Below are positions 1-52,143 of a stretch of 52,143 nucleotides of DNA, piece after piece; position 1 is the first letter of the stretch; each line of letters begins with the position of its first letter. Below the pieces are notes generated by a model, which made no database searches, was not told the origin of the DNA, and saw only the letters and a program-made list of their open reading frames with translations. Origin of the DNA: Clostridia bacterium. GTDB lineage: Bacteria > Bacillota > Peptococcia > DRI-13 > SV3-B141. Position numbers and translations under genes: made by a program. The stretch covers positions 1-52,143 of the forward strand of contig JAHDSB010000070.1 in assembly GCA_018433015.1 (NCBI GenBank), given 5' to 3'.

Positions 1-306
1 GCCTTTATCACTAGACCTGATTTCGCTCCTTATGTAGAAAAATTAGTTAAACCGAAGCTAAGCACCTTATCGCGGGCTGCTTTAGAAACTCTGGCCATAA
101 TTGCTTATAAACAACCTATTGCCAAAAGTGAAATTGATGAGTTGCGGGGCGTTAAAAGTGAAAGCTCGGTGAATACTTTGGTGGAGCGGGGCCTCATTAC
201 AGAAGTTGGCCGCAAAGAAGGCCCGGGCCGCCCAATTTTATATGGGACAACCTTGGAGTTCCTTAAACATTTTGGTCTAAAGTCTCTCACGGAATTACCG
301 GGCTGA
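1..306 (+). CDS. scpB: Segregation and condensation protein B, C-terminal part
   Basis: ScpB is the winged-helix kleisin partner of ScpA and SMC in chromosome condensation and segregation. The reading frame is open from the first base of the window, so the N-terminal part lies outside; about 101 residues are visible. The family signatures [13 protein letters not shown], a [11 protein letters not shown] segment and the GRPILYGTT turn are all present, and they match the second winged-helix domain. The protein ends in LTELPG followed by TGA. A strong hairpin follows at once, so this is probably the last gene of its operon. The family assignment is secure; only the 5' end is missing. Confidence 0.93.
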
Positions 307-340
307 AAAACTATGGCGAAAAGCCATAGTTTTAATTTTA
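307..340 (+). terminator. Rho-independent terminator after scpB
   Basis: A perfect 11-bp stem (307-317 with 323-333) has a 5-base loop, and the right arm ends in a short T run. It starts directly after the scpB stop codon. Confidence 0.8.
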
Positions 341-358
341 CGCGCAGGAGGATATTTA

Positions 359-1567
359 ATGAAGAAAACTGCTTTAATTTTGTTAATGTTAATAATGTTT
401 GTACTAGGAGGCTGCGCCTTAGGAGTTCAAGTTGATTCAGCTCCTGATAAAAGTGATGTAGGAGAGGGAGCTAAAACTCCTGAAAAATCAGCGGAGGAAA
501 AACTGGTGGCGTCGATGACAACGGAAGAAAAAATAGGGCAGATGCTAATGATCGGTTTTAACCAGGGAACAACAGAGAAACAGTTGGAGCAATGGATCAA
601 GGAAGATAAAATCGGAGGTTTCATTCTTTTTAATAGAAACTATCAAGACTTTAAGGAGTTGTATCAACTTACGAATAAATTACAAGAATTAAACACTTAT
701 CAGGAGATACCACTCTTTATCAGTATAGATGAGGAAGGCAAGAGTGTTTCCCGTTTACCTCAAGGGAAAGCCCAGGTACCCGATGCACGCGATCTGGGAA
801 ATTTGGATGATATTGAAAAGACTCGCCAGGCTGGAAAGGTAATAGGTACGGAATTATCAGCAGCAGGGGTTAATATGGATTTAGCTCCCGTTTTAGATAT
901 AGTAGCAGATAAGAATAATAAAATCTTATATAAGAGGTCTTATGGCAATGAGCCTCAACTAGTAGCCAAGCATGGTTTAGCTTTCAGTGAAGAGTTAAGC
1001 AATGCGGGAGTTATCCCTTGTGTTAAACATTTTCCTGGTCATGGTGATACTAAAGAAGATTCCCACGAAAAAGTGCCCGCTATTAATATATCCCAGGAAA
1101 CATGGTGGTCCCGAGAAGCCGAACCTTTTCGTCAGGCAATAGAGCAAGGTATTGATGTTGTTATGGTGGGACATTTGAGTTTCCCCAAGCTTGATCCCTC
1201 AGGTGCACCTGCTACTAAATCTAAGGTTTTTCTGCAGGATATCTTACGAGAAAAGTTGGATTATCAGGGGATTATCATTACCGACGACTTGGAAATGGGA
1301 GGCTTTACCCAAGACCAGGGCCTAGGAGAAGGTGCTGTAGAGGCAGTCAAGGCAGGGTGTGATATACTTCTCATCTGCCATACTCCCCAACGGCAATTAG
1401 CAGTACTAGAGGCTCTGAAAAAAGCAGTGGATGACGGACAGATTACGCAAGAACGACTTGATGAATCGGTTTTAAGAATTCTTAAAGTAAAAAAGAAGTT
1501 ACGAAAGCAAAGTAGTTATGATCTGGAAGAAGCCACCCGAGTCTTTAATGATGTGAAGTTTAAGTAG
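359..1567 (+). CDS. nagZ: Lipoprotein beta-N-acetylglucosaminidase (NagZ, GH3)
   Basis: This glycoside hydrolase family 3 enzyme removes N-acetylglucosamine from muropeptides during cell-wall turnover. The ATG follows GCAGGAGG. Residues 1-19 form a lipoprotein signal with lipobox LGGC (Cys19), so the enzyme should be anchored outside the membrane. The catalytic barrel follows. KHFPGHGD leads into a DSH motif (Asp234/His236), the Asp-His general acid/base typical of NagZ, and TDDLEM carries the nucleophile, Asp309. At 402 residues it is a single-domain NagZ without a GH3 C-terminal domain. It sits among segregation and sporulation genes, which fits a role in envelope or cortex remodelling (inference). 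Confidence 0.92.
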   Translation: MKKTALILLMLIMFVLGGCALGVQVDSAPDKSDVGEGAKTPEKSAEEKLVASMTTEEKIGQMLMIGFNQGTTEKQLEQWIKEDKIGGFILFNRNYQDFKELYQLTNKLQELNTYQEIPLFISIDEEGKSVSRLPQGKAQVPDARDLGNLDDIEKTRQAGKVIGTELSAAGVNMDLAPVLDIVADKNNKILYKRSYGNEPQLVAKHGLAFSEELSNAGVIPCVKHFPGHGDTKEDSHEKVPAINISQETWWSREAEPFRQAIEQGIDVVMVGHLSFPKLDPSGAPATKSKVFLQDILREKLDYQGIIITDDLEMGGFTQDQGLGEGAVEAVKAGCDILLICHTPQRQLAVLEALKKAVDDGQITQERLDESVLRILKVKKKLRKQSSYDLEEATRVFNDVKFK

Positions 1568-1653
1568 TTACACCAGTGCTCACCCTCCCTAGAATATTTT
1601 AGGAAAAAGCTGGAATAATAAAAGATATTAGATTGTAGAGGGGGAGTAGGTAA

Positions 1654-2298
1654 ATGTTACAGGGTATCATTATCTTTTTAACATTCTTAGTAATTTTGTG
1701 CCTGCTTCCTATCAAATTTTATCTCCATATCTATCGGGAACCTAATGAGGTAAAGATTGATGTAAAGATAACTCTATGGATAATACCTTTTAAGATTAGA
1801 TTAGTAAATCCCTTAACTAAAATATTTTGGAATTTGTCTCATAATAAACCCTGGCAAAAAAAAGCACCCCAAGATGTATCTTTCCAAAGAATACCATGGA
1901 GACGTTTTATAGCAAGAATAGTACTTCTTCGCAAAGTTTTTAACCCTATTTATAAAAGTGCCAATGCTGTTTTCAGAAAAATTTCCAGCTATATAAAATT
2001 AAAAGAATTTCAGTTTTATACGGAATTTAGCTCCTCCGATGCAGCACGTACGGCAATATCTGTCGGCTTAGTTTGGTGGGGCTTAACTATGTTATATGGT
2101 CGAATCAGGGGTATATTTGATACAGAAGTAGCTAACAATAAAATAAATGTGGTACCAAATTTTCAAAAAGAAGAGTACTTGTTAATAGACTCCCGTTGTA
2201 TATTTGAGCTGCGCTTAGGCCATATTATTATTGTCGTTTATGAGATGCTGAAAAGTATCAGACAAATATATAGTCTCTTAAGGAGGGTAAGCGCATGA
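1654..2298 (+). CDS. DUF2953 membrane-anchored protein (YtfI-like)
   Basis: This 214-residue protein has one N-terminal hydrophobic segment (about residues 4-24) followed by a basic, soluble-looking region. Its position directly before ytfJ matches the ytfI-ytfJ pair of spore formers, and the C-terminal part resembles DUF2953. The start ATG follows GAGGGGGAG. The stop overlaps the next start as ATGA, indicating translational coupling with ytfJ. No catalytic motif is visible. A role in sporulation is inferred from context only. Confidence 0.75.
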   Translation: MLQGIIIFLTFLVILCLLPIKFYLHIYREPNEVKIDVKITLWIIPFKIRLVNPLTKIFWNLSHNKPWQKKAPQDVSFQRIPWRRFIARIVLLRKVFNPIYKSANAVFRKISSYIKLKEFQFYTEFSSSDAARTAISVGLVWWGLTMLYGRIRGIFDTEVANNKINVVPNFQKEEYLLIDSRCIFELRLGHIIIVVYEMLKSIRQIYSLLRRVSA

Positions 2299-2747
2299 GT
2301 GACCATCCCATTGAAGGATTAATGAAAACTGCAATGGAAAGCATCAAAGAGATGGTAGAAGTTAATACTGTGGTAGGTGATGCAGTAGAGGCTCCAGATG
2401 GTACTGTGATAATCCCTATTTCACGGGTGGCTTGTGGCTTTGCTGCCGGAGGGAGTGAATTTAACCCTGTGGCAACAGAAAAGTCCGAAGCATCCAAGTT
2501 GCCTTTTGGAGGTGGCAGTGGAGCAGGGGTATCTGTGCAACCGGTAGGTTTTCTTGTGGTGGGCAACGGGCAGGTGCGTCTCATACCTGCAGATGGTAAA
2601 AACGCTTTCATAGAACGAATTGTTGAGACAGCTCCGCAAGTGGTGGAACAAATTCAGGGAATGTTTAAGGGTAAATCTAATAACACCAAACCAACAAAAG
2701 AAAGCATGGCGGAGAATGCCGGGACAGTTAAGGAAAATCAAGGATAA
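2295..2747 (+). CDS. ytfJ: Sporulation protein YtfJ (GerW family)
   Basis: YtfJ/GerW is a small spore protein needed in Bacillus subtilis for normal germination. The N-terminus has the family pattern: HPIEGLMKTAMESIKEMV, then VEAPDGTVIIPISRV, then a glycine-rich GFAAGGSEF stretch. A Gly-rich loop (FGGGSGAGVSVQPVGFLVV) and an amphipathic C-terminus follow. The 150-residue length is typical. The ATG is preceded by AAGGAGGG and overlaps the upstream stop by one base pair step (ATGA). A terminator follows. Confidence 0.92.
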   Translation: MSDHPIEGLMKTAMESIKEMVEVNTVVGDAVEAPDGTVIIPISRVACGFAAGGSEFNPVATEKSEASKLPFGGGSGAGVSVQPVGFLVVGNGQVRLIPADGKNAFIERIVETAPQVVEQIQGMFKGKSNNTKPTKESMAENAGTVKENQG

Positions 2748-2784
2748 ACAGGAATCTAAACTTCCATTAAAACGTAATAAGACG

Positions 2785-2831
2785 GAAAAAAGGAATGAAC
2801 CCTTATGTTGTAAGGTTCGTTCCTTTTTTTC
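2785..2831 (+). terminator. Terminator after ytfJ
   Basis: A long imperfect stem (AAAAAGGAATGAACC pairing with GGTTCGTTCCTTTTT) ends in seven or more T. It lies between ytfJ and spmA, so spmA-spmB should have their own promoter. Confidence 0.85.
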
Positions 2832-2926
2832 TTTTCTTTAAGCCAATGTGCCCCTTGTTCTATAATTCCCGCTTGCATAATAAGTTTAAAAAAGAGATTC
2901 CCGGAGCAAAGGAAGGTAGAACAAAC

Positions 2927-3511
2927 ATGATGAATTTTATCTGGCTTTTTTTAATTTTATCAGGTTGTGTTTTGGCAGCTTATCAAGGTAAGCCCGAAAT
3001 CGTTACTCAGGCTGCTCTGCAAGCCTCCCAGGGTGCAGTTAAATATGCCCTGGAGCTCATAGGGGTCATGAGTTTCTGGTTAGGGATTATGAAAGTAGCG
3101 GAAGAAGCCGGTTTAATAAAAATCCTGGCTAGACTACTTAAGCCCTTTACAAAGCTTCTTTTTCCTTCTATCCCCTCCCAACATCCTGCCATGGGAGCAA
3201 TTTTGCTAAATCTGAGTGCCAACATTTTAGGTTTAGGAAATGCGGCTACTCCTTTTGGACTCAAAGCCATGGAAGAAATGCAAAAATTAAATAAAGGTCA
3301 AGAGAAGGCTAGTGAGGCCATGTGCACATTTTTGGTGATGAATACCTCGTGTATCACCCTTATCCCCACTATGGTCATTGGGCTTCGTTTAAGTGCCGGA
3401 TCACAAAATCCTACTGAGATTGTAGGAACTACCCTTTTTGCCACTACAGTGGGCATGAGTGTGGCCCTAATAATCGACAGAATTATGCGGAAAAAGTGGG
3501 GGAGGGGGTAA
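2927..3511 (+). CDS. spmA: Spore maturation protein A
   Basis: SpmA is an integral membrane protein with a nucleoside-recognition (Gate) domain, involved in spore core dehydration in Bacillus. The frame is open further upstream, but the ATG at 2927 follows GGAAGG and begins the conserved MMNFIWLFLI segment, so the longer version is rejected. Family signatures are SFWLGIMKVAEEAGL, NLSANILGLGNAATPFGLKAM and MNTSCITLIPT. There are several membrane segments. spmB starts five bases after its stop, so the two are co-transcribed. Confidence 0.94.
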   Translation: MMNFIWLFLILSGCVLAAYQGKPEIVTQAALQASQGAVKYALELIGVMSFWLGIMKVAEEAGLIKILARLLKPFTKLLFPSIPSQHPAMGAILLNLSANILGLGNAATPFGLKAMEEMQKLNKGQEKASEAMCTFLVMNTSCITLIPTMVIGLRLSAGSQNPTEIVGTTLFATTVGMSVALIIDRIMRKKWGRG

Positions 3512-3515
3512 AACC

Positions 3516-4049
3516 ATGATTCAGGCTGTACAACAAGTTTCCCGCTGGGCTGTTCCTGTACTAATTTTCTTTATTCTACTTTTTGCAGCCTTACGGGGAG
3601 TAAAAGTGTATGAATGTTTCATAAAAGGGGCAGAAGAGGGTTTTTCTTTAGCTGTACGTATAATTCCCTATTTAGTAGCTATGATGATGGCGGTAAGTAT
3701 ATTTAGGCAAACAGGAGTTTTGCAACTCTTCACAAAATACGGGGAAAATATATTTGAGGCTTTAAGTATACCTCCCGATATCATACCTTTAGCCCTGATG
3801 CGCCCCTTCTCAGGGGGAGGGGCTTTGGGAATAACAGCTGAAATTATTAATACCCATGGACCCGATTCCTTTTTAGGACGCTTAGCATCAACTATGCAAG
3901 GCAGCACTGATACTACCTTTTTTATTCTCACCGTCTATTTCGGTTCGGTAGGGATAAAAAAATACCGCTACTCAGTAGCGGTAGGATTATTAGCCGATTT
4001 AATTAGTTTTATTGCGGCTATATATATTTGTAATTTAGTATTTATGTAG
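3516..4049 (+). CDS. spmB: Spore maturation protein B
   Basis: SpmB pairs with SpmA in spore core dehydration. Its 177 residues carry the paralogous Gate-domain features: IIPYLVAMMMAVSIFRQTG, LALMRPFSGGGALGI and a GSTDTTFFILTVYFGSVGI segment near the C-terminus. The start follows a G-rich ribosome binding site inside the end of spmA. A perfect 9-bp hairpin (TACCGCTAC/GTAGCGGTA, 3963-3983) lies within the coding sequence near the 3' end. Only three bases separate its stop from the convergent transporter gene, so no intergenic terminator fits here. Confidence 0.94.
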   Translation: MIQAVQQVSRWAVPVLIFFILLFAALRGVKVYECFIKGAEEGFSLAVRIIPYLVAMMMAVSIFRQTGVLQLFTKYGENIFEALSIPPDIIPLALMRPFSGGGALGITAEIINTHGPDSFLGRLASTMQGSTDTTFFILTVYFGSVGIKKYRYSVAVGLLADLISFIAAIYICNLVFM

Positions 4050-4052
4050 CAA

Positions 4053-4988
4053 TTAGTGGCTATCTGTTACTACATCAATGTGTACAAGAGCTGAAATACC
4101 AAATTTTTTGTTTATCTTTTTCATTACCCGATCGGCAATTTGATGAGATTCTAACGCGGTTAAGTTAGGTTGTACTTCCACATGCAAATTAACATATGTT
4201 TTTGGTCCATAACGATGAACTTCTACTTGGTGTAGGTTTTCAGCACCATCAACAGTTAGTACTTCCTTTTCCAACCTTTCTATAAATGCATCCGTAGGAC
4301 CTCTACCAATCAGATCAGTGGAACAGTCTTTAATTATTTCATAACCGGTGTACATAATCATCAAGGAAACGATAATCCCAAAAATTCCATCTAAATTTGT
4401 AAAACCAAGTTTAGTTCCATAGAGGGCAGCTGCTATTAATAAAGAGGATAACGCGTCACTTCTATGATGCCAGGCATCGGCAATTAAGGCATTGGAATTG
4501 ATTTGTATTCCGAGAAACTTGGCTAAATGGTAGTACCATTCTTTTACTAAGGCGGTAAGTAAGATAACGATCAGCGCTATATGGTTATATGCTACCGGTT
4601 CGGGATTCATTATTTTGTTTATAGAACCTTTTAAGATTTCTATACCGGCAATGATGAGAAGGAATGAAACCACGAAGGAGGCAATATATTCTGCTCTACC
4701 ATAGCCGTAAGGATGTTGTTTATCTTGGGGTTTTTTCGATATTTTAAAGCCTATGACAACTGCGATGGAAGTGAGAACATCGGAAAGGGAATGAAAAGCA
4801 TCGGCTATTACGGAGATACTATTTATCCATAGACCACAAAGGAGTTTGCAAAGAAATAAGACAAAGTTTCCAATGATACTGGCGTAACCTTCAAAGTATC
4901 CGTAAGAAGCACGTACTGTTGGATCGCTAGTATTCTCCCAATTTTTAATAAACTTTTTAATTAGAAAAACATTGATTCTTTTGAACAT
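4053..4988 (-). CDS. Cation diffusion facilitator, downstream paralogue
   Basis: This is a CDF-family proton-coupled metal exporter in the cytoplasmic membrane. The start at 4988 (MFKRINVF) follows AAAGGTGATAAGA and aligns with the paralogue's MFTKINSF; the frame extends upstream without a good site. It has six membrane segments. The metal site shows as ADAFHSLSD in TM2 and ADAWHHRSD in TM5, HxxxD patterns usual for Zn/Co/Ni-type CDFs rather than Mn types. The cytoplasmic dimer domain carries VHRYG and HVEVQPNLTALESHQIAD. It is highly similar to the gene just upstream, a tandem duplication, but has its own consensus promoter and lacks a visible riboswitch. Confidence 0.92.
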   Translation of the reverse strand: MFKRINVFLIKKFIKNWENTSDPTVRASYGYFEGYASIIGNFVLFLCKLLCGLWINSISVIADAFHSLSDVLTSIAVVIGFKISKKPQDKQHPYGYGRAEYIASFVVSFLLIIAGIEILKGSINKIMNPEPVAYNHIALIVILLTALVKEWYYHLAKFLGIQINSNALIADAWHHRSDALSSLLIAAALYGTKLGFTNLDGIFGIIVSLMIMYTGYEIIKDCSTDLIGRGPTDAFIERLEKEVLTVDGAENLHQVEVHRYGPKTYVNLHVEVQPNLTALESHQIADRVMKKINKKFGISALVHIDVVTDSH

Positions 4989-5147
4989 TCTTATCACCTT
5001 TCTTATTGCTATTAATATTGAGATTGTAAAAATAAAATCTGAGGTACTAGATAGCACCACAGATCATATTTACCACGTAGGACATAGTATTATTTTCTAG
5101 TTTTTGATAAGCAATCGGTTCAAGGAACAGATTCAAAAAACTATTAA

Positions 5148-5176
5148 ATTATAACATAATATCCGTCAAATGTCAA
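5148..5176 (-). promoter_or_regulatory. Consensus sigma-A promoter for the downstream CDF gene
   Basis: On the minus strand TTGACA (5176-5171) and TATAAT (5153-5148) are separated by exactly 17 bp: both hexamers are perfect. The -35 box overlaps the stop codon of the upstream CDF gene. The predicted leader is about 150 nt. Confidence 0.85.
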
Positions 5177-6147
5177 GAAAAAGATTGATCTGTAACTAGT
5201 GGCTTATGGGGTGCTGGCTTTTTTTGCACGGGGTCTATATGGACGAGGGCTGCAATACCTAATTTTTCATTTAAATTATTCATTACGGTATCAGCAATTT
5301 CGTGGGATTGTAAGGTATTCAAAGTAGGGTCTACTTCGATATGCATGTATGCATATTGCTTCTGTCCGTATTTATGGACTTCTATTTGATGAACGTTTTC
5401 TGTGCCCGATATTGACAATACTTCTTGTTTAATTTGCTCAATTAATTCGGGAGATGGAGCAGTACCGATTATATCGTTGGCACAATCCTTAATCAGTTCG
5501 TAGCCGGTGTACATAATCATAAAGGAAACGATGACTCCTAAAATTGCATCAAGGTTATTAAATCCTAATTTTGTTCCATAGAGGGCAATACCGATTAACA
5601 AAGAAGCTATAGCGTCGCTACGATGGTGCCAAGCGTCGGCGATTAAAGCCTTAGAATCAATTTTTAGCCCTAAATACTTAGCTAAGTTATAAAGCCATTC
5701 TTTAGCCAGGGTAGAAAAAAGCATAATTCCGAATACGATATGATTATAATGAGTTGGTTCCGGGTGGAGTAATTTGTCTATAGAGCCTTTTAAAAATTCA
5801 ATACCTACAATAATAAGTAAGGTTGAAACAATAAAAGTAGCAATATATTCTGCTCTGCCGTGACCGAAAGGATGTTCTTTATCTCCGGGTTTTTTTGATA
5901 CTTTAAAACCTACAATAACTGCCACGGATGTTAGAACATCGGAAAGTGTATGGAAAGCGTCGGCTAAGAGAGAAATACTGTTTATCCACAAACCTCCGAT
6001 AAGTTTGAGAACGAATAAAAGAAAATTACCTAATACGCTAATGTAGCCTTCTAAGTAGCCATAGGAAGCACGAACGGAGGCATCCTGGGTATCTTGCCAG
6101 TTGGGGATGAATTTTCGGACCAGGAAGGAATTGATTTTTGTGAACAT
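5173..6147 (-). CDS. Cation diffusion facilitator, riboswitch-controlled paralogue
   Basis: This CDF-family metal efflux protein has 324 residues from the start at 6147 (MFTKINSF). Of the three in-frame ATGs at 6156, 6153 and 6147 only the last lies at a good distance from AAAGG. TM2 has ADAFHTLSD and TM5 ADAWHHRSD, the metal-binding HxxxD pairs. The cytoplasmic domain has VHKYGQKQYAYMHIEVD. A proline/lysine-rich tail follows that the paralogue lacks. The leader carries a NiCo riboswitch and terminator, so the likely substrates are cobalt and nickel (inference from regulation; the protein family itself also exports zinc). Confidence 0.93.
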   Translation of the reverse strand: MFTKINSFLVRKFIPNWQDTQDASVRASYGYLEGYISVLGNFLLFVLKLIGGLWINSISLLADAFHTLSDVLTSVAVIVGFKVSKKPGDKEHPFGHGRAEYIATFIVSTLLIIVGIEFLKGSIDKLLHPEPTHYNHIVFGIMLFSTLAKEWLYNLAKYLGLKIDSKALIADAWHHRSDAIASLLIGIALYGTKLGFNNLDAILGVIVSFMIMYTGYELIKDCANDIIGTAPSPELIEQIKQEVLSISGTENVHQIEVHKYGQKQYAYMHIEVDPTLNTLQSHEIADTVMNNLNEKLGIAALVHIDPVQKKPAPHKPLVTDQSFS

Positions 6148-6197
6148 TGGCATCATCCTTTCAGTAATAGTTTATGCGTATATGGGAATTTATTTAT

Positions 6198-6238
6198 AAA
6201 AAAAACTGTGGAACTGCTAATAAATAACAGTCCCACAG
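6198..6238 (-). terminator. Riboswitch expression platform: terminator in the CDF leader
   Basis: On the minus strand CTGTGGGACTG (6238-6228) pairs with CAGTTCCACAG (6216-6206), 11 pairs including one G-U, followed by eight T (6205-6198). The 5' arm is the same sequence that forms the 3' end of the NiCo aptamer, so aptamer and terminator exclude each other. Confidence 0.9.
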
Positions 6239-6321
6239 ATTATTTTCTGCTGCATATTGCCCGGCTTACATCAATAAAATAATTCTTTGCAAAAATTATT
6301 TTATTGACAGCCTGATCCGTT
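6226..6321 (-). promoter_or_regulatory. NiCo (czcD) riboswitch aptamer
   Basis: Read on the minus strand, the leader holds the ordered NiCo hallmarks: AACGG closing with CTGTT (P1), ATCAGGC, a long P2 (CAATAAAATAATT with AATTATTTTATTG), AAGCCGGGC with a short P3, then CAGA/TCTG (P4) followed by TGGGAC. This matches the architecture I recall for the Ni2+/Co2+-sensing riboswitch. The gene controlled is a CDF exporter, the classical target. A TTTACA-17-TAAACT promoter candidate lies just upstream. The remaining bases between the aptamer and the permease gene hold only the repeat/hairpin at 6416-6508. Confidence 0.88.
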
Positions 6322-6415
6322 TAAGTTGATGAATATTCATTTTTTAGTACAAAATACAACTAAAGTTTAACATATTAATTTCGGTTTGTAAAGACCTAAT
6401 TTAGCTGGAAGTGTA

Positions 6416-6508
6416 TTTTTTTGCAAGGCCTTATTTGAAAAAGTAAATTCTACCCCTTCAGATACTCTATGTGGAAGTTACTTTTTCAATTAACCTTTTT
6501 TTGCAAGG
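6416..6508. repeat. Hairpin flanked by 13-bp direct repeats
   Basis: TTTTTTTGCAAGG occurs at 6416-6428 and again at 6496-6508, exactly 80 bp apart. Between them is an inverted repeat with 12 perfect bases (TTGAAAAAGTAA at 6435-6446, TTACTTTTTCAA at 6478-6489) extending inward to 17 of 19 matches. It lies downstream of the permease gene and could act as its terminator, but no T tract follows the stem directly. A tiny mobile element with target duplication is an alternative. Confidence 0.55.
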
Positions 6509-6524
6509 AGATAGGGGGACATAT

Positions 6525-7883
6525 TTAGTGCTTTTTTCTGCGTAACGGTACTAGTCTTCTGGCTAGATTTTTGGAAAACAGGTAACTAAAAGAATAAATA
6601 GCTATTAAAATTAGACCGGCAATGAGACCGGAACCTTGACCGGGAATTAAAGGCATACTGGCAATAATACCCAGCATGGCTACAATGGCTATCCAGGAAG
6701 TATAAGGATAGCCCGGTAACTGGCATTTACCTTGGGGTGGACAGCCGTGCTGCTTACGAAAGCTAAAATGAGTAAGGAGGATAACTACATATGTGAATAG
6801 AAGGGAAAAACCTCCGGAACTAACTAAAAATAAATAGATTTGTTGTGGCAAAATGAAAGCTAATCCAAAAGCTAATAACATAGCAATTCCGGAAAAGAGT
6901 ATACCGCGATAAGGAATATTGTTGTTATCTTTTAGCCAAGCAGGGGCATAGCCCTCATCTGCTAAAGAGCGCATCATTCTACCGAGGCCAAATGTTGCTG
7001 CTAACATAGTTGATAATATGGCAGTGACTAGAACAATATTGATTATATTAGCAGCCCACGCTACTCCGCGTAATTCCAGAGCAGCTACAAAAGGACTGAC
7101 CTCTTCCGTTAAAGCTGCAGTAGGTATTAAGGGTAAAAGTAATGTTATGGCTATAGTATATAAACCTACAAGGCCCAATACAGTATATAAAATGGCTCGA
7201 GGTACTGTTTTATGGGGATTAGCAGTTTCCGATGCGGCTAATCCGATTATCTCAAAGCCTGCATAGGTGAACATTACGATTAGCATACTACCTGCAATAC
7301 CGGCAATTCCCGAAGGTAAAAAGGGTTCTTCTCTTAATACTCCTGCACCAACGGAAGGGGCTTGAGGCATGACTCCCGCTATTAAGGCAATAGCGATGAT
7401 TATAAAGCCGATAATGGCTAATAGTTTTACAGCGGCTAAACCACTTTCCAACTTACTCAAGCGATCTGCACCTAATAGGTTGGCTAGAGTAACACCTATA
7501 ATTATGACAGACCCCAAGAGGGGGAGGGAAAATTGAGGAATCCACACTCGTAAGAACTGAGATACTGCAACAGCTTCACTGGACATGGCCAGAATCAAAC
7601 CTGTCCAATAGACCCAGCCTACCACAAAACCTACTCCCGGACCAAAGGCTCGCTGAGCAAAGGTCCTAAAGGAGCCGGGATCGTTATCGGCAACTGTCAT
7701 TTCAGATAGAGAAAACAGGGTAATGTATACCAGAAAGCCTCCTAATACATAGGCAATGAGCACAGCTGGGCCGGAGGTGCGGATGGCGATTGCTGAACCC
7801 AGGAAAAAGGAACCTCCTACTACTGTTCCTAGGGCCATCATTGTAAGTCCCCAAGAGGTCAAACCGGTGTTTTTTATATTCAT
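6525..7883 (-). CDS. APC-family amino acid permease
   Basis: This 452-residue integral membrane protein belongs to the amino acid-polyamine-organocation superfamily, proton-coupled amino acid symporters. TM1 has the broken-helix substrate motif GTVVGGSFFLGSAIAI. There are about 12 hydrophobic segments, and the conserved FTYAGFEIIGLAASE stretch (TM6) and an ETANPHKTVPRAI loop are clear. The basic tail ends RRLVPLRRKKH. The start follows GAGG at nine bases. The substrate cannot be told from sequence. It is transcribed divergently from the FTR1 gene and stands outside any obvious amino acid pathway operon. Confidence 0.85.
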   Translation of the reverse strand: MNIKNTGLTSWGLTMMALGTVVGGSFFLGSAIAIRTSGPAVLIAYVLGGFLVYITLFSLSEMTVADNDPGSFRTFAQRAFGPGVGFVVGWVYWTGLILAMSSEAVAVSQFLRVWIPQFSLPLLGSVIIIGVTLANLLGADRLSKLESGLAAVKLLAIIGFIIIAIALIAGVMPQAPSVGAGVLREEPFLPSGIAGIAGSMLIVMFTYAGFEIIGLAASETANPHKTVPRAILYTVLGLVGLYTIAITLLLPLIPTAALTEEVSPFVAALELRGVAWAANIINIVLVTAILSTMLAATFGLGRMMRSLADEGYAPAWLKDNNNIPYRGILFSGIAMLLAFGLAFILPQQIYLFLVSSGGFSLLFTYVVILLTHFSFRKQHGCPPQGKCQLPGYPYTSWIAIVAMLGIIASMPLIPGQGSGLIAGLILIAIYSFSYLFSKNLARRLVPLRRKKH

Positions 7884-7983
7884 GATTAAAAACCTCGCAA
7901 AAGCTTCTTTTCTTAAATTATTTTCATTTTTAACAGGAGATATAACAAGATTATAATTTTATTTGTTTTGTATATTATTTCCG

Positions 7984-8012
7984 TTGACAGGGAGGGAGAA
8001 TTATTATAAATT
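7984..8012 (+). promoter_or_regulatory. Likely promoter of the FTR1 gene
   Basis: A perfect TTGACA (7984-7989) is followed by TATAAA with a 15-bp spacer or TAAATT with a 17-bp spacer. I see no recognisable Fur box around it. Confidence 0.5.
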
Positions 8013-8135
8013 AAAAGTAAATCCGAGTAAACAAGTAGGAATAGTATGATATACGTTTCTAACTGAGGGTGTTTAATGCAAGGGAAAAAGAGTAACGTAG
8101 GAAAATAGATAACAAGATGAATAAGGAGGGGAAAT

Positions 8136-8942
8136 ATGGCAGGTAGTTTTTTACTTATGTTTAGAGAAGGTCTTGAAGCAGCCCTAATAGTGGGAATCAT
8201 TCTAGGTTATTTAGCAAAAATAAATAAATCAAATTTAAATAGCTATATTTATGGTGGTGTTGTTAGCGCCTTGGTAGCCAGTGGAGTGACAGCCTATTTA
8301 TTTGAAAAATGGGCCGGGGGGTTTGCGGGAAAAAATGAAGAAATGTTTGAAGGTATTATCATGATAGTGGCTGTAATCTTGCTAACTACCATGATTCTTT
8401 GGATGAAAGAACAAAGTAAGACGGTTCAAGGTGATATCCAAAAGAAAATTGATAAAGTAATTAGCAGCAATAGAGCCTGGGGTTTAGCATTGCTAGCTTT
8501 TTTATCGGTTTATCGGGAAGGAGTAGAGGTTGTACTATTTTTTAAAGCCATTTCCACAGATAATAGTGCCTCAGATCTTTATTTAGGTTCCATCCTAGGG
8601 TTAGCAGCGGCGGTGATTTTGGCATATCTAATATTTAAAAGTACAATCAAATTAAATTTAAGTCAGTTCTTTAAGATAACTGGTGGAATAGTTATTTTTA
8701 TTGCTGCAGGCTTATTTGCCCATGGTATTCATGAATTACAGGAGGCCCGAGTGTTTCCTGTAGTAATAGAACATATTTATGATGTTAATGGCATACTGAA
8801 TGAAAAAGGTACTATTGGATCATTGTTAAAAGCTATGTTTGGCTATAATGGAAATCCTTCTCTATTAGAAGTAATAGGATATTGGATCTATTTAATAGTT
8901 GCTGTTCCCCAATTTTTCCAACTTAAACTTAATGCCAAGTAA
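8136..8942 (+). CDS. FTR1-family iron permease
   Basis: FTR1/EfeU-type permeases carry ferric iron across the membrane. The protein has 268 residues, about seven membrane segments and the two diagnostic REXXE motifs: REGLE (residues 10-14) in TM1 and REGVE (127-131) in TM4. The start follows AAGGAGGGG. No EfeO/EfeB partner or periplasmic iron protein is adjacent, so it is a stand-alone permease here. The next operon builds Fe-S clusters, a plausible consumer of iron, but a separate promoter divides them. Confidence 0.88.
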   Translation: MAGSFLLMFREGLEAALIVGIILGYLAKINKSNLNSYIYGGVVSALVASGVTAYLFEKWAGGFAGKNEEMFEGIIMIVAVILLTTMILWMKEQSKTVQGDIQKKIDKVISSNRAWGLALLAFLSVYREGVEVVLFFKAISTDNSASDLYLGSILGLAAAVILAYLIFKSTIKLNLSQFFKITGGIVIFIAAGLFAHGIHELQEARVFPVVIEHIYDVNGILNEKGTIGSLLKAMFGYNGNPSLLEVIGYWIYLIVAVPQFFQLKLNAK

Positions 8943-8995
8943 TTTAAGCAGAAATGGGACAGAGATGGTTTAACTTCCTTTACCTTTAGATGTTT

Positions 8996-9068
8996 ATCCG
9001 AGTATTTTCTTGACATATTAAATTGTAAAGGATATATTAACATCAAATCCGACTAAAATACTCGGGAT
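8996..9068 (+). promoter_or_regulatory. iscR promoter with flanking operator-like repeats
   Basis: TTGACA (9010-9015), a 17-bp spacer and TATATT (9033-9038) form a good sigma-A promoter. CCGAGTATTTT (8998-9008) directly before the -35 box is exactly inverted as AAAATACTCGG (9055-9065) downstream of the start site. The downstream copy is itself a near-palindrome (ATCCGAC-TAAAATA-CTCGGGAT), as expected for an Rrf2/IscR operator. This arrangement suggests autoregulation by the adjacent IscR. Confidence 0.75.
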
Positions 9069-9082
9069 AAAGAGGTGCTATT

Positions 9083-9496
9083 ATGAAAATATCGACAAAA
9101 GGACGGTACGGCGTGAGAGCCATGGGAGAACTTGCCCTTTATTATGGACAAGGACCTTTACCTTTAAAAGAAATAGCGGAAAAACAGGGGATTTCGGAAC
9201 ATTATCTGGAGCAATTAATGGGAGCCTTACGTAAAGCAGGTTTGGTAAAAAGTGTACGTGGTGCCCAAGGAGGATACATTTTAAACCGGTCCCCTAAAAA
9301 TATAACGGTGGGGGATGTTATTAGAGTTTTGGAAGGCCCTTTAACACCTGTGGATTGTGTTTCCAAGGATAATGCGGAAGCTTGTGAAAAGGCCGGGGCC
9401 TGTATGACCAGGAAAATATGGGAGAAAATGCGGGATAGTATGGCAGAGGTAGTAGATAACATCACCCTGCAAGACATGGTTGATGATATAACGTAA
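9083..9496 (+). CDS. iscR: Rrf2-family Fe-S regulator IscR
   Basis: This winged-helix repressor senses Fe-S cluster status. It opens with the Rrf2 signature KISTKGRYGVRAM, followed by the recognition helix ISEHYLEQLMGALRKAGL and the wing SVRGAQGGY. Three cysteines, Cys92, Cys101 and Cys107, can ligate a [2Fe-2S] cluster as in IscR proteins. The 137-residue length is normal. It heads the iscR-iscS-iscU operon, and inverted operator-like repeats flank its own promoter, so it probably represses the operon when clusters are plentiful. CymR, the cysteine-metabolism relative, is less likely because it lacks the cysteines. Confidence 0.92.
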   Translation: MKISTKGRYGVRAMGELALYYGQGPLPLKEIAEKQGISEHYLEQLMGALRKAGLVKSVRGAQGGYILNRSPKNITVGDVIRVLEGPLTPVDCVSKDNAEACEKAGACMTRKIWEKMRDSMAEVVDNITLQDMVDDIT

Positions 9497-9526
9497 ATTA
9501 ATGATAAATATAAGAGGAGATAAATT

Positions 9527-10705
9527 ATGAGAAAAGTTTATTTAGATCACAGCGCTACCACGCCGGTGAGGCGAGAAGTAGCAAAAATAGTTAGTGAATA
9601 CATGCTGGACAGATTTGGTAATCCTTCAAGTATACATTCATATGGCCAAGAGGCTAAAACAGCATTGGAAAAGGCACGGAGCCAAGTTGCAGATTTGATA
9701 AATGCTGATGCTGCAGAGATTATTTTCACTAGCGGTGGCACAGAAGCCGATAATTTGGCCATAATGGGTGTGGCTCAGGCTAATGCTACAAAAGGAAACC
9801 ATATCATAACTTCAGCTATTGAGCACCACGCAGTTTTAGATACTTGTAAAGAGCTTGAAAAAGAGGGTTTTGAGGTTACTTTTTTACCTGTGGATGAAGA
9901 CGGACTTGTCTCCTTGGAAGATGTAAAAAAGGCTATCAAGCAGGAAACCATCTTAATTACGATAATGCATGCTAATAATGAAGTAGGTACAATTGAACCT
10001 ATTGAAGAAATAGGAAAGCTGGCTAGAGAACATGGTATTATCTTTCATACCGATGCTGTACAATCTTTAGGGAAAGTGCCCATAGATGTAAAGGAAATGA
10101 ACATTGACTTGCTCACAGGATCGGGCCATAAAATCTACGGACCTAAGGGAACAGGGTTTTTATATGTAAGAAAGGGCATTAAACTAAAACCCCGGGCCTT
10201 TGGAGGGGAACAGGAAAGGAAAAGACGACCGGGAACAGAAAATTTACCGGGAATTGTAGGATTGGGATTAGCGGCTGAACTGGCCGGAAAGGAGATGGAA
10301 GAAGAAAGGGTTAATCAGGCTAGTTTAAGGGATAAATTAATTAAGGGGCTAAGGGAAAGCATTCCCCACGTACGTTTAAACGGACACCCCCATCAGCGAA
10401 TACCTTCTAATGTTAATGTAAGCTTCGCATATGTAGAAGGTGAGTCCTTACTACTATCCCTTGATGCTTGTGGAATTGCTGCTTCCAGCGGTTCAGCCTG
10501 TACATCCGGGACCCTTGATCCATCTCACGTGTTATTAGCTATGGGATTAACTCATGAAATGGCCCATGGATCAGTGAGGATGACATTAGGAAAAGATACA
10601 ACAGAGGAGGATATCCAGTATGTATTGGATAATTTCCCCGCAATTGTAGAGCGTTTAAGGATGATGTCACCTCTTTATTATCAGAGGCAGAAGGAGAGTG
10701 TTTAA
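9527..10705 (+). CDS. iscS: Cysteine desulfurase (IscS/NifS)
   Basis: This PLP enzyme takes sulfur from L-cysteine and passes it as a persulfide for Fe-S cluster assembly. It begins VYLDHSATTPVR. The PLP lysine is Lys202 in SGHKIYGPKG, and the mobile catalytic cysteine is Cys325 in SGSACTSG, the long-loop class I type that works with IscU. GGEQERKRRPGTEN is also conserved. The start has AGAGGAG upstream. The stop codon TAA is directly followed by the iscU ATG, which couples donor and scaffold. The 392-residue length is typical. Confidence 0.96.
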   Translation: MRKVYLDHSATTPVRREVAKIVSEYMLDRFGNPSSIHSYGQEAKTALEKARSQVADLINADAAEIIFTSGGTEADNLAIMGVAQANATKGNHIITSAIEHHAVLDTCKELEKEGFEVTFLPVDEDGLVSLEDVKKAIKQETILITIMHANNEVGTIEPIEEIGKLAREHGIIFHTDAVQSLGKVPIDVKEMNIDLLTGSGHKIYGPKGTGFLYVRKGIKLKPRAFGGEQERKRRPGTENLPGIVGLGLAAELAGKEMEEERVNQASLRDKLIKGLRESIPHVRLNGHPHQRIPSNVNVSFAYVEGESLLLSLDACGIAASSGSACTSGTLDPSHVLLAMGLTHEMAHGSVRMTLGKDTTEEDIQYVLDNFPAIVERLRMMSPLYYQRQKESV

Positions 10706-11071
10706 ATGTATTCAGAAAAGGTAATGGATCATTTTACAAATCCGCGGAATGTAGGAGAAGTTGAGCATGCTAATGGTCTTGGTGAAGTAGGTAATGTTGT
10801 ATGTGGAGATATTATGAGGATATCTTTATTGGTAGAAGATAATATTATAAAAGATGTCAAGTTTAGGACCTTTGGGTGTGCGGCAGCAATTGCTACAAGT
10901 AGTATGGTAACGGAAATGGTGAAAGGAAAAACTATACAAGAGGCTTTGGAGATTTCTAACAAGGCTGTAGCTGAAGCTCTGGATGGATTGCCCCCAGTTA
11001 AAATGCATTGTTCAAATTTGGCAGCCGATGCTCTTCACAAAGCCATTAAGGATTATTTAAAAACTGCTTAA
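10706..11071 (+). CDS. iscU: Fe-S cluster scaffold IscU/NifU N-terminal type
   Basis: The scaffold protein receives sulfur from IscS and builds [2Fe-2S] clusters. The three cluster cysteines are Cys33 (VVCGD, with the lability aspartate Asp35), Cys58 (FGCAAA) and Cys102 (MHCSNLA). The 121-residue length matches stand-alone IscU. Its ATG directly abuts the iscS stop, with a GAAGGAGAG ribosome binding site inside iscS. No hscA, hscB or ferredoxin follows; instead a terminator ends the operon. Confidence 0.96.
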   Translation: MYSEKVMDHFTNPRNVGEVEHANGLGEVGNVVCGDIMRISLLVEDNIIKDVKFRTFGCAAAIATSSMVTEMVKGKTIQEALEISNKAVAEALDGLPPVKMHCSNLAADALHKAIKDYLKTA

Positions 11072-11093
11072 GCAGTGTAAAAACTTAGCTATT

Positions 11094-11124
11094 AAACAAG
11101 CTCGGCTTTAGCCGAGCTTTGTTT
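11094..11124 (+). terminator. Terminator of the isc operon
   Basis: A perfect 13-bp stem (AAACAAGCTCGGC with GCCGAGCTTTGTTT) and a short loop, with T-rich right side. Confidence 0.9.
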
Positions 11125-11255
11125 GATAAAGGAAGACTTGGTCTATAGCTGGCTAGAGAAGAAGTATACTTGTACATAGTTGTGATCCAAATTCGCCTTT
11201 GATGAATTCTTTTAAGAAATTAACAGGATAATATAAGTGATCGGAGGAATTAGTT

Positions 11256-11951
11256 GTGGGCGAATTTATTCACCTGGCCATAAGAATAGTTTTGAGCCTA
11301 TGCTTTCTTTTTGTTGCTACTAAACTATTAACCAAAAGAAGTCTGTCCAGCTTAACGTATTTTGATTATGTGGCCGGGGCCACATTGGGTACTATAGCGG
11401 GGAATCTTGCTTTTAATATAAAGATTAAAACTAGTATTTTTATATTTGCTATTATTCTAACGACATTAATTATCATGGTAATTTCTCATCTCTCTCTAAA
11501 GTCGCCTGTATTGCGGAAAATACTAGCAGGGAAACCTACGATAGTAATTCAAAATGGAAAGATTTTAGAGCAAAACATGTCTAAGATGAACTATACTTTT
11601 GATTATTTAAATCAGCAGCTGAGGCGAGAGCAAGTTTTTGATATTAGTTTGGTGGAATTTGCTATTCTGGAGCCAAATGGAGAATTGAGTATAAAGTTAA
11701 AATCACAAAATAGGCCCCTAACTCCCCGGGATTTAGCTATCTCTACAGAGTATGAAGGATTGGCTACGGAAATAGTTTTGGATGGTAAAGTTATAGAAGA
11801 CAACATGTACAGAATTAATTTAAATAGAGAATGGCTAAATGAACAAATTAAGACTCGAGGAATAAATAATGTACAGGAGATTGCCTTCGCTGCCTTGGCT
11901 ACTGATGGAAAATTATATATTGATTTGTACCAGGATGAGCTGGTGCAATAA
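11256..11951 (+). CDS. DUF421/YetF-family membrane protein
   Basis: Three N-terminal membrane segments (about residues 5-90) are followed by a cytoplasmic YetF domain. Family marks include TKRSLSSLTYFDYVAGATLGTIAG and the LAGKPTIVIQNGKIL strand region. Two tandem YetF half-domains follow: NYTFDYLNQQLRREQVFDISLVEFAILEPNG and a second, shorter version near NREWLNEQIKTRGI. The GTG start is chosen because GGAGG precedes it at about eight bases. YetF proteins contribute to membrane and spore stability in Bacillus; the exact function here is unknown. Confidence 0.87.
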   Translation: MGEFIHLAIRIVLSLCFLFVATKLLTKRSLSSLTYFDYVAGATLGTIAGNLAFNIKIKTSIFIFAIILTTLIIMVISHLSLKSPVLRKILAGKPTIVIQNGKILEQNMSKMNYTFDYLNQQLRREQVFDISLVEFAILEPNGELSIKLKSQNRPLTPRDLAISTEYEGLATEIVLDGKVIEDNMYRINLNREWLNEQIKTRGINNVQEIAFAALATDGKLYIDLYQDELVQ

Positions 11952-12015
11952 TACATTATAAACGCAAAAAAGATAAAACACTGATAAATACTAGAATATG
12001 ATGGGGTGATTATAA

Positions 12016-12924
12016 ATGGGAAAAACCTTTAAACCCGGTTATTTGAAGCTTTTGGCTACGGGAGCATTAGAAAATAGGGTTCAGGAAGCTCGAAAACACC
12101 TCACAAATTGTAATCTTTGTCCCCATGAATGTAATATTAATAGAAAAGAAAAATTAGGCTTTTGTCGTGCTACAGATCAAGTGGTGCTGGCCGGTTTCGG
12201 GCCTCATTTTGGAGAAGAACAAGTTTTAGTAGGGTGCAATGGATCTGGGACCGTCTTTTTTGGCTATTGCAATATGAGGTGTGTATATTGCCAGAATTGT
12301 GAAATTAGTTTTGGAGGCGAGGGAGAACTAATAACTAATGAAGAATTAGCCAATATCATGGTGATGATGCAGGAGCGCTATCAATGTCATAACATAAATT
12401 TAGTCACCCCCACACATTTTGTACCTAATATTTTGGAAGCTGTATTATTAGCTGCCCAACAAGGGTTAACACTACCTCTGGTTTATAACTGTGGCGGCTA
12501 TGAAAGAAGAGAAACTTTAGCATTGTTAGAGGGTATAATAGATATTTACATGCCTGATTTTAAATATCATGTTTCTGAAATGGGCCAAAATTATTCTCAA
12601 GTGAAGGATTATTCACTAAAAGTAAAAGAAGCTTTGAAAACAATGGATAGTCAGGTAGGTGGTTTGAAAACAGATGCTAGTGGACTGGCTTACCGGGGAT
12701 TAATTATTAGGCACTTGATGTTGCCGGGGAGTCTTAAGAATACGTTAGAAGTCTTGAAATATATCAAGTTAGAGTTATCATCCGATTGTTTGGTAAACTT
12801 AATGGATCAGTATTACCCGGCCCATAAAGCTTTTAAGTATGAAAAACTGGCTAGGCCCTTGAGTTCTAAAGAATATAAAGCAGCCTATCAATATGCTCGA
12901 GAGTTGGGATTAAGATTGTCTTAG
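12016..12924 (+). CDS. PflX-type radical SAM protein
   Basis: This 302-residue protein resembles the uncharacterised PflX group, related to pyruvate formate-lyase activating enzymes. An N-terminal CNLCPHECNINR motif (possible extra cluster) precedes the radical SAM motif CNMRCVYCQNC, CxxxCxxC, which binds the [4Fe-4S] cluster that cleaves S-adenosylmethionine. VTPTHFVPNI and DIYMPDFKY are typical of this group. No glycyl-radical enzyme is nearby, so the substrate is unknown. fhs follows after 45 bp; a link through one-carbon or formate metabolism is possible but unproven. Confidence 0.85.
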   Translation: MGKTFKPGYLKLLATGALENRVQEARKHLTNCNLCPHECNINRKEKLGFCRATDQVVLAGFGPHFGEEQVLVGCNGSGTVFFGYCNMRCVYCQNCEISFGGEGELITNEELANIMVMMQERYQCHNINLVTPTHFVPNILEAVLLAAQQGLTLPLVYNCGGYERRETLALLEGIIDIYMPDFKYHVSEMGQNYSQVKDYSLKVKEALKTMDSQVGGLKTDASGLAYRGLIIRHLMLPGSLKNTLEVLKYIKLELSSDCLVNLMDQYYPAHKAFKYEKLARPLSSKEYKAAYQYARELGLRLS

Positions 12925-12926
12925 TA

Positions 12927-12935
12927 TGTTATAAT
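12927..12935 (+). promoter_or_regulatory. Extended -10 promoter candidate for fhs
   Basis: TGT directly before a perfect TATAAT (12930-12935), just after the end of the radical SAM gene. The -35 match is poor (TTGGGA at 20 bp). Confidence 0.45.
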
Positions 12936-12969
12936 TATTCAGTGATACTAAAGTAGAGAGGAGAATATT

Positions 12970-14643
12970 ATGAAAAGCGATATAGAAATAGCTCAAGAAG
13001 CGCCTATCAAGGATATTAAAGAAATTGCTTCAGTTATCGGTCTAACAGAAGATGAAATTTCTTACTTCGGACGTTATAAAGCAAAGGTTGACTATAAGGT
13101 TAAGAAGAGACTGGCAGAAAATAAAGATGGAAAACTTATTCTCGTAACGGCAATTAACCCCACACCGGCAGGGGAAGGAAAAACAACTACTACGGTAGGT
13201 TTAGGAGATGCCTTCCAACGAATGGGTAAAAAGACCATGTTGGCTTTACGCGAACCTTCTTTAGGTCCTGTTTTTGGTATCAAAGGAGGGGCTGCCGGAG
13301 GCGGTTATGCTCAAGTTATACCCATGGAAGATATAAATCTTCATTTTACAGGTGATATTCATGCCATCGGTGCAGCTAATAACTTACTTGCTGCTATGTT
13401 GGATAATCATATTTACCAGGGAAATTCTTTAAATATAGATCCCCGCAGGATTACTTGGCGTCGTGCTTTAGATATGAATGATCGTCAGTTAAGATCTATA
13501 GTTAATGGTTTAGGTGGAAAAGTGAACGGAGTACCACGAGAAGATGGCTTCGATATTACTGTGGCTTCGGAAATCATGGCTGTTTTCTGTTTGGCTCAGG
13601 ATCTGGAAGACCTCAAAGAACGGTTAGGAAAAATTGTTGTAGCTTATACTTATGAAGGTGAGCCTGTTACAGCAGGTGATTTGAAGGCTCAGGGTGCTCT
13701 GGCCGCTTTACTAAAAGAAGCTTTTAATCCCAATTTAGTACAGACCTTGGAAGGAACTCCTGCTTTTGTTCATGGAGGGCCCTTTGCAAATATTGCCCAC
13801 GGTTGCAACAGTCTAATAGCAACTAAAATGGCCTTAAAGCTTGCAGATTACGTTGTTACGGAGGCAGGTTTCGGTGCTGATTTAGGTGCGGAAAAATTCC
13901 TGGACATTAAATGTCGCTTGGGGAATTTAAAACCTGATGCAGTGGTACTGGTAGCCAGCATACGCGCTTTAAAACACCACGGTGGAGTTTCTAAGGACAG
14001 GCTGGGACAGGAAAATGTTAAGGCTTTAGATCAGGGTATGAGTAATTTAGAAAAACATATTGAAAATTTACGGGATGTATATCAACTTCCTGTAGTAGTT
14101 GCCATAAATCGCTTCCCTACAGATACTAAGGCGGAAGTAGATACGGTATTTGCTAATTGCAAAAAAATAGGGGTTCCTGTTTCTATCTCAGAAGTATTTG
14201 CTAAGGGTGGAGAAGGAGCTTTGGATTTAGCCGAAAAATTATTAGCAGAAATAGAGAAGGGTAACAATCACTTTCAACAGGTTTATTCCTTAGAAGAGAG
14301 TATTAAAGATAAAATTTCCGCCATAGCGCAAAAAATATATGGTGCTAAAGGTGTGGTATTTACAAAAGATGCTCTTAAAGATATAGCAGCCTTTGAAAAG
14401 CTAGGATATAAAAACTTGCCGGTTTGTATGGCCAAAACCCAATACTCTCTATCCGACGATGCTAAGCTCTTAGGAAGACCAGAGGGTTTTGAAATCACAG
14501 TACGACAAGTTAAACTATCTGCTGGGGCCGGCTTTATTGTTGCTTTAACAGGCAATATTATGACTATGCCCGGTTTGCCTAAGGTTCCTGCTGCTGAAAA
14601 TATTGATATTGACAGCCAAGGAACAATTAAAGGTTTATTCTAG
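12970..14643 (+). CDS. fhs: Formate-tetrahydrofolate ligase
   Basis: Fhs joins formate to tetrahydrofolate using ATP to make 10-formyl-THF, the entry step of the methyl branch of the Wood-Ljungdahl pathway and a source for purines. The P-loop is [11 protein letters not shown] at about residue 63. The long conserved blocks [35 protein letters not shown] and [19 protein letters not shown] are all present. The length (557) is standard. The ATG follows AGAGAGGAG. It is followed by a THF riboswitch and folT, so the neighbourhood makes and imports the same cofactor. Confidence 0.97.
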
Positions 14644-14673
14644 TAAACAGTATACTTTGAACTTAATTTGAGA

Positions 14674-14779
14674 TATAATGCTTTTAACAAAGACAGAGTA
14701 GACAGTTCATTTTGTTTTTAGGGATGGGACGTTGCCCTGAGAACTTCTTCAGTAGGTGGACTGTTGCGTTCGCTGTCAC
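14674..14779 (+). promoter_or_regulatory. Tetrahydrofolate riboswitch, with -10 promoter box
   Basis: A perfect TATAAT (14674-14679) precedes an element with the THF-I layout: GACAG (14692-14696) pairs with CTGTC (14773-14777) as P1; GAGTAGACAGT and GGTGGACTGTTGCGTTC are the conserved inner strands; GGGATGGGACGTTGCCC forms the internal arm. The order and spacing match the THF class I recall from Clostridia. It lies upstream of folT, a known target. The -35 box is weak. Confidence 0.85.
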
Positions 14780-14820
14780 ATCAAATGAAAGCCTTTTTTC
14801 CGTTGATGTGACAAATTTTA
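14774..14820 (+). terminator. Hairpin overlapping the THF aptamer, likely expression platform
   Basis: TGTCACATCAA (14774-14784) pairs perfectly with TTGATGTGACA (14803-14813), followed by AATTTTA. The left arm includes the 3' strand of aptamer stem P1, so the two structures compete. The T tract is weak; control may be partly at the following ribosome binding site (GGGAAAGGGG). Confidence 0.65.
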
Positions 14821-14839
14821 GGGAAAGGGGCTTTGTTTT

Positions 14840-15409
14840 ATGAGAAGATTTACAACAAGACAGATGGTGTATATGGCCTTATTAATAACCCTTAACATCA
14901 TCTTAACAAGAATGGCCAGTATTCACATTGTATTTGGAGGAGTAGAAGGTGTAAGAGTAGGTTTTGGCGGCTTACCCGTTATTTTAGCAGGTGTTATGTT
15001 AGGGCCTATAGCCGGTGGATTAGTGGGTGCTTTAGGCGATATATTGGGATATTTTGTAAACCCCATAGGAGCATTTATGCCTCATTTTGCTTTAACAGCG
15101 GCTTTACGGGGGATTATACCCGGCTTATTATTATTTAACAGTAAAAGGGTAGCAAGTTTTTGGTACACCCTGTTAGCTGTTGCAGTAGGACAAATAATTT
15201 CCTCCCTTATACTGGTGCCATATTTCTTAAAGCTTTTATTTGGCATTCCCATTATAGCTACATTACCTGGGCGCTTGATCAGTCAAGGGTTGACTATTCC
15301 TTTTTATGCAGCAGTAACTGTTATGTTGATGAAAAGAATTTATGCAGAGGAACAATCCTTGTTTTACAATAACCAGTATTCCTTAATTCAGAAATGTTCC
15401 GAGAAATGA
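14840..15409 (+). CDS. folT: ECF transporter S component for folate
   Basis: FolT is the membrane substrate-binding subunit of an energy-coupling factor transporter; it shares the EcfA/EcfT module encoded elsewhere. The 189-residue protein begins with the basic TTRQMVYMALLITLNIILTR segment. It then has the conserved small-residue helix FGGLPVILAGVMLGPIAGGLVGALGD and a YFVNPIGAFMPHFALTAALRG loop typical of the folate-specific group. The THF riboswitch in its leader strongly supports folate as substrate. A perfect palindromic terminator closes this single-gene unit. Confidence 0.9.
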   Translation: MRRFTTRQMVYMALLITLNIILTRMASIHIVFGGVEGVRVGFGGLPVILAGVMLGPIAGGLVGALGDILGYFVNPIGAFMPHFALTAALRGIIPGLLLFNSKRVASFWYTLLAVAVGQIISSLILVPYFLKLLFGIPIIATLPGRLISQGLTIPFYAAVTVMLMKRIYAEEQSLFYNNQYSLIQKCSEK

Positions 15410-15425
15410 TGGGATTAGTAAAAAG

Positions 15426-15455
15426 ACAAGCTCCTTTTTATAAAAAGGAGCTTGT
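15426..15455 (+). terminator. Palindromic terminator after folT
   Basis: A 30-bp perfect palindrome (ACAAGCTCCTTTTTA and its complement). It lacks a following T run, so it may work on either strand or simply stabilise the 3' end. Confidence 0.6.
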
Positions 15456-15496
15456 TAATGATTATCTAGGGAAAGAATAGTAGTAGGTGATCTATT

Positions 15497-16219
15497 GTGG
15501 AAAGGTTACAGAAATTTATGGCCCGTGCCGGAGTGACTTCTCGTCGGCGGGCAGAAGAGATGATTCGGGAAGGGCGAGTCAAGGTAAATGATGAAATAAT
15601 TCAGGAAATGGGTTGTAAAGTAGATCCTGATACAGATGTTGTTATGGTGGATAATCGTCCAATTAGTTTGAATAAAGAAAAGGTATATATCCTCTTAAAC
15701 AAACCGTCCAAAGTAGTAACAACCCTTCATGATCCTCAGAAGCGTGTTAAAGTTACTGATTTTCTAAAAGATGTAACTACCAGGGTATATCCTGTAGGAA
15801 GATTGGATTATCTTACTGAAGGGCTGCTACTCTTGACTAATGATGGAGAATTGGCCTTCCGATTAACTCATCCTAAATTTAAAGTACCTAAAACTTATCT
15901 GGCTAAAGTAAAGAATCATATTACAGAAGAAGCACTAAACCGCTTAAGAAAAGGGGTTATGTTAGAAGACGGTAAAACCATGCCTGCTTTTGTAAAAAAG
16001 AGGAAGTTGGCCCAAGGCTTTACCCTGTTAGAATTGACCATCCGTGAGGGGAGAAATAGGCAGGTAAGACGAATGTGTGAAGCCGTAGGATATCCGGTAG
16101 TTGCTTTAAAACGTATCAGCTTTGGTCCTTTGAGCCTAGGTGATATGGAGTCGGGGCAATATCGTTTCTTGACTGAAAAAGAAATTAAGTCCTTAAAAAA
16201 AGCTTGTCAATTTCACTGA
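15497..16219 (+). CDS. rluB: 23S rRNA pseudouridine synthase, RluB type
   Basis: RluB-type enzymes isomerise a uridine of 23S rRNA near the peptidyl-transferase centre. An N-terminal S4 domain (ERLQKFMARAGVTSRRRAEEMI) is followed by the catalytic domain with VYPVGRLDYLTEGLLLLTNDG, where Asp of GRLDY is the nucleophile. The ending block ELTIREGRNRQVRRMCEAVGYPV is typical of the RsuA/RluB/E/F family. The GTG start has AGTAGGTGAT upstream. RluB is preferred over RsuA because of the full loop and the gene's 240-residue length, but the target base is not visible in the sequence. Confidence 0.9.
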   Translation: MERLQKFMARAGVTSRRRAEEMIREGRVKVNDEIIQEMGCKVDPDTDVVMVDNRPISLNKEKVYILLNKPSKVVTTLHDPQKRVKVTDFLKDVTTRVYPVGRLDYLTEGLLLLTNDGELAFRLTHPKFKVPKTYLAKVKNHITEEALNRLRKGVMLEDGKTMPAFVKKRKLAQGFTLLELTIREGRNRQVRRMCEAVGYPVVALKRISFGPLSLGDMESGQYRFLTEKEIKSLKKACQFH

Positions 16220-16238
16220 GATTGACGAGCTTTTTCTT
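16196..16238 (+). terminator. Terminator after rluB
   Basis: AAAAGCTTGTCAAT pairs with ATTGACGAGCTTTTT (one G-U). The stem begins inside the last codons of rluB and ends in a T run. Confidence 0.85.
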
Positions 16239-16267
16239 TAATAAGCTTATATGTTTATTTTAGAACC

Positions 16268-17059
16268 TTATTTTGCAGCGGTTTCCTTAGCGTAAAGGTC
16301 ACATAGGGTGTTTTCAAAATGGTTAGAATGGCCTTTAACCCAGCAAAACTCTAAATATTTGTTTTCTGTGAGGCTATCTAGTTCCTGCCAATATTTGATA
16401 TGCTTAACTTTTTCTCCATTTACAGTGTGCCAGCCGTTTAATTTCCAATTAAAGATCCATTCCGTAATGCCTTTTTTTACATATTGGCTATCACTTATAA
16501 TTCTGAGTTCTTTTTCTGTTTTTAATGTTTTTAAGGCTTGGATTACGGCGTAAAGTTCTAGCAAATTGCTATTTTTTATATCAGTTTTTCCTGTATGGAG
16601 GCTATATTCTCCTTGGTGATTTTCTATTAGAAAGGCATAGGCCCCTTTTTCTTGTTTCCCCAGATAACTGGCATCTGTGTAAATTTTATAAATTTTCTCC
16701 TTACCATAGTCAACGGTTGTACAAGTATAATTACTATTTTGTTTGTTCAGCACAATAGTTTTATTTTTATCATTAAAGGCAGCCACATCTTTTTTATCGC
16801 GCATAGCAAATGTAAGCTTAAAGCCTGTGTAAAAAGTAGCTCTCTTTTTATTGTGGAACAGTTTTCGCAGTTGATATTCATTTTCTTTAAGAAACTCAGT
16901 AAGTTTATTATTTTGTAAGAAAATTAATTCTTTATTATGTGGATAAAATGTCAAGAGGGAAGAGGTGGCTTTTCTCTTGATTTGGATAAGAAAAGTTTCA
17001 TCTTCTCCTTCTTTTAATATTTCCATGGATAGAATATGCATTTTTATCCCACAGTCCAT
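16268..17059 (-). CDS. RNase H-like protein with unknown N-terminal domain
   Basis: The C-terminal half (about residues 122-263) is a type I RNase H fold. YTDAS gives Asp129, LLELYAV Glu169, ISDSQYVKKGI Asp190 and LCDLYAK Asp254, the complete D-E-D-D catalytic set, along with a basic handle-like NWKLNGWHTVNGEKVKHIKYW. The activity should be cleavage of RNA in RNA:DNA hybrids. Residues 1-120 match nothing I recognise: they are lysine/phenylalanine-rich and lack the hybrid-binding domain motif. The gene lies alone on the minus strand, with AAAGG before the ATG. An internal ATG at 17041 is possible. Confidence 0.8.
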   Translation of the reverse strand: MDCGIKMHILSMEILKEGEDETFLIQIKRKATSSLLTFYPHNKELIFLQNNKLTEFLKENEYQLRKLFHNKKRATFYTGFKLTFAMRDKKDVAAFNDKNKTIVLNKQNSNYTCTTVDYGKEKIYKIYTDASYLGKQEKGAYAFLIENHQGEYSLHTGKTDIKNSNLLELYAVIQALKTLKTEKELRIISDSQYVKKGITEWIFNWKLNGWHTVNGEKVKHIKYWQELDSLTENKYLEFCWVKGHSNHFENTLCDLYAKETAAK

Positions 17060-17134
17060 TCTAACACAGCCTTTTGATATTGTTTAAAAGATAAAGAATA
17101 TGTAAAATTACGTTTTTCTACTTTATAGTATACA

Positions 17135-17165
17135 TTTCGACAAGCAAAGTCTATTACACTATATA
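17135..17165 (+). promoter_or_regulatory. Promoter candidate overlapping a Spo0A-like box
   Basis: TCGACA (17137-17142), a 17-bp spacer and TATATA (17160-17165) form a moderate promoter. Its -35 region is CTTGTCGAAA on the complementary strand, which fits the Spo0A-box core TGTCGAA. Short motif, so chance occurrence is possible. Confidence 0.35.
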
Positions 17166-17176
17166 GTAGGAGGAAT

Positions 17177-17194
17177 ATGATTATTTTATCATGA
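17177..17194 (+). other. Five-codon ORF behind a perfect ribosome binding site
   Basis: AGGAGG (17168-17173) is followed by ATG, four codons (MIILS) and TGA. It precedes the unknown gene at 17281. It may be a leader peptide, or the relic of an older start. Confidence 0.25.
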
Positions 17195-17280
17195 CTTAAC
17201 ATTAATTACCAACTTACTAAGAGTTAATCCTGGTGGACAAGAACTTTACTGGTCAGGGATTAATTTGGAGGGTTCCAATT

Positions 17281-17826
17281 ATGAGAATCTTCTCAAAAAT
17301 AGCCGTTAGAAAAAATGCAACCCATAAATCCAAAGGACTTAATGCTATAATAATCCAAATATCTGTACAAGAATGTGGTAACTTAAGCAAGCTGTGGGGG
17401 ATACAATTAAGCAACAACACAGAAATCATGCTTTTATCTGAATACTGTGCTATATTAACGGCTGTAACAGACAAAGTAATTCTAAAAAAATATGGCGAGC
17501 CTATACGTTTGATGGTTATGAATGCTGTGGTAAAGGAATTAAAGAAAGCTTTTTGCCAACTCAAAATAGGATTCACTATGGAACAGCGGACAATATTTTT
17601 TGATAACTTTTTTCAAAAACGGTTAGAAAAATATGCTGCATGTGATTCCATCATGGGTGATAATGATAATCACATAATTACTAAAGCTAGTATATTATTG
17701 GTAGATAAATTTTTGCCCCGTAATTTGACAAGATCAAAAGAAGCTATCATTGCAGAAACCCAAGAATGTATTGAGAAATCTATTATCTTAATGTTTAAGA
17801 CAAAAGTATATCAAACGATTATTTAA
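17281..17826 (+). CDS. Unknown protein
   Basis: I do not recognise this protein. The frame is open from a GTG at 17233, but the ATG at 17281 has GGAGGG at a good distance and is preferred, giving 181 residues. It is soluble-looking, mixed alpha/beta, with no signal peptide, membrane segment or obvious metal motif. The middle (VVKELKKAFCQLKIGFTMEQR) and the C-terminal half look helical. It stands alone between an RNase H-like gene and a membrane-anchored unknown, downstream of a Spo0A-like box, so a sporulation or stationary-phase role is possible but speculative. Confidence 0.6.
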   Translation: MRIFSKIAVRKNATHKSKGLNAIIIQISVQECGNLSKLWGIQLSNNTEIMLLSEYCAILTAVTDKVILKKYGEPIRLMVMNAVVKELKKAFCQLKIGFTMEQRTIFFDNFFQKRLEKYAACDSIMGDNDNHIITKASILLVDKFLPRNLTRSKEAIIAETQECIEKSIILMFKTKVYQTII

Positions 17827-17925
17827 ATATATATGCGGTTCCTAACAATATAATACTTGTGCTTAATAAGAATATGTAGTGGTTAAGCTAATGTTAGAAG
17901 GTTATTATAGAGAAATGAGATTAAA

Positions 17926-18399
17926 ATGCTACAGGATAAGCTAGGATATTTGATAGACAAACTCTTATTAAAATTTGTTTTGCTAAATTTAATGCTCCTT
18001 ATTTTTTGTCAATTAGCTCTGATGGCACCTGATGTAGGTCAGCGACTTAATATGGCTTTGCGCTTAGAAGGGGAGCCCCTGGGTCATAACAAATTAGTTG
18101 ACTATGCAGGGGGTGTTACTACTGCGCCCTGGGCCACTGTAACCTTAAAACTCTTGACCTATGTAAGTTTACCGGAAGTAAAAGTACTTATAGACGGCAA
18201 AGAAATTGGACATTTTCTGCGGAATGAGGTAGCCATAACTGTTAAAGATGGTGATATAATAAGTATATATAATCCCAATCCCTATATGCCGGTAACCGTA
18301 ATAGTAAATAAGAAAACAGCTAATGTCTTAGAGCCTTCAAAAAATCAAGGAGTAGAGGGTACGGGTACTTTATACTTGAATCCTGTGGTAATTAAGTGA
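17926..18399 (+). CDS. Unknown membrane-anchored protein
   Basis: This 157-residue protein has one strong hydrophobic helix (about residues 14-34) and no lipobox, so it is probably a bitopic protein with its C-terminus outside. The rest is rich in beta-prone stretches: TVTLKLLTYVSL, KVLIDGKEIG, VAITVKDGDIISIYN and VTVIVNKKTANVLEP, the latter resembling a small Ig-like or PEGA-like strand pattern. I cannot name a family. It precedes a HutP homologue by about 100 bp. The start has only a weak GAGA-type ribosome binding site. Confidence 0.6.
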   Translation: MLQDKLGYLIDKLLLKFVLLNLMLLIFCQLALMAPDVGQRLNMALRLEGEPLGHNKLVDYAGGVTTAPWATVTLKLLTYVSLPEVKVLIDGKEIGHFLRNEVAITVKDGDIISIYNPNPYMPVTVIVNKKTANVLEPSKNQGVEGTGTLYLNPVVIK

Positions 18400-18500
18400 A
18401 AAGTTTTATGGGATTATGTCAATAGTATAGCAAAGATTGTTGCTTTTTTTACAATACTATAATATAATTCCACTGATTAAAGGGTGGTGGAGATGAAAAC

Positions 18501-18923
18501 ATGTATTATGGATCTAAAAAAATAGCCTCAGCGGCAATTAAAATGGCTCTTTCTGAAAGTAGAGAAGAAGAGAATGAAATAAAAAAAGATTTACGGGAAC
18601 ACGGTATTCGAGCTGCAGCTGTAGATTGTGGCGGCGAATATATTGTGTCGGTAAAAAAAATAGTAGAACGATCTATTGTTGCTGCTAAAAGGGAGAAGGT
18701 TATTAAAGAAAACCATTATGATGAAGGGGCTATAGCCGGTGCAACTCGTGAAGCCCTGTCTCAGATTATGCCGAAAGCAGTAGGTTTTAATGTGGGAGGC
18801 AAGATTGGCATAGCTAGACAAAATGACCATATTAGTGTGGCTGTTTTCCTGGGCATAGGGTTATTGCATTTAGATGAAGTAGCAATCGGTTTAGCTCACC
18901 GGGCAGCACCATTTACGGAGTGA
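18501..18923 (+). CDS. hutP: HutP-family protein
   Basis: HutP of Bacillus is an RNA-binding antiterminator that needs L-histidine and a divalent metal ion. This 140-residue homologue keeps the overall pattern, including an EVAIGLAHRAAPF C-terminal region with the conserved His-Arg and an MPKAVGFNVGGKIGIARQ core. There are no hut genes nearby; aroH starts four bases after its stop and aroF follows. So either histidine control of another locus or a changed ligand and target is likely. The ATG at 18501 has GGTGG/GGAG upstream. The family call is firm, the function is not. Confidence 0.8.
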   Translation: MYYGSKKIASAAIKMALSESREEENEIKKDLREHGIRAAAVDCGGEYIVSVKKIVERSIVAAKREKVIKENHYDEGAIAGATREALSQIMPKAVGFNVGGKIGIARQNDHISVAVFLGIGLLHLDEVAIGLAHRAAPFTE

Positions 18924-18927
18924 TATA

Positions 18928-19302
18928 ATGAGACTGTATGCTATACGTGGTGCAACCACAATTTCGGCAAATACGAAAGAGGATATCATCTCCGAAACTC
19001 AAAGGCTTTTAGAGACTGTTATTGAGGCTAACAAACTGAAGCAAGAAGATGTAGTAAGCATTATATTTACTACAACCCCTGATGTGACAGCTGAGTTCCC
19101 GGCTAAAGCATGTAGAATGATGGGCTGGGCGGGAGTTCCTCTTTTAGGGGCGGTGGAAGCCGATGTGCCTCATGGGTTACCCAAGTGTATTCGTATTTTA
19201 TTGCATGCTTATTTGCAAGAAGATAAATGCGCAAAACATATTTATTTAAAAGAAGCGGTGAAATTACGCCCCGATCTTGTGAAAAAAAGTCTCTCTGAAT
19301 AA
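18928..19302 (+). CDS. aroH: Chorismate mutase, AroH type
   Basis: AroH converts chorismate to prephenate, the branch point for tyrosine and phenylalanine. It is the trimeric monofunctional type: 124 residues, starting MRLYAIRGATTI with active-site Arg7. The core TTTPDVTAEFPAKACR is followed by GAVEADVPHGLPKCIRIL, which supplies the catalytic glutamate and arginine. The gene is tightly joined to the HutP homologue upstream, and the DAHP synthase gene follows beyond a terminator that overlaps its last codons. Confidence 0.95.
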   Translation: MRLYAIRGATTISANTKEDIISETQRLLETVIEANKLKQEDVVSIIFTTTPDVTAEFPAKACRMMGWAGVPLLGAVEADVPHGLPKCIRILLHAYLQEDKCAKHIYLKEAVKLRPDLVKKSLSE

Positions 19303-19316
19303 GAGAGACTTTTAAT
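19285..19316 (+). terminator. Terminator after aroH
   Basis: AAAAGTCTCTCT pairs with AGAGAGACTTTT around a 5-base loop. It includes the aroH stop codon, with T-rich sequence after it. Confidence 0.85.
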
Positions 19317-19368
19317 CATTAAATGTGTAATAATATAATTTAGACAAAGGTTGTAAGAAGGTGACATT

Positions 19369-20379
19369 TTGCTTATTATTCTAGAAAAATATAACTATAG
19401 TGAGGCTTTAAAAATTATTGAAGAGCGCTTACAATCCTTGAAGCTCTATTATAAAATGTACGAGGAAGATGAAAAAAAGATTATTGTTGTAGGCGATAAA
19501 GGTCAAACAGCAGAACTTGATTCTTTGCAATCCCTTCCTGGTGTGGAAAGGATTGTGGCTGTTACCAAACCTTACAAATTGGTAAGCAGGCAGTTTAAAG
19601 AAACAGATACCATCGTCAATATTGGAGGTGTCCCCATCGGGGGGGGCCATTTTCAGGTTATTGCCGGACCTTGTGCTGTAGAAAGCAAACAACAACTCTT
19701 TACAGTAGCTCAAGAGGTTAAGAATGCCGGAGCTGTACTTTTAAGAGGGGGAGCCTACAAACCGCGGACATCGCCCTATTCTTTTCAGGGCCTGAAAGAA
19801 GAAGGTCTAAAATTATTAGCCCAAGCCCGGGAGTTGACGGGTTTACCTATCGTTACGGAAGTTGTAGATATCAGGGATGTTTCCCAAGTAGCGTATTATG
19901 CTGATATGTTGCAGATTGGTGCCCGTAATATGCAAAATTACCACTTGTTGCAAGAAGTTGCTCGTACTAACAAACCTATTCTTTTAAAGCGTGGTTTAAG
20001 TGCCACTATAGAAGAGTGGTTGTTAGCAGCTGAATATATTTTACGTGAAGGTAATAACCAAGTTGTATTATGTGAGAGAGGGATACGTACTTTTGAACCC
20101 TATACGCGCAATACCTTAGATCTATCTGCAGTAGCGGCTGTGAGACATCTTTCCCATCTTCCGGTGATAGTTGATCCCAGTCATGGGACCGGCAAGTGGT
20201 TTTTAGTGGGGCCCCTTGCAAAAGCTGCTTGTCCCTTGGGAGCCCATGGCCTAATCATTGAGGTCCATAATTGTCCCAGCGAAGCCCTTTCCGATGGGGA
20301 ACAATCTTTAACACCTCATAATTTTCAGGTTTTGATGAAGGACATTCGGGAATTAAAGAGGGTTTGTGGCAAAAGTTAA
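19369..20379 (+). CDS. aroF: 3-Deoxy-7-phosphoheptulonate synthase (DAHP synthase)
   Basis: This enzyme condenses phosphoenolpyruvate and erythrose 4-phosphate, the first shikimate-pathway step. An N-terminal ferredoxin-like regulatory domain (residues 1-70) precedes the type I-beta barrel. Barrel motifs are VIAGPCAVES, LRGGAYKPRTSPYSFQG, QIGARNMQN, LLKRGLSATIEEWL and PVIVDPSHGTGK. The ferredoxin-like domain is known to confer feedback inhibition by aromatic amino acids in this class. The TTG start is supported by AAGAAGGTGA. Close to aroH and the HutP homologue, it forms a small aromatic synthesis group. Confidence 0.95.
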   Translation: MLIILEKYNYSEALKIIEERLQSLKLYYKMYEEDEKKIIVVGDKGQTAELDSLQSLPGVERIVAVTKPYKLVSRQFKETDTIVNIGGVPIGGGHFQVIAGPCAVESKQQLFTVAQEVKNAGAVLLRGGAYKPRTSPYSFQGLKEEGLKLLAQARELTGLPIVTEVVDIRDVSQVAYYADMLQIGARNMQNYHLLQEVARTNKPILLKRGLSATIEEWLLAAEYILREGNNQVVLCERGIRTFEPYTRNTLDLSAVAAVRHLSHLPVIVDPSHGTGKWFLVGPLAKAACPLGAHGLIIEVHNCPSEALSDGEQSLTPHNFQVLMKDIRELKRVCGKS

Positions 20380-20464
20380 TTTAAAAAAAAACCTATCATA
20401 TGGTAAAATAAAGAGAAACCAACCATCATAGGAGAATCTCCCACTTGATGGAATGTTGACACTA

Positions 20465-21154
20465 ATGAAGGGACTGATCACCATACGAATTGCAATAGAT
20501 GGTCCGGCAGGAGCTGGTAAAAGTACTATTGCCAAAATGATTGCAGAAAAATTGAATATCCTTTACATAGATACAGGCGCAATGTATCGCGCCATTACAT
20601 ATTTAGCGTTGCAAAATGATATTGCTTGTACTGATGAAAAGGCTTTAAGTAAATTAGCACAAGAAAGTGAAATCATGTTAATTCGTAGTTGTGAGGGAAA
20701 ACAGTTAGTTGTGTGTAATGATGTTGATATCACAGAAGAAATACGGGATCCGGAAATAAGCAATAATGTATCACTGGTAGCTAGACACGAAGGGGTACGA
20801 AAAGAGCTGGTAAAAAAGCAACAGAATTTGGCAAGGCAACATGATGTGATAATGGACGGTAGAGATATTGGAACAGTGGTTTTACCTGACGCTGAATGTA
20901 AAATATATCTAACCGCTTCCCTAGAGGAAAGAGCAAGTCGAAGGTATAAGGAAATTAGGACTAAAGGTTATCGCGAGAGCTATGAAGACATTAAAAAGGA
21001 TCTGGAGGAAAGAGATTTCCTGGATAAGAATAGAGATGTGGCCCCTCTAAGGCCGGCTCTTGATGCTGTTGTTTTGGACACCACTAATCTTTCTCAGGAA
21101 CAAGTGGTTAGTGCTATATTAAAAATATATCAGCAGAAAAAGAGGGGAATATAA
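20465..21154 (+). CDS. cmk: Cytidylate kinase
   Basis: Cmk phosphorylates CMP and dCMP. The P-loop GPAGAGKST follows an IRIAID strand. DTGAMYRA, DGRDIGTVVLPDAECKIYLTAS and RDVAPL complete the family signature. The start is unclear: ATGs at 20453 and 20465 both lack a good ribosome binding site, and the best purine run (GAAGGGA) lies after the second. Homologues usually start one or two residues before RIAIDGP, so a non-ATG start (for example the ATA or CTG codons there) cannot be excluded. A bulged hairpin precedes the gene (20425-20452). plsC follows directly, TAAGTG. Confidence 0.93.
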   Translation: MKGLITIRIAIDGPAGAGKSTIAKMIAEKLNILYIDTGAMYRAITYLALQNDIACTDEKALSKLAQESEIMLIRSCEGKQLVVCNDVDITEEIRDPEISNNVSLVARHEGVRKELVKKQQNLARQHDVIMDGRDIGTVVLPDAECKIYLTASLEERASRRYKEIRTKGYRESYEDIKKDLEERDFLDKNRDVAPLRPALDAVVLDTTNLSQEQVVSAILKIYQQKKRGI

Positions 21155-21748
21155 GTGTTTTATTATATTATTCATAAAGTTATATTTATATTTATAAGAA
21201 TATTTAATAATTGGGAAATTGAAGGGCAGGAAAATTTGCCGACCACGGGCCCCGTTGTAGTAGTAGCTAATCACGTAAGTTTATGGGACCCCCCTGTTTT
21301 AGCCTGTTCTATCAAGCGACCGGTGCGTTTTATGGCTAAAGAAGAATTGTTTAATATTCCTGTACTGGGAAAAATCATTAAACTACTTAACGCTTTCCCT
21401 GTGAAGCGGGGGAAAATAGATCGTAATGCTTTACGCATGGCGGCAAAATGCCTGGAAAATGGGGAGGTTTTGGGTTTGTTTCCCGAAGGGACCAGAAGTA
21501 AGACGGGTAAATTGCTACCCTTACAGCCGGGATCTGCTTTGTTTGCTTTACGGGCAGGTTCGCCCCTTGTACCTGTAGGTCTTAAGGGAACAAAAACGGC
21601 CTTTCCTCTGACTTGGCGGGGTAAAATAAAAGTGAAAATTGGTAAGCCCTTAGTATATAATGATTTATATGGAAAAAAAATAAATGAAGCTGATCTACAA
21701 AGAGTGACAGAGGATATACGACAAGAACTTAACAATCTCTGCCAATAA
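21155..21748 (+). CDS. plsC: 1-Acyl-sn-glycerol-3-phosphate acyltransferase
   Basis: PlsC acylates lysophosphatidic acid to phosphatidic acid in membrane lipid synthesis. A short N-terminal hydrophobic anchor precedes motif I, NHVSLWDPP (HX4D catalytic pair). Motif III, FPEGTRSKTGKL, binds the phosphate, and PLVPVGLKG is motif IV. The 197-residue length is standard. The GTG start immediately follows the cmk stop, with GAGGGGA inside cmk, so translation is coupled. The cmk-plsC-ispH-S1 order is typical of Clostridia. Confidence 0.93.
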   Translation: MFYYIIHKVIFIFIRIFNNWEIEGQENLPTTGPVVVVANHVSLWDPPVLACSIKRPVRFMAKEELFNIPVLGKIIKLLNAFPVKRGKIDRNALRMAAKCLENGEVLGLFPEGTRSKTGKLLPLQPGSALFALRAGSPLVPVGLKGTKTAFPLTWRGKIKVKIGKPLVYNDLYGKKINEADLQRVTEDIRQELNNLCQ

Positions 21749-21758
21749 TCATAAATAG

Positions 21759-21787
21759 TTGCACAATAAAATATTTTTTGATATAAA
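21759..21787 (+). promoter_or_regulatory. Promoter candidate for ispH::S1
   Basis: TTGCAC (21759-21764), 17-bp spacer, TATAAA (21782-21787), about 25 bp before the ATG. It would allow expression apart from cmk-plsC. Confidence 0.6.
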
Positions 21788-21811
21788 TATGGTAAATTAC
21801 TAGGTGGTGAA

Positions 21812-23887
21812 ATGTTGGAAATCATTATTGCTGACAAAGCTGGTTTTTGTTTTGGCGTCAAAAGAGCAATAGATATGGCTGAGGAAGCTGGAAAACAAGA
21901 GGGCATAGCCTGCTTAGGACCGCTGATTCATAACCAACAGGAGATGGCTAGATTAGCAAAGCTAGGTGTAGTAGTAAAAGAAAAGAAAAATATTGCAGAA
22001 AATGATACAGTTCTCATTAGAACCCATGGGATAGCACCGGAAATTTTTGCGGAATTAAACAGTTTAGATTGTAAAGTGATAGATGCTACATGTCCTTATG
22101 TAAAAAAGGCACAGAAGGCGGCTCATGATGCCCAAGAAGAGGGCTATCAAGTTATAATATTAGGTGATAAAACCCATGCAGAAGTCCAAGGAATTAAAGC
22201 GTGGACAGGGAATGAAGCTCTAGTTGTAGCATCATATAAAGAACTAAAAGAAACGGACTTACCGGAAAAAGTAGCACTAATTGCTCAAACCACTGAGAAA
22301 GAAGAGCGTTTTGCGGAAATAGAGGAATACATAAAAAAGCAGAGACAAGACATTAAGATTATAAATACTATCTGTCAAGCTACCAGGCAGAGGCAGGAAG
22401 CTGCTTATAACTTAGCTGGTCAAGTGGATTTAATGATAATAGTAGGAGGAAAACACAGTTCCAATACGCGAAAACTTTGGGAAGTTTGCAGCAAAGCTAA
22501 GATTCCTTGCTATCATATTGAAGAAGCAGGAGAATTAGAGCCTTGCTGGTTTGTCAATATTAATAAAGTAGGTATTACAGCTGGGGCATCAACCCCTGCT
22601 TGGATTATTGAGGAGGTAAAGGACAAGATGGATGAAATTAAAGAGCAAGCTACAGTGGAACAAGAAAAAGTTTTAAACGATTCTGCCGTGGAACAAGGGG
22701 ACGTAGCTCAGGAAGCTAATGATCACGGTACAGAAAATTCAGTTGACAATGAGGGCGATTTCAGCAAAATGGATGATCAATTGAATTTTCGCAGCTTTCA
22801 AGCAGGGGATATTGTCAAGGGAACAGTAGTAAAGGTATCTAGCGATGAGGTATTAGTAGATATCGGTGACAAATCTGAAGGTATAGTACCGGCTAATGAA
22901 TTGTCTTATCGTCGTGTTGACCCTTCAGAAGTAGTAAAGGTAGGCGAAGAAATATCAGTAGAAGTAGTGAGAAGGGATAGTGAAGGGAACTTTATTCTGT
23001 CCTGTAAAAAGGCACGGCAGGATGAAGCACTGGCTAAACTGGAAGAGGCAGAGAAAAACGGGGCTATTATTAATGCTCCCGTTATTGAAATAGTAAAAGG
23101 TGGGCTTCTAGTTGATGTAGGTATCAGAGGTTTTGTACCTGCTTCTCATGTTGACCGTGTGTTTATTGAAGATTTAAATCAATACTTGCACAAAGAATTA
23201 AAAATGAAAGTTATTGAATTAGATAAGGAAAATAAAAAAGCTGTATTATCACAAAAAGTTGTTATGGAAGAGGAATATCAACAGCAGAAACAAAATATCT
23301 GGGATGAACTGGAAGAGGGACAAACTCGTAAAGGTGTAGTTAAGCGTCTGACTAATTTTGGGGCCTTTGTTGATATTGGAGGTATAGATGGGCTGCTTCA
23401 CGTTTCTGAAATGAGTTGGACTAGGATTCAGGATCCTACGGAAGTAGTAAAAGAAGGCGATGAACTTGAGGTTTCTATTATTAAATTAGATCGGGAAAAA
23501 GAAAGAATCTCCTTAAGTATCAAGCCGTTTATTAAAAATCCTTGGGAAGTAGCACAAGAAAAATTTAAAGTAGGCATGATAGTAGAAGGATGCGTTGTAA
23601 GGATTGCTCCTTTTGGCGCATTTATAGAGTTGATGCCGGGTGTTGATGGCTTAGCCCACATATCTCAGTTATCTTTTAAACATGTGAATAAAGTTGAAGA
23701 TGTTATGGAGGTAGGTCAGGAAGTTAAAGCGAAAATAATTGATATAGATTTTGAAAGAAAGCGGCTGAGTTTGAGCTTGAAAGATATAATGGTTGATGCT
23801 GAAAAAGCTGAGTATGAAGCTTTTATAGATCAACAGCCTAAGTCAGATAGAGTTACTATAGGAGATATGTTAAAAAGCAAGAAATAA
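21812..23887 (+). CDS. ispH: IspH (HMBPP reductase) fused to S1 RNA-binding domains
   Basis: Residues 1-285 are 4-hydroxy-3-methylbut-2-enyl diphosphate reductase, the last step of the MEP isoprenoid pathway. The [4Fe-4S] cysteines lie in AGFCFGVKRA (Cys13), DATCPYVKK and NTICQATRQRQ. An acidic linker (about 290-325) leads to four S1 motifs: GDIVKGTVVKV, GLLVDVGIRGFVPASH, TRKGVVKRLTNFGAFVDIGGIDGLLHVSE and VEGCVVRIAPFGAFIELMPGVDGLAHISQ. The frame is continuous, so this is a true fusion as known in several Clostridia, not two genes. The S1 part probably serves as the ribosomal S1-like protein. A GGTGGTGA site precedes the ATG. Confidence 0.95.
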   Translation: MLEIIIADKAGFCFGVKRAIDMAEEAGKQEGIACLGPLIHNQQEMARLAKLGVVVKEKKNIAENDTVLIRTHGIAPEIFAELNSLDCKVIDATCPYVKKAQKAAHDAQEEGYQVIILGDKTHAEVQGIKAWTGNEALVVASYKELKETDLPEKVALIAQTTEKEERFAEIEEYIKKQRQDIKIINTICQATRQRQEAAYNLAGQVDLMIIVGGKHSSNTRKLWEVCSKAKIPCYHIEEAGELEPCWFVNINKVGITAGASTPAWIIEEVKDKMDEIKEQATVEQEKVLNDSAVEQGDVAQEANDHGTENSVDNEGDFSKMDDQLNFRSFQAGDIVKGTVVKVSSDEVLVDIGDKSEGIVPANELSYRRVDPSEVVKVGEEISVEVVRRDSEGNFILSCKKARQDEALAKLEEAEKNGAIINAPVIEIVKGGLLVDVGIRGFVPASHVDRVFIEDLNQYLHKELKMKVIELDKENKKAVLSQKVVMEEEYQQQKQNIWDELEEGQTRKGVVKRLTNFGAFVDIGGIDGLLHVSEMSWTRIQDPTEVVKEGDELEVSIIKLDREKERISLSIKPFIKNPWEVAQEKFKVGMIVEGCVVRIAPFGAFIELMPGVDGLAHISQLSFKHVNKVEDVMEVGQEVKAKIIDIDFERKRLSLSLKDIMVDAEKAEYEAFIDQQPKSDRVTIGDMLKSKK

Positions 23888-23888
23888 A

Positions 23889-23918
23889 AAGAAGCTGGCT
23901 ATTGGCCAGCTTCTTTTC
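23889..23918 (+). terminator. Terminator after ispH::S1
   Basis: AAGAAGCTGGC pairs with GCCAGCTTCTT, 5-base loop, followed by TTCTG. It starts directly after the stop. Confidence 0.85.
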
Positions 23919-24010
23919 TGCCAAGTGAAAATTAGTAGATTAAAAACGGGATATATTTCGTAATAAAATAAAAATATAATATGGAAAATATATTAAGAGG
24001 TTGTATAGAT

Positions 24011-25072
24011 ATGGATATAAAAAGGGAAGAACGAAAATTTGATCATATTGCTCATGCAGTTGAATTAGAAAAAGGCCCTGATTCTGCGGGCTGGGATGAT
24101 ATTGAAGTTATACATCAAGCCCTCTTTCGTTATGATCTTCAGGATATTGATACAAGAATAGAACTTTTTGACAAGGAACTTGATTTTCCTCTGATTATTA
24201 ATGCTTTAACCGGGGGAGCTAAGGGCCTGGAAAAAATTAATGGGATATTGGCCAGTGTAGCTCAAGAATTGAAAATTGGGTTAGCTGTAGGTTCGCAAAT
24301 GGCAGGTATTGTAAATAAAGAGGTTAGACACACTTATCAAATAACTCGACAAAAAAACCCAGAAGGTCTAATTTTAGCTAATGTAAGTGCTTTGGCCCAA
24401 CCTAAAGATGCGTTAGCTGCTGTAGAAATGTTGGAAGCAGATGCTTTACAAATACACTTGAATGGTGTGCAGGAATTAATAATGGCGGAAGGAGACCGGG
24501 ATTTTCGTGGGCTAGCCGATAATGTACAGGAAATTATCACAAGGGTTCCTGTCCCCGTAATTGTAAAGGAAGTGGGTTTTGGTATATCTAAGGAAACGAC
24601 ACAGCAGTTATATAAACTGGGGGTAAGATCTGTTGACATAAGTGGCAAAGGAGGGACTAATTTTGCCAGTATTGAGTTAGCCAGAAATCCTCGGGAAAGT
24701 CTAGAATTCTTACGGCATTGGGGCATTACTACAGTATGCAGCTTGTTAGAAGTTAAAGATCTTAATTTACCATTAACGGTTATAGCCTCCGGAGGGATTG
24801 AAAATGGTCTGGAAATGTTTAAAGCATTAGGATTAGGTGCTGATGCCGTAGGTATTGCTGGGGCCTTTGTCAAAACCCTCATACGGGAAGGAGAAGAGTC
24901 CTTAACAAAAAAAATAATTGATATTAAAGAAGCCTTAAAAATAATTATGCTTACTAGCGGTGCGCAAAAAATAGCAGATATTAAAAATAACCCCCTTGTT
25001 ATTAAAGGAGATACTTGGTTTTGGTGCCAGCAGAGAGGTATTAACATAAAAAAGTATGCTCAACGTAGCTAG
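24011..25072 (+). CDS. fni: Type 2 isopentenyl-diphosphate delta-isomerase
   Basis: This FMN- and NADPH-dependent enzyme interconverts isopentenyl and dimethylallyl diphosphate. The start at 24011 (MDIKREERKFDHI) is preferred to the ATG at 23981 because AAGAGG lies ten bases before it and homologues begin with a similar R-K-x-H-I motif. NALTGGAKGLEKING, GLAVGSQMAGI, LQIHLNGVQE, KEVGFGISKET, DISGKGGTNFASIE and ASGGIENGLE are the family's substrate and FMN-binding blocks. It follows ispH, the producer of its substrates, so isoprenoid supply genes cluster here. Confidence 0.93.
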   Translation: MDIKREERKFDHIAHAVELEKGPDSAGWDDIEVIHQALFRYDLQDIDTRIELFDKELDFPLIINALTGGAKGLEKINGILASVAQELKIGLAVGSQMAGIVNKEVRHTYQITRQKNPEGLILANVSALAQPKDALAAVEMLEADALQIHLNGVQELIMAEGDRDFRGLADNVQEIITRVPVPVIVKEVGFGISKETTQQLYKLGVRSVDISGKGGTNFASIELARNPRESLEFLRHWGITTVCSLLEVKDLNLPLTVIASGGIENGLEMFKALGLGADAVGIAGAFVKTLIREGEESLTKKIIDIKEALKIIMLTSGAQKIADIKNNPLVIKGDTWFWCQQRGINIKKYAQRS

Positions 25073-25203
25073 ATATTATTAGAGCTGATTCAGAAGAAAT
25101 AGCAAATTTTTATAAATAAAGCAAATTTAATGAAAAATAATGATAATAAAAGAAAATGGAAGTTATAAATAAAAAAACATTCAGAAAAATCTCTAAGATA
25201 TAT

Positions 25204-25340
25204 TGATTTTAAGTTGAAAAAGTGGTAGTCTACCCATTGTAGATAAACATCCATATGTGAAGGACGTTTTTAAAAAAAGAGGAGGGGAAGTCCAACACGT
25301 CAAGTATTATTCAAATACTAAAATCGTATAAGAAAAAGGG
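25204..25340 (+). promoter_or_regulatory. Structured leader of the liv operon, unassigned
   Basis: The gap before livK holds a small palindrome (GGTAGTCTACC, 25224-25234), a possible hairpin AAACATCC/GGACGTTT (25245-25269) followed by T and A runs, an orphan ribosome-binding-like GAGGAGGGGAAG with no start codon after it (25279-25290), and AGTATT/AATACT (25304-25320). I recognise no known riboswitch or T-box. No convincing sigma-A promoter is seen. Confidence 0.35.
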
Positions 25341-25351
25341 AGGTTATGATG

Positions 25352-26539
25352 ATGTTTAACAAAAAGACAATATCTGTTTTACTGTGTTTAGTACTTATAT
25401 TATCTGTTATGGCAGTTGGTTGTGGTCAAAAAGAAGACCCTGATGCTAACAAGCCCGTGGAAACAGACGAAGACGTAATTAAAATTGGAGTTTATGAACC
25501 TTTAACCGGTTTACAGGCCGCTGGAGGTAAAATGACTCTTGATGGAATGGAATTGGCTAATAAATTGTATCCGGAAGTTTTAGGTAAAAAAGTAGAACTG
25601 GCAGTGGAAGATAACAAGAGTGATATCACAGAAGCTGCTAACGTTGTATCCCGCCTGATTGATCAGCACAAAGTACAAGTTATCTTAGGTAGTTACGGCA
25701 GTTCTAACGCTAAATCCGGTGGTAATTTAGCTAAGGAAAAACATATCCCCGCTATCGGATGTTCTCCAACTAACCCCACAGTTACTAAAGATAATGATTA
25801 TTATTTCCGTGTTTGCTTTATTGATCCTTTCCAAGGGACAGTTATGGCTAACTATGCCTTCAATGATTTACAAGCTAAAAAAGTAGCTATTATTCGTGAA
25901 ATTACTAGTGACTACTCTGTGGGCTTAACTAATTACTTCGTGGAAGCCTTTAAGGAATTAAGTGGAGACGAAAACTGTGTTGTAGCACAATTAGATTATA
26001 AAAAAGGTGACCAAGACTTTACAGCCCAGCTGCAAACCATCAAGGAAAAACAACCTGATGTAATTTTTGCTCCTGGTGAAATTGGTGAATCTGCTATTCT
26101 GATTAAACAAGCTCGTCAATTAAAAATTGATGCGCATTTCTTAGGTGGAGATACCTGGGAAGCTCCGGAATTTATTGAAATCGGTGGAGATGCTGTAGAA
26201 GGTATTGCCTTTAGCACTCACTATACTGCAGAAGCCCCTGTTACTGAAATGTCGGAAGAATTCATCGAAGCCTTCAAGCAAGAATATGAAGGTCAAGAAG
26301 TTAATGCCTTTGCTGCTTTAGGTTTTGATACTTACATTTTAGCCCTTGATGCTATAGAAAAAGCAGGTAAATATGACGCTGAAGCTATTCGTGATGAGTT
26401 GGCTAAAACCATAGACTTCCAAGGTGCAACAGGTAATATTACCTTCGATGAAAATGGTGATCCTATTAAGAGTGCCGTTATTAAACAAGTTAAAGATGCT
26501 AAATTTGTTTATCTGACAACTATAGAACCCAATAAATAA
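25352..26539 (+). CDS. livK: Branched-chain amino acid ABC transporter substrate-binding lipoprotein
   Basis: LivK-type receptor for leucine, isoleucine or valine, possibly other amides. Three consecutive ATGs (25346, 25349, 25352) exist; the third lies eight bases after AAGGGAGG and is preferred. The signal peptide ends in lipobox MAVGC (Cys24 from this start). KIGVYEPLTGLQAAGGKMTLDGMELA opens the two-lobed periplasmic-binding fold; VILGSYGSSNAKSGG and PAIGCSPTNP form the ligand loop. Four transporter genes follow, so the operon is complete. A strong hairpin between it and livH probably keeps its expression higher. Confidence 0.93.
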   Translation: MFNKKTISVLLCLVLILSVMAVGCGQKEDPDANKPVETDEDVIKIGVYEPLTGLQAAGGKMTLDGMELANKLYPEVLGKKVELAVEDNKSDITEAANVVSRLIDQHKVQVILGSYGSSNAKSGGNLAKEKHIPAIGCSPTNPTVTKDNDYYFRVCFIDPFQGTVMANYAFNDLQAKKVAIIREITSDYSVGLTNYFVEAFKELSGDENCVVAQLDYKKGDQDFTAQLQTIKEKQPDVIFAPGEIGESAILIKQARQLKIDAHFLGGDTWEAPEFIEIGGDAVEGIAFSTHYTAEAPVTEMSEEFIEAFKQEYEGQEVNAFAALGFDTYILALDAIEKAGKYDAEAIRDELAKTIDFQGATGNITFDENGDPIKSAVIKQVKDAKFVYLTTIEPNK

Positions 26540-26559
26540 GGTGAAATGTAGATGAATAT

Positions 26560-26585
26560 CTCCCCTTCCCTGTGGGGAAGGGGAG
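26560..26585 (+). terminator. Intercistronic hairpin between livK and livH
   Basis: CTCCCCTTCCC (26560-26570), loop TGTG, GGGAAGGGGAG (26575-26585): an 11-bp perfect GC-rich stem followed by AATTTTGTG. It is likely a partial terminator or 3'-end stabiliser that raises receptor over permease expression. Confidence 0.7.
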
Positions 26586-26616
26586 AATTTTGTGTAAATA
26601 TCTGGGAGGAAATACC

Positions 26617-27510
26617 ATGACGTTCAATATTTTTTTGCAGCATTTAGCTAATGGAATATCCCTTGGAAGCTTATATGCACTAATAGCTATAGGTTATACT
26701 ATGGTTTATGGTATCTTGCGGTTAATAAACTTTGCCCATGGGGATTTAATTATGGTCGCTGCTTATATCGCAATATATGGTATTATGATGTTTAAATTAC
26801 CCTGGTGGCTATCTTTTACACTAGCTGTTATAGTTACTACTATTGTCGGCGTTATTATCGAAAGGGCAGCTTATAAACCCTTGAGAAGTTCACCGCGTAT
26901 TTCTGTTTTAATATCGGCTATAGGTGTTTCATTCTTTTTAGAAAACCTGGCCATAGTTCTTTTTACGGGGCGGCCTAAACCATTCCCGCAGCCCGAACTA
27001 TTTACCACTATGTTGGAAGTTAATAATGTTTATATTATGAGTCTGACCTTTATCATTCCCGTTGTAACAATAGTGATGTTAATTTTGCTAAATTATCTAG
27101 TTAACAAAACTACGGCTGGAATGGCTATGAGAGCTGTTGCTAAAGATTTTGAAACAAGCAGTTTGATGGGAATTGAAATTAATAAGATAGTATCTTACAC
27201 TTTTGCGTTAGGTTCTGGCCTAGCTGCTATTGGCGGTATCATGTGGGGTCTTAAGTTTCCGCAAATACAACCCTTGATAGGTGTATTTCCAGGTTTAAAA
27301 TGTTTTATTGCTGCTGTAGTAGGTGGAATAGGCAGTATTACAGGAGCCACTATCGGAGGATTTTTGCTGGGTATCATGGAGATTATGCTCGTGGCTTTTC
27401 TGCCCAGTTTAACAGGTTATCGTGATGCCTTTGCTTTTGTACTGTTAATAGTTATCCTAATCTTCAGACCCACAGGCATTATTGGGGAAAAAATAACAGA
27501 GAAGGTGTAA
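26617..27510 (+). CDS. livH: Branched-chain amino acid ABC permease LivH
   Basis: An integral membrane permease of the LivH type. The frame is open from a GTG at 26572, but the ATG at 26617 has GGGAGGA at a normal distance and starts MTFNIFLQHLANGISLGSLYALIAIGYTMVYG in the usual way. RLINFAHGDLIM and the inner-membrane loop MRAVAKDFETSSLMGIEINK, which contacts the ATPases, are conserved, as are AAVVGGIGSITGATIGGFLLG repeats. LivM follows after two bases. Confidence 0.94.
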   Translation: MTFNIFLQHLANGISLGSLYALIAIGYTMVYGILRLINFAHGDLIMVAAYIAIYGIMMFKLPWWLSFTLAVIVTTIVGVIIERAAYKPLRSSPRISVLISAIGVSFFLENLAIVLFTGRPKPFPQPELFTTMLEVNNVYIMSLTFIIPVVTIVMLILLNYLVNKTTAGMAMRAVAKDFETSSLMGIEINKIVSYTFALGSGLAAIGGIMWGLKFPQIQPLIGVFPGLKCFIAAVVGGIGSITGATIGGFLLGIMEIMLVAFLPSLTGYRDAFAFVLLIVILIFRPTGIIGEKITEKV

Positions 27511-27512
27511 GC

Positions 27513-28619
27513 ATGAGCAAAGGAAATAATAATTCAAAGATTAATAAGATAAAGCTTTTTATGACAATAGCAGCTATTATACTAGCTTTTATAACCCTAT
27601 ATATAGCGAATAATAATCTAGACAGCTATAAAATCAGGATTCTTAATTTGGCCGCAGTATATGCTGTCTGTGGTTTGGGTCTTAATATTATTAATGGCTT
27701 TACAGGTTTATTCTCTTTGGGACATGCCGGATTTATGATGATTGGTGCTTATACGGCGGCCTTAGTGACAATGCCACCCGATGTTAAAACCATGAACTTC
27801 TATATAGAACCAATAATTGCTCCTTTAGCCCATTTACAATTACCTATTCCTGTTGCTTTATTATTAGCCGGTTCTATAGCGGCCTTATTCAGTCTTATTA
27901 TTGCTGTTCCGGTTTTGCGTTTAAAAGGAGATTATCTAGCCATCGCCTCCTTAGGCTTTGCGGAAATGTTGCGTGTACTTTTTACCATGGCAGGTTCCAT
28001 TACCAATGGTGCTTTAGGTTTGAAAGGGATACCTGGAATTGAAAGTATTTATTTTTATTGGGGCACTGCTATAGTTGCCATAGTTATTATTAAACAGTTA
28101 ATTAATTCCAGCTATGGGCATGCTTTCAAAGCTATTAGGGATGATGAAATAGCAGCCCAAGCTATGGGGATTAATTTGTTCTATCATAAGACCTTATCCT
28201 TTGCCACCGGTGCATTTTTTGCCGGAGTAGGTGGAGCAATGATGGGCTTCTTGGTTACTACTATTGATCCGAATATCGGCATATTTTTACAAACTTTTAA
28301 TATCTTAATGATTATAGTTCTGGGTGGATTGGGGTCTTTAACCGGAACGGTAATTTCTGCAGTTCTTGTAACTTCTGCCCTGGAATTATTGAGATTTGTT
28401 GACGCCCCTATAGATTTCGGTTTCTTTGCTTATCCCGGTATTCCAGGCATGAGAATGGTTATCTTCTCCCTCTCCCTGTTATTAGTTATAATTTTTTATC
28501 AACGGGGTTTAATGGGAATGCGTGAATTCAATTGGGATTGGGTCATCAAAAAATATAACCAGTTCACCAATAGATCAGGTAAAGGGGGAAAAGGTCATGG
28601 CGCTGTTAAAAACGGATAA
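27513..28619 (+). CDS. livM: Branched-chain amino acid ABC permease LivM
   Basis: The second permease subunit. After a polar N-terminus come about nine membrane segments with GLGLNIINGFTGLFSLGHAGFMMIGAY and LKGDYLAIASLGFAEMLRVL. The ATPase-contact loop is GHAFKAIRDDEIAAQAMGIN and GGLGSLTGTVISA the Gly-rich segment. The C-terminus is lysine- and glycine-rich and overlaps the livG start by 23 bases. Its start has GAAGGTGTAAGC upstream. Confidence 0.94.
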   Translation: MSKGNNNSKINKIKLFMTIAAIILAFITLYIANNNLDSYKIRILNLAAVYAVCGLGLNIINGFTGLFSLGHAGFMMIGAYTAALVTMPPDVKTMNFYIEPIIAPLAHLQLPIPVALLLAGSIAALFSLIIAVPVLRLKGDYLAIASLGFAEMLRVLFTMAGSITNGALGLKGIPGIESIYFYWGTAIVAIVIIKQLINSSYGHAFKAIRDDEIAAQAMGINLFYHKTLSFATGAFFAGVGGAMMGFLVTTIDPNIGIFLQTFNILMIIVLGGLGSLTGTVISAVLVTSALELLRFVDAPIDFGFFAYPGIPGMRMVIFSLSLLLVIIFYQRGLMGMREFNWDWVIKKYNQFTNRSGKGGKGHGAVKNG

Positions 28620-29373
28620 GATTACAATGCAGTTTGGCGGGATAGTAGCAGTCAGCGATTTTTCCCTGAACCTGCAAAAAGGACAAATAGTAGGTTTAAT
28701 CGGTCCCAATGGAGCTGGAAAGACCACGGTATTTAATATGATTACAGGAGTATATACACCAACTAAAGGTAGCGTATACTTTCAAGATACTGATATCACT
28801 AATAAAAAACCTGATGCTATAACAAAATTAGGGATAGCCAGAACCTTTCAAAATATAAGACTCTTTTCCAATATGAATGTTTATGACAACATTTTAATCG
28901 CTAAACATACAAGATTAAAATCGTCACCATTAGCGGCTATTTTAAATGTACCCGGCACCAGTTATCGGAAACAAATGGATACTTTCAAAGAAGAATGTTG
29001 GGAGCTTTTAGAGGCTGTGGAATTAGCCGATGAGGCTTTTGAAAAAGGGACATCCTTGCCTTACGGGAAACAGAGGAGATTAGAAATAGCCCGTGCCCTA
29101 GCTACTAATCCGGAAATATTATTGTTAGACGAACCTGCGGCAGGAATGAATCCTAATGAATCCATGGAATTAATGGAATTCATTAGGAAGGTTAGAAATA
29201 AATTCAATGTTACTATCTTAATGATTGAGCATCATATGAAAGTTGTAATGGGCATTTGTGAGCATATTGTTGTGTTGGATCATGGTTTTCAAATCGCTGA
29301 GGGGGGCCCTGCAGAAATTCAGCGGAATCCTAAAGTTATAGAAGCTTATCTAGGGGTTGATGCCGATGCTTAA
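28597..29373 (+). CDS. livG: Branched-chain amino acid ABC ATPase LivG
   Basis: An ABC ATPase. The start at 28597 (MALLKTDKITMQF) follows AAAGGGGGAAAAGG; the frame's earlier ATG lies inside livM. Walker A is GPNGAGKTT, the signature region is the LivG form LPYGKQRRLEIARAL, Walker B is ILLLDEPAAGMN, and the switch histidine is in IEHHMKVVM. LivG has the longer NIRLFSNMNVYDNIL helical region typical of this subunit. It overlaps livM upstream and livF downstream, so the operon is tightly coupled. Confidence 0.95.
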   Translation: MALLKTDKITMQFGGIVAVSDFSLNLQKGQIVGLIGPNGAGKTTVFNMITGVYTPTKGSVYFQDTDITNKKPDAITKLGIARTFQNIRLFSNMNVYDNILIAKHTRLKSSPLAAILNVPGTSYRKQMDTFKEECWELLEAVELADEAFEKGTSLPYGKQRRLEIARALATNPEILLLDEPAAGMNPNESMELMEFIRKVRNKFNVTILMIEHHMKVVMGICEHIVVLDHGFQIAEGGPAEIQRNPKVIEAYLGVDADA

Positions 29374-30073
29374 AATAGAAAACTTGCATGTATATTATGG
29401 TGGTATCCATGCTTTAAAAGGTATAAATCTGACAGTGCCTCAAGGAAAAGTTGTTAGTCTAATTGGCGCCAATGGAGCGGGTAAAAGCACGACGCTGCGG
29501 ACTATAACGAGTCTTGTTAAACCAACGTCGGGAAAAATATATTTTCAAGGAGAAGATATTACCCAGGCCAAAACTACCTCTGTCATAAAAAAAGGGATTA
29601 CTTTGGTACCGGAAGGACGTCGAGTCTTTGCTGATTTGACTGTTTATGAAAATTTGAATCTGGGCGCTTACTTAAGACAAAAAGACAAGAATGGTATTCA
29701 AAAAGATATGGATAAAGTATTTGAACTTTTTCCTCGCCTGAAAGAAAGGGAATGGCAAACAGCAGGCACTTTATCCGGTGGGGAGCAACAAATGCTGGCC
29801 ATCGGTAGAGCCCTGATGTCTCGTCCTAGCGTTATGATGATGGATGAACCCTCCTTGGGATTAGCTCCTATAGTTGTTAGGGATGTGTTTAATATTATTC
29901 GGGAAATCCATGATTCAGGCATGACAATTCTTTTGATTGAGCAAAATGCCCGGGCTGCTTTAAAAGTAGCAGATTACGGATATGTTATCGAGACAGGAAA
30001 GATAGTTTTAGAAGGACCGGGTAAGGAGTTAGCTGATAATGATGAAGTAAGAAGGTCTTATTTAGGAGAGTAA
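29366..30073 (+). CDS. livF: Branched-chain amino acid ABC ATPase LivF
   Basis: The second ATPase. The ATG at 29366 (MLKIENLHVYYGG) is best placed relative to GGGG at 29353-29356; a TTG at 29357 and ATG at 29360 are too close. Walker A is GANGAGKST, signature TLSGGEQQMLAIGRAL, Walker B MMMDEPSLGLAP and the switch region is LLIEQNARAAL. LVPEGRRVFADLTVYENL is the LivF-type Q-loop region. It overlaps livG by eight bases, and the macrodomain gene follows after three bases. Confidence 0.95.
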   Translation: MLKIENLHVYYGGIHALKGINLTVPQGKVVSLIGANGAGKSTTLRTITSLVKPTSGKIYFQGEDITQAKTTSVIKKGITLVPEGRRVFADLTVYENLNLGAYLRQKDKNGIQKDMDKVFELFPRLKEREWQTAGTLSGGEQQMLAIGRALMSRPSVMMMDEPSLGLAPIVVRDVFNIIREIHDSGMTILLIEQNARAALKVADYGYVIETGKIVLEGPGKELADNDEVRRSYLGE

Positions 30074-30076
30074 TTT

Positions 30077-30619
30077 ATGACCACCAAATTTAAAACGAAA
30101 TTCACGATTATTAAAGGTGATATTACTGAACAGGATTCTCAGGCTATTGTTAATGCTGCAAACTCTAGTTTAATGGGAGGCGGTGGAGTAGACGGGGCTA
30201 TTCATAGAAAAGGTGGGCCCCAAATCTTAGCCGAATGCAAGGAAATCGTTAATAAGCAAGGTCAATGTGTTCCGGGAGAAGCGGTTATCACTTCAGGGGG
30301 AAAGTTAAAAGCAGCTTATGTTATCCATACCGTTGGACCTATTTGGCGGGGAGGCAATTCGGGTGAGGCGGAAGTCCTGAGAAATGCCTACTACAATTGT
30401 TTGCAGTTAGCACGTTTAAGGAATATTAAATCCCTGGCTTTTCCTTCCATTAGTACAGGAGCCTATAAATATCCTTGGGAACTGGCGGCACAGATAGCCC
30501 TAGAAACCATTATTGCTAATATCAAAAAACCGCATTTTACAGAGGTAAAGCTGGTTTTATTTAATGAAGATATATATAAGGTCTATGTTGATACTTATAA
30601 AAAAATCAGTAGGGAATAA
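30077..30619 (+). CDS. Macrodomain ADP-ribose-binding protein
   Basis: Macrodomains bind ADP-ribose and hydrolyse O-acetyl-ADP-ribose or remove mono-ADP-ribose. Diagnostic features are the IIKGDITEQDSQAIVNAANSSL strand, the GGGGVDGAIHRKGG phosphate-binding turn, VITSGGKLKAAYVIHTVGP, and SISTGAYKYPWELAA, the second loop. The 180-residue length is that of YmdB-type proteins. It starts three bases after livF, so it shares the liv operon. A link between amino acid uptake and ADP-ribose turnover is not obvious; the pairing may be incidental. Confidence 0.9.
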   Translation: MTTKFKTKFTIIKGDITEQDSQAIVNAANSSLMGGGGVDGAIHRKGGPQILAECKEIVNKQGQCVPGEAVITSGGKLKAAYVIHTVGPIWRGGNSGEAEVLRNAYYNCLQLARLRNIKSLAFPSISTGAYKYPWELAAQIALETIIANIKKPHFTEVKLVLFNEDIYKVYVDTYKKISRE

Positions 30620-30627
30620 GTTTTTTT

Positions 30628-30673
30628 ATAAAAGGCTTACTAAGTACAAAATCTACTTAGTAAGCCTTTTTTA
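30628..30673 (+). terminator. Terminator of the liv operon
   Basis: A perfect 17-bp stem (AAAAGGCTTACTAAGTA and its complement) with a short loop, flanked by A and T runs; it may work in both directions. Confidence 0.92.
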
Positions 30674-30748
30674 TATTTACTGAGTAAAATTTAAAAAGTT
30701 ACCCACACTAATATTAAGTTGGTATTTTTAAAGCGGGGGTAATATTCA

Positions 30749-33328
30749 ATGACGGAAAGAATGATAGAAGGTCTTATAGAGCAGGGGAAGCTGGCCTTAA
30801 AAGAGATGATTAATCTTAGTCAAGAAGAAGTAGACAATATAGTGAAGGAAATGGCCATGGCCGGTCTGGCTAATCATATGCGTTTAGCTAAATTGGCTGT
30901 AGAAGAGACAAAAATGGGTGTTTATGAAGACAAATGTGTTAAGAACCTCTTTGCTTCTGAGTATATCTATCACAGTATAAAATATCAAAAATCCGTTGGT
31001 ATTATTGAGGACAATGAGGAAGAGGGGTATTACGATGTGGCTGAGCCGGTAGGAATTATTGCTGGTATAACTCCCGTGACAAATCCTACCTCTACTACTT
31101 TATTTAAGGCTATTATCGCTTTGAAAACACGAAATCCCATCATCTTTGCTTTTCATCCCAGTTCTCAACAATGTAGTGTAGAGGCAGCTAAAGTAGTAAA
31201 GATGGCTGCCATCAGAGCAGGTGCACCGGAAGCTTGCATTCAATGGGTAGAAAAACCGTCGATTGAGGCAACTCAGCTGCTGATGAAAAACGATGGCATA
31301 TCTCTTATTTTAGCTACAGGAGGATCTTCCATGGTAAAGTCGGCCTATAGCGCCGGCAAGCCGGCTTTAGGAGTAGGACCGGGTAACGTTCCCTGTTATA
31401 TTGAACAAACCACCGATATTAAGAGAGCAGTCACAGATTTAATTCTTTCTAAAACATTCGATAATGGAGTAATTTGTGCTTCTGAACAAGCAGTTATTAT
31501 TGATAGTGCTATCTATGAACCAGTACTATCTTATATGCAGAATAATGGTTGTTACTTTGTTAATGAGGAAGAAAAATATCAGCTGGAAAGCTTAATTTTT
31601 AAGGAAAATAGTTCCGGTGTAAATCCTAAAATTGTAGGTCAAAGCCCGGTGAAAATAGCTGAAATGGCAGGGTTTGAAGTTCCTGATAATACTAAAATAC
31701 TTGTAGCGGAAATAGAAGGAGTAGGACCTGACTATCCCCTTTCTCGCGAGAAACTTAGTCCTGTTTTGGCCTGTTTAAAGGTAGAAAATTACCAACAGGG
31801 GATAGAACGGGCTGTAGAGATGGTTAATTTCGGAGGATCGGGCCATTCTGCTGTAATACATTCCCACAACGACGATATAATCAATAAATATGCTAAAAGA
31901 GTGAATACGGGACGGATTATTGTTAATCAACCTTCCAGTCACGGTGCCATTGGTGACATATATAATACTAATATGCCTTCCCTTACTTTGGGGTGTGGTT
32001 CTTTTGGCCGTAATAGTACTACAGCCAATGTTAGTTCTGTTAATTTAATTAATAAAAAGAGGGTGGTAAAACGTAAGTATAATATGCAGTGGTTTAAAAT
32101 ACCTCCTAAAGTGTATTTTCGGTCCGGTGCCGTACAGTATCTGGCTAAGATGCCTGATATAACCCGAGCCTTTATTGTAACAGATGAAGTGATGACAAAA
32201 TTAGGCTATGTGGATAAGCTCCTTTATTATCTAAGGAATCGGATGGGGCGCAATTATGTGCATGCGGAAATCTTTGATAAAGTCTTGCCTGATCCTACTG
32301 TGGAAACTGTAGAAGAGGGATTAAAGGCTATAAATAATTTTAAACCCGATGTAATAATAGCTTTGGGTGGTGGATCTCCTATCGATGCTGCTAAAGCTAT
32401 CTGGCTCTTTTACGAATATCCGGAAACTAAATTTACAGATTTGCATATGAAATTCATGGATATTCGCAAGCGGGTCTTTAAGTTCCCGGAATTAGGTAAT
32501 AAAGCAAAATTTGTGGCTATTCCTACCACATCGGGTACAGGATCCGAAGTAACATCTTTTGCAGTAATAACTGATACAGCCAAAGGAATAAAATATCCTC
32601 TGGCTGATTATGAGTTGACCCCCGACGTTGCTATTATCGATCCTGATTTTGTGCAAAGTGTACCGGCCAGCGTTACGGGTGATACAGGGATGGACGTACT
32701 TACCCATGCCTTAGAAGCATATGTTTCGGTGATGGCCTCTGATTTTACAGATGCTTTGGCCATGAAAGCTATACAAATTGTATTTGAATATCTTCCCCGC
32801 TCCTATGCAAATAATGAGGACAGCATTGCCCGGGAAAAAATGCATAATGCCTCCTGTATTGCCGGTATGGCCTTTACTAATGCTTTTCTGGGAATAAACC
32901 ACAGTTTAGCCCATAAAGTAGGAGGAGAATTTCATGTACCCCATGGTCGAGCTAATGCCATTCTACTGCCCCATGTAATTAAATATAATGCATCTAAACC
33001 AACAAAATTTAATGCCTTCCCTAAATATGAGCACTATGTGGCTGATAAAAAATATGCGGAAATAGCTAAAACTTTGGGGTTCCCCAGTGGTACTACAGAA
33101 GAAGGGGTACAGAGTCTGATTAAAGGGGTTCAAGGGTTAATGGAGAAGCTTGAAATACCTGGTACCTTCAGAGAAAGCGGTATTTCTGAGACGAATTTTG
33201 TCGCAGTGGTAGATCGCTTGGCTGATAAGGCCTTTGAAGATCAAAGTACTACAGCAAATCCCAGAATGCCCCTGGTCTCGGAGTTGAAAGAAATCTTACT
33301 TCAAGCATATTATGGTGAAAAACTTTAG
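30749..33328 (+). CDS. adhE: Bifunctional aldehyde-alcohol dehydrogenase AdhE
   Basis: AdhE reduces acetyl-CoA to ethanol, recycling NADH in fermentation, and forms spirosomes. The N-terminal CoA-acylating aldehyde dehydrogenase (about 1-430) has GVGPGNVP and the catalytic cysteine Cys243 in GVICASEQ. A short linker (VNLINKKRVVKRKYNMQWFKI) leads to the iron alcohol dehydrogenase. That domain has VIIALGGGSPIDAAKA, TSGTGSEVTSFAVI and the metal ligands in THALEAY and GINHSLAHKVGGEFHVPHGRANA. At 859 residues it is full length. The start follows GCGGGGG. Its stop overlaps the convergent sodC stop. Confidence 0.96.
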   Translation: MTERMIEGLIEQGKLALKEMINLSQEEVDNIVKEMAMAGLANHMRLAKLAVEETKMGVYEDKCVKNLFASEYIYHSIKYQKSVGIIEDNEEEGYYDVAEPVGIIAGITPVTNPTSTTLFKAIIALKTRNPIIFAFHPSSQQCSVEAAKVVKMAAIRAGAPEACIQWVEKPSIEATQLLMKNDGISLILATGGSSMVKSAYSAGKPALGVGPGNVPCYIEQTTDIKRAVTDLILSKTFDNGVICASEQAVIIDSAIYEPVLSYMQNNGCYFVNEEEKYQLESLIFKENSSGVNPKIVGQSPVKIAEMAGFEVPDNTKILVAEIEGVGPDYPLSREKLSPVLACLKVENYQQGIERAVEMVNFGGSGHSAVIHSHNDDIINKYAKRVNTGRIIVNQPSSHGAIGDIYNTNMPSLTLGCGSFGRNSTTANVSSVNLINKKRVVKRKYNMQWFKIPPKVYFRSGAVQYLAKMPDITRAFIVTDEVMTKLGYVDKLLYYLRNRMGRNYVHAEIFDKVLPDPTVETVEEGLKAINNFKPDVIIALGGGSPIDAAKAIWLFYEYPETKFTDLHMKFMDIRKRVFKFPELGNKAKFVAIPTTSGTGSEVTSFAVITDTAKGIKYPLADYELTPDVAIIDPDFVQSVPASVTGDTGMDVLTHALEAYVSVMASDFTDALAMKAIQIVFEYLPRSYANNEDSIAREKMHNASCIAGMAFTNAFLGINHSLAHKVGGEFHVPHGRANAILLPHVIKYNASKPTKFNAFPKYEHYVADKKYAEIAKTLGFPSGTTEEGVQSLIKGVQGLMEKLEIPGTFRESGISETNFVAVVDRLADKAFEDQSTTANPRMPLVSELKEILLQAYYGEKL

Positions 33329-33813
33329 GTTGAATAATCGGCTTTAATAATGCCACAAGCTAAACGTTTACCGGCATTACCTGCTGGTTGTGTACGATAA
33401 TCATCAGGATTTTGATGGATAATTATCGATTTTCCTATGATGTCAGCCACCTTAAATTTATCAGTGAAAAATGCCATTAGGCTATAGCCGTGATTAGAAA
33501 AGAGTACGGGGAAATCTCCGGCATGATTACCGTGGGGTTGCCATGTTGGATTCCAGTGACCGCCTGCTGCTTGAAAAGGGTTGGTGGGATCGCCGATTTC
33601 ACAGTTTCCGTTTTCATGAATATGGAAACCATGAGGCCCAATAGGAGGATTATCGCCACAAGCCGGTTGATATTGAGGTAAACCTCGGATTTCTGCTAAA
33701 ACTTCTGTGCCTCCCGGTACATCTTTGAAACGTACAGTTCCAGTAAGCTGAGGAGCTAAGGGTCCACCCTTAACTTCTGCTACTGCTTCTGTAGGTTTAC
33801 AATATTGATTCAT
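33325..33813 (-). CDS. sodC: Cu/Zn superoxide dismutase, without signal peptide
   Basis: SodC dismutates superoxide to peroxide and oxygen. From the ATG at 33813 (preceded by AAGGGAGGTGAG) the protein has 162 residues. All metal ligands are kept: His64 and His66 (GFHIH), His86 (GGHWNP), His94 and His97 (PHGNHAGD, with Asp100) and His133. The disulfide cysteines Cys71 and Cys153 and the active-site arginine Arg150 are also present. There is no signal peptide, though the family is normally exported. This is unusual for an anaerobe, where Mn/Fe SOD or superoxide reductase are common. The 3' end overlaps adhE by four bases. Confidence 0.9.
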   Translation of the reverse strand: MNQYCKPTEAVAEVKGGPLAPQLTGTVRFKDVPGGTEVLAEIRGLPQYQPACGDNPPIGPHGFHIHENGNCEIGDPTNPFQAAGGHWNPTWQPHGNHAGDFPVLFSNHGYSLMAFFTDKFKVADIIGKSIIIHQNPDDYRTQPAGNAGKRLACGIIKADYST

Positions 33814-33816
33814 AAA

Positions 33817-33855
33817 AATCTCACCTCCCTTTTTATAGTATGCAGAGGTGAGATT
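33817..33855 (-). promoter_or_regulatory. 5'-UTR hairpin sequestering the sodC ribosome binding site
   Basis: On the minus strand AATCTCACCTC (33855-33845) pairs perfectly over 11 bp with GAGGTGAGATT (33827-33817), which contains the sodC Shine-Dalgarno. The ATG is three bases beyond the stem. A TATAAA box further upstream (about 33876-33871) could start a transcript that includes both arms. Confidence 0.65.
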
Positions 33856-33929
33856 AGTTGTTTTATAGTTAAAATAAAAATCATTGCACATAATAAGGGC
33901 AGAGATAACTAAAAGATAGAGGTATTTTC

Positions 33930-35444
33930 TTGTTTAAAAAACAGAAAGAAGCAGAGGGAAAAAAAGAGTACCCTCGTGTAAGTAAAAATTTAGACGCCAA
34001 TCTAAAAATATTTAAAGGGCAATTAAATAATTGTTCAGATGTGATATTTAAACCCCTTATTATTTCTGATAAGCAAGCTTATCTCTTATATTGTGAAGGG
34101 CTTATCGATACAAAAGTTTTAAATGAAAATATCCTCCAAGTCTGTTTTGCAGATTGTGAACTGAAGAAGGGTGAACTTCTTACACGTCTTAAATATCGCT
34201 GTTTAGCTGTAGGAGATGTTTCCTGCACTTCACAAGTTAAGGAGTGTATAGAATCAGTATTATCTGGTCAGGCTCTCCTCTTATTAGAGGGATACGATGA
34301 GATACTCAAATTAGAGATAAGAGGCTGGGATAAACGTTCTATTGAAGCGCCCACTACATCACCTAGCGTTAAGGGGCCCCAAGAAAGTTTTATAGAGACC
34401 CTGCAAGTTAATGTCGCTTTGCTGCGCAGGAGGTTTATTACCTCGGACTTAAAAATCCTTAATTTTACTTTGGGTGAGAGGGCGCCTACCTATATTAAGA
34501 TATGTTATCTGGAATCTTTAGCAAATCCTAAATTAATTGAAGAAGTAGTGAGACGAATAAAGTCCGTCAATATTGATGCTTTGTTAGATGTATCATATCT
34601 GGAGGAATTGATAGAGGATGAACCTTACTCTCTTTTTCGTACTGTCAAGACAGTGGAAAGACCGGATACGGCAGCTGCATCACTTTTAGAAGGAAGAGTA
34701 GTAATCCTGCAGGATAATACTCCCTTCGCGTTAATTGCTCCCACTACTTTCCATCAGTTTTTGCAATCAGTTGGTGATTATTATGATCGTTATTATTTTG
34801 GCACGTTAATTCGTTATTTGCGCTATGCAGCTTTATTTCTGGCCCTGTATTTACCTTCCATCTATGTAGCAGTTACTACCTTTCATATGGAAATGCTGCC
34901 TACTTCTTTTATGATTAGCTTACAGGCCCAAAGAGAAGGGGTACCTTTTCCTGCTTTGCTGGAAGCCATCGTGATGGGTTTTGCCTTTGAAGTTCTGAGA
35001 GAGGCCGGCTTACGTTTACCTAGGGCAGTAGGTCAGGCCGTGAGTATAGTGGGAGCTTTGATTATTGGTGATGCAGCTGTTACAGCCGGTTTAGCTTCTC
35101 CCGCTATGATTATTGTCACAGCCTTGACGGCTATCTCTGCTTTCACTTTTCCTGTATTAGGTTTAAATGAACCTATTACGATTTTACGGTTTCTTTTAGT
35201 ATTAGCCAGCGGTTTTGCAGGTTTATGGGGGATATTAATTTTTACACTTTTTTTGATTGGACATTTAGCATCTTTGCGTTCTTTTGGTATCCCCTATTTA
35301 AATCCGTTAGCACCCTTCGTTATCGAGGATTTAGATGATATGTTGGTAAGGGCACCCCTGTGGCAAAATAAAAAAAGGCCCTTACTATTAGCCAAAAGAA
35401 ACTTGGTAAGAATTGGGAAAAGATACTCACCTTATAAAAGGTAG
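33930..35444 (+). CDS. GerA-family spore germinant receptor, subunit A
   Basis: Subunit A of a GerA-type receptor sits in the inner spore membrane and takes part in germinant recognition and ion release. The 504-residue protein has a large soluble N-terminal region and a C-terminal membrane part. VNVALLRRRFITSDLKI, IKICYLESLANPKLIEEVVRRI, SYLEELIEDEPYSLFRTVKTVERPD and the LPSIYVAVTTFHMEMLPTSFMISLQAQREGVPFPALLEA stretch are characteristic. The TTG start has AGAGGT upstream. A C subunit and a small ORF follow; the B subunit is on the other strand. Confidence 0.94.
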   Translation: MFKKQKEAEGKKEYPRVSKNLDANLKIFKGQLNNCSDVIFKPLIISDKQAYLLYCEGLIDTKVLNENILQVCFADCELKKGELLTRLKYRCLAVGDVSCTSQVKECIESVLSGQALLLLEGYDEILKLEIRGWDKRSIEAPTTSPSVKGPQESFIETLQVNVALLRRRFITSDLKILNFTLGERAPTYIKICYLESLANPKLIEEVVRRIKSVNIDALLDVSYLEELIEDEPYSLFRTVKTVERPDTAAASLLEGRVVILQDNTPFALIAPTTFHQFLQSVGDYYDRYYFGTLIRYLRYAALFLALYLPSIYVAVTTFHMEMLPTSFMISLQAQREGVPFPALLEAIVMGFAFEVLREAGLRLPRAVGQAVSIVGALIIGDAAVTAGLASPAMIIVTALTAISAFTFPVLGLNEPITILRFLLVLASGFAGLWGILIFTLFLIGHLASLRSFGIPYLNPLAPFVIEDLDDMLVRAPLWQNKKRPLLLAKRNLVRIGKRYSPYKR

Positions 35445-35452
35445 GAGATATT

Positions 35453-36592
35453 ATGAAAAAACTGGTGATTATTTACCTTTCTTTGGCCCTGGTATTTTCC
35501 TCTGCAGGTTGTTGGAGTAGAACTGAGTTAGATAAAATAACCTTTGTGCTGGGCGTAGCTATAGATAGAGAACAGGAGCTCTACCATATTACCGTACTAA
35601 GCACAGATCCTACTAAGAAAGAAGGTGGTGAACAAGGAGGGGGAGCAGCGAAATACACCATTAGTTCAGCTAAAGGTAAGAGTATTTTTGATGCAGCGCG
35701 TAATTTAACGCTAGTTATTCCGCGGAGGAACTATTGGGCTCATTGTAAATTGATAGTGGTGAATGCAGATTATGCTAAAGAAAAAGGCATAAAAGAAGTG
35801 TTGGACTTTTTTACTCGCGATCATTCCAGAAGAAGGACTGCTTATCTGGTGGTCACCCCGGGTAAGTCCGATGATATCTTTAGAACTCCCGCTGTATTGG
35901 ACGAATTTCCTTCCCGGGAAATAATGGAAATTATTCAGCAGGCCAAGGCCTCGGGGAAGAACATCGATATGCCTCTTTATAAGTTTATTGCAGAGTCACA
36001 AGGTATAACGGGTACCAGCATGTTTACTTATGTAACCCGGAAGGGGAAAGACAAACAAGCGGAAGGAGCGGCTATTTTTAGAGATTTAAAAATGATCGGT
36101 TTAATAAATCCCACAGAGTTGCGGGGTGTAAATTGGTTAAAAGGAAATGTCAGAAAAGGTGTGGTAGTATTCCCTGCCCGGGGTGAGGGCCAGGATGATA
36201 CCACAGTGGAATTACAAAAAGTATCTCATAAACTTGAACCTCTGCTAACGGAAGAGGGAGGTAGGGTACAAGTTAAAATTAAAGTTACAGGGATGTTAGT
36301 AGAGTATGGAGGTAATGAAAAAATCATAAAAGAAGAGGCCTTAAAGGAGATGGAAGAAAGCTTTAGCAACCAAATAAAAAAGGAAATACTACAGGCCTGG
36401 TCAATAGCACAAACTGATTTAAAGGCGGATGTTTTCTTGTTAGGTGATAAATTCGGTAATAAGTACCATTATTTATTAGAGACCACACCTGAACAATGGT
36501 TGGAGATCTTTCAAAATTTGGAGCTGGAATTAGAAATTGAGACGAAGATTACAAGTTTGGGTATGCACAGAGAACCAGTTCTAGGGAGATGA
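35453..36592 (+). CDS. Ger(x)C-family germination lipoprotein, subunit C
   Basis: Subunit C of the receptor is a lipoprotein of the spore inner membrane. The signal peptide ends in lipobox SSAGC (Cys20), followed by WSRTELDKITFVLGVAIDRE, the standard opening of the family. RNYWAHCKLIVVNADYAKEKGIKEVLDFFTRDHSRRR and a C-terminal TDVF-type block are conserved, with 379 residues overall. It lies eight bases after subunit A, with GTAGGAGAT before the ATG. The small ORF follows after four bases. Confidence 0.94.
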   Translation: MKKLVIIYLSLALVFSSAGCWSRTELDKITFVLGVAIDREQELYHITVLSTDPTKKEGGEQGGGAAKYTISSAKGKSIFDAARNLTLVIPRRNYWAHCKLIVVNADYAKEKGIKEVLDFFTRDHSRRRTAYLVVTPGKSDDIFRTPAVLDEFPSREIMEIIQQAKASGKNIDMPLYKFIAESQGITGTSMFTYVTRKGKDKQAEGAAIFRDLKMIGLINPTELRGVNWLKGNVRKGVVVFPARGEGQDDTTVELQKVSHKLEPLLTEEGGRVQVKIKVTGMLVEYGGNEKIIKEEALKEMEESFSNQIKKEILQAWSIAQTDLKADVFLLGDKFGNKYHYLLETTPEQWLEIFQNLELELEIETKITSLGMHREPVLGR

Positions 36593-36596
36593 TTTT

Positions 36597-36827
36597 TTGT
36601 TTTTTCCATTGTTGTTTGTTGCCGCCCTTGTATTAGCTAAAGATCTACCGGAAGTTATTAAAGCTAAGGAGTGGCTTACTTTAGCTTTAATGCTTATTTT
36701 TACCGGTGGAGGCTTATCGTTAGCTCTTCTTATTGAGATAAAAGAAGATTTGCCTTCCGTTGCAGGGGTTCTTATTGCAATAATCGATAAGATTTTTCCC
36801 TTTATTCGTGATTTCTTAGTTTACTAG
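36597..36827 (+). CDS. Small hydrophobic protein in the germination operon
   Basis: A 76-residue ORF with a TTG start four bases after subunit C. It has two clear hydrophobic helices (about residues 2-13 and 27-46), a lysine/glutamate hinge, and a third moderately hydrophobic tail. I know no name for it, but small membrane proteins of this kind occur beside ger operons (the D subunits of Bacillus receptors are similar in size and topology). Its last 26 bases overlap the 3' end of the convergent B-subunit gene. GAGATGATTT gives a weak ribosome binding site. Confidence 0.55.
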   Translation: MFFPLLFVAALVLAKDLPEVIKAKEWLTLALMLIFTGGGLSLALLIEIKEDLPSVAGVLIAIIDKIFPFIRDFLVY

Positions 36828-37899
36828 GTGATTTAGTACGCGAAAGGAAAAAAAGCAGGGGGAGGGCAAGAAACCAGACGGGTAAAGTAAGGATAGGTAG
36901 TACACCGTTGAGAAAATGCACAGTTTCAGGTAAGTTTTCATAACCCTTATAACTTAGTGGTATTAAGAGAATGCAGAGCGGATAGATAAGGGGGTTAATA
37001 TGGGGGATTTTAAGCAAGTAGGAAAGGCCCTGCAAGAGGCTATAGAAAGCAACGGCAGTTTTTACAAATATCATGAAAAACCAGATGAATAAGAGTACAA
37101 TTTCTATTCTTTCCAGTAAAATACCAAATTTAATAGTTCTAAACATAATGTATGTAGGAAAGGTAAGATTAGCTGCTTCCGATATTCCAAAAATGCCAAC
37201 AAGCAGGAGAGTCCGCAGGGCAAGAAAGGAAGATGCTAAGATAAATCCTGACAGCAGGCTGGGAAAAACTTTTTTCTTCTCCTTGACGAGCAGAGCAAAC
37301 GAGGCTAATAAGAACATTTCTGCAATAGGAAAAGTAGTAGTTAGAAGGAGGGTTTTACTAAAATCCTGCCAGTCGATAGCAAAAGCAGGAAGAAGTAATG
37401 CTGTATTGATTTGAAATATCCCTGCTATTAAGGTAAGGCCCAAGACAATAATTGTGAGGGGCATGATTATTTCACAGCAGCGGGCCGTTACTTCCGGGCC
37501 ATGGCGGACAATATAACCTGTGACTAACAAGAATGTTAAAGGGTGTATCCAGGGTGGAGTTTCAGGCATAACAGCTGAGCGTCCAATTTCCTGCAGGGAA
37601 CAAGGTACCAGGATAGCAAGTAAGAAAGCAAAGGAAATATAATAGGTCAGCATAATTTTGGCCGGAAGAGGTCCGGCTAGCTGAGTTAATATTTGTAGTA
37701 AGTTTTGTTGGGGGAATTTTTTAACAAGATAGGCTATTATACTGAGAAAAAAAGCGCCTAAGACAGTAGCAGCGATTCTGATGATCCAAGTTGATCTTCC
37801 TCCATGTTGCAGACCAATAGTAAAGATGAAGGAAGAGCCCACGGTAAATCCCACAGTTACATAGAATAATTGTAAGGGAGAAATATATTCTTTGTTCAT
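36802..37899 (-). CDS. GerB-family spore germination permease, subunit B
   Basis: Subunit B is an APC-fold permease that binds the germinant. The start at 37899 (MNKEYISPLQLFYV) is seven bases after GGAG; the TTG at 37905 is too near. About ten membrane segments are seen. The family marks are an ISPLQLFYVTVGFTVGSSFIFT first helix, the QEIGRSAVMPETPPW loop and the ALLLPAFAIDW segment. It is convergent with the A and C genes and overlaps the small ORF's end by 26 bases. Most GerA-type clusters have all three on one strand. Confidence 0.93.
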   Translation of the reverse strand: MNKEYISPLQLFYVTVGFTVGSSFIFTIGLQHGGRSTWIIRIAATVLGAFFLSIIAYLVKKFPQQNLLQILTQLAGPLPAKIMLTYYISFAFLLAILVPCSLQEIGRSAVMPETPPWIHPLTFLLVTGYIVRHGPEVTARCCEIIMPLTIIVLGLTLIAGIFQINTALLLPAFAIDWQDFSKTLLLTTTFPIAEMFLLASFALLVKEKKKVFPSLLSGFILASSFLALRTLLLVGIFGISEAANLTFPTYIMFRTIKFGILLERIEIVLLFIWFFMIFVKTAVAFYSLLQGLSYLLKIPHINPLIYPLCILLIPLSYKGYENLPETVHFLNGVLPILTLPVWFLALPLLFFLSRTKSPSKLRNHE

Positions 37900-38061
37900 A
37901 TACAAGCTCCTTCAATAGAGGTAACGAAATATATAGCAAGGAAAATTGTTTTCTATATATAGTAGCATTAATAAGGAGCAGTAATAATATACAGGTGCAG
38001 AGCAAACTGTTATAATTTTATACAAGTATACAAGTCACAAACTAGCGAAATGAGGGATTAG

Positions 38062-38931
38062 ATGCTTAATAAAGAAATAAGAGTAGATCTGCATATACAT
38101 ACGACAGCTTCTGATGGTTGCTGGTCTCCCCAAAAATTGGTTCAGCAAGTTTTAAAAAAGGGAATAGATATGTTTGCGGTAACTGATCATGACACAGTTG
38201 ATAATATTATGGAAACACAGGCCTTAGCAGAGAAAAATCAGCTGTTATTTCTTCCGGGAGTGGAGGTTTCGGCTACACATCAGGGACAGCTCTATCATAT
38301 TTTAGGATATGGTATAGATCCTTTCCATAAACAGTTTCTAGAGTTATTAAACCATAATAAATATATTATGGAAAAGAATGATGATGAAAGTATAGAATTA
38401 TTGATAGCAAGAGGATATAACATAGATTTTCAAGAGTATAAACATTATGAAAATGAACCCTCAAGAGGTGGCTGGAAATCTCTTAATTTTCTAATTGATA
38501 AAGGATTTTGCAAAAATTCCCGGGATTTTTTCTCCAGTTTATTTGATGATGATTATCGTGCACCTTTTCCTACTTTTCCTACACCGCAAGAGGTAATACA
38601 ATTAATTAGTAGTGCAGGTGGAGCCGCTATTTTAGCCCACCCGGGATGTCATTTTTATGAATTACCTCTTCTGAAAACATTACAGTTGTTTGCTGAGTTC
38701 AAGGTAGATGGCATTGAATGTTTTCATTCGGAACATACCCTGGAAGTAAGTCGGTTTTGTTATAGCTTTTGTAAAGAGCAGGGTTTATTAATCACGGGAG
38801 GCTCAGATTGCCATGGCAATACCCTTAAAAATCGACATTTAGGAGAGCCGCAACTTTATATTAAAAATTTAAACTTAGGTAGTTTGGAGCAACGGTTTAA
38901 CAAGAAAAGAAGAAGCATTACGATAGCTTAG
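38062..38931 (+). CDS. PHP-domain metal-dependent phosphoesterase
   Basis: PHP-fold phosphoesterases such as YciV/RnmV act on 3',5'-nucleoside bisphosphates or short RNA ends, using three metal ions. The first motif is DLHIHTTASDG, the second FAVTDHDTVDN and the third GVEVSATHQG; LAHPGCHF and GGSDCHGN supply further metal ligands. With 289 residues the single PHP domain has no extra parts. The gene is a single unit preceded by AATGAGGGATT. The true substrate is not shown by the sequence. Confidence 0.9.
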   Translation: MLNKEIRVDLHIHTTASDGCWSPQKLVQQVLKKGIDMFAVTDHDTVDNIMETQALAEKNQLLFLPGVEVSATHQGQLYHILGYGIDPFHKQFLELLNHNKYIMEKNDDESIELLIARGYNIDFQEYKHYENEPSRGGWKSLNFLIDKGFCKNSRDFFSSLFDDDYRAPFPTFPTPQEVIQLISSAGGAAILAHPGCHFYELPLLKTLQLFAEFKVDGIECFHSEHTLEVSRFCYSFCKEQGLLITGGSDCHGNTLKNRHLGEPQLYIKNLNLGSLEQRFNKKRRSITIA

Positions 38932-39080
38932 ATCCTCCCTTTTACTACTCGGTAAAATTCGACATAATATTACTATTTCCCCAAAGGTTAATATCAAAAA
39001 ACAATAGAATATAAAGATTATAGGCTAAAAATATAAATATTAAGTTTAGGAGGCGAATATTGTAAAGGGAGGATTCATAG

Positions 39081-39374
39081 ATGGATTGGCTGTGGACGTG
39101 GGGGGGAAAATTTTTTGGTTACAAAGATGGTTTAGATTTATGGACCTATACGGGACAACATGTAGGAAAATTCTATGTAAATGAAGTGTATGCAGAGGAC
39201 GGTCAATACTTGGGAGAGCTCCTTTACGGGAGATTGATTACTAATGTAAGGAAGAAAAAATATAGAAGAGGATCTTTCATCCCGTATAAGAAACGGTATT
39301 TTACCTTTTACAATGTTGAGCACGTTGGACGTACCTTAGTCAAGGGTTACGAAGACTTCCCTAGCTTGAAATAA
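39081..39374 (+). CDS. Small repeat protein, possible beta-flower fold
   Basis: The 97-residue protein contains short repeated beta units: FFGYKDGLDLWTYTG, QHVGKFYVNEVYAEDG and QYLGELLYGRLI, each with a Gly and aromatic pattern. This resembles the small 4-fold beta-flower proteins, but I am not certain. The C-terminal half is basic (KKKYRRGSF, KKRYFTFY). There is no signal peptide. The start follows GGGAGG at about nine bases. It is a stand-alone gene with its own terminator, and the function is unknown. Confidence 0.5.
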   Translation: MDWLWTWGGKFFGYKDGLDLWTYTGQHVGKFYVNEVYAEDGQYLGELLYGRLITNVRKKKYRRGSFIPYKKRYFTFYNVEHVGRTLVKGYEDFPSLK

Positions 39375-39378
39375 AAGG

Positions 39379-39409
39379 ATCCGGAGCTATTAAGCTTCCG
39401 GATTTTTTG
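39379..39409 (+). terminator. Terminator after the repeat protein gene
   Basis: ATCCGGA (39379-39385) pairs with TCCGGAT (39397-39403), extended by AGCT bases in the stem, followed by TTTTTTG. Confidence 0.9.
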
Positions 39410-39546
39410 TATATAAAAGGATTAAATTTAATAGTCATCATTTTTTAATTAACGAATAATGATATATGGTTAGCTTCACGAAGGGTAGAAGCACTGCATA
39501 TTATATAGGATATGTTTAAGGGACAGATTAAAAAAGGAGAGCACAG

Positions 39547-40164
39547 ATGATGACTGTAAGTTTTATTGGTGTAGTTTTGATTTTTATTCTCAATGTGATT
39601 GGAAATTCTCTTTCCACCATGAAAACCATTTTTGTAGCTAAAAAACTATTAAGGCCGGCCTACATTATTGTGTTTCTAGAAGCTGCCGTGTTTTTTGGTA
39701 CAATAGGAGAGATAGCGAAAGATAATAACTTTTTCTATCTGATAGCCTTTGCTTTGGGTAAAACTGCCGGTACTTGGGTAGGGAATTTCTTTGAAAACAA
39801 GATGGCCTTGGGGATCTTAGAGATAAGCGTATTTGCTAAGAATGAGAAGGCTAAAATTATAGCAGATGAGCTAAGAAATATAGGCTACTCGGTAACCAAC
39901 TATAAAGGCTTTGGTATTAATGGTAAAACTAGATACGAAATGAAAATAACTATCAAAAGAAAAGAATTATCTTTGCTAAAGAAGATCTTAGCCAAATATG
40001 GTTATGATGAAGCTACAATGGTTATAAGGGAAGTGAACTCTGTGATGGGTAAAATATCTATTAGCAAAAACGAGAGCACTACGGGTGAGGAAAGGGTCCA
40101 TAAAAGCTCGGAAAAATCAAGGTGTAAGCAAAGGGTGTGGCGTGTTGATCATAAGTGCCAGTAG
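39547..40164 (+). CDS. DUF2179/UPF0316-family membrane protein
   Basis: This 205-residue protein has three or four N-terminal membrane segments (about residues 5-85) and a C-terminal soluble DUF2179 domain (about 90-165), the domain shared with YitT proteins and thought to resemble nucleotide-binding regulatory folds. The VIGNSLSTMKTIFVAKKLLRPAYIIVFLEAAVFFGTIGEI opening and FALGKTAGTWVGNFFENKMALG are typical of UPF0316. The C-terminus is extended, basic and overlaps the DUF1848 gene by 23 bases. AAAAGGAGA precedes the start. Confidence 0.82.
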   Translation: MMTVSFIGVVLIFILNVIGNSLSTMKTIFVAKKLLRPAYIIVFLEAAVFFGTIGEIAKDNNFFYLIAFALGKTAGTWVGNFFENKMALGILEISVFAKNEKAKIIADELRNIGYSVTNYKGFGINGKTRYEMKITIKRKELSLLKKILAKYGYDEATMVIREVNSVMGKISISKNESTTGEERVHKSSEKSRCKQRVWRVDHKCQ

Positions 40165-41089
40165 AAGAACGGATATTCCAGCTTTTTATAGTGAGTGGTT
40201 TTTTAATAGATTAAAGGAAGGGTATGTATTAGTACGAAACCCCCTAAATTATCAGCAAGTTAGCAAGATCAGTTTGCAAAAAGATGTAGTTGACTGCATT
40301 GTTTTTTGGACTAAAAATCCGGAAAACATGATGGATTCCATAGGGCAGCTTCAGGGTTACAATTACTATTTTCAGTTTACGTTAAATCCATACGACAGTA
40401 CTATAGAAAGGAATGTCCCGGACAAAGCCAGGATTATATCATGCTTTCAGAAATTAGCTGAAACAATAGGGAGAAAAAGAGTGATTTGGCGGTACGATCC
40501 CATAATATTGAGTAAAGATCTTGATGAAGAATATCATTATTACAATTTTGCTTTATTAGCAGATAAGTTGAAGGATCATACCGAAAAATGTATTATCAGT
40601 TATTTGGATTTTTATAAAAAAATAAAAGGAGCTGTAAATGCTCTGCAATTACAACCTATATCCATGAGCAGAAAGAGTATAATAGCAAAAAAATTCAAAA
40701 TAATTGCTGATAATTATGGTTTACAGTTAGAAATGTGTGGGGAAGAAGAGGATTTTCAGGAGGTAGGAATTAAGAGGAGCCGCTGTATTGATGACAGGTT
40801 GATATCGGAGTTTTTAGGTAGACAAGTTATCATCAAGAAGGATAAAGGGCAACGTAAGGTTTGCAACTGTGTTGCCAGTATAGACATAGGTAGTTATAAT
40901 ACCTGCAAACATGGGTGCTGTTATTGTTATGCCAATAACCACCAAAGTCAGATAGAGATAAAGACGCAGCAGTATGATAAAAATGCGCCCCTGTTATGTA
41001 GTACTTTATCTCCTGAGGATAGGGTATATGAAAGGAAAACCGAGTCATATATAAGCAAGCAAGAGGCCTTTTTTACTAATTATTATTGA
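40142..41089 (+). CDS. DUF1848 protein with a cysteine cluster
   Basis: DUF1848 proteins start at an ISASRRTDIPAFY motif, present here. The frame is open from 40085, but the GTG at 40142 or TTG at 40145, behind AAAGGG, is best supported, giving about 315 residues. A DCIVFWTKNPENM block follows. The C-terminus has Cys241, Cys243, Cys255, Cys259, Cys260 and Cys262, in a CKHGCCYCYAN arrangement like Fe-S proteins of the spore photoproduct lyase and radical SAM type. Its activity is unknown. The start overlaps the preceding gene's end. Confidence 0.82.
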   Translation: MLIISASRRTDIPAFYSEWFFNRLKEGYVLVRNPLNYQQVSKISLQKDVVDCIVFWTKNPENMMDSIGQLQGYNYYFQFTLNPYDSTIERNVPDKARIISCFQKLAETIGRKRVIWRYDPIILSKDLDEEYHYYNFALLADKLKDHTEKCIISYLDFYKKIKGAVNALQLQPISMSRKSIIAKKFKIIADNYGLQLEMCGEEEDFQEVGIKRSRCIDDRLISEFLGRQVIIKKDKGQRKVCNCVASIDIGSYNTCKHGCCYCYANNHQSQIEIKTQQYDKNAPLLCSTLSPEDRVYERKTESYISKQEAFFTNYY

Positions 41090-41114
41090 CACAAGTTGTG
41101 ATAAAGGTTAAAAT
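41086..41114 (+). promoter_or_regulatory. Sigma-A promoter of the ylxM-ffh operon
   Basis: TTGACA (41086-41091), a 17-bp spacer and TAAAAT (41109-41114). The -35 box overlaps the TGA stop of DUF1848. This arrangement also occurs upstream of the second CDF gene. Confidence 0.8.
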
Positions 41115-41159
41115 AAACCCTGTTAAGTAAATAACCTTAACACATGAGTGGTGTGGTTG

Positions 41160-41504
41160 ATGGAAAAAATAGCTATAAGAGCTTTGCATTTTGACTTTTA
41201 TGGAGCTTTACTAACTAAGAAGCAACAAGAAATTTTTGATTTATATTATCAGCAGGACCTATCTTTAGGTGAGATAGCAGAGCTTCATAAAGTTTCACGG
41301 CAGGCTATTTATGATTTAGTAAAAAGAACAGATCAATCCCTTAAAGCGTATGAGAATAAACTCGGTCTCGTAGCTAAGTACCAGGCAAATTCTGAAATGC
41401 TGGAAGCCTTAAAAATGGAGGTTTCCCGGCTGAAGATAGCATGTCCTTCTTTGGATTTACGTGTGATAACAAATTTAATTAATAAACTAGAGGATAACTG
41501 GTAG
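41160..41504 (+). CDS. ylxM: YlxM/p13-like DNA-binding protein
   Basis: YlxM (UPF0122) is a small helix-turn-helix protein that in other bacteria stimulates the SRP GTPase activity. LTKKQQEIFDLYYQQDLSLGEIAELHKVSRQAIYDLVKR is a sigma-70 region 4-like HTH. The frame is open from a GTG upstream, but the ATG at 41160 starts the conserved MEKIAIRALHFDFYG. It heads the ffh operon, as in most Firmicutes. A C-terminal coiled region follows. It is 115 residues from this start. Confidence 0.88.
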   Translation: MEKIAIRALHFDFYGALLTKKQQEIFDLYYQQDLSLGEIAELHKVSRQAIYDLVKRTDQSLKAYENKLGLVAKYQANSEMLEALKMEVSRLKIACPSLDLRVITNLINKLEDNW

Positions 41505-41514
41505 GTGATGATAA

Positions 41515-42867
41515 ATGGCTTTTGAGAGTTTAGCAGATAAATTACAAGGTATATTTAAGAATTTACGCGGTAAGGGTAAGTTATCAGAAAAAGATGTAAC
41601 CGCCGCCATGAGGGAAGTTCGCTTAGCCCTTTTGGAAGCTGATGTTAACTATAAGGTTGTTAAAGATTTTATAAACAAGATAAAAGAAAGAGCAGTTGGA
41701 GCTGAGGTATTAGAAAGCTTAACCCCCGGTCAGCAGGTTATAAAAATAGTAAATGAAGAAATGACCCAATTGATGGGGGGCAGTGTTAGTAAGATTAATA
41801 TAGCCGCTAAACCCCCTACTATTGTGATGATGGTAGGATTACAGGGTTCGGGTAAAACAACCAGCAGTGGCAAATTAGCACGCCTTTTTAAGAAACAAGG
41901 GAGAAGACCACTTTTGGCGGCCTGTGACATATATCGCCCCGCAGCTATTAAACAGCTCCAAATTTTAGGGGAAAAATTAGAAATACCCGTATTCACCATG
42001 GGGGATAAGCAAAGCCCCGTTGATATAGCCAAGGCAGCAAAGAACTTTGCGGAAAAACAAGGACATGATTTAGTTATCCTTGATACCGCCGGGCGTTTGC
42101 ATGTGGATGAAGAGTTGATGGAAGAATTAGTTGAGATTAAGAAAAACTGTCATCCCCATGAAATTTTATTAGTGGTAGATGCTATGACGGGTCAAGATGC
42201 TGTCAATGTAGCTAAATCATTCGATGAGCGGCTGGGCCTTGATGGTGTGGTATTGACTAAATTAGATGGTGATACCAGGGGTGGTGCAGCCCTTTCTGTT
42301 AAGGCGGTAATCGGTAAACCCGTAAAATTTGTAGGTATGGGTGAGAAACTGGAGGCTTTAGAATCATTTCACCCTGATCGCATGGCCTCGAGAATTTTAG
42401 GGATGGGCGATGTATTGACCCTTATTGAAAAGGCTCAGGAAAAGGTAGATGCCAAAAAAGCCCAAGATTTAGAACGCAAACTGAGAAAGAATGAGTTTAC
42501 CTTGGATGATTTCCTTGATCAATTACAGCAAATGAAATCCATGGGACCATTAAATCAGATTATGGACATGATTCCAGGTATGGGTAAAGTTAAAGCTTTA
42601 AAAAATGTTGATTTGGACGAAAAAGATCTTAAACATACAGAAGCCATAATATCTTCCATGACAAAAGAAGAACGAAAACGTCCGGATATAGTTAATGGAA
42701 GTAGAAGAAAAAGAATAGCTAGAGGTAGTGGTACTTCTGTACAAGAGGTAAATAAACTCCTTAAACAGTTCAGTCAAACACAAAAAATGATTAAACAGAT
42801 TAATCAGATGCAGCAATCAGGAAAAGTAGGTAAAAAAGGTAGTTTTAATCTTCCTTTTTTCAAATAA
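41515..42867 (+). CDS. ffh: Signal recognition particle GTPase Ffh
   Basis: Ffh binds signal peptides on ribosomes and delivers nascent chains to the membrane receptor FtsY. The N domain (1-85) is followed by the G domain: [15 protein letters not shown] (G1), [14 protein letters not shown] (G3), [14 protein letters not shown] (G4) and [27 protein letters not shown] (G5). The M domain (about 300-450) carries [25 protein letters not shown] and [16 protein letters not shown], the RNA and signal peptide-binding parts. It has 450 residues and no extra domain. It starts ten bases after ylxM. Confidence 0.97.
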
Positions 42868-42908
42868 ACAATGTTTAGATATACACTTTATTTAAGGAGG
42901 TGATTAAT

Positions 42909-43163
42909 GTGGCCACAAGAATTAGATTAAAGCGCATGGGAGCTAAAAAAGCACCTTTTTATCGTTTGGTAGTGGCTGATTCCCGTTCACCTCGTGATGG
43001 ACGGTTTATTGAAGAGATTGGCTTTTATGACCCAACAAAAGATCCAGCTGTTATTAATGTGAAAGAAGAAAGAGCATTATACTGGTTAAATACTGGCGCT
43101 CAACCTTCTGAGACAGTAAAAGCTTTATTAAATAAAGCTGGAGTTACAAACAAGTCAAAATAA
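42909..43163 (+). CDS. rpsP: 30S ribosomal protein S16
   Basis: S16 stabilises the 30S body. From the GTG at 42909 the protein has 84 residues and starts [55 protein letters not shown] is also conserved. An earlier in-frame GTG at 42900 lies inside the ribosome binding site AAGGAGGTGATTAAT, so it is rejected. The order ffh-rpsP-khpA-rimM-trmD-rplS is standard in Firmicutes. Confidence 0.97.
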
Positions 43164-43191
43164 ATAATAATATCCTTAGGGGGTAGGGCAA

Positions 43192-43425
43192 GTGGAACAA
43201 CTAGTAGAAGTTCTTGCAAAAGCCCTTGTAGATAGTCCCGACGACGTAAGTGTTACGCGGCTAGAGGAGGAACATGCTGTGATTTTAGAGTTGCGCGTAG
43301 CTCCTGATGATATGGGTAAAGTTATAGGAAAGCAGGGGCGAATTGCGAAGGCTATTCGCACTGTAGTTAGGGCTGCGGCAGCTAGGATGGAAAATAAAAA
43401 AGTCATAGTAGAGATTAAGCAGTGA
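43192..43425 (+). CDS. khpA: KH-domain RNA-binding protein KhpA
   Basis: KhpA is a small KH protein that binds RNA, often with KhpB, and affects cell division and mRNA control in Gram-positives. The 77-residue protein has APDDMGKVIGKQGRIAKAIRTVVRAAA, with the IGKQGR form of the GXXG loop. The GTG start is preceded by TAGGGGGTAGGG. A GC-rich hairpin after the stop may attenuate expression of the next genes. Confidence 0.95.
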   Translation: MEQLVEVLAKALVDSPDDVSVTRLEEEHAVILELRVAPDDMGKVIGKQGRIAKAIRTVVRAAAARMENKKVIVEIKQ

Positions 43426-43447
43426 GAGGGGCCAACGGCCTCTTTTA
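43425..43447 (+). terminator. Attenuator-like hairpin after khpA
   Basis: AGAGGGGCC pairs with GGCCTCT (two-base bulge), followed by TTTTACTTT. The next gene is only 36 bp away, so it may be a partial terminator. Confidence 0.55.
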
Positions 43448-43483
43448 CTTTAACAAAGGGTATTTTGAAAGGAGTTTTTAAAG

Positions 43484-43879
43484 ATGCAGGTTTTTAGGAA
43501 AGTCCAGGTAAAAACTATTGTAACTCCGGGTTTTAGGGAAACATTGCTGAAAGAGATGCAAGATGGAATAAAAAAACTTGATGCGGAATTAAGTTTCTTG
43601 GAGCAACGTAGTAAAAAAACCTTAACAGAGCTTACAATTAAGGCTTCTCCTCAGGCTAAAGCTGTGCGTGAACAGTTAGAGATGGAAAAACAGAAAAGGG
43701 AAGAAGCTAAGCAGAAAATTCTCGAGCAGATTAAAAGGGTAGAAGAATTGCAAGACGGCATGGAAGTTTTACAAGGAGAAATGGAAGGCCCTGTAGAGTT
43801 AAAAGTGGGCGATAAAATGGATGATATATTTAATAAGTCAATAATAGTGAAAGATGGCATTGTAGTGGAAATAAGGTAG
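43484..43879 (+). CDS. ylqD: YlqD-family coiled-coil protein
   Basis: YlqD occurs between khpA and rimM in many Firmicutes and has no known function. The 131-residue protein is mostly a long charged coiled coil (about residues 20-95), followed by a short beta domain GPVELKVGDKMDDIFNKSIIVKDGIVVEI. There is no signal peptide. It has AAAGGAG before the ATG and ends eight bases before rimM. Position, length and pattern support the name; the role in ribosome biogenesis is only suggested by context. Confidence 0.85.
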   Translation: MQVFRKVQVKTIVTPGFRETLLKEMQDGIKKLDAELSFLEQRSKKTLTELTIKASPQAKAVREQLEMEKQKREEAKQKILEQIKRVEELQDGMEVLQGEMEGPVELKVGDKMDDIFNKSIIVKDGIVVEIR

Positions 43880-43887
43880 GTGCTGGG

Positions 43888-44397
43888 GTGTCAGGATATA
43901 TAAAGATAGGTCAAATTATTAATACCCATGGAAATAAAGGGGAATTAAAAGTATATCCTCTTACTGATGATGTACGGCGTTTCTGTGAGTTGGAGCATGT
44001 GTTTATCCTGCAAAACGGAGAATATCAGAAATATCTGGTTGAAAAAGCCCGGATTCATAAAGGTATGGGCATATTAGCATTGCGTGAAATAGATAATATG
44101 AATGATGCAGAAAGTTTACGGAATCTTTATGTAGAGTTACCTGAAGAACAATTACTTCCCTTGCCGGAAGGACATTTTTATATTTTTCAAATTATAGGTT
44201 TAGCGGTTTTCGAAAACGATATATATCTGGGAAAAGTTACTGATGTGCTAAAAACCGGTAGTAATGACGTTTATGTTATTACTAATCCTGAAAATAATAA
44301 TGTGTTTTACTTACCTGCTTTGAAAGAAGTGGTTAAAAATATAGATATAAGTTCTGGTAAAATGGAAGTTCAGATTCCGCCGGGTCTTTTAGATTAA
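43888..44397 (+). CDS. rimM: 16S rRNA processing protein RimM
   Basis: RimM binds S19 and helps mature the 3' domain of the 30S subunit. The N-terminal part has IKIGQIINTHGNKGELKVYPLTD and the C-terminal PRC-barrel has IFQIIGLAVF, GKVTDVLKTGSNDVYVI and FYLPALKEVVKNIDI. The GTG start follows GTAGGTGCTGG and overlaps nothing; the length (169) is standard. It forms the usual pair with trmD. Confidence 0.96.
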   Translation: MSGYIKIGQIINTHGNKGELKVYPLTDDVRRFCELEHVFILQNGEYQKYLVEKARIHKGMGILALREIDNMNDAESLRNLYVELPEEQLLPLPEGHFYIFQIIGLAVFENDIYLGKVTDVLKTGSNDVYVITNPENNNVFYLPALKEVVKNIDISSGKMEVQIPPGLLD

Positions 44398-44414
44398 AGC
44401 TGAGGAGAGGACCT

Positions 44415-45164
44415 ATGGAAATTACTATATTTACAATATTTCCTGAAATGTTTCAGGGGCCCTTAAATACGAGCATATTAAAAAAAGCTCAAGAAAAAAA
44501 TCTCGTTTCCTTTAATATTGTAGATTTTCGCGGTTACTCCCCCTCCAAGCACAAAAATGTTGATGACAGTCCTTTTGGTGGAGGAGCTGGTATGTTACTA
44601 AAGCCGGAACCCATATATTACGCCGTGGAAGATGTAATTGGTAACAAAGAGGAATACAGTGGAAAAATTATTTTAATGTCTCCTCAAGGCCAACCTTTTA
44701 AGCAAAAATTAGCAAGAAAATTAGCTAATGAAGAAAAGCTGGCTTTTATTTGTGGTCATTACGAAGGCTTCGATGAAAGAATCAGGACTTTAGCGGACTA
44801 CGAGATTTCTATTGGAGATTATGTTCTTACAGGTGGAGAACTTCCAACGATGGTAGTCATCGATGCTATTGGAAGGATGATCCCCGGAGTATTAGGTGAG
44901 CAGGAGTCCTTCTTAACGGACTCTTTTTATGAGGGTTTACTAGAACATCCTCATTATACACGTCCCAGAGAATTTCGGGGCATGACGGTGCCTGACGTAT
45001 TGCTGTCAGGGAATCATGAAGAAATCAGGCGCTGGAGACGTAAAGAGGCCCTTAAGAGGACTCTAATGAGGCGACCGGAGCTTTTACACAAGACAGAGCT
45101 CAGTGAAGAAGATATAAAATTTTTAGCAGAGATAAATGAAGAGGAGCATAATGAACATGACTAG
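44415..45164 (+). CDS. trmD: tRNA (guanine-N1)-methyltransferase TrmD
   Basis: TrmD methylates G37 of tRNAs with CNN anticodons, preventing frameshifting. ITIFTIFPEMFQGPLNTSILKKAQ opens the SPOUT domain. The knot holds LMSPQGQPFKQ, FICGHYEGFDERI and SIGDYVLTGGELPTMVVIDAI. A C-terminal helical domain ends in LHKTELSEEDI. The length (249) is typical. AGGAGAGG precedes the ATG, and the last eight bases overlap the next methyltransferase. Confidence 0.97.
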   Translation: MEITIFTIFPEMFQGPLNTSILKKAQEKNLVSFNIVDFRGYSPSKHKNVDDSPFGGGAGMLLKPEPIYYAVEDVIGNKEEYSGKIILMSPQGQPFKQKLARKLANEEKLAFICGHYEGFDERIRTLADYEISIGDYVLTGGELPTMVVIDAIGRMIPGVLGEQESFLTDSFYEGLLEHPHYTRPREFRGMTVPDVLLSGNHEEIRRWRRKEALKRTLMRRPELLHKTELSEEDIKFLAEINEEEHNEHD

Positions 45165-45729
45165 TCGCATTTTTCTTGGATTAGTTCATTACCCTATATA
45201 CAATAAGAATAAGGAAACTATCACCACTTCTGTAACAAATTTAGATATTCATGATATAGCCAGATGTAGCGCTACATATGATTTGGAACGCTATTACATT
45301 ATTCATCCGTTACCTACTCAACATCAATTAATCCAAGAAATTATTGGTTATTGGCAGAAAGGTTTTGGAGCTCTTTATAATGCCGATAGAAAAGAAGCCT
45401 TTAATTTAGTGAGCTTAAAGGAATCAATAGAAGCAGTGAAAAAGGAGCTTGCTGAAAGTTATTCGGGGGAGACTTACGTGGTGGTAACTGATGCCAAAAA
45501 AAATCCCCGTACTATTAACTACAAAAATTTCCGTAACTTCCTTGAGAATGATGAAGAAAAAAATATTTTATTGTTATTTGGAACAGGATGGGGTCTTACC
45601 AAGGAAGTTTTAGAAGAAGCGGATTATGTATTAGAACCCATCTATGGCCGGGGAGATTATAACCATCTTTCGGTACGAAGTGCTGTTGCTATTATTTTAG
45701 ACAGATTATTAGGGGAAAAATGGTGGTAA
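45157..45729 (+). CDS. SPOUT-type RNA methyltransferase adjacent to trmD
   Basis: This protein belongs to the RNA methyltransferase group that sits after trmD in Clostridia and other bacteria. MTSRIFLGLVHYPIYNK is the usual start. YVVVTDAKKNPRTINYKNF and LLFGTGWGLTKEVLEEADYVLEPIYGRGDYNHLSVRSAVAIILDRL are the SPOUT knot motifs, with the GTG-type SAM loop and a conserved N-H-L-S-V-R segment. ATGs at 45136, 45151 and 45157 exist; the last is about ten bases after GAGGAG. The RNA target is unknown. Confidence 0.83.
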   Translation: MTSRIFLGLVHYPIYNKNKETITTSVTNLDIHDIARCSATYDLERYYIIHPLPTQHQLIQEIIGYWQKGFGALYNADRKEAFNLVSLKESIEAVKKELAESYSGETYVVVTDAKKNPRTINYKNFRNFLENDEEKNILLLFGTGWGLTKEVLEEADYVLEPIYGRGDYNHLSVRSAVAIILDRLLGEKWW

Positions 45730-45733
45730 TAAG

Positions 45734-45763
45734 TTGCCTAAATGAAAGAAAACATGATATAAT
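45734..45763 (+). promoter_or_regulatory. Promoter of rplS
   Basis: TTGCCT (45734-45739), 18-bp spacer, perfect TATAAT (45758-45763) with TGA extension. Confidence 0.75.
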
Positions 45764-45781
45764 CGTAAACGGTTAAGTTAT

Positions 45782-45861
45782 GCTTAAAAAAGTAATTTTT
45801 TAAGCCTTTGTAGAACGGATGGTCCGCTGTCCTGACCTGAGTGCAGGGCATGAACATCTAC
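45782..45861 (+). promoter_or_regulatory. L19 ribosomal-protein leader
   Basis: The rplS leader holds the L19-type element: GTAGA (45810-45814) closes with TCTAC (45857-45861), GTCCTG pairs with CAGGGC, and the conserved GTGCAGGGCATGAACATCTAC strand precedes the ribosome binding site. A separate AT-rich stem (GCTTAAAAAA with TTTTTTAAGC, 45782-45805) stands in front. Autoregulation by L19 is the family expectation. Confidence 0.8.
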
Positions 45862-45882
45862 GCGGGAAGGAGGTAATATATC

Positions 45883-46224
45883 ATGGATTTAATTAAATCA
45901 ATTGAGGCTGAACAGCTTCGTGAGGATATTCCTGAATTCAGACCTGGAGATACTGTTCGTATACATGTAAAGGTTGTTGAAGGAAACAGGGAAAGAATCC
46001 AGGTTTATGAAGGAGTTGTCATTAAAAGAAGAGGTAGTGGCTTAGCGGAAACTTTTACTGTAAGAAGAATTTCTTATGGCGTAGGGGTTGAACGTTGTTT
46101 CCTAATTCACTCACCACGCCTAGCAAAAATAGAAGTAGCTCGTAAAGGTAAAGTCCGCAGAGCAAAACTTTACTATTTACGTAGTAGAAGAGGTAAGGCT
46201 GCTAGGATTAAGGAAAGAGTATAA
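45883..46224 (+). CDS. rplS: 50S ribosomal protein L19
   Basis: L19 lies at the 30S-50S interface. The 113-residue protein has [39 protein letters not shown] and the [38 protein letters not shown] block, all as in the family. A GGAAGGAGG site precedes the ATG. Its own promoter, leader and terminator make it a single-gene unit within the conserved block. Confidence 0.98.
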
Positions 46225-46281
46225 TAAGGTGATATATAGTCGTGGTTTTGCTAGAGAAACCCGATTATCATGCTGGTTTGA

Positions 46282-46312
46282 TAAAGGGACTGAATATGTC
46301 AGTCCCTTTAAA
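46282..46312 (+). terminator. Terminator after rplS
   Basis: A perfect 12-bp stem (TAAAGGGACTGA with TCAGTCCCTTTA), 5-base loop. The T run is short. Confidence 0.8.
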
Positions 46313-46345
46313 TCTATCTAAAACCGGTGTGGAGGAGTGAGCTTT

Positions 46346-46882
46346 TTGGAAGAAAAAGAGAAAGCTAAACGTATACTTACAAATTGGAAAAAGGATTTTC
46401 TCTATCCTTTAATTACAGCAATTATACTAGTTATATTGCTAAATGCTTTTATTTTACAGTTGTTTTGGATACCTTCACCTTCTATGGAGCCTACCTTGTT
46501 AGTAGGGGATAGGATTGTTGTAACTAAATATAGCTATTGGTTTAAAGAGCCACAACGACAAGATATAATTGTATTTAAATATCCAAATGATACATCAATT
46601 AACTATGTAAAACGCATTATAGGATTAGCGGGAGAAACTGTTACTATCAAAGATAGTAAAGTTTATATAAATGGAGCTTTATTAGAAGAGGTGTATATAC
46701 CTCAAGAGCTAAAATATGAAAATTATGGACCTGTTGTAGTTCCTGAAGATAATTATTTGGTGTTAGGAGATAACAGGAGTGGTAGTGAAGATAGTCGGGT
46801 CTGGGGATATTTATCCCGGGAATTAATAGTTGGCAAAGTGCAATACCGCTATTGGCCATTATCTCGCCTGGCTCCTCTATAA
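46346..46882 (+). CDS. lepB: Signal peptidase I
   Basis: LepB cleaves signal peptides at the outer face of the membrane by a Ser-Lys dyad. From the TTG at 46346, eight bases after GGAGGAG, the protein has 178 residues; the GTG at 46337 lies inside the ribosome binding site and is rejected. One N-terminal transmembrane helix (about 18-38) precedes FWIPSPSMEPTL with the catalytic Ser46, then KRIIGLAGE with the base Lys89, and GDNRSGSEDSRVWGYL. It is the prokaryotic single-TM type. Confidence 0.94.
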   Translation: MEEKEKAKRILTNWKKDFLYPLITAIILVILLNAFILQLFWIPSPSMEPTLLVGDRIVVTKYSYWFKEPQRQDIIVFKYPNDTSINYVKRIIGLAGETVTIKDSKVYINGALLEEVYIPQELKYENYGPVVVPEDNYLVLGDNRSGSEDSRVWGYLSRELIVGKVQYRYWPLSRLAPL

Positions 46883-46928
46883 TACCTAATGCCAATATCC
46901 TGATTGGTTCAACTAAGGAGGATTTTTT

Positions 46929-47807
46929 GTGATTAATTGGTTTCCCGGTCATATGGCTAAAACAAAGCGACTAATTGTGGAGAATATAAAATTAGCGGAC
47001 GTAGTAGTGGAACTCATTGATGCCAGAGTGCCTAACAGTAGCCGCAATCCCCTACTTAATGACATCATTGGAGAGAAGCCGCGTTTAGTTATCTTGACAA
47101 AAGAAGATCTGGCTGATAAGAATGCTACTGCTCTTTGGAAAGAGTATTATAAGCAACAAGGAGCAGCTGCTTTATCCTGTAATTTTTTGCGGGGAAATAA
47201 AAATATTAAAAAGGAAATATTGGGTGCCGTGCGCCTACAAGCTAAAGAAATTCTAGAAAAAAGAGCTCGTAAGGGAATTATAAAAAAGAGTGTACGGACT
47301 ATGGTTGTAGGAATACCTAATGTAGGAAAGTCTACTTTAATAAATTTTTTAGCGGGGAAAACTGCCGCTGAAACAGGAGATAAACCCGGAGTTACTAGAG
47401 GTAAACAATGGATTCGACTTGACAAAGATGTAGAATTATTAGATATGCCCGGTATGCTGTGGCCCAAATTAGATGATCAGGAAGTTAGTTGTAAGCTTGC
47501 TGCTACAGGGGCCATAAGTGATTTGGTTTTTGATCAGGTGGAACTTGTCTTATGGTTGATTGAATGGCTTTTAACTAATGCTGCGGGAAGTTTAGCTGCA
47601 AGATATAAAATTACGGAAAAAGAAAACACCTCTGAAACATTAGCTAATATAGCAAGCAAAAGAGGTTTTTTGCGTTCCGGGGGAGAGTTAGATTTAGAGA
47701 AAACTGCTATAATGGTTATTGATGAGTTTAGGGCGGGAAAAATAGGGCATTTTACGTTAGATATGTTGTCCTCCAAGGAAACTAGCGAGGAACAGAATCA
47801 TGAGTGA
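46929..47807 (+). CDS. rbgA: Ribosome biogenesis GTPase RbgA
   Basis: RbgA (YlqF) is a circularly permuted GTPase for late 50S assembly. The order is permuted: G4-like TKEDLADKN precedes G1 GIPNVGKSTLINFLAGK (about residue 127), then GVTRGKQWIRLDKDVELLDMPGML (G2/G3). The INWFPGHMAKTKRLIVENIKLADVVVELIDARVPNSSRNP opening is characteristic. The GTG start has AAGGAGGATT upstream. It overlaps rnhB by eight bases. Confidence 0.96.
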   Translation: MINWFPGHMAKTKRLIVENIKLADVVVELIDARVPNSSRNPLLNDIIGEKPRLVILTKEDLADKNATALWKEYYKQQGAAALSCNFLRGNKNIKKEILGAVRLQAKEILEKRARKGIIKKSVRTMVVGIPNVGKSTLINFLAGKTAAETGDKPGVTRGKQWIRLDKDVELLDMPGMLWPKLDDQEVSCKLAATGAISDLVFDQVELVLWLIEWLLTNAAGSLAARYKITEKENTSETLANIASKRGFLRSGGELDLEKTAIMVIDEFRAGKIGHFTLDMLSSKETSEEQNHE

Positions 47808-48591
47808 AGGATTGAGCACAGCAGAGTTAACAATTTCTCAACTGCGAGAAGTTTTAGCTAGCACGGAAGAGGGCAAAATATTTTCTCTGCTTGATGAAAT
47901 GAAGGATGACCCGCGCAAAGGTGTACAATTATTAATAACACAGTATCGGAATAAGATAGCCAAGCTTAAAGCAGAAGAAAAACGTTTAAAAAATATGTGG
48001 AAAAAGGAAAAAAATTTGTATGATTCGGGTTATAATTATATTGGTGGCTTGGATGAAGCCGGGAGAGGTCCGTTAGCAGGTCCGGTAGTAGCGGCCTGCG
48101 TAATACTCCCCCCCTACTGTGAATTACCAGGACTAGATGATTCTAAGAAACTTTCCCCAGAAAAGCGTGAAACCCTAGCCCGGATCATAAAAAATAAAGC
48201 TAGAGCCTGGGCGGTAGGAGTAGTAGATCAGCGAGAAATAGACAAAATCAATATTTTACAGGCTACTAAGAAGTCAATGGTAGAAGCAATAAAGGGTTTG
48301 CAAATAAAACCTGATTATTTATTAATAGATGCACTAGATATTCCAGTAGATTTTGCTCAAGAGGGAATAATTCATGGTGACAGTATTAGTGCATCTATAG
48401 CTGCGGCCTCAATTATTGCCAAAACTTATAGGGATGCAATTATGGATGAAATTGATGTATTGTATCCCCAATATGGTTTTAAAGAACACAAAGGGTATGG
48501 AACGGTGCGACATAGGGAAGCCCTTATTCGCTTTGGACCATCTCCCGTCCATCGCAGAAGTTTTTTACACAAATTGAATCAAAATACATAA
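47800..48591 (+). CDS. rnhB: Ribonuclease HII with an N-terminal extension
   Basis: RnhB removes RNA from RNA:DNA hybrids and single ribonucleotides from DNA. Residues 1-75 form a charged helical extension, as in many Gram-positive RNase HII proteins. The catalytic domain starts GGLDEAGRGPLAGPVVAA with Asp85 and Glu86; LDDSKKLSPEKRE, LLIDALDIP and SIIAKTYRDAIMDEI complete the active site. The C-terminal GYGTVRHREALIRFGPSPVHRRSF block is conserved. The start lies inside the end of rbgA. Confidence 0.95.
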   Translation: MSEGLSTAELTISQLREVLASTEEGKIFSLLDEMKDDPRKGVQLLITQYRNKIAKLKAEEKRLKNMWKKEKNLYDSGYNYIGGLDEAGRGPLAGPVVAACVILPPYCELPGLDDSKKLSPEKRETLARIIKNKARAWAVGVVDQREIDKINILQATKKSMVEAIKGLQIKPDYLLIDALDIPVDFAQEGIIHGDSISASIAAASIIAKTYRDAIMDEIDVLYPQYGFKEHKGYGTVRHREALIRFGPSPVHRRSFLHKLNQNT

Positions 48592-48618
48592 TTGACTTAA
48601 TTTAAGTAAGGTGAGATT

Positions 48619-48975
48619 ATGGATAGATGTAGCTTAGGTCAACTAGGTGAAGAAATGGCAGCAAACTATTTAACCCAAAAAGGCTTTAAAATAAAGGAAA
48701 GAAATTATCGCTGCTTATTGGGGGAAATAGATATTATCGCTGAGGACCAGGGGACTCTTGCTTTTATTGAAGTCAGAAGTAGGAGAGGAACGCACTTCGG
48801 TTTACCTCAGGAAACAGTAAATTGGGCTAAACAGCACAAGATAAAAAAAATAGCTAAGCATTATCTGAAAGTAAATAGTATATGGAACAAGAATTGTCGC
48901 TTTGATGTGATAGGTATTCTTTTTGATGAAAAGAGTGAAATTAAGTCCATAGAGTTGATCTGTGATGCTTTTTAG
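48619..48975 (+). CDS. yraN: YraN/UPF0102-family protein
   Basis: UPF0102 proteins have a Holliday-junction resolvase/endonuclease-like fold; function is not settled. LGQLGEEMAANYLTQKGFKIKERNYRCLLGEIDIIAEDQGTLAFIEVRSR includes the EIDIIA and FIEVRSR catalytic-like residues (Glu, Asp and Glu-x-Lys/Arg). The length (118) is usual, and it regularly follows rnhB. TAAGGTGAG precedes the ATG. The next gene follows by 20 bases. Confidence 0.92.
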   Translation: MDRCSLGQLGEEMAANYLTQKGFKIKERNYRCLLGEIDIIAEDQGTLAFIEVRSRRGTHFGLPQETVNWAKQHKIKKIAKHYLKVNSIWNKNCRFDVIGILFDEKSEIKSIELICDAF

Positions 48976-48995
48976 TTTAGGAAAGAGGGAAGTGC

Positions 48996-49667
48996 ATGAG
49001 ATATTTTTATTATTATATAGTTGGAAGATACTTTTTAGGAAATCCTCTCCTTGCTTTTCTGGTAGTATTCATTATTTATGCTATTTTGGATCGGAATTTC
49101 ATTGGGATTTTGCCGGATTTTCTTTTGCCTTGGAAAAGAAAATGGAGAATAGGAGAATTAAAAAGAGAAATAGCTATAAATCCTTATCAAGGGCGGGCGT
49201 TTTATGAAATCGGAGCGTTGGAGGTAGAAAAAGGCAATATGAAGGCTGGAAAGTCCTATTTAGAAAAGGCTAATGAACTAATGCCTGAGCATCCCGATGT
49301 TCTTTATTATTTAGGGGTCTGTGAACTTAAAACAGGAGATTTGCATAAAGGGAAAGTAGCTATAGAAAAAGCCTTAGAAATTAATCCCAAAGTGAAATAT
49401 GGTACCCCATATTTGTATCTAATAGAGTATTATATTAAGCAGGGGCAATATAATGAAAAAGTTGAAGAATACATGAAGAAAATTGCTAGTTATGGGAATC
49501 CGGAGATCTTTTATAAACTAGGTATGGTCTATAGCAGAGCGGGACAAAAGGATAAAGCTAAAGAGATGTTTAAGGAAGCCCAAATTAATTTTAAAGCATA
49601 TCCTTCTTTTTATAAGAAACAGTATCGCTCTTGGGCTTTTCGGGCCAAACTTAGAAGTATTATGTAA
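48996..49667 (+). CDS. Membrane-anchored TPR protein
   Basis: An N-terminal hydrophobic helix (about residues 15-42) is followed by a soluble region with four or five tetratricopeptide-type helix pairs: GRAFYEIGALEVEKGNMKAGKSYLEKA, PDVLYYLGVCELKTGDLHKGKVAIEKALEINP and PEIFYKLGMVYSRAGQKDKAKEMFKEA. TPRs hold protein partners. The protein is 223 residues. A GGAAAGAGGG site precedes the start. It lies after the housekeeping block and before a membrane pair; no partner is clear. Confidence 0.8.
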   Translation: MRYFYYYIVGRYFLGNPLLAFLVVFIIYAILDRNFIGILPDFLLPWKRKWRIGELKREIAINPYQGRAFYEIGALEVEKGNMKAGKSYLEKANELMPEHPDVLYYLGVCELKTGDLHKGKVAIEKALEINPKVKYGTPYLYLIEYYIKQGQYNEKVEEYMKKIASYGNPEIFYKLGMVYSRAGQKDKAKEMFKEAQINFKAYPSFYKKQYRSWAFRAKLRSIM

Positions 49668-49727
49668 AACACTATCAGCGAGGATAAAAGATATCTGATA
49701 GGAATAGAGAGGGAGAGGAGTGTTATT

Positions 49728-50135
49728 GTGAATAAGGAAACAGATACGCCTATACAGACAAGAGATAGTTCCCACAGACGCACTCGCAAGACCCACCAAA
49801 CCAATAGTACTGCCTCAATAGTGCTTGTTGTGTTTTTATGGTTGGCTCTAGCAGGCGGTGGAGGATTTTTAGCAAAACATTATATAGATTCTTCAATTCA
49901 GAAGGTTCAACAAACTAATGTTGCTAGTATAGAGGAATTAAATGAGCGTGTTACTACCTTAGCTCAAGCAGTGAAGGAACTTAATAATATCTTGAACAAT
50001 ACAGATCAAACATTATCTAGTTCAGGAGATATTCAAAAAGAGCTTAACGCTAAAATTCTCTTATTAGACCAGCAATTACAAGCTTTAGAAAAGAGCTTAA
50101 AGACGTTGAAGGAGGCACCTAATGCGGGCCGTTAA
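49728..50135 (+). CDS. Membrane-anchored coiled-coil protein
   Basis: I do not recognise this 135-residue protein. Residues 1-25 are basic and rich in Thr/Arg; a single transmembrane helix (about 26-44, with a Gly-rich end) follows. Then come a heptad-like coiled coil (about 55-125: VQQTNVASIEELNERV and similar) that should lie outside. The GTG start has GAGAGGAG upstream. Its stop overlaps the start of the phosphodiester glycosidase gene by 14 bases, so the two are probably made together and may interact. Confidence 0.6.
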   Translation: MNKETDTPIQTRDSSHRRTRKTHQTNSTASIVLVVFLWLALAGGGGFLAKHYIDSSIQKVQQTNVASIEELNERVTTLAQAVKELNNILNNTDQTLSSSGDIQKELNAKILLLDQQLQALEKSLKTLKEAPNAGR

Positions 50136-51180
50136 CATATTTTTTGGGTTATTGTTAGCTCCCCTCATCGGTTTAGTCATTGCCCTCGTAATTATGACTG
50201 GAGCCTTTAATGCGCTGGCTATACCACTGAATGAAGTTAATGCGTATGTGAGTGTTATGGAAGATGATTATCTGGAGTTACAGGAAGGAGCTAACGCTTT
50301 AACAGACGCAGCTAATGATCAGGAAAGTGAGTATCAGGCTCAACAAGAAACTATGGAAAACTTAAGTAACCAGATAAATAAGCATAAAAATATGTCGGAT
50401 AAGATCTATGATGATAAGATTTTAGCTATGCTGGGGCCTCCTGTTAAAGAATTTTATTCTAAGCGTGTAGAAATAAAGGTATTTAAGTTGGCAGAATTAG
50501 GATATCGTGGTTATATTGCCAAACTCAAGCTCTATGATCCTACTGCATTTAAGGTTGTGCTGGGCAAGGATAAATTAGGGGAAAGAGAAACTACTAGTGA
50601 AGCTGTAAAAAGAACAGGAGCCATGTTAGGTATTAATGCCGGGGGATTCTATACGGAAACTCGAGATGGAAAGCCATACGGCATACATTTAGGAACGACC
50701 ATTATAGATGGTAAGATTATTGGAGAATTTAATCCTTATCCGCCGGATATGTTTTTTGCAGGAATAGACAGAAGGGGTAATCTCATTGGTGGGCTCTATG
50801 GAGACCGCTTTGCTAAAGAGAAGAATCTGATGAAATTGCAGCCCTGGCAAGGGGTAACTTTTGTTCCGATCCTCATACAAAACGGGAAAAAGCTACCTAT
50901 ACCGGCTAAGTGGAAAACAACTAATCAGCCTCGCACTATAATTGGTGAATATGCCAACGGAGACCTTATCTTGATAGTTGTGGACGGACGCCGCTATAAT
51001 TGGAGCAGTGGAGTAACCCTAGAAAGGCTTCAGGATAAACTACTAGAGCTGGGAGTAAAAGAAGGATATAACCTTGATGGTGGTGGATCAACTAGTATGG
51101 TCTTTAACGGAGAAGTGCTTAACAAACCTTCTGATGGGAAAGAGAGGCCGGTTGTAACAAATATCGTGGTTATGCCTTAA
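50122..51180 (+). CDS. Phosphodiester glycosidase (NAGPA) family protein
   Basis: The C-terminal part (about residues 140-352) is the phosphodiester glycosidase (DUF2233/NAGPA) domain, acting on sugar-phosphate bonds or exopolysaccharide. LGINAGGFYTETRDGKPYGIHLGTTIIDGKI, QPRTIIGEYANGDLILIVVDGRR and GVKEGYNLDGGGSTSMVFNGEV are its marks. Residues 1-35 form one transmembrane helix, then a helical coiled region (about 40-115). It is therefore anchored with an outside catalytic domain. The upstream coiled-coil protein overlaps it. Cell-surface polymer turnover is likely, but the substrate is unknown. Confidence 0.88.
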   Translation: MRAVNIFFGLLLAPLIGLVIALVIMTGAFNALAIPLNEVNAYVSVMEDDYLELQEGANALTDAANDQESEYQAQQETMENLSNQINKHKNMSDKIYDDKILAMLGPPVKEFYSKRVEIKVFKLAELGYRGYIAKLKLYDPTAFKVVLGKDKLGERETTSEAVKRTGAMLGINAGGFYTETRDGKPYGIHLGTTIIDGKIIGEFNPYPPDMFFAGIDRRGNLIGGLYGDRFAKEKNLMKLQPWQGVTFVPILIQNGKKLPIPAKWKTTNQPRTIIGEYANGDLILIVVDGRRYNWSSGVTLERLQDKLLELGVKEGYNLDGGGSTSMVFNGEVLNKPSDGKERPVVTNIVVMP

Positions 51181-51208
51181 AGGACAAGCTCATATCATTG
51201 TACATAAG

Positions 51209-51246
51209 TAAAAGCCTAATTCGAAAAATCGAATTAGGCTTTTTTA
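51209..51246 (+). terminator. Terminator after the glycosidase gene
   Basis: AAAAGCCTAATTCGA pairs with TCGAATTAGGCTTTT, short A-rich loop, long T run. Good terminator. Confidence 0.93.
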
Positions 51247-51328
51247 AAATCTTTAAGATTTTTTTAAATTAGAAAAAGATAAATCATGATAAAATTTTAG
51301 TTGATTACGTAATTTGTATTACCTACAT

Positions 51329-52015
51329 TCAATAATTTTGGCGTACTTTTTCTTCATCAACCTGTAGTTTTTTCTTATTAAAAAGTAGGTTATATGTATC
51401 TTTAAGTGTTTCATGTTGGATTTGTGTTGCATCAAAATTAAATAACTTAAAGGTTATTTGAATACAAGGCCCTATGATAAATGCCGCTAAAAGTGTTCCG
51501 ATTCCAACCATACCACCAAGTTTCCACCCTACAAGAACTACTAAAATTTCAAGAGTTCCACGGCATACTCCAATGGGCAGCCCCGTTTTTCTAGTAAGGG
51601 CAACCATCAAACTGTCCCTGGGACCAGCTCCAAAGCCTGATTCTATATAAAAATAGGTGGCAAAAGAAATTATAACTAATCCTATAAATAACATGATGTT
51701 TCCTGTTATAAAATTATTAGCTACCGGTATTATATTAAACCAGAGAATAATATCTAATAATACACCAATAAGTATCATATTTAAAATGGTACCAAGTCCC
51801 AGCTTCTCCCCAAGCAATACGGTTAGTATAACAATAACCACTCCTGTTAAAATGGAGGCGGTGCCGATGCTTATTCCGGTAGTTTTGGCCAGCCCAACAT
51901 GGAAAACATCCCACGAGGCATATCCTATTTGCGCATTTATTGTAACTACAATTGCTAAAGCATATAAAAAAAGCCCCCACAATAGGCGAAGCAGACGAGT
52001 ATAGTATTGCTTCAA
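51329..52015 (-). CDS. YczE/YitT-type membrane protein
   Basis: This 228-residue protein has about five or six membrane segments with the YczE/YyaS marks GYASWDVFHVGLAKTTGISIGTASILTGVVIV and ESGFGAGPRDSLMVALTRKTGLPIGVCRGTLE, and a lysine-rich tail (FNKKKLQVDEEKVRQNY). Transport or membrane functions have been proposed for the family, none established here. The TTG start follows AAAGGAG at eight bases. It has its own promoter and is convergent with the glycosidase gene. Confidence 0.85.
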   Translation of the reverse strand: MKQYYTRLLRLLWGLFLYALAIVVTINAQIGYASWDVFHVGLAKTTGISIGTASILTGVVIVILTVLLGEKLGLGTILNMILIGVLLDIILWFNIIPVANNFITGNIMLFIGLVIISFATYFYIESGFGAGPRDSLMVALTRKTGLPIGVCRGTLEILVVLVGWKLGGMVGIGTLLAAFIIGPCIQITFKLFNFDATQIQHETLKDTYNLLFNKKKLQVDEEKVRQNY

Positions 52016-52079
52016 AACAACAACTCCTTTCTAAATTGGGTAATACAAACAGTAGATTCTTAATAAAAGCGTTACCTAT

Positions 52080-52107
52080 ATTATAGTTTTAATAATGGGA
52101 AAGTCAA
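52080..52107 (-). promoter_or_regulatory. Promoter for the YczE-type gene
   Basis: Minus-strand TTGACT (52107-52102), 16-bp spacer, perfect TATAAT (52085-52080). Confidence 0.7.
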
Positions 52108-52143
52108 CAAAATATTGTAAATTGAGGGTAGTCTAACCAACTA

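Follow-up and report, generated by a model that had tools for sequence, protein, structure and literature searches.

The CDF locus and its leader RNA

The window is the whole stretch of DNA that was analysed, 52,143 nucleotides long. Two adjacent genes for CDF cation exporters lie on its minus strand, and we refer to them as CDF 1 and CDF 2. The features of the locus are given in the order in which they would be transcribed.

6364..6392, minus strand: possible promoter, TTTACA-17-TAAACT with an extended -10 TG (weak, 9 of 12)
6226..6329, minus strand: NiCo (czcD) riboswitch aptamer (RF02683; a transcript that stops at 6226 has the NiCo four-way junction as its minimum free energy fold)
6206..6238, minus strand: intrinsic terminator stem-loop, 14 bp, loop UUUAU (terminator scan; hairpin -21.5 kcal/mol)
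6198..6205, minus strand: U tract of the terminator, eight T (sequence and terminator scan)
5173..6156, minus strand: CDF cation exporter 1, the regulated gene (PF01545 1.6e-49, PF16916; TIGR01297 228.2 bits)
5148..5176, minus strand: perfect sigma-70 consensus promoter, TTGACA-17-TATAAT with TG (12 of 12), at the end of CDF 1 and ahead of CDF 2
5028..5064, minus strand: terminator-like hairpin AUCUGUGGUGCU/AGUACCUCAGAU (one mismatch) followed by UUUAUUUUU, in the CDF 2 leader (fold -13.2 kcal/mol)
4053..4988, minus strand: CDF cation exporter 2, likely start ATG 4988 (MFKRIN) (PF01545 4.3e-49)
3963..3983, minus strand: terminator behind CDF 2 (terminator scan)

The initial annotation placed a CDF exporter behind the first leader. 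The matches of 5173-6156 to PF01545, PF16916 and TIGR01297 bear this out, and the TIGR01297 score is far over the cut-off for the CDF superfamily (228.2 vs 82.35 bits). The true start is likely ATG 6147 (MFTKIN), which has AAAGG ahead of it. The name of the family gives no indication of the metal.

The leader itself had been taken for a NiCo riboswitch, and a covariance-model search was named beforehand as the check. The result is significant. Using cmscan and Rfam 15, RF02683 (NiCo) matches 6329-6226 of the minus strand with 45.9 bits, where the curated cut-off of 37 bits was our threshold for membership. The E-value is 2.6e-7 for the whole window against 4227 Rfam families, and the match spans model positions 1-96 of 96. 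It is the sole NiCo match of the 3.75-Mb genome, with an E-value of 4.4e-9. The aptamer pieces are all present in the claimed order on the minus strand. P1 is formed by AACGG at 6321-6317 and CTGTT at 6230-6226. CAGGC at 6314-6310 is followed by the AT-rich P2, and then by AAGCCGGGC at 6267-6259, which contains GCCGGGC (6265-6259). P3 is GCA-ATA-TGC. P4 is formed by CAGA at 6249-6246 and TCTG at 6239-6236, followed by TGGGAC. GGGC and GGGAC, the two guanine runs, are both intact, with GGGAC directly 3' of the UCUG of P4. The guanines of GCCGGGC and UGGGAC bind metal in the NiCo class (PMC7689651). The start of the aptamer had to be corrected, as its real 5' end is about 8 nt further upstream than first given.

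It is worth considering whether the stretch is just an ordinary intrinsic terminator behind an AT-rich hairpin, with a likeness to NiCo that is due to chance or decay. A score of 45.9 bits is modest compared to the best NiCo loci, which reach 60-85 bits. Leaders that have a terminator but no aptamer, probably through decay, are seen both at 5028-5064 of the window and at a locus in a relative (L053). However, all of the core motifs are present here, the score clears the curated cut-off, and the genome-wide E-value is 4.4e-9. We rejected chance or a plain terminator on the cmscan score and the genome-wide E-value, and regard this scenario as extremely improbable. We argue that the leader at 6329-6198 is almost certainly a NiCo (czcD) riboswitch that governs whether transcription continues into the gene for a CDF metal exporter.

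Other riboswitches were seen in the window and the genome. A THF riboswitch (RF01831) at 14692-14777 of the plus strand scores 39.9 bits against a cut-off of 36. It precedes an ECF transporter S component at 14840-15409 and is ordinary. The manganese riboswitch (yybP-ykoY, RF00080) has two matches in the same genome under its cut-off of 45 bits. These are L083 (G000:C7:3252-3334) with 35.1 bits and L084 (G000:C47:1869-2009) with 30 bits.

The proposed switch and its metal

Folding of the leader between 6329 and 6198 gives -43.7 kcal/mol, while shuffles of it give -21.9 +/- 3.3 (z -6.6). When the transcript is cut at 6226 the minimum free energy fold (-28.0) consists of P1, P2, P3 and P4, the same four-helix junction as the NiCo consensus. 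The full leader to 6198 adopts the terminator fold at -43.7 kcal/mol. If the terminator arm is blocked the leader returns to the aptamer fold at -28.7 kcal/mol. The 5' arm of the terminator runs from the 3' strand of P4 through the junction GGGAC into that of P1, and its partner is UAGCAGUUCCACAG. Since the 3' strands of P4 and P1 double as the terminator arm, the aptamer and the terminator are mutually exclusive. This overlap and the eight T are as originally described, but the stem is not the 11 bp reported there. It has 14 bp, of which 11 are strong and 3 are at the loop. Of the two states the terminator is favored by about 15 kcal/mol, which means that switching would have to be kinetic and occur during transcription, as is usual for the class.

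We propose the following scenario. When there is little metal, the RNA behind the polymerase would give up the four-way junction of the aptamer for the 14-bp terminator, and transcription would halt at the U tract. When Ni2+, Co2+ or Fe2+ is available, the guanines of GCCGGGC and UGGGAC would bind at least two ions in a cooperative manner. The aptamer held by metal would then block the terminator, the exporter would be made, and the metal would be lowered. Since the terminator prevails whenever the aptamer is left free, an aptamer held by metal during transcription would give an ON switch. Bound metal prevents the overlapping terminator in the NiCo class (PMC7917058, PMC7689651), and it is from this class that we infer that metal binds here, that it does so cooperatively, and which way the switch works. 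The ON-switch logic of the initial annotation holds up, with a direction that would follow the class, and the overlapping terminator and the CDF gene recur in relatives. The gene behind the leader is most likely switched on when nickel, cobalt or iron(II) accumulates in the cell. A scan for the promoter of this leader gave sites that are no commoner in the region than in shuffles, and the placement of the possible promoter at 6364-6392 is not convincing.

The published data on the metal of the NiCo class conflict (PMC7689651). The class was first described, in the account these papers give, as sensing nickel and cobalt (PMC7689651, PMC7917058). A later study, as it is cited in PMC7689651, found that the czcD riboswitch responds to Fe(II). 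By the same citation, that study considers the affinities for Ni and Co to be too weak for the cell, and binding at cellular levels to be limited to Fe(II) and Mn(II) (PMC7689651).

This raises a rival that concerns the ligand only. The same RNA could have Fe(II) rather than Ni(II) or Co(II) as its natural signal, and CDF 1 would then be an iron exporter. The reported Fe(II) response of the czcD riboswitch, as cited in PMC7689651, is in its favor. So are the closest solved structures to CDF 1, which are FieF (2qfi and 3h90), a protein named "ferrous-iron efflux pump" in two entries. A nearby EfeU/Ftr1-type iron permease gene (8136-8942) and iscR-nifS-iscU-like genes, whose names were assigned by reading translations, also argue for iron, but weakly, and gene neighbours are a weak guide. 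However, the metal-site motifs of CDF 1 are HxxxD in TM2 (ADAFHTLSD) and HxxxD in TM5. FieF has DxxxD in TM2, which CDF 1 lacks. HD-HD sites are commoner in CDFs of the Zn/Co type. CDF 1 is also far under the cut-off of the FieF equivalog NF050169 (135.7 vs 420 bits), and it is under the cut-offs of all of the equivalogs. We consider Fe(II) as the natural signal a serious possibility, if somewhat less likely than not. The NiCo assignment is the same under either ligand. It can be added that the permease, of the FTR1/EfeU type, is on the plus strand about 2 kb from the riboswitch, and that its 253.6 bits are just under the EfeU equivalog cut-off of 255.

The second exporter and probable loss of the sensor

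CDF 2 is the adjacent paralogue of CDF 1, with 64% identity. In the tree the two form a clade with the orthologues of family f8 outside (support 99/98), and CDF 2 is on the longer branch. By this tree the pair is a duplication in this lineage. A scan of genome contigs for closer CDF homologues found two distant loci only.

The CDF 2 leader has a hairpin (AUCUGUGG...) with a T tract that resembles the NiCo terminator, and its fold has a z of -3.15. No match to the NiCo aptamer was found in this leader (5140-4989) at E-values up to 10, and it has none of the NiCo core motifs. On these results we rejected a NiCo aptamer ahead of CDF 2. A DNA search for homologues of this leader in 60 relatives gave short chance matches only. 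Leaders 1 and 2 align with a score of 114.5 while shuffles give 93.5 +/- 6.1, and 1 of 1000 shuffles reaches 114.5. Among 4156 real windows the leader 1 window is the best outside leader 2, but barely (115.5 vs 114.5). These alignments are suggestive of common descent for the two leaders. We argue that the hairpin at 5028-5064 is a probable remnant of a NiCo leader, and that CDF 2 is probably a lineage-specific duplicate that has lost its sensor.

There is a comparable case in genome G012. In the leader of its CDF orthologue (L053, 1290-1410), UUCUGUGGGACUU from the 3' end of the NiCo element is still present, as is a terminator with seven T. This leader has no aptamer core, and a 9-bp tandem repeat, TTTAATAGT, is present in 4.4 copies ahead of the retained 3' end. 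It is likely that in both G012 and CDF 2 the sensor was lost and the terminator was left behind.

One might suppose instead that the CDF 2 leader (5140-4989) functions as a regulatory RNA of some new or much altered kind, which would be known from one sequence. After duplication of the gene it may have departed from the NiCo class, and it may now answer another signal. GAAUCUG at its 5' end could pair with CAGAUU of the hairpin as an antiterminator. We find this very unlikely, and loss of the sensor is our preferred scenario. The window offers a natural pair, with adjacent CDF duplicates of which one has a complete metal-sensing leader and the other has a hairpin without an aptamer. Together, the CDF 2 leader and L053 suggest an order for the decay of such riboswitches, in which the sensor is lost first and the terminator last.

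Comparison with relatives and known structures

The search of relatives covered 60 genomes, the window's own and 59 others, and found 24 NiCo loci, including the window, in 22 of the 60. The class was found in 77 of 299 genomes in a sample of the phylum. Of the 24 loci, 23 carry a hairpin and T tract overlapping the aptamer at its 3' end, and in L014 such a hairpin can be made out by eye. A CDF gene, recognized by its TM2 motif, is downstream in 20 of the 24. Within f8, the nearest family, five members have a close CDF orthologue, and NiCo leaders precede it in four of them, the exception being G012. The four closest full-length CDF orthologues, which are 59-62% identical and belong to f8, are all behind NiCo leaders.

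The long AT-rich P2 and the very short P3 had been called unusual, a view that does not survive this comparison. The core could be parsed in 23 loci, including the window. The spacer from CAGGC to GCCGGGC varies from 5 to 70 nt over these loci. It is 44 nt in the window and two loci have a longer one. About five other parsed loci have a P3 as short as the window's. Both helices are inside the range of the 22 other parsed loci, which rules out a special P2/P3 architecture.

An unusual NiCo relative was seen ahead of a CDF gene in G056 (L023, 1501-1583). It has no room for P3, CUGCGAGAC replaces CUGUGGGAC, and the terminator arm is altered to match. No other leader of this type turned up when 398 genomes were searched by pattern.

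The aptamer, terminator and CDF gene of the window recur together in L020, L013, L016 and L014, which belong to order-level relatives (G007, G014, G020 and G022) and whose CDF proteins are 59-62% identical to that of the window. The cores of these four are CAGAC/GUCGGGC, whereas that of the window is CAGGC/GCCGGGC. A tandem second CDF copy like the one in the window was not found alongside these loci. On the side of the protein, FieF/YiiP (2qfi, 3h90) has its fold and dimerisation domains in common with CDF 1, but its TM2 site is DxxxD where that of CDF 1 is HxxxD.

Among the closest known systems is also the NiCo class itself, RF02683, with the crystal structure 4RUM from an Erysipelotrichaceae bacterium. 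The four-helix junction, the overlapping terminator and the CDF exporter downstream are common to it and the window, as is the core CAGGC / GCCGGGC / GCAGCAG / UGUGGGAC. The P2 of the window is longer and AT-rich (the 44-nt spacer) and its P3 has 3 bp, but these differences are within the spread of the relatives. The element adds to a known class and would work as published for that class. It is one more well-formed NiCo riboswitch, from a lineage where the class is common.
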